64,000 bases of DNA from an uncultured Bacteroidia bacterium (GTDB lineage: Bacteria; Bacteroidota; Bacteroidia; Bacteroidales; UBA932), in NCBI GenBank assembly GCA_902779765.1, contig CACZCQ010000005.1:124001-188000 (forward strand), in the 5' to 3' direction. Position 1 is the stretch's first letter; every line of letters starts with the position of its first letter. Shown here in pieces: positions 1 to 64,000 of this stretch. Position numbers and translations under genes: made by a program. Under the pieces are notes generated by a model. The model had not been told where the DNA came from and ran no database searches. It saw only the letters and a program-made list of their open reading frames with translations.

Positions 1-651
1 CTCACCCCTATCAAGCTTCAGATCCAGAGGTTGATAAGGTTGAAGAGCAACGGCAATCCTGCCTGGGCGGACAGGTTCGACGAAGTCTCGGAAGAGGTCC
101 TGAAACAGATCGACATGCTCGCCGACACAGCCAATGAATTCTCCACGTTCGCAAAGCTCTATACCGAAGAGCCCGTGGAGATTGACCTGGACAAACTGCT
201 CAAGGAGGAGATAGACCTGTTCGACAGCAGGGAAAACATCACTTTCTCCTACATGGGTCTGGAAGGAGCCAGGGTCTCCGGCCCTAAACCTCAGCTCACC
301 CGAGTGTTCGTCAACCTGATCGGCAATTCCGTGCAGGCGATTGAGAATTCCCAGAACGAGATCCGCGAAAAGGGCGGGGAGCCGTTCCAGGGCAGGATCA
401 TCGTTTCCCTGCGCCTGTCGAACAAGGATGGGTTCTATGACATCGTATTCGAGGACAACGGCCCCGGTGTCAGCGACGAGAACCGAAGCAAGCTGTTCAC
501 TCCCAACTTCACTACGAAGAGCAACGGAACGGGACTTGGGCTGGCAATCTGCCGCAACATTATCGAGAAATGCAACGGTGAGATACTGTATTCCAAGTCG
601 TTCTCCCTCAAGGGCGCCTGCTTCACCGTCAGGTTCCCCAGAATGAAATAG
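1..651 (+). CDS. NtrY-like sensor histidine kinase, C-terminal part (5' end outside window)
   Basis: The reading frame is open from base 1, so the gene begins upstream. The first visible residues, LTPIKLQIQRL, match the segment just after the phospho-accepting His in NtrY-type kinases (usually HEIKNPLTPIKLSAQRL), so the His itself is just off the window. Then follow the dimerisation helices and a full HATPase_c domain: N box at NLIGNSVQAI, G1 box DNGPGV, G2 box GTGLGLAI. The stop is at 649-651. By family it would autophosphorylate and pass phosphate to an NtrC-like response regulator; the partner is not in view. The sensor part cannot be seen, so the signal is unknown. The downstream LysE-family gene starts only 6 bp after the stop and may be co-transcribed. 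Confidence 0.88.
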   Translation, partial: LTPIKLQIQRLIRLKSNGNPAWADRFDEVSEEVLKQIDMLADTANEFSTFAKLYTEEPVEIDLDKLLKEEIDLFDSRENITFSYMGLEGARVSGPKPQLTRVFVNLIGNSVQAIENSQNEIREKGGEPFQGRIIVSLRLSNKDGFYDIVFEDNGPGVSDENRSKLFTPNFTTKSNGTGLGLAICRNIIEKCNGEILYSKSFSLKGACFTVRFPRMK

Positions 652-657
652 ACCGCC

Positions 658-1248
658 ATGCCGTCCCAGATGCTTCCTTCACTGCTTCTCTACATCCTGG
701 TGATGGGATACACTCCGGGACCTTCCAACCTGTGTGCTTTCCATTCCGGAATACATTTCGGAAGGGCGAAGGCGATGAACATCTGGTTCGGATTCCTGAT
801 TGGATTCATCATCATCGAAGCGATCCTTATCGGCGCCGCACATTCCCTCGGTGAGATTCTGGGCAATTATTCCAGGCTGATTGCTTATCTGGGAGCCGCA
901 TATATGGTGTTCATGGCAATTTCCATACTCTTGAGATCCCGCAAACCCAAGGAGGAGCAGGCCAGGTCCTGCACTTTCAGGACAGGTTTCCTGATAGAGT
1001 TCACCAATGCCAAGGTCTGGCTGTTCTGCATCACGGCACTCTGCACCTATGTCCTGCCGTTTACCAACAGCCTGGCGGAACTGGCCAAAGTCGGCTTGCT
1101 TCTTATCCTGGCCGGCCCAGCCGCTAACCTTGTATGGCTGCTGATGGGATCGAAACTCGAACACCTTACCGAGAGCCACGGCAAACTCATCGATGCCATC
1201 CTCGCAGGCCTCCTGATAGCTTGCGCGGTACTCCTGCTGGTCGGTTGA
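658..1248 (+). CDS. LysE/RhtB-family amino-acid exporter
   Basis: A 196-residue hydrophobic protein with about six predicted membrane segments. The N-terminal segment carries the family signature TPGPSNLCAFHSGIHFGR (LysE/RhtB/ThrE proteins have a PGP motif and a G-x-x-x-G region here). Members export amino acids or derivatives across the inner membrane; the substrate cannot be read from sequence. It starts 6 bp after the histidine kinase stop, so coupling is likely. A strong hairpin with a T run follows at 1274-1301. The large antisense frames over this gene are shadows. Confidence 0.85.
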   Translation: MPSQMLPSLLLYILVMGYTPGPSNLCAFHSGIHFGRAKAMNIWFGFLIGFIIIEAILIGAAHSLGEILGNYSRLIAYLGAAYMVFMAISILLRSRKPKEEQARSCTFRTGFLIEFTNAKVWLFCITALCTYVLPFTNSLAELAKVGLLLILAGPAANLVWLLMGSKLEHLTESHGKLIDAILAGLLIACAVLLLVG

Positions 1249-1273
1249 CGCACAGCACACAGGATGATACGAC

Positions 1274-1301
1274 AAAGGACAGGCAATTTGCCTGTCCTTT
1301 T
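1274..1301. terminator. Bidirectional intrinsic terminator
   Basis: An 11-bp perfect stem (AAAGGACAGGC / GCCTGTCCTTT) with loop AATTT, T-rich on both strands. It lies between the converging LysE-family gene (plus) and tRNA-Arg (minus) and can serve both. Confidence 0.8.
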
Positions 1302-1303
1302 CG

Positions 1304-1375
1304 TAGTCCCTAGTGGAATCGAACCACTATTTAAGGTTTAGGAAACCTCCGTTCTATCCGTTGAACTAAGGGACC
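1304..1375 (-). tRNA. tRNA-Arg (anticodon CCT)
   Basis: On the minus strand the sequence folds as a cloverleaf. The acceptor pairs GGTCCCT with AGGGACT, the D stem is GTTC/GAAC, the anticodon stem GAGGT/ACCTT encloses loop TTCCTAA (anticodon CCT, decoding AGG), and the T arm is GTGG-TTCGATT-CCAC. CCA is not encoded at the 3' end. AGG is a common arginine codon in the surrounding genes. It is followed on its strand by the hairpin at 1274-1301. Confidence 0.93.
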
Positions 1376-1394
1376 GGAATTGACTTGTGAAGAA

Positions 1395-1577
1395 CTACTC
1401 AGCGCTCTTCTCAATGATCTGACGACCTCTGTAGTAGCCGCACTCAGGGCATACGTGATGATACATCACGGTTGCACCGCAGTTAGGGCAGGTGGCCAGG
1501 GTCGGAACAGGAGCGAAGTCATGAGTCCTTCTCTTGTCTCTCCTCTGCTTGGAGACTTTGTGTTTCGGATGTGCCAT
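1395..1577 (-). CDS. rpmF: 50S ribosomal protein L32
   Basis: A 60-residue basic protein starting MAHPKHKVSKQRRDKRRTH, the classic L32 N-terminus, with a zinc-ribbon made by CPNCG and CPECGYY. All four zinc cysteines are present, so this is the zinc-binding form. It sits in the large ribosomal subunit. It starts 12 bp after the DUF177 (YceD) gene, a pairing conserved across bacteria, and shares the promoter upstream of that gene. Confidence 0.97.
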   Translation of the reverse strand: MAHPKHKVSKQRRDKRRTHDFAPVPTLATCPNCGATVMYHHVCPECGYYRGRQIIEKSAE

Positions 1578-1589
1578 AATTAATATTCT

Positions 1590-2132
1590 TTAAATTTTAT
1601 CATCTTTCTTTCCAAGAAGGTCCTTCAAACCGGCAAACGGTGTCGAATTGTCCTTCCCAGGAAGTTCCTCCTGTGCATCTTCAGAACTCAGATATCTCAA
1701 AGCCTCGGGATTGCATCCTCCCTCCTCGTGAACCCTCTGTACCGGAAGCGACAAGCAGATGTAATCGTAAACCGTCTGGGACAAATCCAGGTCGGCATCA
1801 GTCACCGGCAGGACCACTATCTCCCTCTCCCCTTCCATGCCGGCACCTTCTTCGGCTGAAGAGCCGAACTTGACACTCAGCTTGAATCCCGTGCTGACCG
1901 GCAGGGTCAAATCTTCGAGGCATCTGTCGCAGGTCACGGTGACATCCCCTTCTATCTCGCAATCGACACCGATGAAACGGCCGGATTTCTCGACAAAGAC
2001 ATCGACATCAAGACCTGCATCCAGAATCTCTGAATTCTCAAAATGATCAAAGAACTCCTTCCCAACGCGCCTCCGGAACTCCGTCCGTCCTTGCGCCAAC
2101 CCGTTCAGAGGAACTATAAAATCATCTTTCAT
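1590..2132 (-). CDS. YceD/DUF177-family protein
   Basis: A 180-residue protein with the DUF177 core: a CDRCLEDL motif near residue 84 followed by beta-rich segments and the conserved acidic DADLDLSQTVYDYICLSLP stretch. In other bacteria and plastids, relatives are implicated in 23S rRNA accumulation or ribosome assembly, and the gene is nearly always upstream of rpmF, as here. The C-terminus is acidic/polar and probably disordered. Expression is likely from the TACCTTTG box at 2159-2166. Confidence 0.88.
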   Translation of the reverse strand: MKDDFIVPLNGLAQGRTEFRRRVGKEFFDHFENSEILDAGLDVDVFVEKSGRFIGVDCEIEGDVTVTCDRCLEDLTLPVSTGFKLSVKFGSSAEEGAGMEGEREIVVLPVTDADLDLSQTVYDYICLSLPVQRVHEEGGCNPEALRYLSSEDAQEELPGKDNSTPFAGLKDLLGKKDDKI

Positions 2133-2158
2133 CGCTTCGCCAAACAGATTAAGGGATG

Positions 2159-2166
2159 CAAAGGTA
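2159..2166 (-). promoter_or_regulatory. Bacteroidota -7 box before DUF177-rpmF
   Basis: TACCTTTG on the minus strand is an exact TAnnTTTG match, 27 bases upstream of the DUF177 start, with an A/T-rich stretch further upstream where the -33 element is expected. Confidence 0.6.
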
Positions 2167-2209
2167 TAAAAAAAATTCCTTAATAAAAATCTTTTCGAAA
2201 ATAGTTTGA

Positions 2210-4021
2210 CTATTCTTCGTCTCCGCTGTTCCCCGCACGCTTGCGATCCATCGGATCCAGGAGGATCTTGCGGATCCTTATATGGTGCGGAGTGACCTCC
2301 ACAAGTTCATCCTCACGGATGTATTCGAGCATTTCCTCGAGGGACATGCGGATTGCCGGAGGAAGCGCTATCTTCTCGTCTGAACCGGCAGCACGCACGT
2401 TGGTGAGTTTCTTGGTCTTGCAGATATTGATGTTCAGGTCCCTTTCCCTGGTATGTTCACCGACAACCTCGCCGCAATATATCTCCTCTCCGGGCTCGAC
2501 GAAGAACTTGCCCCTGTCCAGAAGCTTGTTCATCGAATATGCGATCGCATCTCCGGTCTCGAGCGAAACCAGGGATCCGTTGGTACGGTTGTCTATCTCA
2601 CCCTTGAACGGCTGGTACTCCTTGTAACGGTGAGCCATGATCGCCTCGCCCTGGGTAGCGGTAAGCAGATTGCTTCGAAGTCCCATGAGTCCGCGGGTGG
2701 GAATGTCGAACTGAAGCAGGGTCCTGTCACCCCTGGGTTCCATATGCAGGAGGGCGCCTTTCCTGCGGGTAGCGAGCTCTATGGCCGTACCGACAAAGGA
2801 TTCGGGCACCTCAATGGACAGGTCCTCGATAGGTTCGCAGCGCTGTCCGTTGATGGTCTTGTCCAGGACCTTCGGCTGACCGACCTGGAGTTCGAAGCCT
2901 TCACGACGCATCTCTTCGATAAGGACCGAGAGATGGAGGACGCCACGGCCGTACACGATGAACGAATCGGCATTGAGACCGGGCTTGACCTTGAGGGCGA
3001 GATTCTTCTCGAGTTCGCGGTCAAGACGCTCCTTTATATGCCTGGAAGTCACATATTTCCCATCCTTTCCGAAGAACGGGGAATTGTTGATCGTGAAGAG
3101 CATGCTCATCGTAGGCTCGTCGATGGAGATCGGCGGGAGGGCCTCCGGATTCTCATAATCGGCGATAGTGTCACCGATCTCGAACCCGTCGATTCCGACA
3201 ACCGCGCATATATCTCCGCATCCTACTTCCTCGACATTGGACTTGCCCAGCCCGTCAAAGACCATAAGCTGCTTGACCTTGTGCTTCTCGACCCTGTCAT
3301 ACCTCTTGCAGAGGCTGACCTGCTGGCCGGTGCGTATAGCTCCACGCGTGACCTTGCCAACCGCAATCCTGCCCACGTAAGGGGAATACTCAAGCGAAGT
3401 CACCTGCATCTGGACGGTACCGTCCACGACCTTCGGGGCCGGAATCTCCTCAAGGATGGCGTCCAGAAGGGGCGTGATGTCAGAGGTAGGATTCTTCCAG
3501 TCGTCAGACATCCAACCCTGCTTGGCACTTCCGAATATGGTCTTGAAATCGAGCTGGTCGTCGTTGGCGTCAAGGGCGCACATCAAGTCGAAGACTTCCT
3601 CCTGGACCTCGTCGGGCCGGCAGTTGGGCTTGTCCACCTTGTTGACCACCACTATGGGCTTCTTTCCAAGCTCGAGGGCCTTCTGGAGAACGAACCTGGT
3701 CTGCGGCATGCAACCTTCGAAAGCGTCCACAAGCAGCAGGACTCCGTCCGCCATGTTGAGCACCCTTTCCACCTCACCGCCGAAATCGCTATGGCCGGGA
3801 GTGTCTATGATGTTGATCTTTACACCTTTATAAGTGACCGAAACATTCTTGGCAAGGATGGTAATGCCCCTTTCTCTCTCGATGTCGTTGTTGTCGAGGA
3901 TGAGCTGACCGAGATTCTCGGGCTGACGGACCAGGTTGGCCTGGTATATCATCCTGTCCACGAGAGTCGTCTTGCCGTGGTCGACATGCGCAATCAGCGC
4001 TATGTTCCTGATATCCTGCAT
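2210..4021 (-). CDS. typA: Translational GTPase TypA/BipA
   Basis: A 603-residue ribosome-binding GTPase. G1 is AHVDHGKTT (residues 10-18), G3 DTPGHSDFGGEVER, G4 NKVDK; then come an EF-Tu-like domain 2, EF-G-like domains III and V, and the unique C-terminal domain. Length and start (MQDIRNIALIAHVDHGK) are normal for the family. TypA acts in 50S assembly and stress or cold adaptation. It is transcribed alone, between the arg operon and the rpmF unit. A long antisense frame over it (2453-4078) is a coding shadow. Confidence 0.97.
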   Translation of the reverse strand: MQDIRNIALIAHVDHGKTTLVDRMIYQANLVRQPENLGQLILDNNDIERERGITILAKNVSVTYKGVKINIIDTPGHSDFGGEVERVLNMADGVLLLVDAFEGCMPQTRFVLQKALELGKKPIVVVNKVDKPNCRPDEVQEEVFDLMCALDANDDQLDFKTIFGSAKQGWMSDDWKNPTSDITPLLDAILEEIPAPKVVDGTVQMQVTSLEYSPYVGRIAVGKVTRGAIRTGQQVSLCKRYDRVEKHKVKQLMVFDGLGKSNVEEVGCGDICAVVGIDGFEIGDTIADYENPEALPPISIDEPTMSMLFTINNSPFFGKDGKYVTSRHIKERLDRELEKNLALKVKPGLNADSFIVYGRGVLHLSVLIEEMRREGFELQVGQPKVLDKTINGQRCEPIEDLSIEVPESFVGTAIELATRRKGALLHMEPRGDRTLLQFDIPTRGLMGLRSNLLTATQGEAIMAHRYKEYQPFKGEIDNRTNGSLVSLETGDAIAYSMNKLLDRGKFFVEPGEEIYCGEVVGEHTRERDLNINICKTKKLTNVRAAGSDEKIALPPAIRMSLEEMLEYIREDELVEVTPHHIRIRKILLDPMDRKRAGNSGDEE

Positions 4022-4029
4022 ATAGTCTC

Positions 4030-4066
4030 AAAAAAATCCCGCGAATTTACGGATTTTCACGGGAAT
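4030..4066 (-). terminator. Possible terminator after argH
   Basis: On the minus strand a short TCCCG/CGGGA stem is followed by a run of seven T. The stem is weak (5 bp plus partial inner pairing), but it lies directly after the last gene of the arg operon and before typA. Confidence 0.4.
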
Positions 4067-4079
4067 CTGAAAAAATAAA

Positions 4080-5417
4080 TCATCCTGCCAGGGCGGCAAT
4101 GGCACCGGCGACCCGGTCGAAACCGAAACCGGCAAGGAGCCCCGCCATCCTGGACGCGATCCTGTCGTTGCACAGGTTGCCTATCGAACCCTCGTGGGTA
4201 TGCGACAGCTTGCCGTGGAATTCAAACGAACCTTCGGCGATCGAATCCGCCACCCGTCGGTAAGCATCCCTGAAAGGAACGCCTTCCGACACGAGGTGGT
4301 TCACTTCCTCGACGCTGAACGCCAGCTTGTATTTCGGGTCGTCCATCGCATCGGTCCGGACCTCCATTCCCCTGACGGCATATTCCACGATGTCCAGGCA
4401 GTCGTCCATCTCCTTGAATACCGGGAAGAATACCTCCTTGAGGATCTGCATGTCCCTGAAATATCCGGAAGGCAGGTTGCCGGTAATGTGACGGATCGTC
4501 GCGGGAACGCCCTGGATCTTGTTGCAGCGGGCGCGTACAAGTTCGAAGACATCCGGATTCTTCTTGTGCGGCATTATGCTCGAACCGGTCGTCAGGGCAT
4601 CGGGCAGATGGAGGAAACCGAAATTCTGGCTGGAATACAGGCAACCGTCATAGGCCAGCCTTCCGACGGTTTCCGCTATAGATGAATATGCGAACGCAAC
4701 CGCCCTCTCCATCTTCCCGCGCGTCATCTGCGCATAGACTGAATTGTAGTCGAGATCCTCGAAACCGAGCAGCCTGGTGGTAAGCTCCCTGTCCAGTGGA
4801 GCGGAGGAACCGTATCCGGCGGCGGAGCCCAATGGATTGCGGTTTACCGTGTTCCAGGCGGCCTTCATCATCTCGAGGTCATCGCAGAGGCTTTCAGCAT
4901 AGGCACCGAACCAGAGTCCGAAAGATGACGGCATAGCCACCTGCAAGTGGGTGTAACCTGGGATCAGGATATCCTTGTACTTCTCACTGGCCTCCTGAAG
5001 CGTCTTGAAAAGGCTCTCCACCTTCCTCACCGTCTTCTCGATTCCGGCTCGTGCGAAGAGCTTCAGGTCGACGAGCACCTGGTCGTTCCTTGAACGCCCC
5101 GTGTGCACTTTTTTGCCTGTGTCCCCGAGCTTGCGGGTGAGCATAAGCTCGACCTGGGAATGCACGTCCTCGACATCCGGTTCAATCTCGAATCGTCCGG
5201 CCTGGGCTTCAGAAAGCATATTCCTGAGTTCCGGCAGAAGCAGTTCGAGGTCACCTCCGGACAGCAGTCCGACACTCTCCAGCATCGTGATGTGGGCGAT
5301 GGTGCCCAATATGTCGTAAGGTGCCAGGGCGAGATCCAGCTCACGGTCATTGCCGACCGTGAAGGCATCTATCCTGGCGTCTTCATCGTAACCCTTGTCC
5401 CAAAGTTTGCCTGCCAT
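4080..5417 (-). CDS. argH: Argininosuccinate lyase
   Basis: 445 residues of the fumarase/aspartase superfamily. It has the signature loop GSSIMPHKKNPD (catalytic Ser of the mobile loop), the TGRSRNDQV segment that binds the succinate moiety, and HSQVELML. It cleaves argininosuccinate to arginine and fumarate, the last step of arginine synthesis. It is the final gene of the arg operon and starts 15 bp after the phosphodiesterase-like gene. Confidence 0.97.
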   Translation of the reverse strand: MAGKLWDKGYDEDARIDAFTVGNDRELDLALAPYDILGTIAHITMLESVGLLSGGDLELLLPELRNMLSEAQAGRFEIEPDVEDVHSQVELMLTRKLGDTGKKVHTGRSRNDQVLVDLKLFARAGIEKTVRKVESLFKTLQEASEKYKDILIPGYTHLQVAMPSSFGLWFGAYAESLCDDLEMMKAAWNTVNRNPLGSAAGYGSSAPLDRELTTRLLGFEDLDYNSVYAQMTRGKMERAVAFAYSSIAETVGRLAYDGCLYSSQNFGFLHLPDALTTGSSIMPHKKNPDVFELVRARCNKIQGVPATIRHITGNLPSGYFRDMQILKEVFFPVFKEMDDCLDIVEYAVRGMEVRTDAMDDPKYKLAFSVEEVNHLVSEGVPFRDAYRRVADSIAEGSFEFHGKLSHTHEGSIGNLCNDRIASRMAGLLAGFGFDRVAGAIAALAG

Positions 5418-5432
5418 GATTTCGCTCCTATA

Positions 5433-6368
5433 TTATTCTTCAAAAACCGGCATCGGCCTTCCACGCCATTCATCGGGAATCTTGAGGCCGAGAGCCTTCG
5501 CAAGTGTGGCTGCGACGTCATACTGCATCATGAATTCAGGAATCTCCCCTCTCTTGGCTATGTTCTTCCCGCAGATCACGAAGGGAGTCTCCATCTCGGT
5601 AAGGGTAAATCCCCCGTGGCCCTTCACCTTGCCGCCATGGTCGGAACTGACCACGATGATGGAGTTCTTGTACATCTTCCTGTCCTTCAGGGTCTGGATG
5701 ATGTCGGCTATGGCAGCGTCGGTCGCGGCCAGGCACTGCTGGTACTCTTCCGACTCCCATCCGCATCTGTGGCCCACTTCGTCGATGTCGCCTATGTAGA
5801 AGGTGAAGAACGTGGGCTTGTTCTCCGAAAGATACTTGATGGCGTTGCGCCTGGTGTAATTCCCTACGGTGTAGTCGGGATCATCCGCATGGTAGCCGGG
5901 GTCGTAGTGGTTGTAGGTTATCGCCGCGCTGTCGACCACGTAGCCGATACCGTCCCAGTTGAAAATGCAGACGGATTCCGCCTTGGGCTTCTGCTCCCTG
6001 AGAAGGGTATAGACGGTTTCAGGCATCCCGTTCTTTCCTACGGCATACGGATCGATTGCAGGTTCCCTGGAGTTCCAGGCGTTGTAGCCGTGCATCTCCG
6101 GAGGGACACCCATGAATATCGTCGCCCAGTTGGTGGCCGAAGAAGATGGCATCGTGGAACGCTTGTGCATCGTGTAGCAACCGTTTTCCATCAGCATCTT
6201 CACGGTCGGCATGTTATCGACGTTGTCCTTGAAACTCTGGGTGGCCCAGCCGTCAAGGGCTATGAAGATCACATGGTCGGCCCTGGGCTTGATGGCTTTG
6301 CCGTTCCCGCACGAAACGAGGGAAAGTGCAACTGCCGCCGCTGCCAGGAAGAGAAATAACCGTCTCAT
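5433..6368 (-). CDS. Alkaline-phosphatase-superfamily lipoprotein (nucleotide pyrophosphatase/phosphodiesterase type)
   Basis: 311 residues with a lipoprotein signal (MRRLFLFLAAAAVALSLVSC, lipobox LVSC) and the fold signatures of type I phosphodiesterases: FIALDGW at the first metal site, a Thr/Ser-rich nucleophile region PSSSATNWATIFMG, and the late metal-binding SSDHGGKVKGHGG. By family it would hydrolyse phosphodiester or phosphate-monoester bonds in the periplasm or at the outer-membrane surface; the substrate is unknown. It lies inside the arginine operon between argE and argH, with no obvious link to arginine synthesis. A TAAATTTG box overlaps the argE stop and may give it and argH an extra promoter. 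Confidence 0.85.
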   Translation of the reverse strand: MRRLFLFLAAAAVALSLVSCGNGKAIKPRADHVIFIALDGWATQSFKDNVDNMPTVKMLMENGCYTMHKRSTMPSSSATNWATIFMGVPPEMHGYNAWNSREPAIDPYAVGKNGMPETVYTLLREQKPKAESVCIFNWDGIGYVVDSAAITYNHYDPGYHADDPDYTVGNYTRRNAIKYLSENKPTFFTFYIGDIDEVGHRCGWESEEYQQCLAATDAAIADIIQTLKDRKMYKNSIIVVSSDHGGKVKGHGGFTLTEMETPFVICGKNIAKRGEIPEFMMQYDVAATLAKALGLKIPDEWRGRPMPVFEE

Positions 6369-6395
6369 AAAATCTGATTGTTAATGACTGAATAT

Positions 6396-6403
6396 CAAAT
6401 TTA
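6396..6403 (-). promoter_or_regulatory. Putative internal promoter (-7 box) before phosphodiesterase-argH
   Basis: TAAATTTG on the minus strand is an exact TAnnTTTG match, overlapping the TAA of argE and 28 bases before the phosphodiesterase start. A TTGACA-like stretch lies just upstream. Confidence 0.5.
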
Positions 6404-7447
6404 CGGATTAATTGTCAATCCATCAAGCAAATCGACGTAAGTCTCCACACCCATGGATATCTCATCCAGTTTTATGAACTCGTCCGGGCCATGTGAACGT
6501 GATGAGTCCCCTGGACCGATCTTGAGGGTAGGGAACGGGCACAAAGCCTGGTTGCTGGTGGTCGGTGAACCGAAAGGCCTGAGGCCCAGGGACAGTCCCC
6601 TGACCACGACAGGATGGTCCATCGGCAGATGCGAACTCCCGATCCTGGTGGACCGTTCCTTGACTTCACACCTGACGGATTCCTTGATCATCGAAAGCAG
6701 TTCCACGTTTGAATACATACCATTGGGGCGGACATCGACGACGAAACGGCACTCGTCGGGTACCACGTTATGCTGTGATCCTGCGGATATCATCGTCACG
6801 CTCATCTTTACCGGGCCAAGATAATCGGAAACCTTTCCGAACCTGTGGGTCCGGAACCATTCGATATCGCCGAGGGCCTCATATATGGCATTCACGCCTT
6901 CCTCCCTCGCCGCATGTCCGCTGCGTCCCTTGGATGTACAATCCAGCACCATCAGTCCGCGTTCGGCCACCGCCATATCCATTCCGGTAGGCTCCCCTAT
7001 TATTCCGAAATCCACCTTTCCAAGATCCTGGAGCAGAAGGTCGAATCCTCCCTTGCCGCAGACCTCCTCCTCGGCGGAAGCCGAGAAAACCAGGCGGTAA
7101 GGCTGGGGCTTGGATGACAGTACCGAATATGCTTCCAGAAGCGCCACAAGTGAACCTCCGTCGTCATTGCTGCCCAATCCATACAGCCTGCCGTCCTCGA
7201 CAGAAGGGCAGAAGGGGTCGCGGGTATATCCGCCGGCAGGCTTTACCGTATCTATATGGGCGTTCAGAAGGACCACGGGTTTGTCGGACGGAGCCTCCGA
7301 TTCCATCCACAGATTGTTCCCGGTCCTGTGGACGTCACGGAAACCATTCGCTTTCAACCATCCTTCCAGATAATCGCAGGCATCCCCTTCCTCCCGGCTG
7401 ATGGAAGGGATGCGGATAAGTCCTGCTAGCAATCCTATCGTATCCAT
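6401..7447 (-). CDS. argE: M20-family N-acylornithine/acylcitrulline deacetylase (ArgE-like)
   Basis: 348 residues from ATG at 7447; the frame is open further upstream, but that part overlaps argB and has no homology. Metal-site motifs of M20 amidohydrolases are present: LNAHIDTV, GLGSNDDGGSLVA, SASAEEEVCGKGG (general base Glu), GEPTGMDMAV, and a late His in SRSHGPDEF. In the Bacteroides-type pathway this enzyme removes the acyl group after carbamoylation, so the substrate is probably N-succinyl- or N-acetyl-citrulline. It begins 1 bp after argB. No argJ is seen, consistent with a linear acyl pathway. Confidence 0.88.
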   Translation of the reverse strand: MDTIGLLAGLIRIPSISREEGDACDYLEGWLKANGFRDVHRTGNNLWMESEAPSDKPVVLLNAHIDTVKPAGGYTRDPFCPSVEDGRLYGLGSNDDGGSLVALLEAYSVLSSKPQPYRLVFSASAEEEVCGKGGFDLLLQDLGKVDFGIIGEPTGMDMAVAERGLMVLDCTSKGRSGHAAREEGVNAIYEALGDIEWFRTHRFGKVSDYLGPVKMSVTMISAGSQHNVVPDECRFVVDVRPNGMYSNVELLSMIKESVRCEVKERSTRIGSSHLPMDHPVVVRGLSLGLRPFGSPTTSNQALCPFPTLKIGPGDSSRSHGPDEFIKLDEISMGVETYVDLLDGLTINP

Positions 7448-7448
7448 C

Positions 7449-8237
7449 TCAATCGTCAGTTTCAGGGTCGGCAAGTATGGCGGTTCCGCCTGCAAGGTCC
7501 GAGGCGGAGGTAATGACCACTTTGGATACTCCGGCATTGATGGCATCGAATGCGTTCTGGAGTTTAGGGATCATTCCTTCTGAGATAGTCCCGTCTACGA
7601 CCATCGCATCGAAATCGGACTTGGAGATGGTCCTTACCAGACTGGACGGGTCTGAGAGATCCTTCAGGACCCCCGGTATGGAGGAACAGAACGTCAGGGT
7701 GACTGAATATTCATCCGTGAGCGCACGGGCGACTGAGGAAGCTATGGTGTCAGCATTCGTGTTGAGCATCGTACCCTCCTTGTCATGCGTAAGGGGTGCA
7801 AGGACGGGAACCGCACCGGCCTCCAGCAGGGATTTCAACGATCTTGTATTCACATATTTCACGTCACCGACATAGCCGAAATTGACCAGCTCCACAGGTC
7901 TCTTCACACTCATTATGAGGTTCATGTCGGCACCGGTAAGCCCGATTGCATTCTCTCCCAGGGCCTGAAGGCGCGCTACGATGTCCTTGTTCACCAATCC
8001 ACCATAGACCATCGTCACGACCTTGAGCATCTCCGCGCTCGTGATCCTACGGCCATCGATCATCTGTGTCTCGATTCCAAGCCGGGAAGCGACCTCAGTG
8101 GCTATCTTGCCTCCTCCGTGGACCAGGATCTTCTTGCCCCTGAGGCCCGAAAAAGACATCAGGAGACCCTTCAAGGATTCTTCATCCTCGACGACGGCTC
8201 CTCCGACCTTGATTATGTTAAGTCCTTCCTTGATCAT
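7449..8237 (-). CDS. argB: N-acetyl(succinyl)glutamate kinase
   Basis: 262 residues from ATG at 8237, which overlaps the argF' stop as ATGA; the open frame continues upstream inside argF' but that part is a shadow. Amino-acid kinase fold: IIKVGGAVV, LVHGGGK, IDGRRIT, GLTGADMNLI, LNTNADTIAS. It phosphorylates N-acylglutamate, the second step of arginine synthesis and the usual point of feedback control. In the order argD-argF'-argB-argE the genes overlap or nearly touch, so translation is probably coupled. Confidence 0.93.
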   Translation of the reverse strand: MIKEGLNIIKVGGAVVEDEESLKGLLMSFSGLRGKKILVHGGGKIATEVASRLGIETQMIDGRRITSAEMLKVVTMVYGGLVNKDIVARLQALGENAIGLTGADMNLIMSVKRPVELVNFGYVGDVKYVNTRSLKSLLEAGAVPVLAPLTHDKEGTMLNTNADTIASSVARALTDEYSVTLTFCSSIPGVLKDLSDPSSLVRTISKSDFDAMVVDGTISEGMIPKLQNAFDAINAGVSKVVITSASDLAGGTAILADPETDD

Positions 8238-9199
8238 TTCATTTCCTCCAACATCCTTTTCATCACGACCTGGGCAGATACCACACGGTTTGCCGCCTCC
8301 GGAATCACGATGCTCCGCGGCGAATCGATCACTTCGTCGGACACTATCATATTCCTTCTGACCGGCAGGCAATGCATGAAACAAGCATTGTCGGTCACCG
8401 CCATGTGGCGGGCGTCCACGATCCAATCCATATCCTTGCTGAGCACCTTCCCGTAATCATCGGGGTCCTTCACTCCGGGGCAGCTCCAGTTCTTGGCATA
8501 GACGAAGTCCGCTCCCTCGAGAGCCTTCATCTGGTCATATTCTACCCTGGCGCCTCCCACGAATAAAGGATCAAGTTCATAACCTTCGGGATGCGTGATC
8601 ACGAAATCCACATCGGCGGCATTCATCCATTCCGCGAAAGAATTCGGAACGGCCTGGGGCAGAGCCCTCGGATGAGGGGCCCAGGTGAGTACGACCTTAG
8701 GTCGGGGTTTGTCCCTGTATTCATCTATGGTGATCAGGTCGGCGAAAGCCTGGCAAGGATGGACCGTCGCAGATTCCAGGCTTATGACAGGCTTACCCGA
8801 ATATTCGATGAACTGGTTAAAGATCGTTTCCGCATAGTCGAACTCCCTGTCTTTCAGTCCGGCGAAAGATCTTACCCCTATCATGTCGCAGTAACTTCCG
8901 ATCACCGGTATGGCCTCACGGAGGTGCTCGCTGCTGTCTCCATCCATCACCACACCCATGCGGCTCTCCAGTTTCCAGCTGTCAGCGCCCACATTCAGGA
9001 CTATCGGATCCATCCCAAGGTTAAGGGCGGCCTTCTGGCTGCTGAGACGGGTCCTGAGGCTGCTGTTGAAGAATATCAGGATGATGGTCCTGTTCCTGCC
9101 CAGTCCTTTCCACGCGAAAGGATTCTCCTTTACCTGCCGGGCCTCTTCCAGGGCCTTGCCCAGGTCGCCTATGTCACTGACGTGCAAAAATGACTTCAT
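8234..9199 (-). CDS. argF': N-succinylornithine (or N-acetylornithine) carbamoyltransferase, ArgF'
   Basis: 321 residues. The carbamoyl-phosphate loop reads NSSLRTRLSS instead of STRTR, the hallmark of the acylornithine branch rather than ordinary ornithine carbamoyltransferase. Also present are WAPHPRALPQAVPNSFAEW and FMHCLPVRRN (HCLP motif). Residue 90, in MDGDSSEHL, is Ser. The equivalent residue is Glu92 in Xanthomonas N-acetylornithine carbamoyltransferase and Pro90 in the Bacteroides fragilis succinyl enzyme, and published Glu92 to Ser/Pro/Val/Ala changes switch the former to succinylornithine. This supports a succinyl substrate here (inference). The start overlaps the argD stop by 4 bp. 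Confidence 0.92.
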   Translation of the reverse strand: MKSFLHVSDIGDLGKALEEARQVKENPFAWKGLGRNRTIILIFFNSSLRTRLSSQKAALNLGMDPIVLNVGADSWKLESRMGVVMDGDSSEHLREAIPVIGSYCDMIGVRSFAGLKDREFDYAETIFNQFIEYSGKPVISLESATVHPCQAFADLITIDEYRDKPRPKVVLTWAPHPRALPQAVPNSFAEWMNAADVDFVITHPEGYELDPLFVGGARVEYDQMKALEGADFVYAKNWSCPGVKDPDDYGKVLSKDMDWIVDARHMAVTDNACFMHCLPVRRNMIVSDEVIDSPRSIVIPEAANRVVSAQVVMKRMLEEMK

Positions 9200-10455
9200 A
9201 ATACTTCCTCCAATGCTTTCATGAATATGTCGACGTCGTCCTTGGTGAGTACCAGGGGTGCCAGCAGGCGGATCATGTTCTTGCCGGAGACGCCCGTGAA
9301 TATGTGTTTGTCGAACAGCAACTTCTGCCTTATCTCCGCCACCGGACCGTCAAACTCCACTCCCAGCATCAATCCTCTTCCCCTGACATCCTTGATCTTC
9401 GGTCGACTGTCAGATGGTACTCCCGGCAGTTCGGACGCCTCGCTCCGCTCGGCCCCACCGCTCGCTTCACTCCGTTCCGCTCCGGTCCCCCCTCTAGTGC
9501 CGAGGGTGGCATTGTCCTCACCTGCCGGGGTACCATCTGACAAAGCCTCGAGACGGGATTTGAGGTATTCCCCGACAGCGAGGGCGTTGGAGACAAGGTC
9601 TTCATCCTTGATGATGTCGGCGACGGCTATGGCTGCCGCCATGGCCAGATGGTTACCACCGAAAGTGGTGCCGAGCATCCCCTTGACCGGCTTGAAGGCC
9701 GGAGAGATCAGCACGCCCCCTATCGGGAAGCCACCGGCCATACCTTTGGCCATGGTTATGATGTCGGGCTTGATTCCGGCCCACTGATGGGCGAAATACT
9801 TTCCCGTCCGGCCGCATCCGCTCTGGACCTCATCCAGGATCAAAGGCACACCGGCCTCGCAGGTTGCCGTCCGGAGATCCCTCATGAAACCGTCGTCCGG
9901 GATGATGATTCCACCGACACCCTGGATACCTTCTATGATGACCGCCGCAATATCTCCCTTTGAGAGTTCCTCCTTAACGGCATCGATGTCATTCATCCCG
10001 ACGAACGTCACTTCGTGCCAGCTGTTGAACGGCGACCTTATCTTCGGGTTGTCCGTAACGGCCACCGCTCCGGAAGTCCTTCCGTGGAAAGCTCCCTTGA
10101 AAGCCAGCACCCTCCGCTCCCCGGTATGGAAGGAGGCCAGTTTGAGGGCGTTCTCGTTGGCCTCGGCGCCTGAGTTGCAGAGGAAAAGGGAGTAATCAGG
10201 ATAACCTGAAAGCTCGCCTATCTTTTCCGCCAGTTCCTCCTGAAGCGGATTCCTCACGCTGTTGGAATAGAATCCCAGCTTGCCCAACTGGTCGGTTACG
10301 GCGGACACGTACCTTGGATGGCAGTGGCCCACCGATATCACCGCATGTCCGCCATAGAGGTCCAGGTACTCGGTACCTTTGTCGTCCCAGATCCTGGTAC
10401 CCTTCGCCTTGACGGGAGTTACATCGAATAAACTGTATACATCAAAAAGAGGCAT
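9196..10455 (-). CDS. argD: Acylornithine aminotransferase with an in-frame repeat insertion
   Basis: 419 residues, a class III PLP aminotransferase. PLP-site features include NSGAEANENALKLA, GAFHGRTSGAVAVTD, LILDEVQSGCGRTG and TMAKGMAGGFPIG (Schiff-base Lys). It converts N-acylglutamate semialdehyde to N-acylornithine. The family is about 375 residues; the excess is one block at about residues 305-350, between LKSRLEAL and PKIKDVRGRGL. That block reads GTPAGEDN, then two AERSEAS motifs, then LPGVPSD, and is encoded by a palindromic element (9408-9542). The insertion keeps the frame and lies between the large domain and the C-terminal small domain, probably as a surface loop. Confidence 0.95.
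   Translation of the reverse strand: MPLFDVYSLFDVTPVKAKGTRIWDDKGTEYLDLYGGHAVISVGHCHPRYVSAVTDQLGKLGFYSNSVRNPLQEELAEKIGELSGYPDYSLFLCNSGAEANENALKLASFHTGERRVLAFKGAFHGRTSGAVAVTDNPKIRSPFNSWHEVTFVGMNDIDAVKEELSKGDIAAVIIEGIQGVGGIIIPDDGFMRDLRTATCEAGVPLILDEVQSGCGRTGKYFAHQWAGIKPDIITMAKGMAGGFPIGGVLISPAFKPVKGMLGTTFGGNHLAMAAAIAVADIIKDEDLVSNALAVGEYLKSRLEALSDGTPAGEDNATLGTRGGTGAERSEASGGAERSEASELPGVPSDSRPKIKDVRGRGLMLGVEFDGPVAEIRQKLLFDKHIFTGVSGKNMIRLLAPLVLTKDDVDIFMKALEEVL
9408..9542. mobile_element. Palindromic repeat element inserted in frame in argD
   Basis: Inverted repeats of 21-22 bp bound the element: TGTCAGATGGTAC... at 9408-9429 and its reverse complement at 9522-9542, differing by one base (an extra T at 9421). 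Between them are GC-rich degenerate repeats (GCTCCGCTCGG, GCTTCACTCCGTTCCGCTCCG split across 9440-9483) that translate as AERSEAS twice. Total length 135 bp = 45 codons, so argD stays in frame. No transposase is encoded, so it is non-autonomous. It resembles in principle the in-gene palindromic elements known from Rickettsia; the family is not identified. Confidence 0.75.
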
Positions 10456-10483
10456 CTTGATTCCTTGATTATTTGTTCAATTA

Positions 10484-11467
10484 TCAGAACCTGGAAGCTT
10501 TCAGGTGAAGACCGGTGTCTTCCGGCAGGCCGAAAACGAGGTTCATGTTCTGGACAGCCTGGCCCGAAGCTCCTTTGACAAGATTATCTATTATGCTGAT
10601 AACATGGAGTTTCCGTCCATGTTTACGGACATTCAGCACACACTTGTTGGTATTCACGACCATCTTCAGGTCGGGATCGGAGTCGATGACATGGACGAAG
10701 GGTTCGTCCTTGTAGTAATCCTTGTAGAGGGCGATGGCTTCCTCCTCGGGAACATCACAATCGAAATAGACCGAGGCCAGGATCCCCCTGGCGAAATCAC
10801 CGCGGACGGGCACGAAATTGATGTCGCCCGCATAGCTCGGGGCAAGGAAGCTGAGAGTCTCGTTTATCTCGCCAAGGTGCTGGTGGGTGAAAGCCTTGTA
10901 GACCGAAAGGTTGTCTGTCCTCCAGCTGAAATGGGTCGTCTCAGTCTTCGCCTGGCCTGCTCCGGTCGAGCCCGTTATTCCTGTCACATGGATTTCCGGA
11001 AGCTTGTCCGCCTTTGCCATCGGCAGCAGGGCAAGCTGGATTGCCGTCGCGAAACAACCCGGATTAGCTATGTGCCTTGCCTTGACGATCCTGTCACGGA
11101 AGACCTCAGGAAGGCCATAGACAAAGTCTCCGGCATCGGCCGCGAGGCGGAAGTCGTTGCCAAGGTCGATTATGGCACCCTTATAGCTCTCCGGAAGAGC
11201 TTCCACGAACGGTTTCGCCTTTCCGTGGCCGGAGCACAGGAACAGCACGTCCGGCCCTTCGACAAGCTCAGGGGCCGCGGAGAAGCACAAGTCCGTCTCA
11301 CCGAGCAGGTCGGCGTGAGCCGACCAGAGGGGTTCGCCGGCATGGCTGGAACTCTGGGCGAAGGCCACTTCGACAGCCGGATGGTTCACGAGGATACGGA
11401 GCAATTCCCCGGCAGTATAGCCGGCAGCCCCGATTATCCCGACCTTTATCTTTCCGTTGAAATCCAT
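10484..11467 (-). CDS. argC: N-acetyl(succinyl)-gamma-glutamyl-phosphate reductase
   Basis: 327 residues. N-terminal NADP Rossmann motif VGIIGAAGYTAGELLRIL and catalytic-Cys motif ANPGCFATAIQLAL; the middle holds the GSTGAGQ and SVYKAFTHQHLGEI segments typical of ArgC. It reduces N-acyl-glutamyl phosphate to the semialdehyde. It starts immediately after the argG stop (no spacer) and is followed after 28 bp by argD. Confidence 0.95.
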   Translation of the reverse strand: MDFNGKIKVGIIGAAGYTAGELLRILVNHPAVEVAFAQSSSHAGEPLWSAHADLLGETDLCFSAAPELVEGPDVLFLCSGHGKAKPFVEALPESYKGAIIDLGNDFRLAADAGDFVYGLPEVFRDRIVKARHIANPGCFATAIQLALLPMAKADKLPEIHVTGITGSTGAGQAKTETTHFSWRTDNLSVYKAFTHQHLGEINETLSFLAPSYAGDINFVPVRGDFARGILASVYFDCDVPEEEAIALYKDYYKDEPFVHVIDSDPDLKMVVNTNKCVLNVRKHGRKLHVISIIDNLVKGASGQAVQNMNLVFGLPEDTGLHLKASRF

Positions 11468-12688
11468 CTACAGTTCCTTTTCGAGTTTCTCACCCTCATC
11501 CTTATGGGCCGTATAATAGACCCTCAGCGGAGTCGAGCTGACCTTGATGAATCCCTTGGCGTCCTCGCTGGTCCAGCCCTTCTGCATCTCGCCATATTCA
11601 CCGAACTTGGTCTTCACGAGGTCGCACGGCGAATCGACACCGACGGTCGAGAACGACCACGGCCGGAGTTCCATGGTGACTTTTCCGGTCACGTTGCGCT
11701 GACTCTCGGTGAGCATCGCCTCGATATCCCTCATCACCGGCTCGAGGTACTGGCTCTCGTGCAGGAACATCCCGTACCAGTTGGACACCTGGTCCTTCCA
11801 GTACTGCTGCCATTTGCTAAGGGTGAATTTCTCGAGGAACTTGTGGGCGGCCATTATGAGCATAGGAGCTGCGGCCTCGAAACCGACGCGGCCCTTGATT
11901 CCGATGATCGTATCACCCACATGCATATCCCTTCCTATACCATACGGAGCGGCTATGGATTCGACTTTCTGTATCGCTGCCACATTGTCCGTGAACTTCT
12001 CCCCGTTCACTCCGGCGATCTCTCCTTTCTCGAACTCTATTTCGATGATTTCCGAACCCTCCTTGGTGATCTGCTTCAAGTATGCGCTCTCGGGAAGACC
12101 TTGCTTCGAATCCAGTATCTCACCTCCGCAGATAGATGTGCCCCACAAGCCCACGTTGTACGAATATTTCAGTTTCTGGAAATCCGCCTTGAATCCATGC
12201 TCGTTGAGGTAGTCGACCTCGAACTGGCGGGTAAGGGCCATGTCGCGGGTCAGGGTGATGATCTCGATACCAGGAGCCATCACCAGGAAAGTCATGTCGA
12301 AACGGACCTGGTCGTTGCCGGCCCCGGTGGATCCGTGGGCGATGGCGTCAGCTCCTATCTCCTTGGCATAACGGGCTATCGCCATGGCCTGGAATATCCT
12401 CTCGGAAGATACCGACACAGGATATGTCCCGTTCCTGAGCACATTCCCGAAAATCATGTATTTCAGGCTCTTGTCATAGTATTCCTTAGTCACGTCCAGG
12501 GTCACGTACTCCTTGGCTCCGAGCTCGTATGCACGCTTCTCGTTGTCCTTGAGCTGCTGTTCGCTGAAACCTCCCGTATCGGCGCACGCAGCGTATACTT
12601 CATACCCTTTCTCCTTAGCAAGATACATCACGGTGAAAGATGTATCCAGACCGCCGCTGAACGCGACAACTACTTTCTTCTTATCCAT
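11468..12688 (-). CDS. argG: Argininosuccinate synthase
   Basis: 406 residues with the PP-loop ATP pyrophosphatase motif VVVAFSGGLDTS, citrulline/aspartate-binding HGSTGAGNDQVRFD and PYGIGRDMHVGDTIIGIKGR. It joins citrulline and aspartate using ATP. It starts 12 bp after the GNAT gene and is followed directly by argC. A large antisense frame (10505-12715) over argC-argG is a shadow. Confidence 0.96.
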   Translation of the reverse strand: MDKKKVVVAFSGGLDTSFTVMYLAKEKGYEVYAACADTGGFSEQQLKDNEKRAYELGAKEYVTLDVTKEYYDKSLKYMIFGNVLRNGTYPVSVSSERIFQAMAIARYAKEIGADAIAHGSTGAGNDQVRFDMTFLVMAPGIEIITLTRDMALTRQFEVDYLNEHGFKADFQKLKYSYNVGLWGTSICGGEILDSKQGLPESAYLKQITKEGSEIIEIEFEKGEIAGVNGEKFTDNVAAIQKVESIAAPYGIGRDMHVGDTIIGIKGRVGFEAAAPMLIMAAHKFLEKFTLSKWQQYWKDQVSNWYGMFLHESQYLEPVMRDIEAMLTESQRNVTGKVTMELRPWSFSTVGVDSPCDLVKTKFGEYGEMQKGWTSEDAKGFIKVSSTPLRVYYTAHKDEGEKLEKEL

Positions 12689-12700
12689 ATCTTTTCCTTT

Positions 12701-13306
12701 TTATTGTTCCTTTGATTCGAGGACGGCTATCCTGTCAAGCACTTCCTGAGGGATCTTGGCAGGCAGGTGCTCTTCAGGGTCGAAAAGCATCGCAGTACAG
12801 ATGCAGAACTGCCGGTCAGTCCTCTTGAGCACGTCCACATTCACACAGCCTTCGCACCCCTTCCAGAAAGCATCGTCAGTGGTGAGTTCAGCAAAGGTCA
12901 CCGGCTTGTATCCCAGCTGGGTGTTCATGACCATCACCGCCGCACCGCTGGTAAGGCTGAATATCTTGGCGTTGGGCCAACGTGTCCGGGCAAGCGAGAA
13001 AGTCAGGTCCTTGATCTTCTTCGCAAGGCTGAGTCCGCGGAAATCAGGATGGACGATCAGTCCGGACGTGGTCACATAACGCTTGTGCTCCCAGGTCTCG
13101 ATGTAGCTGAAGCCTGCGAACCTTCCCTCGTAAAGGGCGATGACCGCCTTCGCCTCCTTGATCTTCTGTGCCAGATATTCCGGCTTCCTGCGGGCTATAC
13201 CGGTGCCCCTTACCTTCGCGGCATTCTCGATTGCCTGCAGGATTTCTCCTACGTAGACGAGGTGCTTTTCCGAAGCCACCTCGACTGTAATGTCTTCCAG
13301 TCTCAT
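12701..13306 (-). CDS. GNAT-family acyltransferase in the arg operon (candidate N-acylglutamate synthase)
   Basis: 201 residues of the GNAT fold. The acyl-CoA-binding region is SGLIVHPDFRGLSLAKKI (R-G-x-x-x-A pattern), with a preceding strand GFSYIETWEHKRYV. The C-terminal part has a Cys cluster (CEGCVNVDV and CICTAM) that could bind metal. Its place between argR and argG, in a cluster that otherwise lacks argA and argJ, makes it the natural candidate for the first step (acylation of glutamate by acetyl- or succinyl-CoA). That role is inference; it could also be an unrelated GNAT. Confidence 0.82.
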   Translation of the reverse strand: MRLEDITVEVASEKHLVYVGEILQAIENAAKVRGTGIARRKPEYLAQKIKEAKAVIALYEGRFAGFSYIETWEHKRYVTTSGLIVHPDFRGLSLAKKIKDLTFSLARTRWPNAKIFSLTSGAAVMVMNTQLGYKPVTFAELTTDDAFWKGCEGCVNVDVLKRTDRQFCICTAMLFDPEEHLPAKIPQEVLDRIAVLESKEQ

Positions 13307-13326
13307 TTGTCAAGTCGTATATTCTT

Positions 13327-13803
13327 TCAATTCAATCTCTTGCTGTCCAGCCGCTTGAACAGTTTCCCAAGCGAATGGAGAAGGTCTTCCTTGTCGAATC
13401 CTTCCCTTACTATTATGAAAATGGTATCGTCCCCCGCTATCGTTCCAGCCGCAGCAGCCAAATGGTTGGAATCGATCACCGAAGCCACCATGTTCGCATG
13501 TCCGGGACGGGTCTTGATCACGGTTATGGGACCGGAAAACTCGATGCTGAGTATGCTGTCCGGGGCATCAACCGACGCAACCGATGCCTCCGGCGATGCA
13601 TCCTGGCGGGGAAGGCTGTAGTAATATCCGTTCTCGTCGTGAAGCTTTGACATGCGCAGTTCCTTGATGTCGCGTGACAGGGTGGCCTGTGCTACATCGA
13701 CTCCCCTCTCGGCAAGGACCGAAGCCAACTCTTCCTGGCTGGCTATACGGTCGGCCATGAGCACTTCCCTGATAATCCTGTGTCTCTCAAGTTTTCCTTT
13801 CAT
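13327..13803 (-). CDS. argR: Arginine repressor
   Basis: 158 residues. N-terminal winged helix with the family motif QATLSRDIKELRMSK; C-terminal oligomerisation and arginine-binding domain with GTIAGDDTIFIIVRE. Between them is a linker rich in Ala/Ser/Asp. ArgR hexamers bind ARG boxes when arginine is plentiful. It is the first gene of the operon it is expected to control, and a candidate ARG box lies 47 bases upstream of its start. Confidence 0.95.
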   Translation of the reverse strand: MKGKLERHRIIREVLMADRIASQEELASVLAERGVDVAQATLSRDIKELRMSKLHDENGYYYSLPRQDASPEASVASVDAPDSILSIEFSGPITVIKTRPGHANMVASVIDSNHLAAAAGTIAGDDTIFIIVREGFDKEDLLHSLGKLFKRLDSKRLN

Positions 13804-13849
13804 AATTCAGCATAAATATTCATTCCGGCGGCAAATATACGGATATTAT

Positions 13850-13867
13850 TTCAATTAATATTCATAA
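13850..13867. promoter_or_regulatory. Candidate ARG box in the argR-guaA intergenic region
   Basis: On the minus strand, TATGAATATTAATTGA closely fits the ArgR consensus TNTGAATWWWWATTCA (one mismatch in the right half). A weaker half-site (TGAATATTTATG) lies at about 13811-13822. The position between argR (minus) and guaA (plus) fits autoregulation of the arg operon. Confidence 0.5.
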
Positions 13868-13897
13868 TTACATATTTTTTTCATCTCAATTTTCTAG

Positions 13898-13905
13898 TAA
13901 ATTTG
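13898..13905 (+). promoter_or_regulatory. -7 box of the guaA promoter
   Basis: TAAATTTG, an exact TAnnTTTG match 23 bases before the guaA ATG, preceded by a T-run at 13874-13881 near the expected -33 position. Confidence 0.6.
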
Positions 13906-13927
13906 TATCTGGAAACATCTGTATCAA

Positions 13928-15511
13928 ATGACGGAAAAAATCATTATCCTCGACTTCGGTTCCCAGGTGACCCAGCTCATCGGAAGGCGTCTGCGTGAAC
14001 TGAATGTCTTCTGCGAGATCTTCCCGTTCGACAAAGTCCCCGTCCTGGACGGCACGGTAAAAGGAGTGATCCTTTCCGGCAGCCCGTGCTCCGTACGTGA
14101 TGCCAATGCCCCGCAGATAAACCTCGAGGGCATCAAGGGCAAGTATCCCCTTCTGGGAATATGCTACGGCGCCCAGTATCTCGCACACAGGTTCGGAGGC
14201 GAAGTGGAAGGCTCCATCGCCAGGGAATATGGCAGGGCCATGCTTGAGGTGACTGATGCCTCCTCTCCCCTCCTTGAAGGGGTTTCCACCCGGACGCAGG
14301 TATGGATGTCCCACGGAGACACGATTTCCCGGCTTCCTAACGGGGCAAAGGTGATAGCCTCGACCGACAGCGTCGCCAATGCCGCATATTCATTCGAAAA
14401 CGAGAAGACATACGCCGTACAGTTCCACCCGGAAGTATTCCACACCACCGAAGGATCGAAGATACTGGCGAATTTCGCGTTCAGGATCTGCGGGTGCAAG
14501 GGCGACTGGACACCGGCATCCTTCATCGAAACCACCGTGGCCGAGATCAAGGCCAGGGTCGGTGACGATAAGGTCATCCTGGGGCTCAGCGGAGGAGTGG
14601 ATTCGACCGTCGCGGGAGTCCTCCTCAACAAGGCGATCGGCCACAACCTCACCTGCATATTCGTCAACAACGGCCTTCTCAGGAAGAATGAATATGAGGA
14701 TGTACTGGCATCCTACCGGGACATGGACCTCAACGTGATAGGCGCCGACGCTTCAGAGGACTTCCTCCGGGAACTGGCCGGGGTGACAGAACCCGAGGCC
14801 AAGCGCAAGATAATCGGGCGGCTTTTCATTGAGACTTTCGAGAAGTACGCCCGTCAGATAGATGGCGCACGCTGGCTTGCCCAAGGAACCATTTATCCGG
14901 ACGTGATCGAATCCGCAGGTATCGAGGGCATCGCTTCCAAGATCAAGTCACACCACAATGTGGGAGGCCTTCCCGAGAGGATGAACATCGGGATTGTCGA
15001 ACCGCTCAGGATGCTGTTCAAGGATGAGGTACGAAGGGTAGGAAGGGCCCTGGGAATCAAGGAAGAACTGGTAGGAAGGCATCCCTTCCCCGGGCCGTCG
15101 CTCGGAGTAAGGATCATAGGCGACGTCACCAGGGAAAAACTGGACGTCCTGAGGGAAGCTGACGACATATTCATCAAGGGGCTTCGCAGCTACGACTGCA
15201 CATCGCTCCACTTCCCTTCCGCATCGGATCCGAGGGTGGAGGCCAAAAACCTCTACGATGCGATCTGGCAGGCCGGAGTGATCCTTCTGCCTGTCAAGAG
15301 CGTCGGGGTTATGGGCGATGAGAGGACTTACGAGAACCCTGTCGCCCTGAGGGCGGTGGTTTCGACCGACGCCATGACGGCTGACTGGTTCCATCTGCCT
15401 TATGACTTCCTCGCCCAGGTGAGCAACGACATCATAAACAAGGTGAAAGGCGTCAACCGGGTGGTCTACGACATCTCTTCCAAACCCCCGGCAACAATCG
15501 AATGGGAGTAA
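13928..15511 (+). CDS. guaA: GMP synthase (glutamine-hydrolysing)
   Basis: 527 residues with both modules. The class I glutamine amidotransferase has nucleophile Cys in [12 protein letters not shown] and His in QFHPEVFH. The ATP pyrophosphatase has PP-loop [13 protein letters not shown]. The C-terminal dimerisation domain ends in ATIEWE. It converts XMP to GMP with glutamine and ATP. It is the first gene of a plus-strand run; the amidotransferase-less paralogue follows after 19 bp. Confidence 0.96.
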
Positions 15512-15530
15512 TCATTAATTCATCATCTAT

Positions 15531-16514
15531 ATGAGTACAAGCAATGTTCGTCCCGCTGACATGGAGCGGATCACTACAGCCGCATTGGCGCAAAAATTCA
15601 TTGAAGAACAGATTAAGGAACTGCGCGCCCAGATCGGCGACAAGAAGGTTCTGCTCGCCCTTTCCGGCGGTGTCGACTCGTCGGTTGTCGCGGCCCTGCT
15701 CATCAAGGCCGTCGGACAGCAACTGGTTTCAGTCCATGTCAACCACGGACTCCTTCGCAAAGGCGAACCAGAACAGGTGGTGCGCGTATTCCGCGATGAA
15801 CTCGGAGCAAACCTGGTGTATGTCGATGCCGTGGACCGCTTCCTCGACAAGCTTGCCGGAGTTGCGGATCCCGAGCAAAAGCGCAAGATCATCGGCGCGG
15901 AATTCATCCGTGTGTTCGAAGAGGAGGCCCGCAAGCTGGATGGAATAAGTTTCCTTGCCCAGGGAACCATCTATCCGGACATCATCGAATCCGGCCCAGT
16001 CAAATCCCACCACAACGTGGGCGGTCTTCCTGAGGACCTGCAGTTCGAACTCGTAGAGCCGATCAAGCTTCTCTTCAAGGACGAAGTCCGTGTAGTCGGC
16101 AAGGAACTTGGACTGCCCGACAGCATGGTATTCCGACAGCCGTTCCCCGGCCCGGGTCTTGGCGTACGCTGCACAGGTGCGATCACGCGCGACCGTCTGG
16201 AGGCCCTTCGCGAAAGCGATGCGATCCTGCGCGAGGAATTTGCCAAGAACGGTCTAGAAGGCAAGGTTTGGCAGTACTTCACGGTGGTCCCCGACTATAA
16301 GTCTACGGGTGTCAAGGACAACAAGCGCAGCTGGGACTGGCCGGTAATCATCCGTGCCGTCAATACCCGCGACGCCATGACCGCAACCATCGAGGAGATT
16401 CCCTACGAATTGCTTCATCATATCACAAAACGTATCGTGACTGAAGTTCCCGGCGTGAACCGCGTCCTTTATGACCTCACACCGAAACCTACGGGAACGA
16501 TCGAGTGGGAATAG
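15531..16514 (+). CDS. GMP synthase-like protein lacking the amidotransferase domain (second guaA)
   Basis: 327 residues homologous only to the C-terminal two-thirds of GuaA: PP-loop [62 protein letters not shown], ending TGTIEWE. There is no glutamine-amidotransferase module; a short N-terminal extension ([19 protein letters not shown]) stands in its place. It is well diverged from the adjacent full-length GuaA and uses more CGC arginine codons, so it is not a recent tandem duplicate. It might use free ammonia, pair with a separate amidotransferase (as archaeal split GuaA does), or act on another substrate. None of these can be decided here. Confidence 0.88.
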
Positions 16515-16527
16515 CTACTGCTTAAGA

Positions 16528-17007
16528 ATGGGAAAGACAGCTAATTTCCTTGCAGCCCTCGCCCTCTGCGTATTCGTCAGCGGGTGCGTGGCTGAGCGGA
16601 TGAGGGAAGACCACTTGGAACTCATCCAGGGGAAATATGTGCTGACATCCTTCTTATGGGACAATGAGGTCATCCCAACCTCCAGCCTGTCTCCTTCCGA
16701 TGTCCTGTCTGCTGAGATATATCAGTCAGACAACCGATGGTTCTTCGACTTCTCTCTGCCTGAGATGGACTTTGAAGGCAATGTCGAATACCGCCGCGGC
16801 ATCATCCCGCTGGATTGGAATACAGCGCTGGGGATATATCAGTTCGACTTTAGCAACGGATCGATCCCGAAGACGGTCACTGAAGCATATATCAAGGACG
16901 GCGCTGTCACGATTTCAGCCTGCGATCCCATCGAAGAGCTTGTCGACGGCCATTTCCAGGAAAGGAATATACACTTCTACTTTGTCTGGAAAAAGGAATC
17001 AAGATGA
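16528..17007 (+). CDS. Hypothetical lipoprotein
   Basis: 159 residues from ATG at 16528 (an earlier in-frame start at 16471 lies inside the guaA paralogue and is unlikely). The signal peptide ends in VFVSGC, so Cys20 would be lipidated. The rest is a small, Trp- and aromatic-rich beta protein of about 140 residues, reminiscent in size and strand pattern of lipocalin-like Bacteroidota lipoproteins, but with no motif I recognise. The stop overlaps the next start by 4 bp (ATGA), implying co-translation with the following exported protein. Confidence 0.75.
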   Translation: MGKTANFLAALALCVFVSGCVAERMREDHLELIQGKYVLTSFLWDNEVIPTSSLSPSDVLSAEIYQSDNRWFFDFSLPEMDFEGNVEYRRGIIPLDWNTALGIYQFDFSNGSIPKTVTEAYIKDGAVTISACDPIEELVDGHFQERNIHFYFVWKKESR

Positions 17008-18032
17008 GGCGCGTGTTTTTAGTCATACTGACGGGGATCCTGGCATGTTTCCCATGCTTCGGCCAAGGCTATAGATACTGGTCAGAAGGTCCGCTAACGT
17101 GGAAAGATTTCAACCTGGCCGACTCCTTGGACGCCAAACCAAACCTTTCTGTATCCTGGATCAAGGATTATTCTGTCGTAAAATCAAGGAAAACCACCTT
17201 TAAATTCCTTGAAATAAGTACCGTAGCTACATATGGCAACTCTTGCGTCGGAAAGTCCAATATCACGGATGACAACCTCAGGAAACAACAAGACTATTTC
17301 AATCTGGCGGAATGGATCGGAAGGGCTATGCGTGACAGCCTTCTGTCTTCTCCGTTGTCACCGAAGGAACTGACCAAGAGGGCTGCCCAGAGACTCAAGG
17401 AAGAAGGGGAAAGGCTGTTCGGTGAGGAAGGCTTGACGGTCATCCCTCCCGGGAAGGATTCTTTCGACATCACATCCTTTCCCTGCTCACCGTCAAAATT
17501 CGGGTTGGGCGCTTCGTTGAATCTCGCCTGCTCGGTACCAACAGGAGACATGGCCCACCTGGGAAGTCCTTTCATTTCAGCAGGGACGGATCTGGAGATC
17601 ATCTACGGCAGGTTCTATCTCGACGCCGGTGTCAGTTTCGGCCATGGAGCATATAAAGGAGATATTCCGGGCATAAGCGGCACAGGAAGGAAGGAAAAGT
17701 CCTTGAACTGCTTTGGCTGGAATATCGGCCCAGGATATATCTTCTTCAAACAGGATGATACCCGGCTGTCTTTATTCGGCCGCTTCGGCAGCAAAAACAT
17801 CTTCTTCAAGCCTGACCCGGTAACGGGGATGTCCCTCATAGAGGGAGTAAGGCTTGATTATACTTTCAGGGATAAGTATTCCTTTGCTCCGAGTAAGTTG
17901 TACCATCGGCGTGTCCTGCTGGCAAGCATATATGCCGACCAGGTTTACAATCCTTCCAAAGGCATCCTGATTCCCACCCTCAACGCATCGATAGGTCTGG
18001 CATTTTCATGGAATGGAATCAATAACGACTAG
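17004..18032 (+). CDS. Exported protein, possible outer-membrane beta-barrel C-terminus
   Basis: 342 residues with signal peptide MRRVFLVILTGILACFPCFG. The N-terminal third begins YRYWSEGPLTWKDFN, similar to the start of DUF922-like domains, with a helical segment around residues 95-135. The C-terminal half shows alternating aromatic/glycine strands (GRFYLDAGVSFGHG, GWNIGPGYIFF, SIGLAFSW), suggestive of a small barrel. The function is not known to me. It overlaps the upstream lipoprotein by 4 bp and the downstream BACON protein by 20 bp, so the three probably form one unit. Confidence 0.7.
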   Translation: MRRVFLVILTGILACFPCFGQGYRYWSEGPLTWKDFNLADSLDAKPNLSVSWIKDYSVVKSRKTTFKFLEISTVATYGNSCVGKSNITDDNLRKQQDYFNLAEWIGRAMRDSLLSSPLSPKELTKRAAQRLKEEGERLFGEEGLTVIPPGKDSFDITSFPCSPSKFGLGASLNLACSVPTGDMAHLGSPFISAGTDLEIIYGRFYLDAGVSFGHGAYKGDIPGISGTGRKEKSLNCFGWNIGPGYIFFKQDDTRLSLFGRFGSKNIFFKPDPVTGMSLIEGVRLDYTFRDKYSFAPSKLYHRRVLLASIYADQVYNPSKGILIPTLNASIGLAFSWNGINND

Positions 18033-19341
18033 AAGCATTATCCTTGGAGTCATGATTTCGATCCTGGCCTCCTGCACGGAGAAAGTCATTTCTGTACCAT
18101 TCTCCGTGGATCCCGTATCAGTGGAGGCTGAAGCTTCTGAAAACCATATTACCATCAATGTCTCCTCCCCTGCTTCTTGGGTGGCTACAAGTTCAGAATC
18201 CTGGTGCAGGATAGTTCCTTCCTCCGGCAGTGCCACATCTTCCATCGGCACGGATCTCTCTTTGACACTTGATGAGAATAACGGCTTTGAACGCCGTTGT
18301 TACCTGGAAATCGTTACGGACAGTGGGGAAAAAGCCATCATACAAGTCTCTCAGAATCACAGTGGGAAAGGAGTCGTAATTGAGAATGACACATACAGGA
18401 TAAGCGGCGGGACCACACATCTTGAGATTCCTTTCCGAAGCGGCAGGTCCCCTGTTGTCGATATCCATAATGATTGGATCTCTTTGGAAAGGATCAGCGA
18501 TGAAAGGGTCGAGCTTTCAATTGAAAGATATGACTCCCTTATCAACAGGACAGGCATCCTGCAACTCGCGACCCCGGAGAACGATCCCATAGACATACAT
18601 ATTATCCAAGGAGACGGTTTCAGCGATCCCGCCCTTTATAACTACATGCTGGAACGTTATGACCGGGATTCGGACGGGATCCTTACCAAGCAGGATCTTT
18701 CATCCGTCAGGACAGTCACGGTCGAGTTGATGAATTTAGAGCAACCCATAACCCGGTTGGATGGATTCGGGTGTATACCAAGCATGGAAGTACTCAGGAT
18801 CCTTCAGGATTATATCCAGCGTACGGACCTGGATCTGATACTTAAGGACCATCCATCCGTCGCAAGGATAGAATTCGGTCCCTGGCTTTCTTCCTGCCTC
18901 ACTTCGATGGTAATAACAGACTGCCCGTCATTGCAGTCAGTCGACTTCAACGATGGGGAGAGATTGGAACGGGCCGTTTTCCGTAACAATCCCCGCCTTG
19001 AGGACCTTACCCTTGTGAACGGTTACTTCGGAGACAATTGCTCCACGCTGAAGCATCTGGTCGTCGAAGGATGCGATAATATCAAAAACCTGAGAGTCCA
19101 ACTCACCACTTTTGAAGAAGGGATGTCGTTGGAGCCGCTTCCTCATCTGAGAAGTGTCGATTTTCAGTTCATAGACGGGATCCGTGGCCTTGATTTCAGC
19201 CAAAGCCCCCAACTCGAGAATGTCACTGTCTATCCTGACAGACACGGTACCGGGCAGTTCAAGTACTTGTTGATTCCCAAGAGCATAGCTTCCAAGGCAA
19301 AGATCGACGTTTCAAATACGATTTCCATTGTTTACAAATAA
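18013..19341 (+). CDS. BACON-domain lipoprotein with leucine-rich-like C-terminus
   Basis: 442 residues. The signal peptide is followed by SILASC (lipobox). Residues about 35-115 form a BACON domain (SSPASWVATSSESWCRI, then VSQN). A second BACON-like repeat follows (about 120-200). The rest has a DRDSDGILTKQD calcium-loop-like segment and irregular leucine-rich repeats (LKHLVVEGC, LPHLRSVDFQF, SPQLENVTVYP). Such proteins sit on the outer surface of Bacteroidota and bind glycans or proteins; the ligand is unknown. The start codon lies 20 bp inside the preceding gene. Confidence 0.8.
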   Translation: MESITTRSIILGVMISILASCTEKVISVPFSVDPVSVEAEASENHITINVSSPASWVATSSESWCRIVPSSGSATSSIGTDLSLTLDENNGFERRCYLEIVTDSGEKAIIQVSQNHSGKGVVIENDTYRISGGTTHLEIPFRSGRSPVVDIHNDWISLERISDERVELSIERYDSLINRTGILQLATPENDPIDIHIIQGDGFSDPALYNYMLERYDRDSDGILTKQDLSSVRTVTVELMNLEQPITRLDGFGCIPSMEVLRILQDYIQRTDLDLILKDHPSVARIEFGPWLSSCLTSMVITDCPSLQSVDFNDGERLERAVFRNNPRLEDLTLVNGYFGDNCSTLKHLVVEGCDNIKNLRVQLTTFEEGMSLEPLPHLRSVDFQFIDGIRGLDFSQSPQLENVTVYPDRHGTGQFKYLLIPKSIASKAKIDVSNTISIVYK

Positions 19342-19357
19342 TCATAATCCCTTTCAT

Positions 19358-20599
19358 ATGAGACATCTGTTGTTAACTGCCGCAACCATTATCATGACGG
19401 CAATGCCATATTCGGTTGAAGCACAGAATAACCCATACGAGCTTCCGGATCCGCTGAGGATGGAAGACGGAAGGATCGTAAGGAACAAACGCCAGTGGAT
19501 CAACGAGCGCCGTCCGGAACTGATGGAGATGCTCCGTTCCCAGATGTTCGGACGCGAGCCAGGAGCCGATGTGGTTCCCGATATGCATTACACTGTCCTG
19601 GAAGAAAGCAAGGATGCCTTCGGCGGACTGGCGACCAGGAAACAGGTCAAGATCAGTTTCGACAAGGAGGAAAACTACTATCTCGTACTCCTTATGTACA
19701 TACCCAATGACCGCAAAGGGCCGGTCCCTGCATTCCTGGGTCCCAACTTCAAGGGCAACCACGCAACAACGACCGATCCTGCCGTGCTCCTTCCCACCCC
19801 GGAGAAACTCGCGACCTATGCTCCCGGGTACAAGTTGGAGGACAGGAATACCAACGGCCACCGTTGGGAGTATGAATACATACTCAAGCACGGTTACGCC
19901 GTGGCCACTTTCTGCTACAACGACGTAGACCCTGATTTCCACGACGGTTTCCACAACGGCATTCACCGGCTGATAGATGGAGACAAGCCCCGTGACGGTG
20001 AATCCTGGGCGACGATATCCGCCTGGGCATGGGGTCTTTCCAGGTGCCTCGACTTCCTCGAGACCGAGAAAGCCATCGATGCGAAAAGGGTGGCCGTCAT
20101 CGGCCATTCACGCCTGGGCAAGACTTCACTTTGGGCCGGAGCCACCGACCAGCGGTTCGCCCTGGTCATATCCAATGATTCCGGTTGCTCAGGAGCGGCT
20201 ATTGCAAGAAGGAAATACGGCGAAACAGTAGAGGTCATCTGCCGTAATTTCCCCCACTGGTTCTGCACGAACTACACGGCATACGGCGGCAGGGAGGAAA
20301 AGATGCCCTGGGACCAGCACGAACTGATTGCGATGATTGCGCCCAGGCCCGTATACGTGGCCAGCGCCAGCGAAGACAGCTGGGCCGATCCGGTCGGAGA
20401 GTATTTCAGCCTCGTAGGCGCCGCCTCGGTATACCGGCTCTTTGGATATGACGGCATAACGGACACTACGGTCCCGGATGTCGAGCATCCGGTAACCGTA
20501 GGTAGGATGGGACATCATATCCGCCGTGGCGAACACAATGTTAGGCTTTACGACTGGGAACAATACATCCGCTTCGCGGACCGTTTCCTCAAACGCTAG
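19358..20599 (+). CDS. CE15-type glucuronoyl esterase-like alpha/beta hydrolase
   Basis: 413 residues from ATG at 19358 (signal peptide MRHLLLTAATIIMTAMPYS...EAQ). The nucleophile elbow is VIGHSRLGKTSLWAG (bacterial CE15 pattern GxSRxGK). Substrate-pocket region SNDSGCSGAAIARR and a late His in GRMGHHIRRGEHN complete the family pattern, with the APRPVYVASASEDSWADP segment in between. CE15 enzymes cleave ester links between glucuronic acid on xylan and lignin or related alcohols. The signal peptide indicates export. The stop TAG overlaps the stop of the converging porin-like gene (shared CTAG at 20596-20599). Confidence 0.88.
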   Translation: MRHLLLTAATIIMTAMPYSVEAQNNPYELPDPLRMEDGRIVRNKRQWINERRPELMEMLRSQMFGREPGADVVPDMHYTVLEESKDAFGGLATRKQVKISFDKEENYYLVLLMYIPNDRKGPVPAFLGPNFKGNHATTTDPAVLLPTPEKLATYAPGYKLEDRNTNGHRWEYEYILKHGYAVATFCYNDVDPDFHDGFHNGIHRLIDGDKPRDGESWATISAWAWGLSRCLDFLETEKAIDAKRVAVIGHSRLGKTSLWAGATDQRFALVISNDSGCSGAAIARRKYGETVEVICRNFPHWFCTNYTAYGGREEKMPWDQHELIAMIAPRPVYVASASEDSWADPVGEYFSLVGAASVYRLFGYDGITDTTVPDVEHPVTVGRMGHHIRRGEHNVRLYDWEQYIRFADRFLKR

Positions 20600-21918
20600 A
20601 GTGAATAGCGGACTACGCCGAGGATCCTGTGGTTGATGATCATGTGGAGATCCTCCAGCGGACGTGCATAACCGTCCATCTTGCCCAGGCTGCCGTACTC
20701 GACACCCGTGTTGTTGTATTCAAGCGCGAGGGTCAGTTTTCCGATGTTGTATGCAAGCGTCGGAGTCACACGGTACATCCTGTTGACGTTCTTGAATCCA
20801 CCAGAGAAATAATAGATATCCGAAGCCGAGCAATAACCGTTATCGTTCACCGGCAGGTTGTGCTTAGCGCCCAGGGACATCATGTAACCGGCCATGCACA
20901 TGAACTGCAGTTCCCTTCCGACACTGAACGAGATGAAAGAAACGCTGGAGCGGAGAGGGGTATACTGATAATTGTAGACATCCCTCCAGTCATACAGGGC
21001 ATAACCTCCCATCAGGCGCAGATGGTCACCGCCGGAAGCCAGGACTGACTTGGCGTTGACCTTGATCATTCCGCTGTTGTACTGGAAATAGACGAAGGGA
21101 CTGACCATGTTTAGCCGGTCAGTGACCCTTGACCCCATGTCGTGGAGCTGCTCACCGGTGTAATCGAAATCTGTCGTCCTCCATCTCGGTCTCAGGCTCA
21201 GGAAATCGACTCCGGCCCTGGCCGTGAATTCCTCACTCTCATAGGAAATGCCACCATAGAGTTCCGGTATCAGTCCGTACTTGACATATGACTGTGACTC
21301 ACCTTGAGGCCCTGTGGGGAGGAACTGCATCGGATAAAGCGCGCCGCCGGTCAGGCTGAAACCTCCCGAGAATCCGAACTTGAACATCAGCTGCGGGCTC
21401 CAGTTGAACGGATTGAAAGGCGAGCCAGTCTCTACGTTGACGCAGTATGGCATATCGGCAGACATCGGATGCCAGGCCTGTCCGGCCTTGATTGAGAACT
21501 GGTTCTCCATATATCCGAGAGCATCCCAGTGAAGATTGACATAGGCCTCGCGGAGACGCAGGGACGCCGTACTCCCGTTCATAAGGTAGAAATCGGATTC
21601 TATCTTGCCGTCAACCTTCAGCGAACCGTACTGGAAGCCGCCGAAATTGACTCCCAGGCGGGTGGTGATTGCGGACATCTTGAAAGAAGGATTGGAATAG
21701 ATATCCTGTCCCTCAAGATTGTGCATCGTATCCAACGGGAGGAAATAGAACAGGTCCTCCGGTCCGGCTTTCGAATCCCTGGAATCGAATATGGCGCAGG
21801 CGCGGACGAATCCATAGGGTTCGAGGTTGTTCCGGAGATTGACCAGACGGCTCTGCGCCGCCAGATTGGCGGCACAGAGGGTCATGATCATAATTATCGA
21901 TAAGGATGACTTTTTCAT
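20596..21918 (-). CDS. Outer-membrane porin-like protein (copy 2)
   Basis: 440 residues with signal peptide MKKSSLSIIMIMTLCAANLAAQ and a long run of amphipathic strands ending in an aromatic/hydrophobic C-terminus (VVRYSL). It is homologous along its length to the next upstream gene (shared blocks: YGFVRAC.IFD, TTRLGVNF, AGQAWHPMSADMP, LSLRPRW). By its pattern it is a DcaP-like barrel. It is the last gene of the M49-like/DASS/porin operon, 20 bp after its paralogue, so it probably supplies the outer-membrane step for the same solute. Confidence 0.78.
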   Translation of the reverse strand: MKKSSLSIIMIMTLCAANLAAQSRLVNLRNNLEPYGFVRACAIFDSRDSKAGPEDLFYFLPLDTMHNLEGQDIYSNPSFKMSAITTRLGVNFGGFQYGSLKVDGKIESDFYLMNGSTASLRLREAYVNLHWDALGYMENQFSIKAGQAWHPMSADMPYCVNVETGSPFNPFNWSPQLMFKFGFSGGFSLTGGALYPMQFLPTGPQGESQSYVKYGLIPELYGGISYESEEFTARAGVDFLSLRPRWRTTDFDYTGEQLHDMGSRVTDRLNMVSPFVYFQYNSGMIKVNAKSVLASGGDHLRLMGGYALYDWRDVYNYQYTPLRSSVSFISFSVGRELQFMCMAGYMMSLGAKHNLPVNDNGYCSASDIYYFSGGFKNVNRMYRVTPTLAYNIGKLTLALEYNNTGVEYGSLGKMDGYARPLEDLHMIINHRILGVVRYSL

Positions 21919-21938
21919 AGTCTCAAAGAATCAGGTTA

Positions 21939-23210
21939 TCAGAAGGTGAACTTGACCAGTCCCTGGAGACGGTTGTTGGTGATCCAGTGGAGGTTGTCCT
22001 GGGCAAGGCCGTGGGTATTCAGGCACTTGACACCGGCGATGGTCTTGTAGTCACCGTACTGTACGCTCGTGACCTCGTATTCAAGGCCGATAGCGAACTT
22101 CCCGATATTGTGGATGATGGTAGGGGTAAGCCTCCACATCTGGTTCATGTTCGAGAAGCTGTTCTTGCTGAAATACAGGTTGGCTGCAGGTGCATAACCG
22201 TTGCTGGAACCGTGGAGTTCATCGATGGTTCCGAAGTTCTTGACATAACCTCCGAACAGGATGAACTGGGTCTTCTTGCCATAGGCCAGGCTGACCCAGG
22301 TTGAAGAGTTGACAGTAGGAGTGTAGTCCCAGCTTCCGTCGCTGTTGACGCCGGAGACTCCATATCCACCGTTGAGGTTGAAGTGCTCACCCGCCTGGGC
22401 ATAGATGGTCTTGAGTTTGGCGGAGAAGAGACCCTTCTTGTACTGGGCATAGAAGAACGGGGAAACCGTGGTGATACGGTCGTTGACCTTGACCTTGCCG
22501 TCATTCCAGCGGGGCTTGATGGAAAGCATGGTAACACCCAGTTTCGTAACGACCTCAGGAGTCTTGTAGTTCAGCCCGAAATAGATTTCGGGAGTCTTTC
22601 CGTACTTGATGTAATTCGCAGAAGCGCCATCGGGGCCGGCAGAGGTATACTGCATCTGCCAAAGTGCCGAAGCTGTGATCGAGAAGTTCCCGGAGAGGCT
22701 CACGTCAAGCTTGACCTGAGGGGTACGGGCGAAAGGACCGAACGGTGCTCCGGTATTGAGGGAGAATACGTCGGGCATGTCGGCTGCCATCGGATGCCAG
22801 GTCTGGCCGGCGGTCACCGTCCAGTCACCCTTACCGATGGTTGCATAAGCCTGACGCATACGCAGCTGAGCGGTTCCGGTCACACCGGAAACTCCGCTGT
22901 AGAAATCGGTCTCGATCTTGGCGCCCACCTTGAAACCATCGAATTCATATCCGGTAACATCCAGTCCCAGACGGGTGGTCAGGGCGGCGAAACGGAAGGT
23001 AGTCTGCTCATTGAGGTCAGTTCCGTCGACAATCTTCTGGTCCTTGGGAACATAGTAGAAGAAGTCCTCCGTACCGGCGACACTCTCGCGGGTATCGAAG
23101 GTGAAGTAGTTGCGGATGAAACCGTAAGGCTTCAGGGTAGCGGCTTTCTCCTGCGAGAATGATGAAACGCAGAGAAGGATGGCTGCCAGAGCAGTAATTG
23201 TTCTTTTCAT
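21939..23210 (-). CDS. Outer-membrane porin-like protein (copy 1)
   Basis: 423 residues with signal peptide MKRTITALAAILLCVSSFSQ and a C-terminal FTF signature. Matching blocks with the downstream paralogue are YGFIRNYFTFDTRES, TTRLGLDV, KIETDFY, AGQTWHPMAADMP and SIKPRW. It is predicted to be a beta-barrel porin. It begins 17 bp after the DASS transporter gene, which argues for joint import of an organic anion: porin across the outer membrane, DASS across the inner. The tandem copies are clearly diverged, so the duplication is old. Confidence 0.8.
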   Translation of the reverse strand: MKRTITALAAILLCVSSFSQEKAATLKPYGFIRNYFTFDTRESVAGTEDFFYYVPKDQKIVDGTDLNEQTTFRFAALTTRLGLDVTGYEFDGFKVGAKIETDFYSGVSGVTGTAQLRMRQAYATIGKGDWTVTAGQTWHPMAADMPDVFSLNTGAPFGPFARTPQVKLDVSLSGNFSITASALWQMQYTSAGPDGASANYIKYGKTPEIYFGLNYKTPEVVTKLGVTMLSIKPRWNDGKVKVNDRITTVSPFFYAQYKKGLFSAKLKTIYAQAGEHFNLNGGYGVSGVNSDGSWDYTPTVNSSTWVSLAYGKKTQFILFGGYVKNFGTIDELHGSSNGYAPAANLYFSKNSFSNMNQMWRLTPTIIHNIGKFAIGLEYEVTSVQYGDYKTIAGVKCLNTHGLAQDNLHWITNNRLQGLVKFTF

Positions 23211-23227
23211 ATCGAAACTCTATTTGT

Positions 23228-24700
23228 TTATGCAAAAGGGAATATCTTGGTAAGCCAGAAGTAGCCGAGGATGAATCCTACGACACCGATTATTACACCG
23301 ACCTTCATCATATCCTTCGTTTCGACAAGTCCTGTCGAGGCGGCGATGGCATTCGGAGGGGTTGAGATCGGGAAGCACATGGCTATAGAGGCGCAGACTG
23401 CTATGAATGAGATCATCGCCTTGGTACCTCCTGCCGCCATGAACTGGGCGTTGTTGGCAGCGGCCGGATCGGCCATGCCTTCAGCTATGACGATTAGGAT
23501 CGGGATCAGCAGCGCCGCTGTCGCGGAATTACTGATGAAGTTGGAGAGGAAGTAACAGACGATACCGGCGATGATGAGAACCAGCACGACCGACATCGAG
23601 CCGAACGGGATGGCCTCGATGAGGACCTTGGCCAGACCGGTCTCCTGCAGGCAGGTTCCGAGGGCGAAGCCTCCGGCCACCAACCAGAGAACGCTCCAGT
23701 TGATTTCCTTGATATCTTCCTTGGTGAAGATTCCGGTGCAGGTCAACACGGCAAGGGGAATGAGGGCGACGACATTGGAATTGATCTTTGTCAACTGCTC
23801 GGTGGACCACAGCAGGATGGTTCCTATGAAGGTGACCCAAACGAGATAGTATTTCCAGTCTTTCGCCTTCTTGTTCTCCGGAATCTCAAGCTTCACTTCC
23901 TTGGACTTGAACGGGAAGAAGACCTGGAGAAGGATCCATGCGAAGACGATCATTATGATGACGAAAGGAATCATCCTTCCCATCCACTGCACGAACGAGA
24001 CCTCGCTGCCGGCCTCTGCAAGGAACTTGACAGCCGTTGCATTGGGAGGCGTTCCGATAGGAGTTCCGATACCTCCGATGTTGGCCGCGATAGGGATGGC
24101 CAAGGCAAGTCCCACCTTTCCCTTGTCATCCTTCGGAAGGACCGACAGGACAGGGGCCAGGAAGGCCAGCATCATAGCGGCCGTCGCGGTGTTGCTCATG
24201 AACATCGAGAATATGGAGATAACGATCAGGAAGCCCAGGAGCACCATCTTCGGATTGGTTCCGAAAGGAGCGAGGAGGAACCTTGCAAGGGTTACGTCCA
24301 GTCCGTACTTCTCAGCCATGATTGCCAGCACGAAGCCACCCAGGAACAGCATTACCACCGGGTCGGCGAAAGCAGCCATGATGTTCTTGTAGTTGACCAG
24401 CTGCCCGGCTTCAGGGGTGCAGAAATAGCCTATTCCCTTGTTGGAAACCGTAAGGAGGGCGACTACTATGAGAAGGACGGATGTAGTCCAGTTGGGGATT
24501 ATCTCGAACATCCACATCAATGCAGCGAACGCGAAGAGGGCGATGACACGCTGCTGGCTCAAGGTCAAGCCGTCGATGCCCAGGAAAGAGGTGGGAACGC
24601 ACCACAGGAAGAGCGTAACCAGGAGTACGATCGGAAGAAGAACGCAATACTTCACATTGAATTTCTTCTTCCCAGCTGTTTCAATTGTGTTTTCAGCCAT
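23228..24700 (-). CDS. DASS/SLC13-family sodium:dicarboxylate (divalent anion) symporter
   Basis: 490 residues with about 11-12 membrane segments. Two SNT-type sodium/anion-site motifs are present: MSNTATAAMMLAF and SNSATAALLIPI. GIGTPIGTPPNA and ISTPPNAIA are the partner half-site loops, as in VcINDY. The family imports succinate, malate, fumarate, citrate or sulfate with sodium; a dicarboxylate is most likely. It starts 22 bp after the M49-like gene and is followed by two porin-like genes. Confidence 0.93.
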   Translation of the reverse strand: MAENTIETAGKKKFNVKYCVLLPIVLLVTLFLWCVPTSFLGIDGLTLSQQRVIALFAFAALMWMFEIIPNWTTSVLLIVVALLTVSNKGIGYFCTPEAGQLVNYKNIMAAFADPVVMLFLGGFVLAIMAEKYGLDVTLARFLLAPFGTNPKMVLLGFLIVISIFSMFMSNTATAAMMLAFLAPVLSVLPKDDKGKVGLALAIPIAANIGGIGTPIGTPPNATAVKFLAEAGSEVSFVQWMGRMIPFVIIMIVFAWILLQVFFPFKSKEVKLEIPENKKAKDWKYYLVWVTFIGTILLWSTEQLTKINSNVVALIPLAVLTCTGIFTKEDIKEINWSVLWLVAGGFALGTCLQETGLAKVLIEAIPFGSMSVVLVLIIAGIVCYFLSNFISNSATAALLIPILIVIAEGMADPAAANNAQFMAAGGTKAMISFIAVCASIAMCFPISTPPNAIAASTGLVETKDMMKVGVIIGVVGFILGYFWLTKIFPFA

Positions 24701-24722
24701 TTTTGAATATTATTTTTAATTA

Positions 24723-26321
24723 TTATTTCTCGAACTCGAACTTGATGTCTACAGGGATGTTCTCAAGGTGGATGTTCACAAGGTCAGCCTTGAAATCTTC
24801 CGACATGGTGCAGTACTTCTTTTCGAACTGATCCGCAAACTCATAGTCTCCCGTGGCCTGGGTCTTCAGGATTATGCCCGTAAGCTCGGCCGCCTTTTCA
24901 AGGAGTTTCTCATGATCGATCTGGTACTTGCCGCTAGCAACGCGCTTGAAGGCCCCCTGCTCGTCCAGATAGTTGAAGACCATCACATAAGCCCTTCCGA
25001 GGAGGGACTCCTCACCGAACCTCTGCGAACGGACCAGATTGGCGACGAAGGTGTTGATCGCGGAATCCTTGGACACAATTCCGGGGATCTTGTGCTCGTC
25101 GATCATCTTGCAGAACAGATAAAGCCCGAGCACATTGGCCTTGGCGTCCTCCCAAGTAAGATTCTTGTTGCCCATGGCCTCATAGACGGGGCCTTTGCCA
25201 TTGATAGTCTGCTTGACTCCAAGAGCGTGGGCTATCTCCCGGAACACCACGTTCCAGTAGAATGTCTCCGCATCAAGGGTAGCCTGGTCGTCAGGTTCTA
25301 GCACGACCATTCCCACAGGGCTTACCAGCCTGTTGAACTTCTCTACGATAACGTTGTGAAGCAAGGCGGTACGGGTTCCCTTCTCAGCCTGGACCTTCGG
25401 ATCATAGGGAAGGTTGAGGGCCATGAGCTTTATCCCGGCATTGGCATGGCCAGAACAATAGATAGCATCGTAGGTATAGATGTCGGAATCCTTCCCCGGA
25501 ACGAATGTCTTGTACTGGTCTTCGCAAGGCAGAGCCTTCTGGAAGTCCTCAAGCATTGCTGAGAAAGAGTTCACGACTTCGGTACGCTTGAGATCCTTGA
25601 GAAGGACGTAAGCCTCGTAGGACCTCTTCATTCCATAGAGATGGTCGTCATTGATTTCGTTAGGACCGATGATGAGATCCATCTTGCTGTCGGTCATGTC
25701 CAACCAGGCACAATCCGAATCGTAGTAATAGTCGGTCCTCAGGGCATCCACCTTGGAGAGAAGATAATTCCTAACGCTCTCCTTGATGGTGATGTCCGCC
25801 GCAGCGATGAGATAGTTGCAGATCTTGTCGATGTTGCGCTTATAGGCATCATGGAACCACACAGTCTCGAGAGCACCTTGGGGATTCCTTCTGATAAGGG
25901 TGTAAGGGCTGTTCTTGGCCGGATTCCCAAGGGCCTCGAACTCTTCCGACGTCATGTCAGCGGGATAGAAGTTGGCTCCTGCAGGCTGGTGGCCATAACC
26001 ATCGATGAAAGGTTGGCCGTCGACACGGTCCCACGGGCCGTAGTTTATGCGGGCAAATTCCTTGAGATCCTCATCCTTCAGGGATTCGATCGCATTCTTG
26101 TCTCCGAAACTCTGCATCCAGTATATGGAATCGGCCTGGTCTGCAGCGAACTTGTAAAGATTCAGTACTTCCTTTCCGTTGTCTGTGATTCCGGAGAGGT
26201 CGGGAGTGGCTATCTTCACAAGGGCGTACTCGTCGGCCTTCTTCTGGACAGCGGACTTGCTGCCTGTGTTGCAGGAACACACGAGAGCAAGCAGCATGAT
26301 TGCCAGAGTGAATTTCTTCAT
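24723..26321 (-). CDS. M49-like (dipeptidyl-peptidase III-related) lipoprotein with a degenerate zinc motif
   Basis: 532 residues from ATG at 26321, the start that gives a proper signal (MKKFTLAIMLLALVCSC, lipobox LVCSC); the frame extends 14 codons further upstream but those overlap the promoter. The family is often labelled Zn-dependent hydrolase or, wrongly, dihydrofolate reductase. The zinc helix reads VVFREIAHALGVKQT, so the first His of the HExxxH/HExxH-type motif is Arg; the partner segment is TWEDAKANVLGLY with its Glu replaced by Ala-rich sequence. Whether it is a peptidase is therefore open. It heads an operon with the DASS transporter and two porins. Confidence 0.75.
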   Translation of the reverse strand: MKKFTLAIMLLALVCSCNTGSKSAVQKKADEYALVKIATPDLSGITDNGKEVLNLYKFAADQADSIYWMQSFGDKNAIESLKDEDLKEFARINYGPWDRVDGQPFIDGYGHQPAGANFYPADMTSEEFEALGNPAKNSPYTLIRRNPQGALETVWFHDAYKRNIDKICNYLIAAADITIKESVRNYLLSKVDALRTDYYYDSDCAWLDMTDSKMDLIIGPNEINDDHLYGMKRSYEAYVLLKDLKRTEVVNSFSAMLEDFQKALPCEDQYKTFVPGKDSDIYTYDAIYCSGHANAGIKLMALNLPYDPKVQAEKGTRTALLHNVIVEKFNRLVSPVGMVVLEPDDQATLDAETFYWNVVFREIAHALGVKQTINGKGPVYEAMGNKNLTWEDAKANVLGLYLFCKMIDEHKIPGIVSKDSAINTFVANLVRSQRFGEESLLGRAYVMVFNYLDEQGAFKRVASGKYQIDHEKLLEKAAELTGIILKTQATGDYEFADQFEKKYCTMSEDFKADLVNIHLENIPVDIKFEFEK

Positions 26322-26360
26322 GGATAATCTTATATTAACTTGCAATTCATTCATATCTTG

Positions 26361-26368
26361 CAAAGTTA
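26361..26368 (-). promoter_or_regulatory. -7 box for the M49-like/DASS/porin operon
   Basis: TAACTTTG on the minus strand (exact TAnnTTTG), about 40 bases before the ATG at 26321. The gdhA terminator lies just upstream of it. Confidence 0.6.
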
Positions 26369-26384
26369 ATTATAAAATAATTAA

Positions 26385-26419
26385 AAACAGGCATTCCGGA
26401 CCAGCCGAAATGCCTGTTT
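26385..26419 (-). terminator. Intrinsic terminator after gdhA
   Basis: An 11-bp perfect stem (AAACAGGCATT / AATGCCTGTTT) with a 13-nt loop. On the minus strand it is followed by TTTTTAATTATTTT. It lies 20 bp after the gdhA stop. Confidence 0.8.
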
Positions 26420-26438
26420 CAGGTAAAAAAGGATTATT

Positions 26439-27782
26439 CTAGATAACGCCCTGCTCGAGCATCGCCTCGGCGACCTTCATGAAGCCGGCGATATTGGCGC
26501 CCTTGACATAGTCCACGGTGCCGTCAGCACGGGTTCCGTACTTTACGCACTGCTCGTGGATGCTCTGCATGATCCAGTGGAGCTTGTCATCGACTTCCTT
26601 GGCGGACCAGCTGAGGTGGGCAGCGTTCTGGGTCATCTCAAGACCGGAAGTGGCCACGCCACCGGCGTTGACTGCCTTGCCGGGAGCGAAGAGGATACCA
26701 TTGTTCTGGAAATAGTGGATGGCACCGGGCTGGCATCCCATGTTGGACACCTCGCAGCAGCACCAGCAGCCATTGGCGACGAGTTCCTTCGCATCGTCCT
26801 CGCTCAGCTCGTTCTGGAAAGCGCAAGGGAGTGCGATATCCACGGGAATGCTCCAAGCCTTCTTTCCGGCGGTGAAGAATGCCTTCTCAGGGAACTTGGT
26901 GGCCATATCCTCAACCATGTTGCGGTTGGAAGCGCGCATATCGAGCATATAGTCGATCATTTCCTTGGTGATTCCGTCAGGAATATGGCAGACTCCGTCA
27001 GGACCGGAGATGGCGACGACCTTTGCTCCGAGCTCGCGGGCCTTGGTGGCCGCACCCCATGCTACGTTACCGAAGCCGGAGATGGCGATCTTCTTTCCTA
27101 CGAGATCCTTTCCAGCCTTCTGGAGAAGGTGCTGGGTGAAATATAGGGCACCGAAACCGGTAGCCTCAGGACGGAGGATGGAGCCTCCCCAGGTTGCGCC
27201 CTTTCCGGTAAGGACACCGGTGTGGTACTGACGGGCGAGCTTCTGGTACATTCCGTTCAGGAAACCGATCTCACGGCCGCCGACACCCACGTCACCTGCA
27301 GGGATGTCCTGGTCGGGACCGATGCAGCGCCAGAGTTCGAGCATGAAGGCCTGGCAGAAACGCATGATCTCAGCGTTGGACTTGCCGACCGGGTCGAAAT
27401 CGGAACCACCCTTTGCACCACCCATAGGAAGGGTCGTAAGGGCGTTCTTGAATGTCTGCTCGAAACCGAGGAACTTGAGCATTGAAGGAGTGACTGCCTT
27501 GTGGAAGCGGAGACCTCCCTTGTAGGGACCGATCGCACTGTTGAACTGGACACGGTAACCCAGGTTTGTCTGGACCTCACCATTGTCGTCAATCCAGGTG
27601 ACACGGAAAGTGAAGATACGGTCGGGCTCGACGAGCCTTTCGACTATCTTCGCCTTCTCGAACTCGGGATGCTGGTTGTAAACATCCTCGATGGACTCAA
27701 GGACCTCCTGTACTGCCTGGAGATATTCCTTCTCAGTGGGGTACTTGGCCTGGAGACGGGCCATTATCTCTGTGGTTTTCAT
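26439..27782 (-). CDS. gdhA: Glutamate dehydrogenase (hexameric, NAD(P)-type)
   Basis: 447 residues, normal for the small hexameric class. The catalytic Lys lies in PMGGAKGGSDFDP; the substrate region is YKGGLRFH; the Rossmann motif SGFGNVAWGAA binds the dinucleotide. It catalyses reversible amination of 2-oxoglutarate, a main ammonia-assimilation route in Bacteroidales. Cofactor preference cannot be settled by eye. It lies downstream of the 2-oxoacid:ferredoxin oxidoreductase genes, which act on the same keto acid, with 45 bp between. Confidence 0.95.
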   Translation of the reverse strand: MKTTEIMARLQAKYPTEKEYLQAVQEVLESIEDVYNQHPEFEKAKIVERLVEPDRIFTFRVTWIDDNGEVQTNLGYRVQFNSAIGPYKGGLRFHKAVTPSMLKFLGFEQTFKNALTTLPMGGAKGGSDFDPVGKSNAEIMRFCQAFMLELWRCIGPDQDIPAGDVGVGGREIGFLNGMYQKLARQYHTGVLTGKGATWGGSILRPEATGFGALYFTQHLLQKAGKDLVGKKIAISGFGNVAWGAATKARELGAKVVAISGPDGVCHIPDGITKEMIDYMLDMRASNRNMVEDMATKFPEKAFFTAGKKAWSIPVDIALPCAFQNELSEDDAKELVANGCWCCCEVSNMGCQPGAIHYFQNNGILFAPGKAVNAGGVATSGLEMTQNAAHLSWSAKEVDDKLHWIMQSIHEQCVKYGTRADGTVDYVKGANIAGFMKVAEAMLEQGVI

Positions 27783-27827
27783 GATAAATTGATAGTGTTA
27801 CTTGTTGTTTTATCTATTTTCAGTTTA

Positions 27828-28844
27828 TTACAATTCCCAGGTCGAACCACTGTGAAGCAGTCCTTCCATATCGCGGACCTTCGCCCTGGACTTGACCTCT
27901 TCCAACTGGCGGGCCACCTCCTCCTCATAGGTATTGGCAGTGACATCACGGATCACTCCAAGGGCAACGGGGAACTCCGGCCAGCTCATCTCCGCGAGCA
28001 TGGTCTGAAGTCCCAGGTTGTCGGAATGGCTGTCGTGCGTGAGGATGTCATCCTCCGTCACGCCGTCCTCACCTATCGTGACCACCTTGAGTTTCCATCC
28101 GTCGAGCATTATGCCCTTGTCCCGGTTACGGCCGAAAATCATCTTTTCGCCGTCACGGAGCACGATGGTCCTGTCCGCCTTGAACTCCTTGTCGGAGATA
28201 TCGGCGTGGGTACCGTTGTTGAATATCATGCAATTGGTCAGGAACTCCATGACAGAGGTCCCGTTGTGCCTGGAAGCGGCGAGCATGACCTCCTGGTTGA
28301 GGGCGAGCTCGGTATCCATGCTCCTCGCGAAGAAGGTTCCCTTCGCACCCAGCACAAGGCTGCCCGGATTGAACGGAGCCTCGACCGTACCGTAAGGTGA
28401 AGTCTTGGTGACGGTCCCGAGCCTGGAAGTCGGGGAATACTGTCCCTTCGTCATACCGTAGATACGGTTGTTGAAGAGCATGAGGTTGATGTCTATGTTC
28501 CTCCTTATGGCGTGGATGAAATGGTTTCCGCCGATAGCCAGCGCATCACCGTCTCCGCTCACCTGCCAGACGCAAAGCTCGGGATTGGCGACCTTCATGC
28601 CGGTCGCGATAGCAGTGGCGCGACCGTGGATGCTGTGGAATCCGTAGGTGTCCATATAATAAGGCAACCTGGAAGAGCAGCCGATTCCGGACACGACGAC
28701 GATCTTGTCCTTCTCGATCCCCTTCTCCTTGCATACCTGCGGGAGAGTGCGCTGCAATGCCGCAAGAATGGAGAAATCCCCGCAACCAGGACACCATCTG
28801 ATCTCCTGGTCGCTCTTGAAATCCTTGAAAGTATATTCTGCCAT
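27828..28844 (-). CDS. korB: 2-oxoacid:ferredoxin oxidoreductase, beta subunit (TPP-binding; 2-oxoglutarate type)
   Basis: 338 residues. RWCPGCGDFSILAAL binds an FeS/TPP environment, the TPP-Mg motif is VSGDGDALAIGGNHFIHAIRRN, followed by NNRIYGMTKGQYSPTS. It pairs with the alpha-gamma fusion encoded 10 bp upstream to convert 2-oxoglutarate (or another 2-oxoacid) and CoA to the acyl-CoA with reduced ferredoxin. The two-subunit form with fused gamma is standard in Bacteroidota. Confidence 0.93.
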   Translation of the reverse strand: MAEYTFKDFKSDQEIRWCPGCGDFSILAALQRTLPQVCKEKGIEKDKIVVVSGIGCSSRLPYYMDTYGFHSIHGRATAIATGMKVANPELCVWQVSGDGDALAIGGNHFIHAIRRNIDINLMLFNNRIYGMTKGQYSPTSRLGTVTKTSPYGTVEAPFNPGSLVLGAKGTFFARSMDTELALNQEVMLAASRHNGTSVMEFLTNCMIFNNGTHADISDKEFKADRTIVLRDGEKMIFGRNRDKGIMLDGWKLKVVTIGEDGVTEDDILTHDSHSDNLGLQTMLAEMSWPEFPVALGVIRDVTANTYEEEVARQLEEVKSRAKVRDMEGLLHSGSTWEL

Positions 28845-28854
28845 GGTAATCTTA

Positions 28855-30693
28855 TTATTGCGACAATTCCGATGAAACCGACTCGACTATGTCCTTGACT
28901 AGGAATACCTGTCCCTGGACCTTGTTGCATCCGACGATATCCATGTCCGGGAAGGTGGAACGCAGCAGCGAAGCGAAATGCCCGCTGTTGAGCTCGCATA
29001 CGATTATCTTCCTGAAACGGGAAAGGACCTCCCTGGTGTTGCCGGGGAGAGGGTTGATGTAATCGAAGTGCACACGGCTTACTTCCTTGCCCTCGGCACG
29101 CAATTCCTCCGCAGCCGTAAGGATATGGCCGAGCGTACCGCCCCAACCTGCCAGGAGGATGTCTCCGCTTTCGGGACCGTCTATCACCAGGTCAGGGATG
29201 TCGGCGACTACCCTTGCCACTTTCTCGGCCCGCTCCTCTACCATGAGGGCATGGTTTTCGGGATCCGTGGAAAGCACTCCGGCATGGTTCTTCTCAAGAC
29301 CGCCGACGCGGTGCTCAAGTCCGGGGGTTCCGGCGGGCGCCCACTCCCTCGCGAGGGTTTCTCCGTCCCTCTTGAAAGGCTGGAATTTGTTCCCGTCCGC
29401 CTTGGCGAGCCTCGGCTTGATGGCCGGGAAATCATTCATCGAAGGGATTCTCCAGGGCTCTGAACCGTTGCCAAGGAAGCCTTCCGAGAGGAGAAGGACA
29501 GGGGTCATATGCTCTACGGCTATCTTGGCTGCATTGAAAGCGGCTTCGAAGCAGTGAGCCGGCGAATGGGCGGCCATCACCACGAGCGGGCTCTCGCCGT
29601 TACGGCCGTAGAGGGCCTCGTTGAGATCCGTCTGCTCGGTCTTGGTAGGCATACCCGTACAGGGGCCTGCCCTCTGGACGTCTACCACCACCAGCGGAAG
29701 CTCGGTCATGACCGCGAGTCCGAGAGCCTCGGACTTCAGCGACAGGCCGGGACCGGATGTGGTCGTAACAGCCAGGCTGCCGGCGAAGGAAGCGCCGATG
29801 GCCGAGCATATTCCGGCTATCTCGTCCTCCGTCTGCATGGTCTTGACACCCAGATTCTTGTGTATTGCAAGTTCCTCGAGGATGGCAGTAGCAGGGGTTA
29901 TGGGATACGAACCGCAGAACAGCGGCAGCCCGGATTTCTCCGATGCTGCGATGAAGCCCCAGGCAAGGGCCTGGTTGCCGGTTATGTTCCTGTATACTCC
30001 TTTCTCGTGAATGCCGGGAGCTATGGTGTAGGTATCAGCTACCGCCTGGATGTTGGCTGCATAGTTGAAACCATCGTTCACCACTTTCCGGTTGGGCTCG
30101 ATCATCTCCGGATGCTTCTTGCGGAAACGACCCTCGAGATAGGTGTAGACATAATCGAGCGGACGGTTGTAGATGAAGCATGCCATACCCAGAGTGAACA
30201 TGTTCTTGCACTTGTGGATGGAAGAGAAGTCCAGTCCGCTGTCCTTGAGGCTTTCTTCAGTCAGCCTGGTTATGGGAGCTACGATTATGTTCCTGTCTTC
30301 GATATGGAGTTCCTCGAAAGGATTCCCCTTGAACCCTGCCTTGTCCAGTCCCTGGTCATCAAAGGCGTCCTCGTTCACCAGAACCGTCGCGTTCCTCTTC
30401 AGCCATTTCGCATTGGCCTTGAGCGCCGCGGGATTCATGGCCACCAGCATGTCGCAGAAATCACCGGGGGTGTTGACCTTGCCGCTGCCGATATGTACCT
30501 GGAAACCCGAGACACCTGCCACAGTCCCCTTGGGAGCCCTGATCTCGGCAGGATAATCCGGGAAAGTGGAAAGGCCGTTACCGTAGACTGCCGACAAATT
30601 GGCGAACAGTGTACCCGTGAGCTGCATTCCGTCTCCGGAATCTCCGGCGAACCTGATCACGACGTCCTTGGCATCAATAACCCTATGTTGCAT
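28855..30693 (-). CDS. korA: 2-oxoacid:ferredoxin oxidoreductase, alpha subunit with fused gamma domain
   Basis: 612 residues. The N-terminal gamma domain (residues about 10-190) starts DVVIRFAGDSGDGMQLTGTLFA. The alpha pyrimidine-binding region has FCGSYPITPATAILEEL and the TTTSGPGLSLKSEALGLA stretch, with the transketolase-like C-terminal domain (ILLAGWGGTLGHI) last. It forms the catalytic heterodimer with the beta subunit. A TACATTTG promoter box lies upstream at 30734-30741. Confidence 0.93.
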   Translation of the reverse strand: MQHRVIDAKDVVIRFAGDSGDGMQLTGTLFANLSAVYGNGLSTFPDYPAEIRAPKGTVAGVSGFQVHIGSGKVNTPGDFCDMLVAMNPAALKANAKWLKRNATVLVNEDAFDDQGLDKAGFKGNPFEELHIEDRNIIVAPITRLTEESLKDSGLDFSSIHKCKNMFTLGMACFIYNRPLDYVYTYLEGRFRKKHPEMIEPNRKVVNDGFNYAANIQAVADTYTIAPGIHEKGVYRNITGNQALAWGFIAASEKSGLPLFCGSYPITPATAILEELAIHKNLGVKTMQTEDEIAGICSAIGASFAGSLAVTTTSGPGLSLKSEALGLAVMTELPLVVVDVQRAGPCTGMPTKTEQTDLNEALYGRNGESPLVVMAAHSPAHCFEAAFNAAKIAVEHMTPVLLLSEGFLGNGSEPWRIPSMNDFPAIKPRLAKADGNKFQPFKRDGETLAREWAPAGTPGLEHRVGGLEKNHAGVLSTDPENHALMVEERAEKVARVVADIPDLVIDGPESGDILLAGWGGTLGHILTAAEELRAEGKEVSRVHFDYINPLPGNTREVLSRFRKIIVCELNSGHFASLLRSTFPDMDIVGCNKVQGQVFLVKDIVESVSSELSQ

Positions 30694-30733
30694 TATTAAT
30701 TATGATATTTTATCAGTATCACTAAATATGTTG

Positions 30734-30741
30734 CAAATGTA
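30734..30741 (-). promoter_or_regulatory. -7 box of the korA-korB promoter
   Basis: TACATTTG on the minus strand (exact TAnnTTTG), 40 bases before the korA start, in an A/T-rich leader. Confidence 0.6.
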
Positions 30742-30801
30742 TAGAATAAAATACAGAAAAGACAATAATTTTGAAGAAAAAGAGGAACTTTTGTTCCGTC
30801 A

Positions 30802-30830
30802 ACAAAAAAGACAGGCCTTAGCCTGTCTTT
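30802..30830 (-). terminator. Intrinsic terminator after skp
   Basis: A 10-bp stem (AAAGACAGGC / GCCTGTCTTT) with tetraloop, followed on the minus strand by a T run. It lies 20 bp after the skp-like stop. Confidence 0.85.
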
Positions 30831-30850
30831 GTAATAAAATACATACCTCT

Positions 30851-31402
30851 TTATTGCTGCTGGGCCTGGAGTTCTTTCTCAAGATCCTCAAGGGTCCTGC
30901 CAGCAGGAATGTTGAGGGCCTTCCTTGCGTCGGCAGTCAGATCCTTGCACTGGCTCTTGTCGAAATAGAGGAACTGGCCGGGATCGAAGACCATGGTATA
31001 GCCACCGGCCTTGGCCAGCTTCTCGACAGTTTCGAGAGCCTTTTTCTGGATGGGCTCCATAAGCTGCTGATTCTGCTGCTGAAGTTCCATCTGGATAGAC
31101 TGCTGGAATTCCTGGATCCTGTTCTGGATCTCACCGAGTTCCTTCTCCTTGCTCTCCTTGATGGCAGGAGTCCAGGTAGCCTGCTTCTGCTGGTATTCGT
31201 TGAACTTGGCGTTAGCCTCGTCCACCATGCTCTGATATGTATCGCTGGCTTCCTTCTGGGCGGCCTGCATCTGGGTCCTCGCGGCGTCAGACTCGGGCAT
31301 GAGCATCACGATCTCGTTGAAATTCACATAAGCGAATTTCGCTTGTGCTGAAGCGGTGAGCGTGAACAATGCCATTGCGGCAAACAAAAAGATCTTTTTC
31401 AT
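30851..31402 (-). CDS. OmpH/Skp-family periplasmic chaperone
   Basis: 183 residues with signal peptide MKKIFLFAAMALFTLTASAQA, a beta-strand start KFAYVNFNEIV, then long Gln/Glu/Lys-rich coiled-coil helices (about residues 40-125) that form the Skp tentacles, and a C-terminal strand region. It carries unfolded outer-membrane proteins across the periplasm. It lies just downstream of bamA, as is typical. The C-terminus (LEKELQAQQQ) is Gln-rich. Confidence 0.9.
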   Translation of the reverse strand: MKKIFLFAAMALFTLTASAQAKFAYVNFNEIVMLMPESDAARTQMQAAQKEASDTYQSMVDEANAKFNEYQQKQATWTPAIKESKEKELGEIQNRIQEFQQSIQMELQQQNQQLMEPIQKKALETVEKLAKAGGYTMVFDPGQFLYFDKSQCKDLTADARKALNIPAGRTLEDLEKELQAQQQ

Positions 31403-31484
31403 ATCAATTTCAATTTTATCAGTTTGCTGAATTAGTGCCTATGCAAAGGTCGTGCAAAAATAAGAATAAAAAAGCAAATTATTA

Positions 31485-34097
31485 TCAGAACTGCTGACCT
31501 ATCATGAAATGGAACTGGCTCCTGTTCTTCTTCTCAGGGTTGTCGAAGCCATATCCCCAGTCGACTCCGAGAAGTCCGATCATAGGCAGGAACACCCTCA
31601 CGCCGACTCCGGCAGACCTCTGGATCTGGAACGGATTGAAGTTCTTGATGTTCGACCAGCAGTTTCCTCCCTCCAGGAATCCGAGCACGAAAATCGTGGA
31701 CTGAGGCTGCAGGATGACGGGATACCTGAACTCCATCGTAAACTTGTCGTACATGTTACCGGCGTAGTAACCGTTGGTGTTGTACGGAGTGATCTCCCAA
31801 GGGGTAAGGGAATAGTTCTCGTATCCACGGAGCGAAATCACGTCCGCTCCATATGTGTCGTATCCGTACATACCGTCACCACCGAGGCGGAATCCCTCGA
31901 AGGGTGAATAGCCCCATCTCTTGTTGTAGTATCCAAGGAAGCCGAACTGGGCGCGTCCCATGATCACGAGATCCTTCCAGACCTTGAGATAGGTTTCCGC
32001 ACTGAACTTCCACTTGTGATACTCGATCCACTTGTACCTGTCGGTGGAAGACCATTTGTCATAGTCGATATCCTTGTAACTCGAGACCCTTGTAGGATTG
32101 CCGGAAGCATCCAGGGTACCCAGGTCCTTCTTCCTGAACAGGGAATAAGGAGGAGTCAGCTGTACGCTTGCGGAGAAGACGGATCCAGCCCTCGGGAATA
32201 TCTGCTGGTCGGTCGAAGTCCTGTTGAGGCTAGCGGTATAACTGAGGTTGTGGGACCTTCCGTCCGTGAACATGAAGTAACCGCTGAACCAGTTCTTCAG
32301 GTCATACACCTGCCAGCTGAGTCCGTTGTAGAATGTAAAGTAATCGTCAGGCCATTTGAGCCTGGTACCGATACCTCCCGAGAAACCGTATACCTGCATG
32401 ACCTTGTCGTTGCTGAGAAGGCCGATGGCAAGATAGGAGTCTGTCTGCCTGGTGTAATATGCCTGGAGGCTGAGGGACGTAGGCTTCTTCTGGGTGAGCC
32501 AGGGCTCGGTGAAGCTGAATATCAGGGAAGTATAGTAGGTACCGTTGGTCTGGAAACGCAGCGAGAGGTTCTGGGCGTCACCAAGAGGCACGGGCCTCCA
32601 GGCGCTCTTGTCGAACATCCTCCTGGTTGAGAAGTTGTTGAAGCTCACACCGACCGTAGCGACGAAGGTCTTCATACCCCAACCACCGGAGAGTTCCAGC
32701 TGGCTGGAAGGCTTCTCGGTAACGTTGTAGATAAGGTCGACGGTGTTGTTCAGCTGGTTGGGCACGATGGAATAGCCGCCCTCTCCGGAAATGGCCTCCG
32801 GGTCGAACTGGCCCAGGGAAGCGATCTCCCTGATGGACCTCTCGAAGTTCGTCTGGCTGAACAGGTCGCCCGGCCTGGTATAGATCTGCCTGCGGACCAC
32901 CTTCTCGCTGGTAAGGTCGTTACCGTTGATGATGATGTTGCTGAGCGTCGCCTGCTTGCCCTCGGAGATCCTCATCTCGACGTCGACGGAATCACCCTCG
33001 ATATTGAGCTCGACAGGAGTCACGTTGAAGAACAGATAGCCTTCATCGCGATAGAGCTTGGAGACATCGTAATCCGTCTGCTTTCCGCCTCCACGGAGCC
33101 TCTTCTCCATCGTAACCACGTCGTAGGGATCGCCTTTCTTGATCTGGAGGATGGAATTCAGCTGGTCGGAGGAATGTACCGAGTTACCGGTCCAGGTAAT
33201 GTCCCTGAAGTAATATTTCTTGCCCTGGTCGAACTTGAAATCGATTCCCAGGCGGCCGGGCTCAACATAATAGATGGAGTCCTTGATTATCCGGGCGTCA
33301 CGGTAACCGGCCTCGTTGAACTTGCTGATCAGGTTCAGCTTGTCGGTGGGATATTCCTTCTCGTTGAATTTCTTGCTGTTGAAGAAGTTGTAGATCTTCT
33401 TGGCCTTCGTCTTCTTCATCGAGCGGGCGAGCTTGAAGTCGGAGACTCCGTCGTTGCCCTCGAAGTTGATGTCCCGGATCCTCACCTTGTCTCCCTTGTT
33501 TACGGCGAAGTTTACACGGATGGCATTCTTGATGATGGTATCCTTCTGGGTCTGGACATCCACGTCACAATTGAGGAAACCCTTTTCGGAATAATATTTC
33601 TTTATGATTCCGACTGAAGTCGTGGCCACATACTCGGAGAATTCACCTCCACGGCGCAGCCTGAGCCTTTCGCGAAGGTCTTTCTCCTCGCTTTTCTTAA
33701 CTCCCGTAAACAGCCACGAGGACACCCTGGGACGTTCCTTGATAACGATCTTGAACCAAGCGGAATCGGCAGCCTCGTTGACGTGGTCGATTTCCAGGGC
33801 CACATCCTCGAAATACCTCTGCAGCCAAAGCCTCTTGACGATGGAGGAAACGTCGTCGCTCGGGACCGTGAGTGTCATGCCCTTCTGAAGTCCGGTCAGC
33901 GAAATGATCTGCTGCTCTCCGAAATGATGGTTGCCTTCGACCATCACGCCTCCGACTATGTAGGTCTTCGGCTGGTCATAATCAATCTCCACAGGCCCGA
34001 CTGACGTCCCTACCTCCTGTCCGAAAGCCGTAAGACCGGCAAGGGACATAAAGAGGAGCAACAAGAGACGATATGTTTTCATCAAAAAAAGCTTCAT
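31485..34097 (-). CDS. bamA: Outer-membrane protein assembly factor BamA
   Basis: 870 residues. A signal peptide is followed by five POTRA repeats (for example VMVEGNHHFGEQQIISLTGL and the later ITWTGNSVHSSDQLNSIL), then a C-terminal 16-stranded barrel. The barrel contains the lid/loop-6 type segment near LRGYENYSLTPW and ends FHFMIGQQF with the terminal Phe. It inserts barrel proteins into the outer membrane. It lies 28 bp after uppS. It is slightly longer than E. coli BamA (810), as is usual in Bacteroidota. Confidence 0.95.
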   Translation of the reverse strand: MKLFLMKTYRLLLLLFMSLAGLTAFGQEVGTSVGPVEIDYDQPKTYIVGGVMVEGNHHFGEQQIISLTGLQKGMTLTVPSDDVSSIVKRLWLQRYFEDVALEIDHVNEAADSAWFKIVIKERPRVSSWLFTGVKKSEEKDLRERLRLRRGGEFSEYVATTSVGIIKKYYSEKGFLNCDVDVQTQKDTIIKNAIRVNFAVNKGDKVRIRDINFEGNDGVSDFKLARSMKKTKAKKIYNFFNSKKFNEKEYPTDKLNLISKFNEAGYRDARIIKDSIYYVEPGRLGIDFKFDQGKKYYFRDITWTGNSVHSSDQLNSILQIKKGDPYDVVTMEKRLRGGGKQTDYDVSKLYRDEGYLFFNVTPVELNIEGDSVDVEMRISEGKQATLSNIIINGNDLTSEKVVRRQIYTRPGDLFSQTNFERSIREIASLGQFDPEAISGEGGYSIVPNQLNNTVDLIYNVTEKPSSQLELSGGWGMKTFVATVGVSFNNFSTRRMFDKSAWRPVPLGDAQNLSLRFQTNGTYYTSLIFSFTEPWLTQKKPTSLSLQAYYTRQTDSYLAIGLLSNDKVMQVYGFSGGIGTRLKWPDDYFTFYNGLSWQVYDLKNWFSGYFMFTDGRSHNLSYTASLNRTSTDQQIFPRAGSVFSASVQLTPPYSLFRKKDLGTLDASGNPTRVSSYKDIDYDKWSSTDRYKWIEYHKWKFSAETYLKVWKDLVIMGRAQFGFLGYYNKRWGYSPFEGFRLGGDGMYGYDTYGADVISLRGYENYSLTPWEITPYNTNGYYAGNMYDKFTMEFRYPVILQPQSTIFVLGFLEGGNCWSNIKNFNPFQIQRSAGVGVRVFLPMIGLLGVDWGYGFDNPEKKNRSQFHFMIGQQF

Positions 34098-34125
34098 TGA
34101 AATTCAAGGATGCAAATATACGCAA

Positions 34126-34851
34126 TTATTTAACTTTTCCATACCGGCGGTTCCTCTTTGAGTATTCCGAGACCGCGGCACGGAACTCGTCTTTTCCAAA
34201 ATCAGGCCACAGGGTATCCACGAAGAGGAGCTCGGAATATGCGGCCTGCCACAGGAGGTAATTGCTGATCCTCTGCTCTCCGGAGGTACGGATGACAAGG
34301 TCCGGATCAGGGACCCCGGCCGTCACGAGGAGGTCTCCGAATTCCGCAGCGTCCACATTCTCAAGCCCGGAAGGATCGGAAGCATATTTCACCGCAAGTT
34401 TCCTGGCGGCCTGCAGGATATCCCATTTGCCGCTGTAACTCAGGAAGACGATGAGGTCGAGCACCGGCTCCTTGCCGGGTTCCGGAGCGGTCCTTTCCTC
34501 CGCCTTGTGTATCGACTCCCGGAGCTTCGGAGAAAGCCTCTCCATATTCCCGAGCACACGGAACCTTACGCCCTGCTTCTTTAAAGCCTCGATCTCATCG
34601 GCTATAGCCTTGAACATCAAGCTCATAAGGGTATCCACCTCGGATTCTGGACGTCCCCAGTTCTCCTCGGAAAAGGCGAAGAGGGAAAGATACCTCACCC
34701 CCGTTTCCACCGCAGCCTCCACACAGGCGCGGACGCTCTCGACTCCATGGGAATGACCATAGACCCTTTCGTGTCCTCTCTGCTGAGCCCATCTCCCGTT
34801 CCCGTCCATGATTATGGACACATGAACCGGGACCTTGACTGTTTCTTCCAT
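34126..34851 (-). CDS. uppS: Isoprenyl transferase (undecaprenyl diphosphate synthase)
   Basis: 241 residues from ATG at 34851 (MEETVKVPVHVSIIMDGNGR); the open frame extends into nadK but the family start is here, 4 bp after the nadK stop. Signature motifs are IMDGNGRWAQQRG (catalytic Asp), FAFSEENWGRP and DLVIRTSGEQRISNYLLWQ. It makes the C55 lipid carrier for peptidoglycan and surface polysaccharides, which fits the envelope operon. Confidence 0.95.
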   Translation of the reverse strand: MEETVKVPVHVSIIMDGNGRWAQQRGHERVYGHSHGVESVRACVEAAVETGVRYLSLFAFSEENWGRPESEVDTLMSLMFKAIADEIEALKKQGVRFRVLGNMERLSPKLRESIHKAEERTAPEPGKEPVLDLIVFLSYSGKWDILQAARKLAVKYASDPSGLENVDAAEFGDLLVTAGVPDPDLVIRTSGEQRISNYLLWQAAYSELLFVDTLWPDFGKDEFRAAVSEYSKRNRRYGKVK

Positions 34852-34855
34852 ATTC

Positions 34856-35689
34856 CTAAACTTGTTCTCCACCATTCCGGATATCTTCTCCCCAGAACAG
34901 TTTTGTCGTGAGTGCCTTGATGAAACTGGATTTTTCAAGACGAACTCTTTTCAGCGAAAATTGTGCCACCTTGACATCGATGACCGCATCGGACGACAGG
35001 ACCAGATTGCGGTTGTCCATCGACATCGTGACCTTTTCGTCACGGGACCGCATGGATATCCGGATCTTCGTGGTGTCGGGCACCACGAGCGGACGGACAT
35101 TGAGGTTGTGCGGTGCTATGGGGGCTATGATGAGAACCTTTGAATCAGGGACGCAGATGGGGCCTCCCACGCTCAACGAATACGCAGTGGAACCGGAACT
35201 GGTCGAGACCAGGAGTCCGTCGGCCCAATATGTCGGCAGAGGGTTGCCGTCTATCGCAACATCTATCCCGAGTATGGAAGCGCCGCAACGGAGGACAGAA
35301 ATCTCGTTGAGGGTATATGGCCAGAAGGAAGTCTCGGAACCGATTATCCCCCCTTCGACTCCCGTTTCGAGGAGTTCCCTGTCCTCAAGGGTATAGGAAC
35401 CCTCCAGAAGGGCTTCGCAAGCTTCCTCGGGACTGTATTCGGAAAGGAATCCTACACGGCCGAGATTTATTCCCAGTACCGGGATACCTGACATCCCGAC
35501 CCGTTTCGAAGCCGACAGGAAAGTTCCGTCACCTCCGACGCTCATGACCATGTCAGTGTTCTCGCGGATATCTTCTCCGGAATGGATGTCGTAGAACTCG
35601 AAAGGACCTTCCTTCAACCGTCCGACCATGGAGAGGAACCTCGGATTCGAGGATGTGTTCCTATCCCTGGAATATACTGCTATCTTCAT
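34856..35689 (-). CDS. nadK: NAD kinase
   Basis: 277 residues from ATG at 35689 (MKIAVYSRDR). The GGDGTFL motif (SVGGDGTFLSAS) forms the phosphate-binding loop; GINLGRVGFLSE and TSSGSTAYSLSVGGP are the NAD-binding segments. It phosphorylates NAD to NADP. It heads the nadK-uppS-bamA-skp operon, divergent from pdxJ. Confidence 0.95.
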   Translation of the reverse strand: MKIAVYSRDRNTSSNPRFLSMVGRLKEGPFEFYDIHSGEDIRENTDMVMSVGGDGTFLSASKRVGMSGIPVLGINLGRVGFLSEYSPEEACEALLEGSYTLEDRELLETGVEGGIIGSETSFWPYTLNEISVLRCGASILGIDVAIDGNPLPTYWADGLLVSTSSGSTAYSLSVGGPICVPDSKVLIIAPIAPHNLNVRPLVVPDTTKIRISMRSRDEKVTMSMDNRNLVLSSDAVIDVKVAQFSLKRVRLEKSSFIKALTTKLFWGEDIRNGGEQV

Positions 35690-35754
35690 CTGGGCACGAT
35701 AATGTTCAATTTTCAAAATTAGCACATTTCTGATAAAATCTGAACAGAAATCAC

Positions 35755-35762
35755 TACTTTTG
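35755..35762 (+). promoter_or_regulatory. -7 box of the pdxJ promoter
   Basis: TACTTTTG (exact TAnnTTTG), 22 bases before the pdxJ ATG. Confidence 0.6.
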
Positions 35763-35784
35763 TCCCGTTGTACATTAATAATAA

Positions 35785-36510
35785 ATGGGAATGACAAGGC
35801 TCAGCGTCAACATAAACAAGATAGCAACCATCCGCAACGCACGTGGAGGCAATATGCCCGATGTGGAAAAGGCAGCGGTGGATTGCGAGAGGTTCGGAGC
35901 ACAGGGCATAACCGTCCATCCGAGGCCCGACGAGAGGCATATCAGGTATTCCGACGTGAGGGCCATCAGGCCTACCGTAAAGACCGAATTCAACATTGAA
36001 GGCAACCCCATCCCGAGTTTCATCGACCTGGTGATGGAAGTGGTTCCGGACCAGGTCACCCTGGTACCCGACGCACACGATGCCATCACCTCCAACCAAG
36101 GATGGAACACCTTGGAAAACAGGGAATTCCTTACGGATATCTGCGCACGGTTCAAGTCCAGGGGTATCCGTACATCCATATTCATAGATCCCGATCCGAT
36201 CATGGCGGAGGGAGCCAAAGCCTGCGGCTGCGACAGGGTTGAACTCTACACCGCGGATTATGCCGCACAGTTTCCGCTTGGTCCGGAAAAGGCAATCGAA
36301 CCATATCTGCGCACTGCGGAAAGTGTGAGGGATATAGGTCTCGGACTCAATGCCGGGCACGACCTCAACCTCGACAACCTCGGTTATTTCATAAGGACCA
36401 TTCCCTGGACCGACGAAGTCTCCATAGGTCATGCGATCATATGCGACGCACTCTACATGGGCCTGGAGGCGACAATACAGGCCTATCTTTCGGAGATTAA
36501 GAATTTTTGA
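35785..36510 (+). CDS. pdxJ: Pyridoxine 5'-phosphate synthase
   Basis: 241 residues; ATG at 35785 or 35791 are both possible (MGMTRLSVNINKIATIRNARG). Conserved PdxJ blocks are ITVHPRPDERHI, TEFNIEGNP, QVTLVPD, GLGLNAGHDLNLDN and VSIGHAIICDALYMGL. It condenses 1-deoxyxylulose 5-phosphate with 3-amino-2-oxopropyl phosphate to give PNP. It is divergent from nadK, an arrangement common in Bacteroidota. Confidence 0.96.
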   Translation: MGMTRLSVNINKIATIRNARGGNMPDVEKAAVDCERFGAQGITVHPRPDERHIRYSDVRAIRPTVKTEFNIEGNPIPSFIDLVMEVVPDQVTLVPDAHDAITSNQGWNTLENREFLTDICARFKSRGIRTSIFIDPDPIMAEGAKACGCDRVELYTADYAAQFPLGPEKAIEPYLRTAESVRDIGLGLNAGHDLNLDNLGYFIRTIPWTDEVSIGHAIICDALYMGLEATIQAYLSEIKNF

Positions 36511-36511
36511 T

Positions 36512-36519
36512 TACTTTTG
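36512..36519 (+). promoter_or_regulatory. -7 box before the second Skp-like gene
   Basis: TACTTTTG (exact TAnnTTTG) just after the pdxJ stop and 31 bases before the ATG at 36551; it probably drives the Skp-like/glycosyltransferase/LysM set. Confidence 0.55.
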
Positions 36520-36550
36520 TATTCTGGAATATTATTAAAGATTAAATAAG

Positions 36551-37201
36551 ATGAAACAAACTCCATTGATTCTCAGCATTCTGGCCCTCGTGGCTGTAGC
36601 AGCTCTAGGAATTTTCCAGCTGACCGGAGACGGCAACGGCAAGAAGAAAGTCACCTCCGGTGAGGCCGTCGAGGCAGCAGCAAAGGAAGGCGCAATCGTA
36701 TGGTACGACCTTGACAGGGTCCTGAACGAATACGACATGGCCAACGATCTCAGGTCCGTCTTCGAGACCAAGGCCCAGAGCATCCAAGAAGAAATCACCC
36801 GCAGGGGCAACAAGCTCCAGAGCGACGCCAACAAGTTCCAGAGCGATCTCGACAAGGGTATCCTCGTACGTTCCGTCGCAGAGCAGAGGAGCCAGAAGCT
36901 CCAGCAGCAGCAGGCCAACTTCAACAACTATGCAGGCCAGAAGCAGCAGGAAATCGCCGAGGAGCAGCAGGTCATGATGAACAAGATCGCCGACGCGATC
37001 AAGACCTATATCGACAAGTTCAACGAGGAGCACAAGTATGCCATGATCATCGCGACCCAGGGAGACCTTCTTCCCTCTCCGGTTGCCTATGGCGATCCTG
37101 ACCTCGACATCACCGATGCCCTGCTCGCCGGCCTCAACAGCGAATATGTGAACAACAAGGGCAAGGAGACCGAAGACACCGCAACAACTACCAAAGAGTA
37201 A
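36551..37201 (+). CDS. OmpH/Skp-family protein (second copy)
   Basis: 216 residues with an N-terminal hydrophobic anchor/signal (LILSILALVAVAALGIF), then VWYDLDRVLNEYDM, and a long coiled coil rich in Gln/Lys/Glu (about residues 75-155). The end is an acidic/Thr-rich tail. It resembles Skp but may stay membrane-anchored, because no clear cleavage site follows the hydrophobic stretch. It is unlinked to the bamA-skp pair at 30851. The stop is 1 bp before the TTG start of the glycosyltransferase. Confidence 0.85.
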   Translation: MKQTPLILSILALVAVAALGIFQLTGDGNGKKKVTSGEAVEAAAKEGAIVWYDLDRVLNEYDMANDLRSVFETKAQSIQEEITRRGNKLQSDANKFQSDLDKGILVRSVAEQRSQKLQQQQANFNNYAGQKQQEIAEEQQVMMNKIADAIKTYIDKFNEEHKYAMIIATQGDLLPSPVAYGDPDLDITDALLAGLNSEYVNNKGKETEDTATTTKE

Positions 37202-37202
37202 C

Positions 37203-38336
37203 TTGAGAATCGCTCTCCTATCGTGTTTCTACCCTTTCAGAGGAGGGATTTCTCAGTTCAACGCAAGTCTCTACTTGGAACTGGGAAAGGAAAACACGGT
37301 CAAGGCATTCAATTTCAAGCGACAGTATCCTGACTTCCTGTTTCCCGGGAAGACCCAGTACGTCACAAAGGACGATGACGCCGTACCCATCGAGAGCGAT
37401 GCTCTCCTGGATACGGCGAATCCGTTCACTTACGGGAAAACCTACCGTGCGATAAGGGACTGGAAACCGGACCTGGTGGTAATAAGCTACTGGATGTCCT
37501 GGTTCGCCCCATCGCTGGGCTATATTGCGAGGAGGCTCAAGAAGCATTGCAAGGTGGTTTCCATCCTTCACAATGTAATTCCCCACGAACCCAGGTTCTT
37601 CGATGCACCGCTCACCAGGTATTTCCTTTCCGGCTGTACTGGAAACGTAACCCTCTGCGACGAAGTGTCGGATGACCTGGAGAGACTCAAGCCCAAATCT
37701 GCGAAGATCACGCTGTTCCACCCCGTCTACGCCCATTTCGGAGAGAGGATTCCCCGGGAAGAGGCCGAAGCCAGGCTGGGGCTGGAACCGGGCAGGAAGA
37801 ATCTCCTGTTCTTCGGACTCATAAGGGAATACAAGGGCCTCGACATACTCCTGCACGCTTTCGGGAAACTGGACGACAGTTATACCCTCATAGTTGCCGG
37901 TGAACCGTACGGATCGTTCGTCAAATACGAAGAGATCATCAATTCCTCTCCTGCAAAGGACAGGATCAAGCTGTTCACCAAATACATCAAGGACTCCGAG
38001 GTCAAGGATTATTTCTCAGCCGCCGACCTCGCCGTCCTCCCCTACAGGTCCGCCACACAGAGCGGCATCAGCGCGATCTCCTGGCACTTCGAGGTACCGA
38101 TGGTCGTAACGGACGTCGGCGGCCTCAGGCAATCGATAGGTGAAAGCGGCACAGGGCTTGTAGCCGAGAAGGCTGACCCTGACTGCATCGCCGCCGAGAT
38201 CCGCAAATACTTCTCCGACGCCAATCTCAGGACCCTCTGCATCAATTCGATCAGGGCCGAGAAGGAAAGGCTTTCCTGGAAAACCTTCAGCAAACGGTTG
38301 ATAGATTTCGCCGACAATTTGTACAAGATCCAATGA
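37203..38336 (+). CDS. GT4-type (family 1) glycosyltransferase
   Basis: 377 residues. The best start is TTG at 37203 (MRIALLSCFYPFRGGISQFN), 1 bp after the previous stop; no ATG lies near. N-terminal GT-B domain with the FRGGISQF loop; C-terminal domain with LFFGLIREYKGLDILL and the nucleotide-sugar E-x7-E-like region ISAISWHFEVPMVVTDVGGL. It probably adds a sugar to a lipid-linked or surface glycan; the substrate is unknown. It overlaps the LysM gene by 4 bp (ATGA). Confidence 0.88.
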   Translation: MRIALLSCFYPFRGGISQFNASLYLELGKENTVKAFNFKRQYPDFLFPGKTQYVTKDDDAVPIESDALLDTANPFTYGKTYRAIRDWKPDLVVISYWMSWFAPSLGYIARRLKKHCKVVSILHNVIPHEPRFFDAPLTRYFLSGCTGNVTLCDEVSDDLERLKPKSAKITLFHPVYAHFGERIPREEAEARLGLEPGRKNLLFFGLIREYKGLDILLHAFGKLDDSYTLIVAGEPYGSFVKYEEIINSSPAKDRIKLFTKYIKDSEVKDYFSAADLAVLPYRSATQSGISAISWHFEVPMVVTDVGGLRQSIGESGTGLVAEKADPDCIAAEIRKYFSDANLRTLCINSIRAEKERLSWKTFSKRLIDFADNLYKIQ

Positions 38337-40057
38337 ACAGAACCCTAATCCATATCCTGGCAGCCCTGTGTCTCACCGCTTCCCTTCCGACTGGGGTCGC
38401 GGCCCAGGATTACGTGGCTCCGCCGGTGACAGTATCCAAGGAAAAAGTGCGTTCCGGAGGGAACGTCTACTATTCCCACGTTGTGCTGGAGCGTCAGACC
38501 CTGTATTCGATCAGCAAGGCCTACGGGGTCACCATCGACGAGATTTACGAGTCCAACCCCACCCTCAGGCTCGAAACGGAAGGGCTGAAGAAGAACCAGA
38601 TCCTGATGATCCCCGTCAGGGAAATACCTCAGGCAGAAAAGGCTGGAAATGCTGTGGAGGCCGGCGATGCAACCGCCCCGCAGGAGCCAAAGACGGTCGT
38701 TGAGAAGAAGGCTCCCGTCAACGGCCCGGATGACTTCTTCATCCACAAGGTGAAATGGTTCGAGGACCTCGAAACCATAGCGAAGAAATACAACGTCTCG
38801 AAGGAGGCTATCCTGAATATCAACGGGATGACTTCCGACAAGATCAAACGCAGGCAGGAGCTGAAGATTCCATACCATCCGGAGATCTGGGAAGGACGTA
38901 CGACAGTCCAGGAGCCGGAAAAGGCCGAAGAGGTGGTCGGGTTCAATCCCACCGAAGAGGACAAGCCTGATACCACTGCAAAGGAAAAGAAAGGGATAGA
39001 CGACATATTCGACGACCTGTTCGTAAGGGAGGGTAAGCACGACGTCAGCATCTCGATGCTGATACCGTTCTCCTCTCCGAGGGCAGGAGACCGCGTCTCC
39101 TTCATGGATATGTACTGCGGTTCCCTGCTTGCAGCCCGCAGCATGGGACAGGGCGGTACCAACCTTGACATCCATACGTTCGACGTTTCCGGAGGAGCAA
39201 TGCCCGTGACACACGAAAGGTTCGCCCAAAGCGATTTCGCCATCGGTCCGGTTTCACGCAACGACATCAAGAAGGCCGCTGCGGTCGCCGATGAGTCCAC
39301 ATGGATCGTATCCCCTCTCGACATGCAGGTGGAATCCCTTACCGACACTCTCAGGAACCTTATCCAGGCACCGACCCCCACATCCGTCCAGGTCAAGGAC
39401 ATGGTAAGGTGGATCAAAGCCGACATGCGTTCCGGAGACAAGGTGATTGTCGTCACTCCGACCAATCCGGCATCCGCCTACAGGGACATGGTGGAGAAAG
39501 AAATGAGTGCGGCGGGGCTGCCCCACTCGACCACCACGCTCGGCTCGGTTTCCGCCCTCATGACCTCGAGCGGCAGCAACAGGATAGTACTTGCCTGCGA
39601 CTTCACGGACAAGAGCACGGTCTTCCTCATCGAAGCGGTCAGGAACCTTTATATGATGGCCAGCAGGAGGTCGGGAATAATCCTGTACAGCACCTCCAGG
39701 ATCCGCACTTACGACCAAATCGACGTCGAGCAGCTGCACAGGCTCAACCTGCACGCAAGCGTGACTTATTTCGTGGATTATTCCTCCAAGGAAGTACGCG
39801 ACTTCCTCCTTCAGTACAGGGCCCTGTTCAATACCGAGCCCAGCCGTTCGGCTTATTCCGGATATGACCTGGTGAAGTATTTCTCGACTCTTGCCGCGAA
39901 GTATGGCAAGAAATGGCCGCGAGCCCTCGACAAAGTGGAATTCACGGGGCTCCAGAGCGACTTCAAGCTCGAGAGGACTCCGGGAGGAGGGTTCGTCAAC
40001 AATGCTGTACGCAGGATAGTGTACAATCCCGATTATTCGGTGACACTAGTCAGATAG
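38333..40057 (+). CDS. LysM protein with periplasmic-binding-protein-like domain
   Basis: 574 residues with a signal peptide (ending TGVAAQ). Two LysM motifs bind peptidoglycan: about residues 45-93 (HVVLERQTLYSISKAYGVT) and 140-183 (HKVKWFEDLETIAKKYNVS). A Pro/Glu/Lys-rich linker leads to a type 1 periplasmic-binding-like domain (about 235-570). Comparable Bacteroidota proteins carry this LysM plus PBP1 layout, but their role is not settled; cell-wall-linked sensing or scaffolding is plausible. It is the last gene of the set, and its stop overlaps the converging recN end by 12 bp. Confidence 0.88.
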   Translation: MNRTLIHILAALCLTASLPTGVAAQDYVAPPVTVSKEKVRSGGNVYYSHVVLERQTLYSISKAYGVTIDEIYESNPTLRLETEGLKKNQILMIPVREIPQAEKAGNAVEAGDATAPQEPKTVVEKKAPVNGPDDFFIHKVKWFEDLETIAKKYNVSKEAILNINGMTSDKIKRRQELKIPYHPEIWEGRTTVQEPEKAEEVVGFNPTEEDKPDTTAKEKKGIDDIFDDLFVREGKHDVSISMLIPFSSPRAGDRVSFMDMYCGSLLAARSMGQGGTNLDIHTFDVSGGAMPVTHERFAQSDFAIGPVSRNDIKKAAAVADESTWIVSPLDMQVESLTDTLRNLIQAPTPTSVQVKDMVRWIKADMRSGDKVIVVTPTNPASAYRDMVEKEMSAAGLPHSTTTLGSVSALMTSSGSNRIVLACDFTDKSTVFLIEAVRNLYMMASRRSGIILYSTSRIRTYDQIDVEQLHRLNLHASVTYFVDYSSKEVRDFLLQYRALFNTEPSRSAYSGYDLVKYFSTLAAKYGKKWPRALDKVEFTGLQSDFKLERTPGGGFVNNAVRRIVYNPDYSVTLVR

Positions 40058-41686
40058 AAGCGCTTTTGCATTCTCTACAGCGGCGGCCGAGACACGGCTG
40101 CCGCTTAACATTCTGGCGAGTTCCATCACTCTCTCCTCCCCTTCCAGGGGACGGATGGTCGTGACGGCATCAGTGCCGTCGAATTCCTTTTCAACCAGAT
40201 AATGGACGTCTCCCTTGGCCGCCACCTGCGGCAGATGGGTGATAGCGAATACCTGCATGTCCTCTCCCATCGAACATATCATCCTGCCCATCTTGTCGGC
40301 AGCGCTGCCTGACACTCCGGAATCGATTTCATCGAAGATGAGCGTAGGCATATTCACGAAACGGGCCATCATCGCCTTGAGGCAGAGCATCAGCCTGGAC
40401 AGTTCTCCGCCTGAAGCGCATTTCGCCACATCGGTCAGGTTGCCTCCGGACGCGGAAAAAAGGAAATGCACCTCGTCGGTACCGGTCACCGATGCAGGAA
40501 CATCGGACAGATCCACTTTGAAAGAGGCCCTTTCCAGTTCAAGGGAATGCAGGTCCGAAAGGACCGACCGGGAGAATTTATCACAGGAGGCTTTCCTGGA
40601 CTCGTGGAGACGCCTGCATATGGACTCCAGGGTCTTGCATTCCGACTTGACAGCATTTTCCAGTTCTTCGCTGCGGCCTTCGAGCGCCTCTGAATCGAAC
40701 AGGCTGTCGGAAAGGGAGTCCCTGACCGCTATGAGTTCGCCGACGGAGGAAACCGAATATTTCTTCATCAGGTCGTAAAGCAACGACATTCGGTTCTCGA
40801 CGGCTTCCAGCCTGTCCTGGGAAAGCTCTGTCCTTGAATTGATCGAAGAGACCTCCTCCAGGATGTCCTTCAGTTCCGTCCTTGAAGACTCCAGCCTCTC
40901 GGCGAGTTCCAAAGACGACGGCAGGTACCTTCCTGCCTTTTCAAGCATCTTGCGGGCTTCCTTGAGTTCAAGGGACCCCAATATCTCTTCCACCCCGCAG
41001 AGATTCTCCTTTATGGTCTCCGCGTTGGCCAGCTGCTTCTGCTCGGCTTCCAGGGCCTCCAGTTCCCCTTCCTGAAGCCTGGCGTCTTCAAGACGCTGCC
41101 ATCTGGCCTGCACGTAGTCCCTTTCCTCGGCGATCCTTTCCAGCTTCCCGGATACTTCCGTCAATTCCTTCTCAAGGGTCTTGAGACGGCGGCAGGATCC
41201 TGAGCAATCCGCAAGCAGAGACTCGTTCCCGCAGAAATGGTCGAGCATCTCAAGTTGGAAGGAACGGTCGGACAGCATCAGCGTCTTGTGCTGGGAATGG
41301 ATGTCCACAAGCCTGGAGGAAATGCTCTGGAGCAACTGTACACTGACCGGGGAATCGTTGATGAACGAACGGGAACGGCCGGTCCTGGCCACGACGCGAC
41401 GGATTATCAGCTCTCCGTCGGCAAAGTCGATGTCATTGTCATCGAGTATTCCCTTCAGCGCCTGATCGGAACCGGGAATGCCGAAGACAGCCTCGACCAC
41501 ACAGTTCTCGGCGCCTCCCCCGATCACCGAGGCATCGGCCTTCGAGCCGAGAAGGAGGGACAGGGCTCCAAGCAGGATGGACTTACCAGCTCCGGTCTGA
41601 CCGGTAATAATGACTAGACCCTCCGGAAATTCGACATCCAGAGAGTCTATCAATACGTAATTCCTGATCTGTAACGACCTGAGCAT
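40046..41686 (-). CDS. recN: DNA repair protein RecN
   Basis: 546 residues, an SMC-like ATPase. Walker A GQTGAGKSILLGAL; coiled-coil arms in the middle (about residues 150-370); ABC signature CASGGELSRLMLCLK; Walker B LIFDEIDSGVSG; late HLPQVAA switch. It acts early in double-strand break repair. It is last in the phoH-trxB-bamD-omega run, 9 bp after omega. Confidence 0.96.
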   Translation of the reverse strand: MLRSLQIRNYVLIDSLDVEFPEGLVIITGQTGAGKSILLGALSLLLGSKADASVIGGGAENCVVEAVFGIPGSDQALKGILDDNDIDFADGELIIRRVVARTGRSRSFINDSPVSVQLLQSISSRLVDIHSQHKTLMLSDRSFQLEMLDHFCGNESLLADCSGSCRRLKTLEKELTEVSGKLERIAEERDYVQARWQRLEDARLQEGELEALEAEQKQLANAETIKENLCGVEEILGSLELKEARKMLEKAGRYLPSSLELAERLESSRTELKDILEEVSSINSRTELSQDRLEAVENRMSLLYDLMKKYSVSSVGELIAVRDSLSDSLFDSEALEGRSEELENAVKSECKTLESICRRLHESRKASCDKFSRSVLSDLHSLELERASFKVDLSDVPASVTGTDEVHFLFSASGGNLTDVAKCASGGELSRLMLCLKAMMARFVNMPTLIFDEIDSGVSGSAADKMGRMICSMGEDMQVFAITHLPQVAAKGDVHYLVEKEFDGTDAVTTIRPLEGEERVMELARMLSGSRVSAAAVENAKALLSD

Positions 41687-41695
41687 GGTCCGGGA

Positions 41696-42052
41696 TTATC
41701 GGCGGAGGGGATCCTCCTCCTTTCCGGCCATCCTGTAATAAAGTTCGCCGTCCTCGAATTCGGTAATGGCGATGAGGTCTGGTTTGGGGAGCTTCTCGTA
41801 ATACTTGGAGATCTCTATCTGCTCCCTGTTCTCGAAGACCTCGTCCATGGTGTCGCGGTCGGTACGGAAATCCTCCAGTTTCTTGGCGAGTTCCTTCTTC
41901 TCTTCGAGAGATATCTGGTTGGCCCTCTTGGAGAGGAGAACCACGGTCTCATAGATGTTGCCGGTAGGTTCGGCGAGATACTTCACGTCCCTGGTGATGG
42001 TGTTTACAGGGGTTTTCTTCTTTACTTCCATATAAAAAATTTTCTTGTCCAA
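41696..42052 (-). CDS. rpoZ: RNA polymerase omega (Rpb6-like, Bacteroidota type)
   Basis: 118 residues; the start may be TTG/ATG at 42052 or the ATG at 42031 (MEVKKKTPVNTITRD). The segment TGNIYETVVLLSKRANQIS is the conserved Rpb6/omega helix region. The C-terminus (DLIAITEFEDGELYYRM) is typical of the Bacteroidota form. It helps assemble RNA polymerase by binding beta'. It lies between bamD and recN, the usual place. Confidence 0.88.
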   Translation of the reverse strand: MDKKIFYMEVKKKTPVNTITRDVKYLAEPTGNIYETVVLLSKRANQISLEEKKELAKKLEDFRTDRDTMDEVFENREQIEISKYYEKLPKPDLIAITEFEDGELYYRMAGKEEDPLRR

Positions 42053-42063
42053 TTATTTTACTA

Positions 42064-42960
42064 CTACTCGGAATCGGATTGTTTCAATAATTTCTTTCTG
42101 TCCCTTTCGAATTCCTTTTCCTTCGTTTCAAGGTCTTCCTCCGAACCCGAATACCTTCCCAGAGCCTTCTGCGAACGCTTGAAAAGGACATCCAGCTCCT
42201 TCCTGTAAGGAGAATCCGGGAGCTCACCTATGAAATTGTAATAGTCGTCCACGAACACCAGGTAACGTTCCTTCTGCTTGGCCTCAACGCTGAGCTGGGC
42301 GTACTTGTAGGAGGACTTGGCCGTGTAATAGAGTATGTCTTCACGGTAGATGTTGTCGGCATCGTCCTTCAGGATATTCTTGAAAGCGGTCCTGGCGGAC
42401 TTGTAAAGCTCCATCTTGTAGTACAGGCGGGCATTGTCATATGCCTTCTTGTCCAGCCTGTCATTGAGCTCCTTGACCATCCTGCTGCAGGTCGCGAAAT
42501 GCGAGCTGTTGGGATTCTCGACCATATACTGGGAAATGATGCCCAGGGCGGTATATGTAGGCTTCTGGTCCAGTTCGGACCTGTATGTCGAACGGTAAAG
42601 GCAGTCGATGCGCAGGAATGCGGCCTCTTCGGAGAACGGGCTGCGGGGGAAGTTCGTGAGGAACTTAGCGAAATTGGTCTCGGCGGTATAGTAATCCTTG
42701 AACCTGTAATTGCTCAGGCCCCAGTAGAACTGGACGGTATCGTCCTTTGAGGTTCCGCTTGTCTGGACGGCCATGCTCTCGAAAAGCCTCGCGGCCTTGC
42801 TGAACTTGCCGTTATTGAAATAATCGAACGCCGCGTTATACTTTTCCTCCACGTCGTTGCTGTTCAGGAGCAGGTCGTACTGGGACTTGCAGCCCTGAAG
42901 GGATATCACCGCCAGGAGCAAAAGGGCGGCAACTTTGTAAAATGCCTTGAACATGTTCAT
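42064..42960 (-). CDS. bamD: Outer-membrane assembly lipoprotein BamD
   Basis: 298 residues from ATG at 42960; the frame extends into trxB, but the signal peptide with lipobox SLQGC begins here. It has about five TPR-like helical repeats, among them YNAAFDYFNNGKFSKAARLFESM and AETNFAKFLTNFPRSPFSEEAAF, the BamD/YfiO pattern. It is a partner of BamA in outer-membrane protein insertion. The C-terminal tail is highly charged. It starts 5 bp after trxB. Confidence 0.92.
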   Translation of the reverse strand: MNMFKAFYKVAALLLLAVISLQGCKSQYDLLLNSNDVEEKYNAAFDYFNNGKFSKAARLFESMAVQTSGTSKDDTVQFYWGLSNYRFKDYYTAETNFAKFLTNFPRSPFSEEAAFLRIDCLYRSTYRSELDQKPTYTALGIISQYMVENPNSSHFATCSRMVKELNDRLDKKAYDNARLYYKMELYKSARTAFKNILKDDADNIYREDILYYTAKSSYKYAQLSVEAKQKERYLVFVDDYYNFIGELPDSPYRKELDVLFKRSQKALGRYSGSEEDLETKEKEFERDRKKLLKQSDSE

Positions 42961-42965
42961 AAAAA

Positions 42966-43889
42966 TCAATGCGCCATCAGGAATTTCTCCACTTCCAGGG
43001 CAGCCTTGCATCCGGAGGCAGCTGCTGTGATAGCCTGCCTGAAGCTCGGATCCTGGACGTCTCCGGCAGCAAACACTCCCTCGACATTGGTCCTGCAGGA
43101 CTTGCCGGCGGTGATGATGTAGCCGTTCTCATCGGTATCGATGAATTCCTTGAACACATCGGAATTCGGATGATGTCCGATCGCGAGGAAAAACCCGTCG
43201 ATACGGATATCAAAAACCTTACCATCCTTCCTTACGAGCCTCGCGCCCGTCACTCCGGAAGCGTCTCCGAGGACCTCCTGGGTGTTGCAATTCCAGAGGA
43301 TCTCGATGTTGGGAGTATTACGGACCTTCTCCTGCATCGCCACGGAAGCCCTGAAGACATCCCTGCGGACGATCATGTATACCTTGTTGCAAAGATTGGC
43401 AAGATAGGTGGCTTCCTCGCAAGCGGTATCGCCTCCTCCGACCACTGCCACATCCTTCTTCCTGTAGAAGAAACCGTCGCAAGTGGCGCATGCGCTTACT
43501 CCCATACCCCTGAACTTACGTTCCGAGGGAAGACCGAGATACCTTGCGGTTGCACCGGTGGCGATAATGACGGCCTGGGCCTCCAATACCGACTCGGAAT
43601 CGATGGTCAGCTTGAAAGGCCTGGAGGAAAAGTCCACGGATGTGACGGTACCCCTGCGGATATCGGCGCCGAGACGGACGGCCTGCGCCCTCATGTCACC
43701 CATCAGCTGGTTGGCATCGACGCCCTCCGGGAAACCGGGGAAATTCTCAACTACGGTCGTGGTGGTAAGCTGTCCGCCGGGTTCCATACCCTCATACAAT
43801 ACGGGAGCGAGACCCGCCCTGGAAGCATAGATAGCCGCCGTGTAACCGGCAGGACCACCTCCTATTATAAGACACCTGATATTTTCCAT
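42966..43889 (-). CDS. trxB: Thioredoxin reductase
   Basis: 307 residues. FAD-binding IIGGGPAGYTAAIYASRAGL; redox centre CATCDG; NADPH-binding VVGGGDTACEEATYLA; late GVFAAGDVQDPSFRQ. It reduces thioredoxin with NADPH in the cytoplasm. It sits between phoH and bamD in one direction of transcription. Confidence 0.95.
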   Translation of the reverse strand: MENIRCLIIGGGPAGYTAAIYASRAGLAPVLYEGMEPGGQLTTTTVVENFPGFPEGVDANQLMGDMRAQAVRLGADIRRGTVTSVDFSSRPFKLTIDSESVLEAQAVIIATGATARYLGLPSERKFRGMGVSACATCDGFFYRKKDVAVVGGGDTACEEATYLANLCNKVYMIVRRDVFRASVAMQEKVRNTPNIEILWNCNTQEVLGDASGVTGARLVRKDGKVFDIRIDGFFLAIGHHPNSDVFKEFIDTDENGYIITAGKSCRTNVEGVFAAGDVQDPSFRQAITAAASGCKAALEVEKFLMAH

Positions 43890-43919
43890 TCCGATAAAAT
43901 ACTTAATCTACAAAGATAG

Positions 43920-44855
43920 TCATATTTTTTCAAAAGCCTTGACTATCTTGGTTACCAGGGGATGACGTACGATGTCCTCGTTCGTGAAGAATATCGTACC
44001 CACTCCTTTTATTCCCTTCAGAAGGTTTATCCCCTGGAGAAGGCCGGAATCCTCCCGCCGTGGAAGGTCCACCTGGGTGGCATCTCCGGTGACTATGAAC
44101 TTCGCGTTGGTACCCATTCTGGTAAGGAACATCTTGAGCTGTGCAAGGTTGGTGTTCTGGGCTTCGTCCAGTATAACGCATGCCCTGTCCAGAGTCCTTC
44201 CGCGCATATATGCCAGGGGCGCTATCTGAATCACCCCCTCCGCCATGAAATCCTGGAGCCTCTTGGGAGGGATCATGTCTCCAAGGGCATCATAGAGAGG
44301 CTGGAGATACGGATCCAGCTTGTCCTTGAGGTCACCGGGCAGGAAGCCAAGGCGCTCTCCCGCCTCAACTGCAGGGCGGGTCAGGATGATACGCTTGATT
44401 TCCCTGTTCTTCAACGCACGTACTGCCAGCGCGATGGCCACGTAGGTCTTTCCGGTACCGGCAGGACCGACAGCGAAGACCAGGTCATTCGCGAAATACG
44501 ACTTGACCATTTCCTGCTGGGTCTTGTTCCTGGCCTTGATCGGCTTGCCGTCCGTGGAATGGACGATGATGGCATCCCCGGTCTGCCTGAACCTGTCCGG
44601 CGACCTCTCCCCATCGAAAATCTCCTCCACATCGAAGACCGTAAGGTTCATTTTGTGGCGCCGTCTCTCAACCAGTTCATTGAGTTTACCCTCAAAGGTC
44701 CTGATGTCGGAGTCCTTCCCTTCCAGATGGATCTCGTTGCCTCTGGCCGCCACTTTCAGACCCGGGAAATATGTCCGGAATTCTTCCAGTATCTTGTTCC
44801 CCGCCCCGAAAATCTCCACGGGGTCCTTTGCTTCAAGCGTGATGGTTTTCTTCAT
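43920..44855 (-). CDS. phoH: PhoH-family ATPase
   Basis: 311 residues. An N-terminal KH-like region precedes Walker A VGPAGTGKTYVAIALA and Walker B CVILDEAQNTN, plus the ATQVDLPRREDSGL segment found in PhoH-like proteins. Family members are RNA-associated ATPases linked to rRNA maturation and often lie near ybeY; ybeY is not in view. It starts 9 bp after the CapA-like gene. Confidence 0.93.
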   Translation of the reverse strand: MKKTITLEAKDPVEIFGAGNKILEEFRTYFPGLKVAARGNEIHLEGKDSDIRTFEGKLNELVERRRHKMNLTVFDVEEIFDGERSPDRFRQTGDAIIVHSTDGKPIKARNKTQQEMVKSYFANDLVFAVGPAGTGKTYVAIALAVRALKNREIKRIILTRPAVEAGERLGFLPGDLKDKLDPYLQPLYDALGDMIPPKRLQDFMAEGVIQIAPLAYMRGRTLDRACVILDEAQNTNLAQLKMFLTRMGTNAKFIVTGDATQVDLPRREDSGLLQGINLLKGIKGVGTIFFTNEDIVRHPLVTKIVKAFEKI

Positions 44856-44864
44856 TATATGATA

Positions 44865-45992
44865 TCAATCTTTAATTCCGGTTGCAGCCTTCACCCTCTC
44901 GTATGACCGCACCATTTCGTCGTAGTCCGAGGGGTCCTTCCAAAGGTTCCTTTTCCCAAGGAATCCCTTTATCGGGATCGTGGCATAACTGTCAGTCAGA
45001 GTCCCTGGCCTGGTGCACCAGGTCAGGATATAATCCGGTTCCAGCAAACGCCTGGTGCCGGTAAAACCAGTCTCGATCTCCAAGACCACGGCCATCCCCA
45101 CCCTGGTGTTCTTCGCGCTCATGTTGGATACGGCGTTTCCCAGGGAATATACCACAGGCACCGTCTTTCCACCGGTTCCAGGATCGGGAATGATTCCCGC
45201 GACATCCTGGACCACGTGGGGATGGGCTCCGACTACCGCGTCGCATCCCTGCCCAGCCAGCCACTCCGCCAGTTTCTCCTGTTCCTTGGAATGGTTGAGT
45301 ACATATTCGATCCCCCAGTGTGGCAGCGCTATGACGAACTCGGCCCCGGCATCCCTCGCCCTGCGGATGGCAGCCCCGATCTCACCCTTATCCGTCAGAT
45401 GGACCTTGGGGTATGCGGAATCACTTTCCACATTCGTCCCGTACGTGAAATTGACGAGCGCGACCCTGACTCCCCTTACGGCCACCATCAGCGGAAAGCG
45501 GGCCAGGTCGTCATCCGGGTCGTCCGATGATCCGGTATGCTTGACCCTGCCTTCCTCCTCCATCTCCGAATATATCCCCAGTGTCCTGGATAAACCCTTC
45601 AGGCCCTTGTCCAGGATATGGTTGTTTGCGGTCAGGAATACGTCCACCCCGCAGGATGCGACATAGTCCTCGTACCCGTCCGGAGCGGAGAAGCAGGGAT
45701 AGCCGGAATATGGTTTCCCGGCCAGGGTGAACTCCATATTGGCTATGGCGATGTCCGAAGCCTCGATACGGTCCTTCAGGAATGAGAAATAGGTGGAGAA
45801 ATCATAGCTCCCGTCCGCCCTGCGGGCATTGGTGATCTGGTCGGCATGCATCATCACATCGCCCATAATGAATATGGTCGCAGTGTCCGGATAATTGAAC
45901 AGGGGTCTGGCTGAAGGCAGATGCCCGGTGATCTGGGCATGGGCCATCATCGACAAGGAAATGCAAACGACGAGGATCAGGAATCTCCGCAT
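44865..45992 (-). CDS. CapA-family (PGA_cap) metallophosphatase-like exported protein
   Basis: 375 residues from ATG at 45992 (a TTG two codons earlier is less likely). Signal peptide MRRFLILVVCISLSMMAHAQ; then FIMGDVMMH, IANMEFTLAG, LTANNHILDKG, VIALPHWGIEY and VVGAHPHVVQ, the metal-site motifs of the CapA calcineurin-like fold. In Bacillus CapA takes part in poly-gamma-glutamate synthesis, but most Bacteroidota members are uncharacterised and no capBC is here. Confidence 0.85.
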   Translation of the reverse strand: MRRFLILVVCISLSMMAHAQITGHLPSARPLFNYPDTATIFIMGDVMMHADQITNARRADGSYDFSTYFSFLKDRIEASDIAIANMEFTLAGKPYSGYPCFSAPDGYEDYVASCGVDVFLTANNHILDKGLKGLSRTLGIYSEMEEEGRVKHTGSSDDPDDDLARFPLMVAVRGVRVALVNFTYGTNVESDSAYPKVHLTDKGEIGAAIRRARDAGAEFVIALPHWGIEYVLNHSKEQEKLAEWLAGQGCDAVVGAHPHVVQDVAGIIPDPGTGGKTVPVVYSLGNAVSNMSAKNTRVGMAVVLEIETGFTGTRRLLEPDYILTWCTRPGTLTDSYATIPIKGFLGKRNLWKDPSDYDEMVRSYERVKAATGIKD

Positions 45993-46042
45993 ACACAAAG
46001 ATAATTATTCTTGATAAATTCTTGCATAGAAAGAATTTTTTG

Positions 46043-46050
46043 TATCTTTG
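46043..46050 (+). promoter_or_regulatory. -7 box of the tRNA-His promoter
   Basis: TATCTTTG (exact TAnnTTTG), 14 bases before the mature tRNA; a TTG at 46022-46024 is a candidate -33 element (21 bases upstream). Confidence 0.65.
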
Positions 46051-46063
46051 CAATCTCTAACAC

Positions 46064-46140
46064 GGTGCGATTAGTTCAGTTGGTAGAGCACCAGATTGTG
46101 GTTCTGGGTGTCGTGGGTTCGAGCCCCACATCGCACCCCA
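46064..46140 (+). tRNA. tRNA-His (anticodon GTG)
   Basis: A clear cloverleaf: acceptor GTGCGAT/ATCGCAC with the extra 5' G typical of tRNA-His, D arm AGTTCAGTTGGTAGAGC, anticodon loop TTGTGGT (anticodon GTG), T arm GTGGG-TTCGAGC-CCCAC. CCA is encoded (46138-46140). Confidence 0.97.
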
Positions 46141-46146
46141 AAAGAA

Positions 46147-46175
46147 AAAAAGCCTTCCAGACGGGAGGGCTTTTT
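46147..46175 (+). terminator. Terminator after tRNA-His
   Basis: A 12-bp stem (AAAAAGCCTTCC / GGAGGGCTTTTT, one G-T pair) with loop AGACG and further T residues downstream. Confidence 0.85.
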
Positions 46176-46180
46176 CTTTT

Positions 46181-46240
46181 AAGGCGCGATGCCGCCTTCG
46201 GCGGATCGCCCTTCCATTCTGTCGCTTCGCTCCGAAAACA
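46181..46240. repeat. GC-rich imperfect palindrome / intergenic repeat
   Basis: GCGATGCCGCC-TTC-GGCGGATCGC forms an imperfect hairpin, followed by GTCGCTTCGCTCCG. The last motif (GGAGCGAAGC on the other strand) resembles the core of the element in argD. It lies between two terminators and has no coding frame of note. Confidence 0.45.
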
Positions 46241-46265
46241 GCTAATACCTATAATTAATAATAAA

Positions 46266-46291
46266 AAAGGGCAGCCCTCGGGCTGCCCTTT
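46266..46291 (-). terminator. Terminator after the gyrA-TPR operon
   Basis: An 11-bp perfect stem (AAAGGGCAGCC / GGCTGCCCTTT) with loop CTCG; on the minus strand it runs into T residues. It lies 20 bp after the TPR-gene stop. Confidence 0.85.
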
Positions 46292-46310
46292 AAAATGCGG
46301 ATGTCAATGA

Positions 46311-47633
46311 CTACTGATTCAGGAAACCATTGAACTTGTCGTAACCGGCCTGGTACTTGGGATCCTCATCGCGGAAGCGATAGTAGGCGTTCTTCAGGTA
46401 CTCGGCGATGCTGGTCTTGATGCCATTGTCCTTGGTCACGTTGAATGCCTTTTCGAAGGGCTCGATGCAGCTCTTGAGAGCCTTCTCGAAATCCTGTACG
46501 AGAGCCATGTACTTGTTGTCATCCATCTCGTTCTGGGCAAGGTCCTGGATATCGGCGGCCCTGTTGTAGAACATCAGGCCTTCTCCGATGTAACCGTACT
46601 CGTAGTTGGGATCGATGGTTGCGCACTTCTCATAAGCGGCGACTGCATCGTCGTAATGACCGAGCTGGGAGTGGATGTTACCTTCGACATAGTAGAGGGA
46701 AGGATTGTTGGGCTCGTTCTTCTTGGCATCACCGATGAGGGTGAAGAGCCTTTCGGGATCTTCCTTCTTGTCGACATAGTAGTTGATCAGACCGATGAGG
46801 AGGCTCTGGCTCTGAGGGAACTTGGCGAATCCCTGCTCGAGATAGTTCTTGCGGGCAACCTGTCCGGCGGCGGAAGTATCGAGCTTCTCGGCGCAGTCGG
46901 CGAGCTTGAAGAAAACCTCACCGTCCTTGGCATAGTAGTTATAATCCAAGCACTTGTCGAAGAGGGTCTTTGCCTTGGCATAGTCTCCGGCTGACCAGCT
47001 GCTGAAGCCGGCGTTGTAAAGGGAAGAGGTGTCGATCTTCTCGTTGGGCTTTACGAGCGAAGCGTTGAATGCCTTCTCGAACAGAGAGCTTGCACCGGCG
47101 GGATTGCCCAGTGAATAGGTGTTGTAAGCCTCCTGGGTGTACTTGTCCACGATACTCTTGATACCGGCGGCGATGTCCTTGGTCTTGGTCTGCTTGGGAT
47201 CGACTTCAACAGCTTTCTTGTAAGCCTCGAGAGCCTTGTCAAGAGCTCCGTCGATCACCGGCTTGGTGACCTCGATGATCTCGACCTGGCCGTTCTGGTT
47301 GAAGTAGAGGTTCTTGTTTCCGAAGACCTGCTTTACATACTGGACACCGTCGAGGACCACGTTCTCGGTAGAAACGGGCTTCTCACCCGCCATTGAAAGC
47401 CTGAGCTCGTTCTCAGTAGCTCCTACCCAGACGTTACCTGCGGGTACGTTATAGGCGCTCATGTAAGTCTCGGCCAGCTTGGTCCATGTAGCGACCTTGG
47501 TAGCCTTCTTTGCATTCTGAGATGCTTCAAGGGCGGCCTCAACAGCCTTCTTGGCGGCAGCTGCGCCACCACCCTGGGCATTCGCTACCTGCATGGAAGC
47601 GAGCAATGCCAGAACAAACAAAATCTTTTTCAT
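46311..47633 (-). CDS. Exported TPR-repeat protein
   Basis: 440 residues with signal peptide MKKILFVLALLASMQVANAQ. Several TPR units fill the mature part; the clearest are YYVEGNIHSQLGHYDDAVAAY with YEKCATIDPNYEYGYIGEG, and LYNAGFSSWSAGDYAKAKTL. It is a periplasmic scaffold of unknown partners. It lies 11 bp downstream of gyrA; co-transcription with gyrA is common in Bacteroidales. Confidence 0.85.
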   Translation of the reverse strand: MKKILFVLALLASMQVANAQGGGAAAAKKAVEAALEASQNAKKATKVATWTKLAETYMSAYNVPAGNVWVGATENELRLSMAGEKPVSTENVVLDGVQYVKQVFGNKNLYFNQNGQVEIIEVTKPVIDGALDKALEAYKKAVEVDPKQTKTKDIAAGIKSIVDKYTQEAYNTYSLGNPAGASSLFEKAFNASLVKPNEKIDTSSLYNAGFSSWSAGDYAKAKTLFDKCLDYNYYAKDGEVFFKLADCAEKLDTSAAGQVARKNYLEQGFAKFPQSQSLLIGLINYYVDKKEDPERLFTLIGDAKKNEPNNPSLYYVEGNIHSQLGHYDDAVAAYEKCATIDPNYEYGYIGEGLMFYNRAADIQDLAQNEMDDNKYMALVQDFEKALKSCIEPFEKAFNVTKDNGIKTSIAEYLKNAYYRFRDEDPKYQAGYDKFNGFLNQ

Positions 47634-47644
47634 GATATTGGAAT

Positions 47645-50161
47645 TTAGTTGTTGTCGTCGTTAGTGACTTCTTCTTCAGTTTCAGTATTATTCTTGTCGA
47701 CGGTGGAGAGCGAAGCTATCGAATCACCTTCCTTTATGTTGATCAGCTTGACTCCCTGGGTCGCCCTTCCGGCCACCCTTATGTCGGAGACTGCCATCCT
47801 GATCGTGAGGCCCGACTTCTCGATAATCATAAGGTCATCGTTTTCGGTCACATTCTTAATGGCGATCAACTTGCCGGTCTTCTCGGTGATGTTGATGGTC
47901 TTCACACCCTTTCCGCCTCTCTTCGTGATCCTGTACTCATCAAAGTCCGTCCTCTTTCCGAATCCGCATTCGCTGACCACCAGTACGGTGTGCTCAGATG
48001 CATCCTCGGCAGCCGGATCATAATTGATGGCTCCGATCACTTCATCGGTTTCTTCAATATTGATGCCACGGACTCCGGTAGAGGTCCTGCCCATCTCCCT
48101 GGCGTCAGTTTCATTGAATCGGCAGCAGCGTCCGTCGCGGGCTGCGATCAGGATCTCGTCGTTGCCTCCGGTCAGCAGGGCCTCGACCAGTTCGTCCCCC
48201 TCGCGGAGGTTGACGGCATTGACTCCTGCAGCCCTCGGATGTGAATATGCCGACAGGGCGGTCTTCTTGATGATGCCCCTCTTGGTCACGAGCGCGATGC
48301 TGTGAGAGTTGACATATTCAGGATCCTTGAGGGTCTTGACGTTGATGTATGTCTTGATCTTGTCGTCGGGAATGCTGAGCACGTTCTGGATGGCGCGGCC
48401 CTTGGATGCCCTGGAACCCTCCGGGATCTCATAGACCTTGAGCCAGTAGCAGCGGCCGCTCTGGGTGAAGAGCAGCATCGTGGAATGCATGTTGGCTATG
48501 TAGATGTGCTCGATGAAGTCCTCGTCCCTGGTGGAACTGCCCTTCATGCCCACTCCACCGCGGGCCTGGGTACGGTATTCGGTGAGGGCCGTCCTCTTGA
48601 TATACCCGAAGTGGGAGATCGTGATGACGACATCCTCGTTGGGATAGAAATCCTCGGGATTGAACTCTTCCTCGGAAGGACGGATCTCGGTACGCCTTGC
48701 ATCGGCATACTTGTTCTTGAGTTCGAGGGTCTCCTGCTTGACGATCTTGAGCTGCTCGGCGTCACTGGCGAGGATCTCGTTGCAGCGGGCGATGAACTTC
48801 TCCAGTTCGTCATATTCAGCCTGGAGCTTCTCCCTCTCGAGTCCGGTCAGCTGCCTCAGGCGCATCTCGACGATTGCGGTGGCCTGGACCTCGGTGAAGT
48901 CGAACTGCCTCATGAGTTCAGCCTTGGCCTCGTCCACGCTGTCCGAATGACGGATGATGCGGATAATCTCGTCGATAACGTCGATTGCCTTCAGCAGGCC
49001 TTCGAGTATATGCGCCCTCTTCTGGGCCTTCTCGAGTTCGAACCTTGTCCTGCGGACCACCACCTCGTGGCGGAAATCCACGAAGTTGGCGATGAGTTCC
49101 TTGAGCGACAGGGTCTTGGGACGCCCGTTCACAAGGGCCACATTGTTGAACGCGAAGCTCGACTGGAGCTGGGTATATTTGAAAAGGGTGTTCAGGACCA
49201 CGTTGGAATTGCTTCCCTGCTTGACCCTGATGATGACCCTCACGCCTTCGCGGGAAGTCTCGTCGTTGATGTAGGTGATGCCCTCGATCTTCTTGTCCTC
49301 GACCATCTGGCCGATCTTCTCGATCATCTCCTTCTTGTTGACCATGTAGGGGATCTCGGTCACGACTATGGTCTCACGGCCGTTGTCAGCCACCTCGATC
49401 TCGGTCCTGGCCCTGACGACCACCCTTCCGCGGCCGGTCTCATAAGCCTCGCGGATACCGCTCATGCCCATGATGATGCCTCCGGTCGGGAAATCGGGGC
49501 CCTTGATGTGCTGCATCAGGCCGTCGGTGTCGATATCCGGATTGTCGATATAAGCGCAGATGGCATCGCAGCACTCACCGAGGTTATGCGGAGCCATATT
49601 CGTAGCCATACCTACGGCGATACCGGCAGATCCGTTGAGAAGGAGGAGCGGAGCCTTGGTAGGCAGGACCGTAGGCTCGAGTTCGGTATCGTCGAAGTTG
49701 TTGACCATGTCGACGGTGTTCTTCTCGATATCGCCGAGGACCTCTTCCGTAATCTTCTGGAGCTTCGCCTCGGTGTATCGCATGGCCGCTACGGGGTCGC
49801 CGTCCATCGAACCGAAGTTACCCTGGCCGAACACGGTGGGATAACGCTGGTTCCAGGGCTGGGCGAGTCTCGCGAGTGCGTCATATACGCTGGAATCCCC
49901 GTGGGGATGATACTTACCCAAAACTTCTCCGACGATCTTCGCGCATTTGCGGGTCGGACCGGAGAACGGCAGACCGAGACCATCCATTCCAAAGAGGACT
50001 CTCCTCTGGACGGGCTTCAGACCATCCCTTACATCCGGGAGGGCCCTGGACACGATTACGGACATCGAATAATCGATGTACGCAGAACGCATCTCATGAT
50101 CAATCTCGACCTGCTCTATAATGCCTGTCTGTCCTTCTACGATCTTTTCCTCACTATCCAT
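47645..50161 (-). CDS. gyrA: DNA gyrase subunit A
   Basis: 838 residues. The catalytic Tyr is in [12 protein letters not shown]; the quinolone-determining region [19 protein letters not shown] has Ser and Asp at the positions equal to E. coli 83 and 87, so no classical resistance change is seen. The C-terminal beta-pinwheel holds the repeated GVRGINIEE / [10 protein letters not shown] / TQGVKLINI strands (GyrA box region). It forms gyrase with GyrB. A TATATTTG promoter box lies upstream. Confidence 0.97.
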
Positions 50162-50197
50162 AAAACAGCTATAATCTTTCCTTGTTGGTTAAACATG

Positions 50198-50205
50198 CAA
50201 ATATA
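50198..50205 (-). promoter_or_regulatory. -7 box of the gyrA promoter
   Basis: TATATTTG on the minus strand (exact TAnnTTTG), 36 bases before the gyrA start. Confidence 0.6.
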
Positions 50206-50323
50206 ATCAAATATTTGGAACTTTGCCAAGAGTGTCAAAGTGTCATGGGTCCGGGTTTCGCATGGATGTTGCATGTCTGCCCGAAAATTACTATATTGTC
50301 GTTTCGGACAATCAAGACTGATT

Positions 50324-52675
50324 ATGGAAATAAAGATATCTGACGAACTCAACGGGATAATCCGCTATGCCAGGGAGGAGGCCATGCGCACCGGAAGCTA
50401 CGGCATCGGCCCGGACCACCTGTTCCTCGGGATGATGCGGCAGGCCGACAACGAGGCCTGCAAGGTCCTGGTCGGACTGGGGGTGGACATCAACGAATTC
50501 AAGCGCTTCATCGACAGCCATATATTCACGAACGAATCGATCCCATATTCGGAATCGGACAAGATCTCATTCTCCAGATACGCACAGAACGTGCTCAGTA
50601 TCACGGTGATGGAGGCATCCAAAATGAACGCTTCGGAAGCCACCTCGCTCCACCTTATGCTGGCCCTCTGCCGCACCACCGAGAACTACGGCCAGGCATA
50701 CCTGCGCCAGCACGGGGTCGACTACGGAAGGCTTCTCGCCTACATGAGGGACGAGGGACTTCTCAACTATTCTTCCAAACAGCAGGAGGAACCCAAATCC
50801 GAGGAAAGTGACGATCCCGCAGAAGAGGGAGGACAGCAGGAAGGAGCCCCTTCCGGCAAGATCAAGATCGAGGATTTCGGCTTCGACCTCACCAAGGCGG
50901 CTGCCGAAGGGACGCTTGATCCGGTAGTGGGAAGGGATACCGAAATCGCCCGGGTGATCGAAATCCTTGGACGCCGCAAGAAGAACAATCCGATGCTTAT
51001 CGGGGAACCCGGAGTCGGAAAATCCGCCATCGTGGAAGGCATAGCCCAGAGGATAGCAGGAGGCAGCATCTCCCCCGCCCTGGCGAAGAAGAGGCTGATC
51101 TCGCTCGACATCGCATCAGTCGTGGCCGGAACCAAGTACAGGGGCGATTTCGAGAAGAGGCTCAAGGCCATCATCAAGGAAGCCAGCACCAATCCCGACA
51201 TAATCCTGTTCATAGACGAATTCCATACGATCGTAGGTGCAGGAGGTGCCCAGGGCAGCCTGGACGCCGCGAACATGCTCAAGCCCGCCCTCGCCAGGGC
51301 TGAGCTCCAGTGCATCGGAGCCACTACCATGGATGAATTCGCGAAGATCATAGAGAAGGACGGAGCCCTCGACAGGAGGTTCCAGAAGATCGTGGTCGAG
51401 CCCACGGACATCAAGCAATCGATCTCCATTCTCAACAACATAAAGTCCAACTACGAGGAATTCCACAAGGTGACTTACAACGAGGAAGCCATCGAGGCTT
51501 GCGCCCGGCTGACCGACCGCTATGTCACAGACAAGTTCCTGCCGGACAAGGCGATAGACGCAATGGACGAGGCCGGATCGATGGTTCGCCTGAGCCTTAC
51601 CAAGGACAAGAAGACGGGGAACGTGGTGGATGCCGAAGACATCGCCACGGTTGTCTCCAAGATGACCGGAATCCCGGTCAACAAGGTGGCCGAGAGCGAA
51701 GGCAACAGGATAATGAAGATGAAGGAACGCCTCCAGGGCAGGATCATAGGCCAGGACGATGCGATCGACAAGGTCGTGAGGGCGATCCGCCGCAACCGTG
51801 CCGGACTCAAGGATCCTGACCGCCCGATCGGGACCTTCCTCTTCTTCGGACCCACCGGAGTCGGAAAGACCCAGCTGGCCAAGTGCCTTGCTGAATATCT
51901 GTTCGATTCGGAAGAGAACATGGTCCGTATCGACATGAGCGAGTATATGGAGAAATTCACGGTCTCGCGCCTCATCGGAGCGCCTCCGGGATATGTCGGT
52001 TACGAGGAGGGCGGACAGCTCAGCGAGAGGGTGCGCAGGAAACCGTACTGCGTTGTGCTCCTGGACGAGATCGAGAAGGCCCATCCGGACATATTCAATA
52101 TCCTCCTGCAGGTCCTGGACGACGGGCACCTGACGGACAGCAACGGCCGCGTGGTGAACTTCAAGAACACCATCGTCATCATGACTTCCAATGTCGGCAG
52201 CCGTGAACTTGATGAATACGGTACCGGAGTGGGATTCGCCACCGCGGGGAAAAACGTGACGCAGAACCGCCAGAGCGTCCTGGAGAAGGCCATCAAGAAG
52301 AATTTCCCGCCCGAGTTCATCAACAGGGTGGACGAGCAGATATTCTTCAATTCCCTCACGAAGGAAGACATCGAGAAGATCATCGACATCGAGCTCAAGG
52401 ACCTTAAGGAAAGGGCTGAGGAATCCGGATACAAACTGACCATCACTCCCTCGGCCAAGAGGTTCATCGCCGATGCCGGTTATGATCCAGCATTCGGCGC
52501 AAGGCCTCTGAAGAGGGCTGTGATGAGATACGTGGAAGATCCCGTCTCCGAATTCATCATCTCCGACCGTATCCTTCAGGGACGCCACAAGAAGGGCTCG
52601 ACAGAGCTCCGCACCCTCAAGGTCGGCCTCACCCCCGAGAAGGACAACACCCTGGTCACCCTCAAGGAGGACTAA
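50324..52675 (+). CDS. clpC: ClpC/ClpA-type AAA+ unfoldase
   Basis: 783 residues from ATG at 50324 (MEIKISDELNGIIRYAREEA); the upstream open frame lacks homology. Clp_N repeat domain (1-140), a polar linker (about 150-185), AAA-1 with Walker A GEPGVGKSA and IDEFHTIVGAGGAQG, AAA-2 with GPTGVGKTQ and LLDEIEKAHPD, then a D2-small domain. There is no long ClpB-type middle domain. It feeds substrates to ClpP; clpP is not in the window. Confidence 0.94.
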   Translation: MEIKISDELNGIIRYAREEAMRTGSYGIGPDHLFLGMMRQADNEACKVLVGLGVDINEFKRFIDSHIFTNESIPYSESDKISFSRYAQNVLSITVMEASKMNASEATSLHLMLALCRTTENYGQAYLRQHGVDYGRLLAYMRDEGLLNYSSKQQEEPKSEESDDPAEEGGQQEGAPSGKIKIEDFGFDLTKAAAEGTLDPVVGRDTEIARVIEILGRRKKNNPMLIGEPGVGKSAIVEGIAQRIAGGSISPALAKKRLISLDIASVVAGTKYRGDFEKRLKAIIKEASTNPDIILFIDEFHTIVGAGGAQGSLDAANMLKPALARAELQCIGATTMDEFAKIIEKDGALDRRFQKIVVEPTDIKQSISILNNIKSNYEEFHKVTYNEEAIEACARLTDRYVTDKFLPDKAIDAMDEAGSMVRLSLTKDKKTGNVVDAEDIATVVSKMTGIPVNKVAESEGNRIMKMKERLQGRIIGQDDAIDKVVRAIRRNRAGLKDPDRPIGTFLFFGPTGVGKTQLAKCLAEYLFDSEENMVRIDMSEYMEKFTVSRLIGAPPGYVGYEEGGQLSERVRRKPYCVVLLDEIEKAHPDIFNILLQVLDDGHLTDSNGRVVNFKNTIVIMTSNVGSRELDEYGTGVGFATAGKNVTQNRQSVLEKAIKKNFPPEFINRVDEQIFFNSLTKEDIEKIIDIELKDLKERAEESGYKLTITPSAKRFIADAGYDPAFGARPLKRAVMRYVEDPVSEFIISDRILQGRHKKGSTELRTLKVGLTPEKDNTLVTLKED

Positions 52676-52827
52676 AAGGGTAGGCTTGGCGCCTTGCACA
52701 CATCTTGCTCCTTTAGCGGCCCTCACGTCCATGTACGTCCCTCACTCTACGTACATTACCCATATAATGCCTAGGCTGCTCCCTGTGTTGTTCTTGTCGC
52801 GGATGCACATCGCACCCCGTCCAGTGT
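52676..52827. other. Intergenic DNA after clpC with a short inverted repeat
   Basis: No gene seen. ATGTACGT (52731-52738) and ACGTACAT (52749-52756) make an 8-bp perfect stem with a 10-nt loop but no T run, so it is not a clear terminator. Confidence 0.5.
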
Positions 52828-52905
52828 CGGTTGCACTCCGGCAGTTTATGCCCCGGTTGCACTCCGGCAGTTTATGCCTCGGTTGCACTCCGGCAGTTTA
52901 TGCCC
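52828..52905. repeat. Tandem repeat, 3 x 26 bp
   Basis: Three head-to-tail copies of a 26-bp unit starting CGGTTGCACTCCGGCAG; only one base differs (last base of copy 2). Each unit contains the small hairpin GGCA-GTTTA-TGCC. A short open frame across it is not convincing. It directly abuts the hairpin-repeat array that follows. Confidence 0.9.
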
Positions 52906-52928
52906 CATGATATGCAGGCCGGTCATTC

Positions 52929-53220
52929 GGGAGGCAATTTACCCGTCAAAATGCTGCCGGCATCAGGGATTTGGACGTTCGGGCGGCATTTTACCCACAT
53001 AAATGCATCCTAAGTGCTAAATTCATGAATTTGGGGGTCATTTTACACCTTGGAATGCAGCCTAATTGCTCAAATCAAGGCTTCGGGCGGCATTTGGCTA
53101 CCCAAAATGCTTCCCTAGCACTTAAATAGAGGCGACGGGTGGCATTATGACCCTGATAATGCTGCCAGCAACCAAAATTTGATCGTTCGGGCGGCATTTT
53201 ACCCATAAAAATGCTACCGT
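52929..53220. repeat. Array 1 of the 52-bp hairpin repeat (about 6 degenerate units)
   Basis: Units begin (TTC)GGG at 52929, 52981, about 53033, 53085, 53137 and 53189, a 52-bp period. Each holds an imperfect palindrome GGCGGCATTTT-ACCC-AAAATGCTGCC-like, then an A/T-rich spacer (for example TGCTCAAATCAAGG at 53068-53081). The reverse complement of array 2 reads GGCGTCATTTT...AAATGCTGCC with spacer TGCTCAAATTAAGG, so this is the same family in inverted orientation. The last unit overlaps the stop codon of the transposase gene. Confidence 0.85.
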
Positions 53221-54081
53221 TTATTCGAGATGCTCATAGGAAAGAGGGAGTCAAGCGTTGTGACAGGGATGTGGAGGATCCTCGATATTTTCGCATTATC
53301 TGCCTTATAGTCAAAGTGCAGGGTCCTGGCCAATTCGTTTTTCTGGCTGAAAGTCAACATGGAGGGCTTATCTTGCGAGTAACGCTTGTTGCAAATGGAA
53401 TAAACTATTCCGACGAGTTCATCATCCGTGTAATAAACCTGATCCCCCAACGACTCGGCCAATTCCTTATATGACTCCAGGTCTCTGGATAATTTGAACA
53501 TAGATCTTTGCCCTGTCGGACAGGTCGCCGAACAGCTCTCCTCGCCGTGATTTGGCGAAGGGGTTGAAATAATAGGCATTGGCTCCATAAGGAAATGAGA
53601 ACGGAGTTTGATCGGGATCCACGACGAAATTGTTGCGGTTTGTATAACAGATTTGATTCCGGAGGGACTCCAAAGTAGTGATCGGAATCGGATCTGCGTT
53701 GAAATCTCTGAAGTCACGACTTTCACCGTTGGTTTGGAAGTACTTGGTCAGACGCTTGCGGTACAAATCCAGGAAGGATGACGCATCCTCCTTCCCGGAA
53801 CAGTCAAGGATAAAGTGGACATGGTTGCTCATCAGTTCAAAGGTAATTATCCGTACCCCGGCATCATATGAGCAAACCGCGGCCAGGATAGTGCCGAACT
53901 TGTAATCCTCAGGTGAATCGAAGATAATGTACTGACTGTTTCCAGGAGTACAGACATGCCAGAAAGAACGGCCCTGCCTCAAGGCATCCTCAAAGATAGC
54001 CCGACATCGGTTTTCCTTTTCATTGAATGAGTGCAGACGAAGGTTCTCGCCGTGATTTTGGATAAAAGATGAAGTTCCCAT
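53214..54081 (-). pseudogene. RAYT-like (Y1/HUH, REP-associated) transposase, interrupted by a one-base frameshift
   Basis: Two overlapping frames make one protein. The N-terminal part (54081 to about 53500) has ITFELMSNHVHFILD, the HUH metal motif (HVH) of Y1 transposases, with a candidate catalytic Tyr in RLTKYFQ and a later ICYTNRNNFV segment like the usual Y-x-x-x-NP region. After DLSDRAKI the frame must shift by +1 (near 53500) to reach MFKLSRDLESYKELAESL and an HTH-like tail LTFSQKNELARTLHFDY...ISRIL, ending at 53214. Domain order fits Bacteroidota RAYTs. It is flanked by inverted arrays of the same hairpin repeat. Either a recent decay mutation or, less likely, programmed frameshifting. 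There is a weak GATCTTTG box at 54110-54117. Confidence 0.78.
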
Positions 54082-54457
54082 AGAAGTTAGTTTAAGCGTT
54101 CAACTATCACAAAGATCGCAAAAACTATCAGAAAAACAACCCCGCTTCCTCCTTCATGCCTAACTCCTGTAAGGCACTCGATTGCGACACTAGGCCGCAT
54201 ACCAGCAAGACATTAAGTTGCATACTTCCGATACATCTCGATGGAATATCCACGAAGTACTCGGTAGTAAACTCACAAGACACTCGCTGAACATTAGCAA
54301 GATACTTGACTGAATACCATAAATGTATTCGAAGCATAGTCGCAAACATTCAGATCCTTATCGAAATGCCATTCGAGGGTACAGACAAGATATTCAGCGA
54401 ATTATCCGGTTATTCATCCACACGATTGCGGTAACATAGGGGTTCCCGGGAGTGGAC
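54082..54457. other. AT-richer intergenic DNA upstream of the transposase gene
   Basis: No convincing gene. A 73-codon minus-strand frame (54128-54349) lacks any known feature. Loosely repeated CAAGACATT / CAAGACACT / CAAGATACT / CAAGATATT words recur at irregular spacing (54206-54395) and may be decayed repeats. Confidence 0.4.
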
Positions 54458-54508
54458 GGCGTCATTTTGATAGTGAAATCGCTTCCGGAAGGGTGTTTTC
54501 CGGCCTTT
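54458..54508. repeat. Inverted, degenerate copy of the 52-bp repeat at the left edge of array 2
   Basis: GGCGTCATTTTG (54458-54469) and AAATCGCTTCC (54476-54486) follow the array-1 orientation, opposite to the adjoining array 2, giving a tail-to-tail pair like a REP doublet. Confidence 0.55.
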
Positions 54509-55160
54509 GGGCAGCATTCCAAGGGCTATAATGACGCCCGGAGTCTTAATATGAGTGGTTGGGAAGCATTCAGGGGCACTGAATGACGCCAGGAACCTTA
54601 ATTTGAGCAGTCAGGCAGCATTTAAGGGGGCAAAATGATGCCCAGAGCCTTAATCTGAGTGGTCGGGCAGCATTTAAGGGGCAAAATGACGCCCGGAGTC
54701 TAAATATGAGTGGTCGGGAAGCATTCAGGGGCACTGAATGACGCCAGGAACCTTAATTTGAGCAGTCGGGCAGCATTTAAGGGGGTAAAATGACGCCCAG
54801 AGCCTTAATCTGAGTGATTGGGAAGCATTCAGAGGCAATGAATGACGCCCAGAGTCTTAATCTGAGTGATTGGGAAGCATTCAGGGGTACTGAATGACGC
54901 CAGAAGCCTTGATTTGAGCGGTCGGGCAGCATTTAGGGGGCGAAATGACGCCAGGAACCTTAATTTGAGCAGTCGGGCAACATTTAAGGGGGCAAAATGA
55001 TGCCCGGAGTCTTAATTTGAGCAGTCGGGAAGCATTCAGGGGTACTGAATGACACCAAAAGCCCTGATTTGAGTAGCCGGGCAGCATTTAAGGGGGCAAA
55101 ATGACGCCCGGAACCTTAATTTGAGTGATTGGGAAGCATTCAGGGGTACTGAATGACACC
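54509..55160. repeat. Array 2 of the 52-bp hairpin repeat (12 full units plus one partial)
   Basis: Units start at 54509, 54561, 54613, 54665, 54716, 54768, 54820, 54872, 54924, 54975, 55027, 55079 and 55131 (51-52 bp each, head to tail). Type A units pair GGCAGCATTT with AAATGACGCC around AAGGGGGCA. Type B units pair GCATTCAG with CTGAATGA around GGGGYA. Spacers read CTTAATTTGAGCAGTC-like. Units 2 and 5 are identical. The period is not a multiple of three and no frame persists, so it is non-coding; there are no unique spacers, so it is not a CRISPR. Confidence 0.92.
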
Positions 55161-55195
55161 TTGAGACAGGCGGCCAATAAACGGGCAGCACGCAA

Positions 55196-55324
55196 TCAGG
55201 CGGCCCTGGAGGCGGAGTCGAGTTCAAGGCCCATATCGCCCATTATGTCGAGGAGGGCGGAGAAGGAAGCTTCAGAAGAGATCATCGAAGCGAGAGTGTC
55301 GAGATTGTAGTCCGTGTTCTTCAT
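55196..55324 (-). CDS. Small protein of 42 residues
   Basis: Reads MKNTDYNLDTLASMISSEAS at the N-terminus and ends GLELDSASRAA: acidic, helical, with no signal peptide. An exact -7 box (TACCTTTG, 55353-55360) sits 28 bases upstream of the ATG, which supports real transcription. It is divergent from the GH92 gene. I do not recognise the family; it could be a leader peptide or a small regulatory protein. Confidence 0.5.
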   Translation of the reverse strand: MKNTDYNLDTLASMISSEASFSALLDIMGDMGLELDSASRAA

Positions 55325-55352
55325 GGCTATGGTGTTTATTTGTTTTCTGATG

Positions 55353-55360
55353 CAAAGGTA
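55353..55360 (-). promoter_or_regulatory. -7 box for the 42-residue small protein
   Basis: TACCTTTG on the minus strand, exact TAnnTTTG; no convincing -33 element at standard spacing. Confidence 0.5.
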
Positions 55361-55367
55361 CTGCACG

Positions 55368-55390
55368 CTTGTGCTGAACCACGGCACAAG
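55368..55390. promoter_or_regulatory. Inverted repeat in the divergent promoter region
   Basis: CTTGTGC (55368-55374) and GCACAAG (55384-55390), perfect 7-bp arms with a 9-bp spacer, between the two divergent -7 boxes. It may be an operator shared by the small-protein and GH92 promoters. Confidence 0.45.
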
Positions 55391-55415
55391 CTAAATTTTT
55401 CACAAATATTTTTGC

Positions 55416-55423
55416 TAAGTTTG
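55416..55423 (+). promoter_or_regulatory. -7 box of the GH92 promoter
   Basis: TAAGTTTG (exact TAnnTTTG), 15 bases before the GH92 ATG, with T-rich sequence upstream. Confidence 0.6.
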
Positions 55424-55438
55424 TAAAAAGATACAGTC

Positions 55439-57454
55439 ATGGGCATTAGGAAAATCCTCACCCTCCCGGCGATCATGCTGTTCCTGCTTCCGGGATTCAG
55501 CACGCAGGGCAGAAGTCTCCCCGGAAATCTGAAATACGTCAACCTGTTCATGGGAACAGCCGGAGACAACGGCCAGGTCAATCCAGGCGCAGCCGTCCCG
55601 TTCGGGATGCTATGCCTTAGCCCAGACAGCGACCCCAGGCAGCATGCCGGCTACGACTTCGCCGTGCCCAAGACCACCGGAGTCTCGATCAACCGCCTCT
55701 CCGGAATCGGCTGCAGCGGAGTGGGCGGCAACCTGAGGATCAAGCCCACAACGAAAGACGAGGAACTCCTGGTTGTAAAAGGAACCGAGGAAGCCGTCCC
55801 GGGATATTACAGGACCCAGTTCAGCAACGGTGCGACCGGTGAATTCACTGTCAGCAGGACGGTCGCCTTCGAGAAATGGACGCTGCCCGAAGACGGAATA
55901 ATGTTCATTGATTTCAAGTCCGCTTTCGAACGAAGGAAGACTTCCTGTGAATATAATATCGTCAGCGACAGGGAGATAACCGGACGGATCGAATCCGGCA
56001 CCGCCTGCGGACGGGGGAAGTATTCATTCTTCTTCAGGCTCAGTTGCGACCAGCCTTTCTCCGTCATAGAGGCGGCGGAAACGGAAGCCACCGTGAAGTT
56101 CCCGGGGAAGCAGGTGGAGATCCGGATAGCGGTCTCCCCCATCGACCAGGCTTCGGCTGACAAGGAACTGGAATATGCCGCCGGCAAATCTTTCGAGAAG
56201 GTCCGCAAGGAAGCCCTCGGGCAGTGGAAGGAAAAGCTTTCCAAGGTCAGCGTGAAGGGCAGCACGGAAGAGCAGAGGATCCTGTTCTACACTTCATTGT
56301 ACAGGCTCTATATGAGTCCCATGGACGTCACTTCGTGGGACGGCAAATACCTCGGAACCGACGGAACAGTCTATGATACCGAAGGCCGGAGGGCATTCAA
56401 CAGCTGGAGCATGTGGGACACCTACAGGGCGAAATTCCCGATGCTGCTCCTGCTCGATCCCGAAGCTTACGCCGATATGGCAGCCTCCTGCGTCCACCTG
56501 TTCAGGACCGGTAAGAAAAACTGGGCCACGGACTGCGAGAGCGCCCCTACCGTGAGGACAGAGCATATGGGCCTGATGCTCCTGGATGCATACAAAAAAG
56601 GTATTCCAGTCGACTTCAGGCCGGGATATGACGGCATGGTCAGAGAAGTGCTGACGGAGCTCCCGAGAGAGTCGCCTGACAACCTCCTGGAACTTTGCAA
56701 CGACCTCTGGGCGCTCGGCCAGATTGCAGGAATCATAGGCAGCAAGGAAGATGCGGAGAAGTTCACCGCGGAGGCTGACAGCACCTTCGAAAAGGTCTGG
56801 AAGGAGGTCTTTATGACGGTCACGGACGACTTCTCGTTGATGAAGGACAACGGCCTCTACCAGGGTACGAAATGGCAGTACCGCTGGGCCTGCCCGCAGT
56901 TCAGCGACAGGATGGCCGCATGGCACGGCAAAGAACAGCTGGCCGAGGAACTGGACACCTTCTTCAAGCTCGGAATGTTCAACCAGGGCAACGAACCCGA
57001 CATCCATACTCCCTTCCTTTTCAACTCTTTCGGGAGGCCTGACAAGACCCAGGAATGGGTACGCAGGTACCTGACCGACGACAGCATGGTACATCTCTAC
57101 GGCGGCCAGGCCGAGTACCCCGAGCCCTTCGTTGGCAGGGCGTTCCAGAACAAGACGGACGGCTACGCCCCGGAGATGGACGAGGACGACGGGACCATGA
57201 GCGGCTGGTATATGTTCGCCCAGCTGGGATTCTATCCCCTCAATGTCGGAACCAGCGAATACGAACTCTTCTCCCCCATCTTCGACCGGATAACCATCAG
57301 GACCGGCGGTCACAAGGTCAGGATCAAGGCCTCCGGCCGAAAGTCCTACGAAGCCCCTGTCAGGGAGATCCTTGTCGACGGCAAGAAGCTTGACGGATGG
57401 GAGATGGACCACGGAATATTCAGGAAGAACTCGAAGATCATTTTCAAATATTAG
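55439..57454 (+). CDS. GH92-family alpha-mannosidase
   Basis: 671 residues with signal peptide MGIRKILTLPAIMLFLLPGFS. The N-terminal beta-sandwich starts YVNLFMGTAGDNGQVNPGAAVP. The (alpha/alpha)6 catalytic part has FNSWSMWDTYRAKFPMLLLL, NQGNEPDIH and the acidic PEMDEDDGTMSGWYMFAQLGF, matching the GH92 catalytic acid/base and calcium region. GH92 enzymes are inverting, calcium-dependent exo-mannosidases that trim host or yeast mannans. The usual length is 700-780, so this is a compact member. No SusC/D pair is nearby. The permease gene starts 4 bp after its stop. Confidence 0.92.
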   Translation: MGIRKILTLPAIMLFLLPGFSTQGRSLPGNLKYVNLFMGTAGDNGQVNPGAAVPFGMLCLSPDSDPRQHAGYDFAVPKTTGVSINRLSGIGCSGVGGNLRIKPTTKDEELLVVKGTEEAVPGYYRTQFSNGATGEFTVSRTVAFEKWTLPEDGIMFIDFKSAFERRKTSCEYNIVSDREITGRIESGTACGRGKYSFFFRLSCDQPFSVIEAAETEATVKFPGKQVEIRIAVSPIDQASADKELEYAAGKSFEKVRKEALGQWKEKLSKVSVKGSTEEQRILFYTSLYRLYMSPMDVTSWDGKYLGTDGTVYDTEGRRAFNSWSMWDTYRAKFPMLLLLDPEAYADMAASCVHLFRTGKKNWATDCESAPTVRTEHMGLMLLDAYKKGIPVDFRPGYDGMVREVLTELPRESPDNLLELCNDLWALGQIAGIIGSKEDAEKFTAEADSTFEKVWKEVFMTVTDDFSLMKDNGLYQGTKWQYRWACPQFSDRMAAWHGKEQLAEELDTFFKLGMFNQGNEPDIHTPFLFNSFGRPDKTQEWVRRYLTDDSMVHLYGGQAEYPEPFVGRAFQNKTDGYAPEMDEDDGTMSGWYMFAQLGFYPLNVGTSEYELFSPIFDRITIRTGGHKVRIKASGRKSYEAPVREILVDGKKLDGWEMDHGIFRKNSKIIFKY

Positions 57455-57458
57455 AAGG

Positions 57459-58622
57459 ATGAGCGAAGAAAGAAGCACGGACAAACTTGCAAGGTATATA
57501 ATGTGGGCAGCTGCTGTGGTGATCATCGCAGCGCTGTGCTGGTACTTCAAGAGCGTACTGATCTACATCATCACGGCTTTCGTGGTGTCACTGCTCGGCA
57601 GGCCGATAATGAAACTGCTCCGGAAGATCAGGATAAAGGGAAAGTCAGCCCCCGACTGGCTGCTGGCCATCATCTCCCTGGTCCTTATCCTCGGGATTAT
57701 ACTCGGCATCATCACCCAGGTGATTCCGGTGGTCTCGAGCATAATCCAGAGTGTTTCCAGCAACCTGCAGACAGCCTCCTTCAACACATCCGAGATAGCC
57801 CGCTGGATGGACAAGCTGAACATCTGGCTGATAGACCGGTTCCCCACGATCGGACGTGATTTCAAGCTCCAGGATGCCCTGATAGGATGGCTCAAGGACG
57901 CCTTCGACATGTCGTCCGTGACCACGGTAGTAGGTTCCGTGGCCTCCGCCCTCGGATCGTTTGCCATAGGCCTCTTCTGCATCGTATTCATCGGTTTCTT
58001 CTTCATCAAGGACGACAGGCTCTTCCGGAAGATCATCGGGGCCCTTGTTCCCGACAAGGTCGAAGCCGATGCGATCGAGGCGGTAGGTGACATAGAGCAC
58101 CTCCTGACCAGGTACTTCAGCGGCCTTCTGATCGAAGTCCTTGGAGTCGCCACCCTTAACTTCCTGGGCCTGTGGCTGTTCGCGAAGGTCGGCTTCTATC
58201 CGGCAATGGGTATAGCCTTCATGACGGGCATGCTGAACGTCATCCCTTATGTAGGTCCCTGGATCGGTGCCGCGATCGGAACGATACTCGGCCTTATCCT
58301 GAAATTCAGCAGCGCGGCAGCATTGGGCACACTGCCCAATTTCTGGTTGATCCTGGTCACCCTGCTGGCGGTATTCGTCTTCACACAGATGGTCGACAAC
58401 TTCCTGTTCCAACCGATAATATATTCCAAGAGCATCAAGTCCAGCCCGCTTGAAATATTCATCGTCCTGCTGATGGCAGGCCACGTGGGCGGAATATTCG
58501 GAATGCTCGTCGCGATACCTTCATACACCGTGATCAGGGTCATAGCGGCCAGGTTCCTGAAGGGAGTCAAGCCGGTCAGGAGACTCATCGCCGCCACCAG
58601 TGAACCGGAAAAGACAGACTGA
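57459..58622 (+). CDS. AI-2E (YdiK/PerM)-family permease
   Basis: 387 residues from ATG at 57459. About eight membrane segments with a periplasmic/helical stretch at about residues 95-150. Family features are a FFFIKDD segment, YFSGLLIEVLGVATLNFLGL, and the C-terminal half MLNVIPYVGPWIGAAIGTILG. Members have been linked to autoinducer-2 export or Na+/H+ antiport; the true substrate is uncertain. It overlaps no gene but is 4 bp after GH92. Confidence 0.9.
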   Translation: MSEERSTDKLARYIMWAAAVVIIAALCWYFKSVLIYIITAFVVSLLGRPIMKLLRKIRIKGKSAPDWLLAIISLVLILGIILGIITQVIPVVSSIIQSVSSNLQTASFNTSEIARWMDKLNIWLIDRFPTIGRDFKLQDALIGWLKDAFDMSSVTTVVGSVASALGSFAIGLFCIVFIGFFFIKDDRLFRKIIGALVPDKVEADAIEAVGDIEHLLTRYFSGLLIEVLGVATLNFLGLWLFAKVGFYPAMGIAFMTGMLNVIPYVGPWIGAAIGTILGLILKFSSAAALGTLPNFWLILVTLLAVFVFTQMVDNFLFQPIIYSKSIKSSPLEIFIVLLMAGHVGGIFGMLVAIPSYTVIRVIAARFLKGVKPVRRLIAATSEPEKTD

Positions 58623-58636
58623 AAAACTTAAAGGAT

Positions 58637-59587
58637 ATGAAGACAAGAATAACCCTCACCATCGGACTTTTCCTCGCCTTCGCCATCGGCCTCGGTGCGC
58701 AGGAAACATATTCACCCACAGGCACATACCTGTTTTCCACAAAGGACGGGCAGGACCTCTTCATGGATGACTATCACGCCACTGCGGGGAGCGAGACAAC
58801 GCTGGACGGGAAGACCAAACCGACCATAGTTTACATGTTCGGCGGCGGCTTCGTAATGGGTACCCGCAACGACAAGCGCTTTATGCCCTGGTTCAAGAAA
58901 TTCAACGATGCAGGATACAGGGTCATAAGCATAGATTACCGCTTGGGAATGAAGGGAGTCAAGACTTCCGGAGGTGTCGGTTCCGTAAAGGCGTTCCGGC
59001 ACAGCGCACAGATCGCGGCCGAGGACCTCTTCTCCGCCACAGCCTATCTTATGGCGAACAAGGAGGCCCTTGGCATCGACCCTTCGAACCTGGTCATTAC
59101 CGGATCCTCGGCAGGAGCGATAGCCGTCCTGGAAGCTGACTGGCTGCTCAGCAACGGCAGGGCCTCGGACTTCCTTCCGGACGGGTTCCGCTATGCCGGG
59201 GTAATGCCTTTCGCCGGAGCGATCATCTCCATGGAAGGCGTGCCCTCATACAAGGTACCTCCGGCACCAACCGCATTCTTCCACGGCACCGACGACAGGA
59301 TCGTAAACTACAAGAAAGTCCATGTGCTCAAGTGGGGCCTCTTCGGATCCGACAAGCTGGCAAAGATCTTCAGGAAGAACGGCTATACATATAATATTTA
59401 CAGGTTCGAGGGCAATTCCCACGAGATTGCATCCACCTTCATCAGGACTTTCCCGGAGCAGATCCGTTTCCTGGAGACCAATGTGGTACGGGGGCAGAAA
59501 AGGATCGTGGATTCCAGCATCGACGACCCTGATATTCCGGCTTTCGAATTGCCATCCACCCGTAGGAAACTTTATTCACAGGACTAG
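58637..59587 (+). CDS. Exported alpha/beta-hydrolase (carboxylesterase-like)
   Basis: 316 residues with signal peptide ending GLGAQ. The oxyanion-type loop is YMFGGGFVMGTRND (HGG-like), the nucleophile elbow ITGSSAGAIAV, the acid HGTDDRIVNY and the His EGNSHEIAS, giving a complete triad. An esterase or deacetylase acting on glycans or small esters is likely given the export signal and the GH92 gene two genes upstream. The substrate is not assignable. Confidence 0.85.
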   Translation: MKTRITLTIGLFLAFAIGLGAQETYSPTGTYLFSTKDGQDLFMDDYHATAGSETTLDGKTKPTIVYMFGGGFVMGTRNDKRFMPWFKKFNDAGYRVISIDYRLGMKGVKTSGGVGSVKAFRHSAQIAAEDLFSATAYLMANKEALGIDPSNLVITGSSAGAIAVLEADWLLSNGRASDFLPDGFRYAGVMPFAGAIISMEGVPSYKVPPAPTAFFHGTDDRIVNYKKVHVLKWGLFGSDKLAKIFRKNGYTYNIYRFEGNSHEIASTFIRTFPEQIRFLETNVVRGQKRIVDSSIDDPDIPAFELPSTRRKLYSQD

Positions 59588-59590
59588 TTC

Positions 59591-60517
59591 ATGAAGATAG
59601 TTTTCCTGGACGCAGCGACGATGGGGACCACGCCGTTGACCGCAATCGATAGGCTCGGGGAATTCGAGAGATACGATAATTCCACGGCCGAAGAGGCCCG
59701 TGAAAGGGTCCGGGACGCCGACGTTGCGATAGTCAACAAGGTCATAGTGGACCAGGCCTTCCTGGATGCCGCCCCGAGACTGAAGCTCGTCTGTGAAGCC
59801 GGGACCGGGATGGACAACATAGACGCGGAACTCTGCCGCAGGCGCGGGGTTGCCGTACGCAATGTTCCAAGCTACTCCACCGATGCCGTAACACAGCACA
59901 CGTGGATGCTGATCCTCGCCCTGGCAGGCAGGATCTTCCACTACGACAGCTATGTCAAGGACGGGCGCTACACGCGCGCCAGGCTCCACACCGACTCCGA
60001 CCACCCATACACCGGACTTACGGGCAAGACCATCGGGATAGTAGGGATGGGTGCAATAGGACGCAAGGTTGCAAGGATTGCCCAGGCCTTCGGTATGAGA
60101 GTTATATATTACTCTACGTCAGGCACTTCCCATTGTACTGAATATCCTTCCGTCTCCTTGGAAACCCTGCTCCGCGAGGCCGACGTGGTCAGTATCCACG
60201 CCCCCTTCAACGAACGCACCGCAGGCCTGATTGACTATGACGGACTGTGCCTGATGAAGCCCACCGCCTTCCTCGTCAACACCGGCCGGGGAGGTATCGC
60301 TGTCGAGGCCGACCTGGCCCGCGCCATCGACGAAGGGAAGATCGCAGGCATCGGTATTGACGTCTTCGTCGAGGAGCCCCTCCCTTCCGACAGTCCCCTC
60401 CTGAACGCCAAACACCCCGGACGGGTCATCCTGACCCCTCACGTAGCCTGGGCCAGCGAAGAAACCCGCCAACGTCTCGCAGACGAAATAGCGGGCAACA
60501 TCCGTAAAGGCTGGTAG
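59591..60517 (+). CDS. D-2-hydroxyacid dehydrogenase family protein
   Basis: 308 residues. NAD-binding IGIVGMGAIGRKVARIA, catalytic Arg in VNTGRGGIAVEADL, Glu in DVFVEEPLPSDSPLL, His in LTPHVAWAS. Family members reduce 2-keto acids (glyoxylate, hydroxypyruvate) or oxidise 3-phosphoglycerate. No ACT domain, so it is not the long SerA form. It starts 4 bp after the esterase. Confidence 0.92.
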   Translation: MKIVFLDAATMGTTPLTAIDRLGEFERYDNSTAEEARERVRDADVAIVNKVIVDQAFLDAAPRLKLVCEAGTGMDNIDAELCRRRGVAVRNVPSYSTDAVTQHTWMLILALAGRIFHYDSYVKDGRYTRARLHTDSDHPYTGLTGKTIGIVGMGAIGRKVARIAQAFGMRVIYYSTSGTSHCTEYPSVSLETLLREADVVSIHAPFNERTAGLIDYDGLCLMKPTAFLVNTGRGGIAVEADLARAIDEGKIAGIGIDVFVEEPLPSDSPLLNAKHPGRVILTPHVAWASEETRQRLADEIAGNIRKGW

Positions 60518-60676
60518 ATAATCCCGGTTGCAATCTTTCATTTCTGCGTAACTTATATACGCGCGCGCTAACAACAGCACCGAACTCTCTAGAAGGGTTC
60601 CGGTTACCACTTATTCGATCCGGCTCCCGTTTTGGGCGGCCAGTGTGTCTACTTAAAAATGTTTTCCCCTTACCGG

Positions 60677-60703
60677 TTCAAATAATTAATATAATTATTT
60701 GAA
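60677..60703. promoter_or_regulatory. 27-bp perfect palindrome upstream of the recombinase gene
   Basis: TTCAAATAATTA (60677-60688) and TAATTATTTGAA (60692-60703) are perfect 12-bp inverted repeats around ATA. It lies 38 bp before the recombinase start, overlapping the likely promoter (TAACTTTA at 60720-60727, one mismatch). It could be an operator or a recombinase-binding site. Confidence 0.7.
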
Positions 60704-60740
60704 AAGACTCAAATGTTTAGTAACTTTATGTTAATAACCA

Positions 60741-61940
60741 ATGAGGACTACATTCAGCATTCTGTTCTACATCAACAGGAGCAAAGATAATAACGGACTG
60801 GTACCTGTTATCTGCCGCATCACGGTCAACGGCGGCATCGCACAGTTCAGTTGCAAGCTGAAAGTGCCGATGAACCTATGGGATCCCCATGCCGGAAGAG
60901 TCATAGGGAAAAGCACTGTCGCCAACAATGCCAACAGCATACTAGATGGTATCAGGGCCAGGATTGTCACGGTATACCACCAACTTGCCTCCATGGGGCT
61001 TACAAAATCCGCCAACAAAATCAAGGAGATGACGATTGGAAGGGAACCGGGAAAGGTTACGCTGCTGGAACTGCTGGACAAACAGACCGAGATAATCGCC
61101 TCGAGGGTCGGCAAGGACAGGTCGATGGCTACACTGAGCAAATACAGGATAGTCCGCAGGCACGTAGGGGATTTCATATTGAAGGAATACCACCAAAAGG
61201 ACTTTCCGGTCGAAGACCTGAATGACGCCTTCCTGAGAAAATTCTGCCTGTACCTAAGGGAGGATGTCAGGGTCAGCCAATCATCGGTATGGGTGTATCA
61301 GATGCCACTGCGGACCGTGGTTACCGCTGCATTCAATGACGGGATTATCACACGGAATCCATTCCACAACTTTCATGTAAGCCCGGATGTCAAGAAAAGG
61401 GACTTCCTAACCGAGGGCCATCTGAAGTGTCTTATCCGGTTTCCATTGAAAGGTCAACTGGATTTCGTCAGGGATATATTCCTGTTCTGCTGCTTCACAG
61501 GTCTTTCATTCATAGATCTCAAGAACCTGAAGCCGGCGGACATCGTGGAACTGAACGGTTCCCGATGGATCATATCGAAACGACAGAAAACCAAAGTCCC
61601 CTACCAGGCGAAACTGCTTTCCATCCCTGAGAAGATCCTTGACAAATACAGCCCGGCGGAAGATGGAAAGCCGGTCTTCGATGTCGGAGGCTACACCACC
61701 GTGAACAAACGGCTAAAGAAGATAGGTATCCTGTCGGGCATTTCCGACAACCTGACATTCCACATGGCACGCCACACCTTCGCCACACTAGCCCTCTCCA
61801 AAGGCATGTCGATGGAAAGCCTGCGGAGCATCCTCGGCCACACGGACATCCACACCACCCAGATCTATGCGAAGATCACATCCCTTAAACTGGAACACGA
61901 CTACTCCTGCCTGACCGACGGCACGGGCGAGATGTGGTAA
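60741..61940 (+). CDS. Tyrosine recombinase (IntDOT-like, Bacteroidota type)
   Basis: 399 residues. An N-terminal arm-binding-like domain (ILFYINRSKDNNGLVPVICRITVNG) leads to a SAM-like core-binding domain (about 105-205) and a catalytic domain. Visible catalytic residues: HMARHTF (HxxR), GHTDIHTTQIYAKI (His and nucleophile Tyr). The first Arg position reads CFTGLSFIDL, with Ser in place of Arg, as in IntDOT and related Bacteroides integrases. It may integrate an element or invert DNA. It is followed by a dense set of inverted repeats and two homologous, convergent adhesin ends, which favours inversion (inference). Confidence 0.92.
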   Translation: MRTTFSILFYINRSKDNNGLVPVICRITVNGGIAQFSCKLKVPMNLWDPHAGRVIGKSTVANNANSILDGIRARIVTVYHQLASMGLTKSANKIKEMTIGREPGKVTLLELLDKQTEIIASRVGKDRSMATLSKYRIVRRHVGDFILKEYHQKDFPVEDLNDAFLRKFCLYLREDVRVSQSSVWVYQMPLRTVVTAAFNDGIITRNPFHNFHVSPDVKKRDFLTEGHLKCLIRFPLKGQLDFVRDIFLFCCFTGLSFIDLKNLKPADIVELNGSRWIISKRQKTKVPYQAKLLSIPEKILDKYSPAEDGKPVFDVGGYTTVNKRLKKIGILSGISDNLTFHMARHTFATLALSKGMSMESLRSILGHTDIHTTQIYAKITSLKLEHDYSCLTDGTGEMW

Positions 61941-61954
61941 AGGAGTGTCATCAG

Positions 61955-62046
61955 ACTCCAAGGCCGGGAAACGTTGATGTTCTGTGACTTTGGAGTGCAA
62001 TTTTATACTCCAAGGCCGGGGGAAGTAACGTTTCCCCGGCCTTGGA
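61955..62046. repeat. Inverted-repeat cluster after the recombinase gene (candidate recombination site)
   Basis: TCCAAGGCCGGGAAACGTT at 61957-61975 recurs in inverted orientation as AACGTTTCCCCGGCCTTGGA at 62027-62046 (one extra base). A third, direct copy TCCAAGGCCGGGG starts at 62009 and pairs with 62034-62046 as a 13-bp stem hairpin. TTGGAGT/ACTCCAA arms (61990-62013) nest inside. No T run follows on the plus strand, so it is not a plain terminator. Confidence 0.75.
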
Positions 62047-62160
62047 ATAAAAAACCATAAGCCATATCATTTCCTCGCCAGCCAGGCCATATACGTTAAT
62101 TACATAATTTCCTGCACATTACGCCCATTATATTCTTTTGGGCGTGAAAACGAATTCCCT

Positions 62161-62667
62161 TTTGAAAGTCCTGTAGTTAACCTACCTGTGAATATAGTTA
62201 TCAACAAGCAGGGACTTAATGAAGATGAGAGCTCAAAGTTTACTATTTTGAGAAAAACAGCCACCGAGACTAATTGGGAGGAAGCTACAAGCGTTTTCGT
62301 AACCCGTCACAAGGACCAAGGCATAAATGCACCCAGAACAAGAATTGAAGGCTTGCCTGCTACTAATTCTGATGGCGTCGAGTATATCTATAAGGTCCGT
62401 GAAGATGACTGGAGTTGGAGTTATACTTTGACTTCAGCAAAGGAGTTAACCACTCAGGATACTGACAATCCATTCACCTTCAAGAATACTCCGAAGACTA
62501 ATATTGACACCAAGGTCCGCCATGCTGAGAGCAAAGCCACGAATACATTCAAGACCAAGTCAGCTGCAGCAGATGGCAGTGGTGATAAGTACGATGATTC
62601 CAAGACTAATACTAAAGAAGGAAGAACGATCATTACAGTGACAAGTACTGCAACTCAGTCAGAATAA
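62161..62667 (+). pseudogene. Silent C-terminal cassette of a surface adhesin (no own start seen)
   Basis: The frame is open upstream of any start. Recognisable homology begins around FESPVVNLPVNIVINKQGL and runs to the stop at 62665-62667. It matches the C-terminus of the convergent minus-strand gene: LPxNIxIxKQGL, ESxKFxIxR, a WSWxYT core of a Cna-B-like domain, and NPFxFxNxPKTxIDxKxRHAESKATNxFK spread over both. The tail differs fully (here Thr/Lys/Asp-rich, ending VTSTATQSE). It is AT-richer than its neighbours. No signal peptide, start or promoter is visible, so it is probably a stored alternative end that is expressed after recombination. An old truncated paralogue is the alternative. 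Confidence 0.7.
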
Positions 62668-62693
62668 TAGATTATTTCTTCTAATCTAATACC

Positions 62694-62725
62694 AACTCGG
62701 GCGACCCAAAAGGGCCGCCCGAGTT
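62694..62725. terminator. Bidirectional hairpin between the two convergent adhesin ends
   Basis: AACTCGGGCG / CGCCCGAGTT arms with CCC-AAAA-GGG inside (single-base bulges). It can stop transcription from both sides. Confidence 0.65.
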
Positions 62726-62749
62726 ACATTATAGAAAGACTAATAGAGA

Positions 62750-64000
62750 CTATCTTCCATTATTCTTTGAGTCAACATATACAACCGAACCACTGCCCTT
62801 GAAGTCATTAGTAGCCTTACTCTCAGCGTGACGGATCTTTATATCTATATCCGTTTTCGGAATATTATTGAACTTGAACGGGTTGGTGATCAGCTGATCC
62901 GTCCGGGTCGGAGTGATTGCCTCCGGGGTATATGCCCAACTCCAAGGCTCCTCGACGACCTGATAGATGAAGTTCGGGTCGAGACCACGGACTTTCACCA
63001 TCGGTTCCTCCGTGTCAGACGTCTTCGTGATGAAGACAGTGGTGACAGGCTCCCACGCCGTCGATTCGGGATTCGCCTTAGGGATTCTTTCGATTCTGAA
63101 CTTGGCACTTTCGCCCTTCTTCAGCCCTTGCTTCAAGATATGGATGTTGGCCGGGAGGTCGACTTTCGGAGGATCATATTTGATAATCGGATCGAGGGTG
63201 CCGTCACCATCAAGGTCGGCATAGATGCCTGAACCGGGTTCATTCGAATCTGAATTAGGTCCGCCGACGGCCTCCGGGTCCATCTTGACCGGGATTTCGA
63301 TAAGGACCTTGAATCCGCGTGCTACCCCGTTCTCAAATCCGCAGAAGTTGCTGGCATAGTCAAAGCCCGTAACTTCGATCGTTTTATTATCACTTTTAAC
63401 GCTGATAGCAATCGCATTGTCGACGTCAAGTTCTTCATCTTCCCAGTCTATCGTACCATCAGGATTCTTGATAATTTTATGATACGTCGCAGTATTTCCG
63501 GGGGCTTTGATAGCGGTGCCAAACGTAAGGGCTCCTGCCGTTCCACCGGTGCAAGGCGCCGTATAAACCTTGATCTGGTTCGGATCGGCGCCATTCGGCA
63601 GCATGAAGTTCGCGGAAACGATATCCATCACGGCAACGGTGGAACCGCCAAGGTCAGCATCGGAGCCACCGGATTCGCTAGCGATGGTCTCGAAGATATC
63701 GTTCAGTCCCTGTGCCGAAGTAGATGCAAAGGAATAATTCTTACCGTCGGTGCTTCTTGAGCCGACAGTTCCTGCTATTGCATTCTGTGTTCCACTCTGT
63801 AAATATACTGCATGATTATAATTCCACGAATTAGCAAGGGTATTCCAGTTGTCTGAGTACCAGCCCATATTGTTGGCTCCTAGCCAATTTGAGGATGTCT
63901 TTCCAAGATAGACCTGCGCCTGAACGCCAGGGTTGGTGATGATGCTAACTGAATACACTTTCGAGGTAATCCCCTTTTCCTCATTTGCGAGGTTCTTAAT
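62750..64000 (-). CDS. VWA/Cna-B-like surface adhesin or fimbrial tip protein, C-terminal part (5' end outside window)
   Basis: The frame is open to the window edge (the GTG at 63958 is not the true start). The visible N-terminal part, NEEKGITSKVYSVSIITNPG and the following Trp/Asn-rich stretch, then DGKNYSFASTSAQGLNDIFE, looks like the end of a von Willebrand factor A domain. It is followed by a beta-rich region, a DLDGDGTLDP calcium-loop-like segment, and a terminal Cna-B/SpaA-like domain (FRIERIPK to WSWAYTPE, then HAESKATNDF). The layout recalls VWA-bearing fimbrial accessory proteins of Porphyromonas (Mfa5 type). The last about 125 residues are homologous to the cassette at 62161-62667 on the other strand. 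Confidence 0.75.
   Translation of the reverse strand: MKNLANEEKGITSKVYSVSIITNPGVQAQVYLGKTSSNWLGANNMGWYSDNWNTLANSWNYNHAVYLQSGTQNAIAGTVGSRSTDGKNYSFASTSAQGLNDIFETIASESGGSDADLGGSTVAVMDIVSANFMLPNGADPNQIKVYTAPCTGGTAGALTFGTAIKAPGNTATYHKIIKNPDGTIDWEDEELDVDNAIAISVKSDNKTIEVTGFDYASNFCGFENGVARGFKVLIEIPVKMDPEAVGGPNSDSNEPGSGIYADLDGDGTLDPIIKYDPPKVDLPANIHILKQGLKKGESAKFRIERIPKANPESTAWEPVTTVFITKTSDTEEPMVKVRGLDPNFIYQVVEEPWSWAYTPEAITPTRTDQLITNPFKFNNIPKTDIDIKIRHAESKATNDFKGSGSVVYVDSKNNGR

Follow-up and report, generated by a model that had tools for sequence, protein, structure and literature searches.

A decayed RAYT-like gene between inverted tandem arrays of a 52-bp hairpin repeat, inserted at a site that is empty in most related genomes examined

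In the 64,000-nucleotide stretch of DNA analysed here (the window, G000:C5:124001-188000, from a genome of 2.48 Mb and 31 contigs), a broken RAYT-like gene lies between two oppositely oriented arrays of one hairpin repeat (Table 1). With a probability of roughly two in three, this locus is a decayed REPtron-like unit that was inserted as one piece, made up of a RAYT-type HUH gene and tandem arrays of its cognate hairpin, and for the formation of the arrays we infer a role of the enzyme. The best reading of the locus together with its relatives is a genus-level REP/RAYT-like system that has decayed in the window. The arrangement noticed in the original prediction is real. It exemplifies a wider pattern, of which the copy in the window is decayed, inserted and inverted.

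Table 1 Positions of the features at the locus, in window coordinates
Feature	Position	Strand	Basis or remark
Clp-type ATPase gene, left neighbour of the insertion	50240-52675		Identity read from sequence
Inserted piece: RAYT-like gene, both arrays, 26-bp repeat	52676..55195	.	Neighbours adjacent in 8/9 relatives
Three 26-bp direct repeats	52828..52906	+	TRF; 24-mer search
Array 1: 6 hairpins, 52-bp spacing, more diverged of the two	52929..53219	+	Hand-set units, covariance model
170-aa ORF, later part = C-terminal region of RAYT-like gene in the other frame	53214..53726	-	Six relatives align in frame 2
204-aa ORF, Y1 transposase domain of RAYT-like gene	53467..54081	-	Pfam Y1_Tnp; relatives align in frame 1
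Candidate catalytic tyrosine, with YTNRN instead of Y---NP	53644..53646	-	Homology, aligned with relatives
NHVH (HUH motif)	53815..53826	-	Motif position in sequence
Array 2: 13 hairpins, 51-52-bp spacing, higher-order repetition	54509..55161	-	TRF, hand-set units
42-aa ORF, right edge of the insertion	55196..55324	-	Translation (MKNTDYNLDTL...); similar sequence beside Clp-type gene in relatives

As originally predicted, two arrays of one 52-bp hairpin flank the gene and are inverted with respect to it, with six units on the plus strand and 13 on the minus strand. TRF reports a period of 52 in both arrays, counting 12.5 copies for 54509-55157 and 2.3 for 52978-53095. Each unit consists of a 31-nt hairpin followed by a spacer of ~21 nt; the hairpin is the first and the last element of both arrays, and in array 1 the final hairpin shares bases with the 3′ end of the RAYT-like gene. 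Hairpins have a mean identity of 80% inside array 2, 70% inside array 1 and 66% across the two arrays, and for spacers the values are 70%, 33% and 43%, respectively; the two between-array values indicate a single repeat family in opposite orientation. The hairpin has an outer stem of 4 pairs and an inner stem of 5-6 pairs, separated by a 2x2 internal loop. Standard pairs fill 84% of its 190 pair cells compared to 35-45% in slid registers, and a covariance model built from the 19 window units recovers 19/19, as expected by construction. Of 500 shuffles, 16 reached the covariation score and 18 the number of doubly changed cells; the paired percentage was attained in 78, the number of doubly changed pairs in 493 and the number of pair types in 467. 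The pairing is therefore backed by its register and less by covariation, for which the support is mixed. Folding as DNA of four of the 19 hairpins gave z values from −1.05 to −4.27, indicating that single window hairpins are weak. No Rfam match was obtained within 52600-55450 at E <= 0.1. On the unit strand, array 1 contains a single GTAG-type tetranucleotide (GT[AG]G) and array 2 contains none, and it is absent from the 12 nt before each window hairpin; on the opposite strand, GT[AG]G is present three times in array 1 and four times in array 2. The units stand head to tail, which differs from the two inverted REPs forming one long hairpin of a REPIN.

Array 2 also shows higher-order repetition: TRF detects periods of 52, 104, 155, 207 and 259 bp, and unit identity is 0.83-0.84 at lags 3 and 6 compared to 0.67-0.79 at other lags. 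Based on this repetition, array 2 probably grew by duplication of blocks of several units. The 26-bp direct repeats each contain a small GGCA...TGCC palindrome, and their length is half of 52. The TRF row at 52828-52906 represents this different, 26-bp repeat in three copies and does not belong to the 52-bp array; a 24-mer search of the genome allowing <=3 mismatches returned these three copies and none elsewhere.

The gene between the arrays had been described as a single Y1/HUH-type gene at 53214-54081. The NHVH motif does lie in a Y1 ORF, but the gene is not in one frame: it is divided over two ORFs, and ~45 residues are missing. The window ORF scores 23.9 bits with Pfam Y1_Tnp (cut-off 23), 14 bits with NCBI REP_Tyr_transpos (below its cut-off of 80) and 18.5 bits with the IS200 transposase model (cut-off 55). 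Six relatives align in frame 1 up to residue 159-180 and resume in frame 2 at 218-227, and in the four with the longest first piece only a few window codons lie between the two parts, which indicates that ~45 codons are gone. Judged from these alignments, the gene is broken by both this loss and a change of frame. A programmed frameshift was rejected as an explanation because residues are missing in addition to the frame change. The candidate catalytic tyrosine is invariant among eight other relatives. As its gene is broken, the window enzyme probably amplifies nothing at present, so the local amplification by it that was first suggested is not supported as a present activity.

Relatives of the protein are concentrated in one genus. 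A query of 175 residues of the window ORF identified the family in 23 of 25 genomes of the genus (its own included), at 103 places in all; none of 16 genomes representing 16 further families of the order gave a match. At the strict threshold of E <= 1e-8, a profile built from eight L005 relatives matched 2 of 197 genomes drawn from the order, both of this genus. The window genome holds five other family genes, which are 24-28% identical to the window query. The eight aligned relatives are 283-294 aa long with the tyrosine in Y---N, and most fetched loci have open frames of ~290-350 codons. Among five relatives scanned, one exceeds the Pfam Y1_Tnp cut-off of 23 and four score 19.8-21.3 bits; with REP_Tyr_transpos, all five fall below the cut-off of 80 (19-39.5 bits). 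The predicted RAYT-like identity is supported by the best of five structure models of one relative, L129 (mean pLDDT 83.9; others 61.5-82.2), for which the REP-bound RAYT 4er8 is the only match among solved structures at E <= 0.001 (E 1.6e-4, TM 0.61 by target length), with IS200-type transposases next. A search of solved structures by sequence with the eight-relative profile gave none at E <= 0.1. The C-terminal region beyond the Y1 core is helical in the L129 model, and one of the five relatives gives a weak HTH_23 match (14.6 bits, under the cut-off of 24.6). Eight related loci with record titles belong to uncultured Bacteroidia or Bacteroidales, and four of these titles mention rumen or omasum. 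A more distant Y1 gene of the window genome (L006 4861-6400; NHYH, YLYNNP) has one similar palindrome on each side (ATGCGTAG...CTACGCAT).

The stretch 3′ of the Clp-type gene was compared in nine genomes taken from the 40 other genus genomes searched. Sequence like that of the 42-aa ORF recurs 3′ of the Clp-type gene in 9/9 of the relatives fetched. Examination of relatives for an empty site had been proposed along with the original prediction, and such a site is found in eight of the nine, where the small ORF lies within tens of bases of the Clp stop (G020, G016 and G003 called by BLAST; G053, G052, G049, G002 and G019 by eye). The whole window piece of ~2.5 kb between the Clp-type gene stop and the 42-aa ORF is thus an insertion. 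The ninth relative, G017, which is the closest by its Clp-type protein (96% identity), carries a different insert with a 699-aa ORF at this position (L108 217-2316), indicating that the site took insertions more than once.

The wider pattern is a shared spacing. In a sample of 92 of the 103 family places (11 were left out), scanning the flanks by lag reveals a single strong peak, at 50-53 bp, which is echoed at 100-105. A repeat of 50-53 bp is present in a flank at 31 of the 92 loci, and in both flanks at 15; 17 other bands of equal width are positive at 0-5 of 92 loci, and 2 of 407 background tiles are positive at 50-53 bp, a control that favours the period reading because the tiles are mostly coding DNA. 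The repeat sequences vary from locus to locus while the period stays, with the longest TRF arrays reaching 16.7 (L033) and 14.4 copies (L040). This similar spacing of different sequences in about a third of the relatives suggests that the enzyme family may set the repeat length. Periodic flanks are more frequent downstream (27) than upstream (19) of the gene. Some arrays begin 6-42 bp after the gene stop (L058, L035, L033, L037, L048 and L021) and others farther away (235 bp in L040, 293 bp in L009). Hairpin density is 1.71/kb within 300 bp of the genes and 0.32/kb at 800-1300 bp, with a background of 0.24. A tree was built from 86 of the 92 proteins, leaving out six shorter than 240 residues, one of them the window protein. 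In it, 29 of 30 periodic loci fall in two clades of 24 and 31 rows with supports of 82/81 and 97/84, of which the larger clade is well supported and the other has only 82/81. The period label changes 15 times on this tree compared to 25.2 times when shuffled, and 0/500 shuffles are as low. Among eight records of a separate collection, 52-bp arrays occur only in L135, on both sides of the gene; these have the same orientation, as read from the TRF units, and the upstream array ends ~1 kb before the gene.

A link between these repeats and RAYT presence, raised with the original prediction, is supported by the 31 periodic loci; 61/92 loci are without the period. In agreement with the link, a genome with no family match (G013) has 0 arrays of 50-53 bp in 420 kb, a small sample, and four genomes with the gene have three in 600 kb (G023, 2 in 320 kb; G003, 1 in 20 kb; G017, 0 in 140 kb; G016, which has 74-bp arrays, 0 in 120 kb). 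This comparison points in the right direction with numbers too few to carry weight.

Whether the units occur away from their genes had likewise been raised at the outset, with confinement to the locus in all strains and no relation to RAYT presence named as a sign against the idea. The window unit answers to the first half of that description: 19 copies and two opposite-strand echoes in array 1 lie at the locus, and under strict filters its genome has one weak match elsewhere (E 0.0014, at C23:14352) and the 40 other genus genomes together have one more weak match. Yet such arrays go with RAYT loci. Among the six RAYT-flank units searched, two are dispersed, two have one weak or distant match and two are private. 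The private units (L005 and L037) have no match outside their own loci in their genomes, and the L047 unit is present in both flanks with one 74% match elsewhere. The 74-bp L065 unit has 42 matches in G016, at its own locus and 11 further places (L191-L196), and the L009 unit is found in G023 at its own locus and seven further places. In at least two systems, then, units are also found elsewhere and are still in tandem. A motif scan with the L009 unit finds head-to-tail runs of up to 10 units at 50-52-bp gaps with some breaks; in this family, hairpin identity is 85% and spacer identity 62%, and 33 units give no covariation signal, the columns being nearly invariant. At the L065 locus, the 74-bp hairpin repeat extends over >500 bp on both sides of the RAYT-like gene. 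In G023, a 52-bp array (L124 10333-10466, G023:C3:110332) has no RAYT-like gene found within its 20-kb stretch, and its unit has two more matches at one other place (G023:C1:152476-152765). A 167-bp segment between array pieces (L184 1549-1716 and L190 1728-1902) is common to the L009 gene locus and a dispersed array (157 identical, 94%), as if copied with the units.

The inverted layout of the window is the less common one. Among 88 loci with enough flank (four were dropped; threshold, 99th percentile of 528 mismatched pairs), upstream and downstream flanks match at 56, where the direct alignment scores higher in 40, the inverted in 15, including the window, and the two are equal in one; palindromes blur this distinction. 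Inverted flanks had been expected as the rule, an expectation rejected on these counts. Inverted matching flanks, about 116 bp long in L090 and about 128 bp in L095 and present also at L085, L096 and L077, resemble the TIRtrons of Di Nocera 2013. Concerted evolution of the two flanks is not claimed: homogenization of one flank with the other is visible in L051 (92% between its two flanks, compared to 70-83% in their best alignments to those of L005), absent in L005 (70% between its own flanks) and not clear in L025/L046 (87-88% inside one genome, 89-96% for orthologous flanks).

For the preferred reading, a REPtron-like unit decayed in the window, the following course is proposed. The enzyme would bind the hairpin in single-stranded DNA, cut at the hairpin foot with its tyrosine and move or copy hairpin plus spacer next to other hairpins. 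Such copying would start arrays, at a minimum as hairpin-spacer-hairpin, and recombination would then lengthen them; the unit of 51-52 nt would be fixed by the enzyme or its dimer geometry and not by sequence. Several results speak against this course, namely the undispersed window unit, the private or nearly private units of L005, L037 and L047, the absence of a GTAG foot, the 61 loci without the period and the single positive record of eight. In addition, plain segmental duplication gives higher-order repetition like that of array 2. In an unlikely alternative, replication slippage or unequal exchange makes and lengthens the units as ordinary tandem repeats that the RAYT gene merely adjoins. 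The repeat periods and lag peaks of array 2 are consistent with it, as are the four of six units that are private or have a single weak or distant match elsewhere. Against it stand the one period at repeats of different sequence beside family genes and the units at many further places in two genomes, and the comparison of G013 with the gene-carrying genomes, small as the sample is, also leans the other way.

The insertion of the whole piece where relatives have an empty site, the inversion of the window arrays and the long inverted ends at some sister loci (L090, L085) would also fit a two-ended mobile element of the TIRtron or IS kind, whose arrays are terminal repeats and whose gene and ends move together. 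This is rather improbable, given that no second copy of the gene or of the unit array was found in the window genome, that direct flanks outnumber inverted ones at sister loci and that two species retain an orthologous locus at the same place (L005 and L051). It is more improbable still that the arrays are regulatory, with the C-terminal, possibly HTH-like region binding them as operators or iterons for self-control and transposition being secondary. The helical C-terminal region with its one weak HTH_23 match and the arrays that begin just after the stop are in line with such a role; the occurrence of the L009 unit at seven places away from the gene and the excess of periodic flanks downstream of genes argue against it.

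Beyond the REPtron-like reading, a more far-reaching version is put forward tentatively and with considerable doubt: a RAYT lineage of one genus may build and spread head-to-tail arrays whose unit of 51-52 nt is set by the enzyme for any hairpin sequence. If so, REP-like DNA would evolve as satellite-like arrays and not as scattered singlets or inverted doublets. The spread of REP sequences is described as unresolved in the part of PMC8266576 consulted. One genus here holds many diverged enzyme-repeat pairs with a common unit length; in some the repeats stay at the gene, in others they form dispersed arrays. These pairs constitute a natural series for asking if the repeats are products of the enzyme and what determines the unit. 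The window locus, as a decayed member, is mainly the entry point to this pattern, which is the interesting part.

Among known systems, the REPtrons or REP-RAYT (TnpAREP) pairs of Proteobacteria likewise have a Y1/HUH gene flanked by its own hairpin family, with a different hairpin per gene and a stem interrupted by an internal loop, and a REP-bound RAYT is the nearest solved structure to L129. In the Marinomonas REPtrons, as in the loci here, the repeats are concentrated close to the gene, according to the passages seen of PMC8266576. In contrast to REPtrons, the present loci have no GTAG foot and a head-to-tail spacing of 50-53 bp, and their proteins are longer (283-294 aa among the eight aligned relatives), have an additional region at the C terminus and score well under the REP_Tyr_transpos cut-off. 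In Quentin et al. 2018, subclass 2.6 (Bertels group 5) is similar in its occurrence in Bacteroidetes, its atypical secondary structures in the flanks and its copies elsewhere in the genome; its table length of 179 aa is shorter than the proteins here, and the words "tandem" and "array" are absent from the portion of text available (PMC6006769). The long proteins with a C-terminal extension of subclass 2.1, or TIRYTs (Di Nocera et al. 2013, PMC3733652), are also comparable, and some loci here likewise have long inverted ends. However, subclass 2.1 is described, in the same portion of PMC6006769, as being without REP-like structures nearby, whereas the loci here have hairpins, a separation based on descriptions and not on reference sequences. 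Of the TIRYT-type C-terminal HTH/DnaA_C feature, only the weak HTH_23 match in one of five relatives and the modelled helical region are seen. IS200/IS605 elements move as gene copies, and the other family genes of the window genome are only 24-28% identical. A fixed 51-52-bp period across unrelated repeats has no account in the literature searched, which covered few subscription papers, and the available RepRanger text (PMC12306157) contains neither "RAYT" nor "tandem".

The layout itself, originally taken to be without precedent, has one in the tandem REP/REPIN clusters of Pseudomonas fluorescens SBW25, which are the nearest precedent in the sections consulted of Bertels and Rainey 2011 (PMC3116915). 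There, ordered tandem clusters are published, one by each of three RAYTs, together with other tandem clusters elsewhere in the genome, among which opposite orientations occur, and two arrays of evenly spaced single REPs. As far as those sections describe them, the SBW25 clusters are mostly inverted REP doublets with named spacings of 71-184 bp; the arrays here, in contrast, are single hairpins placed head to tail, with one period across families of different sequence.
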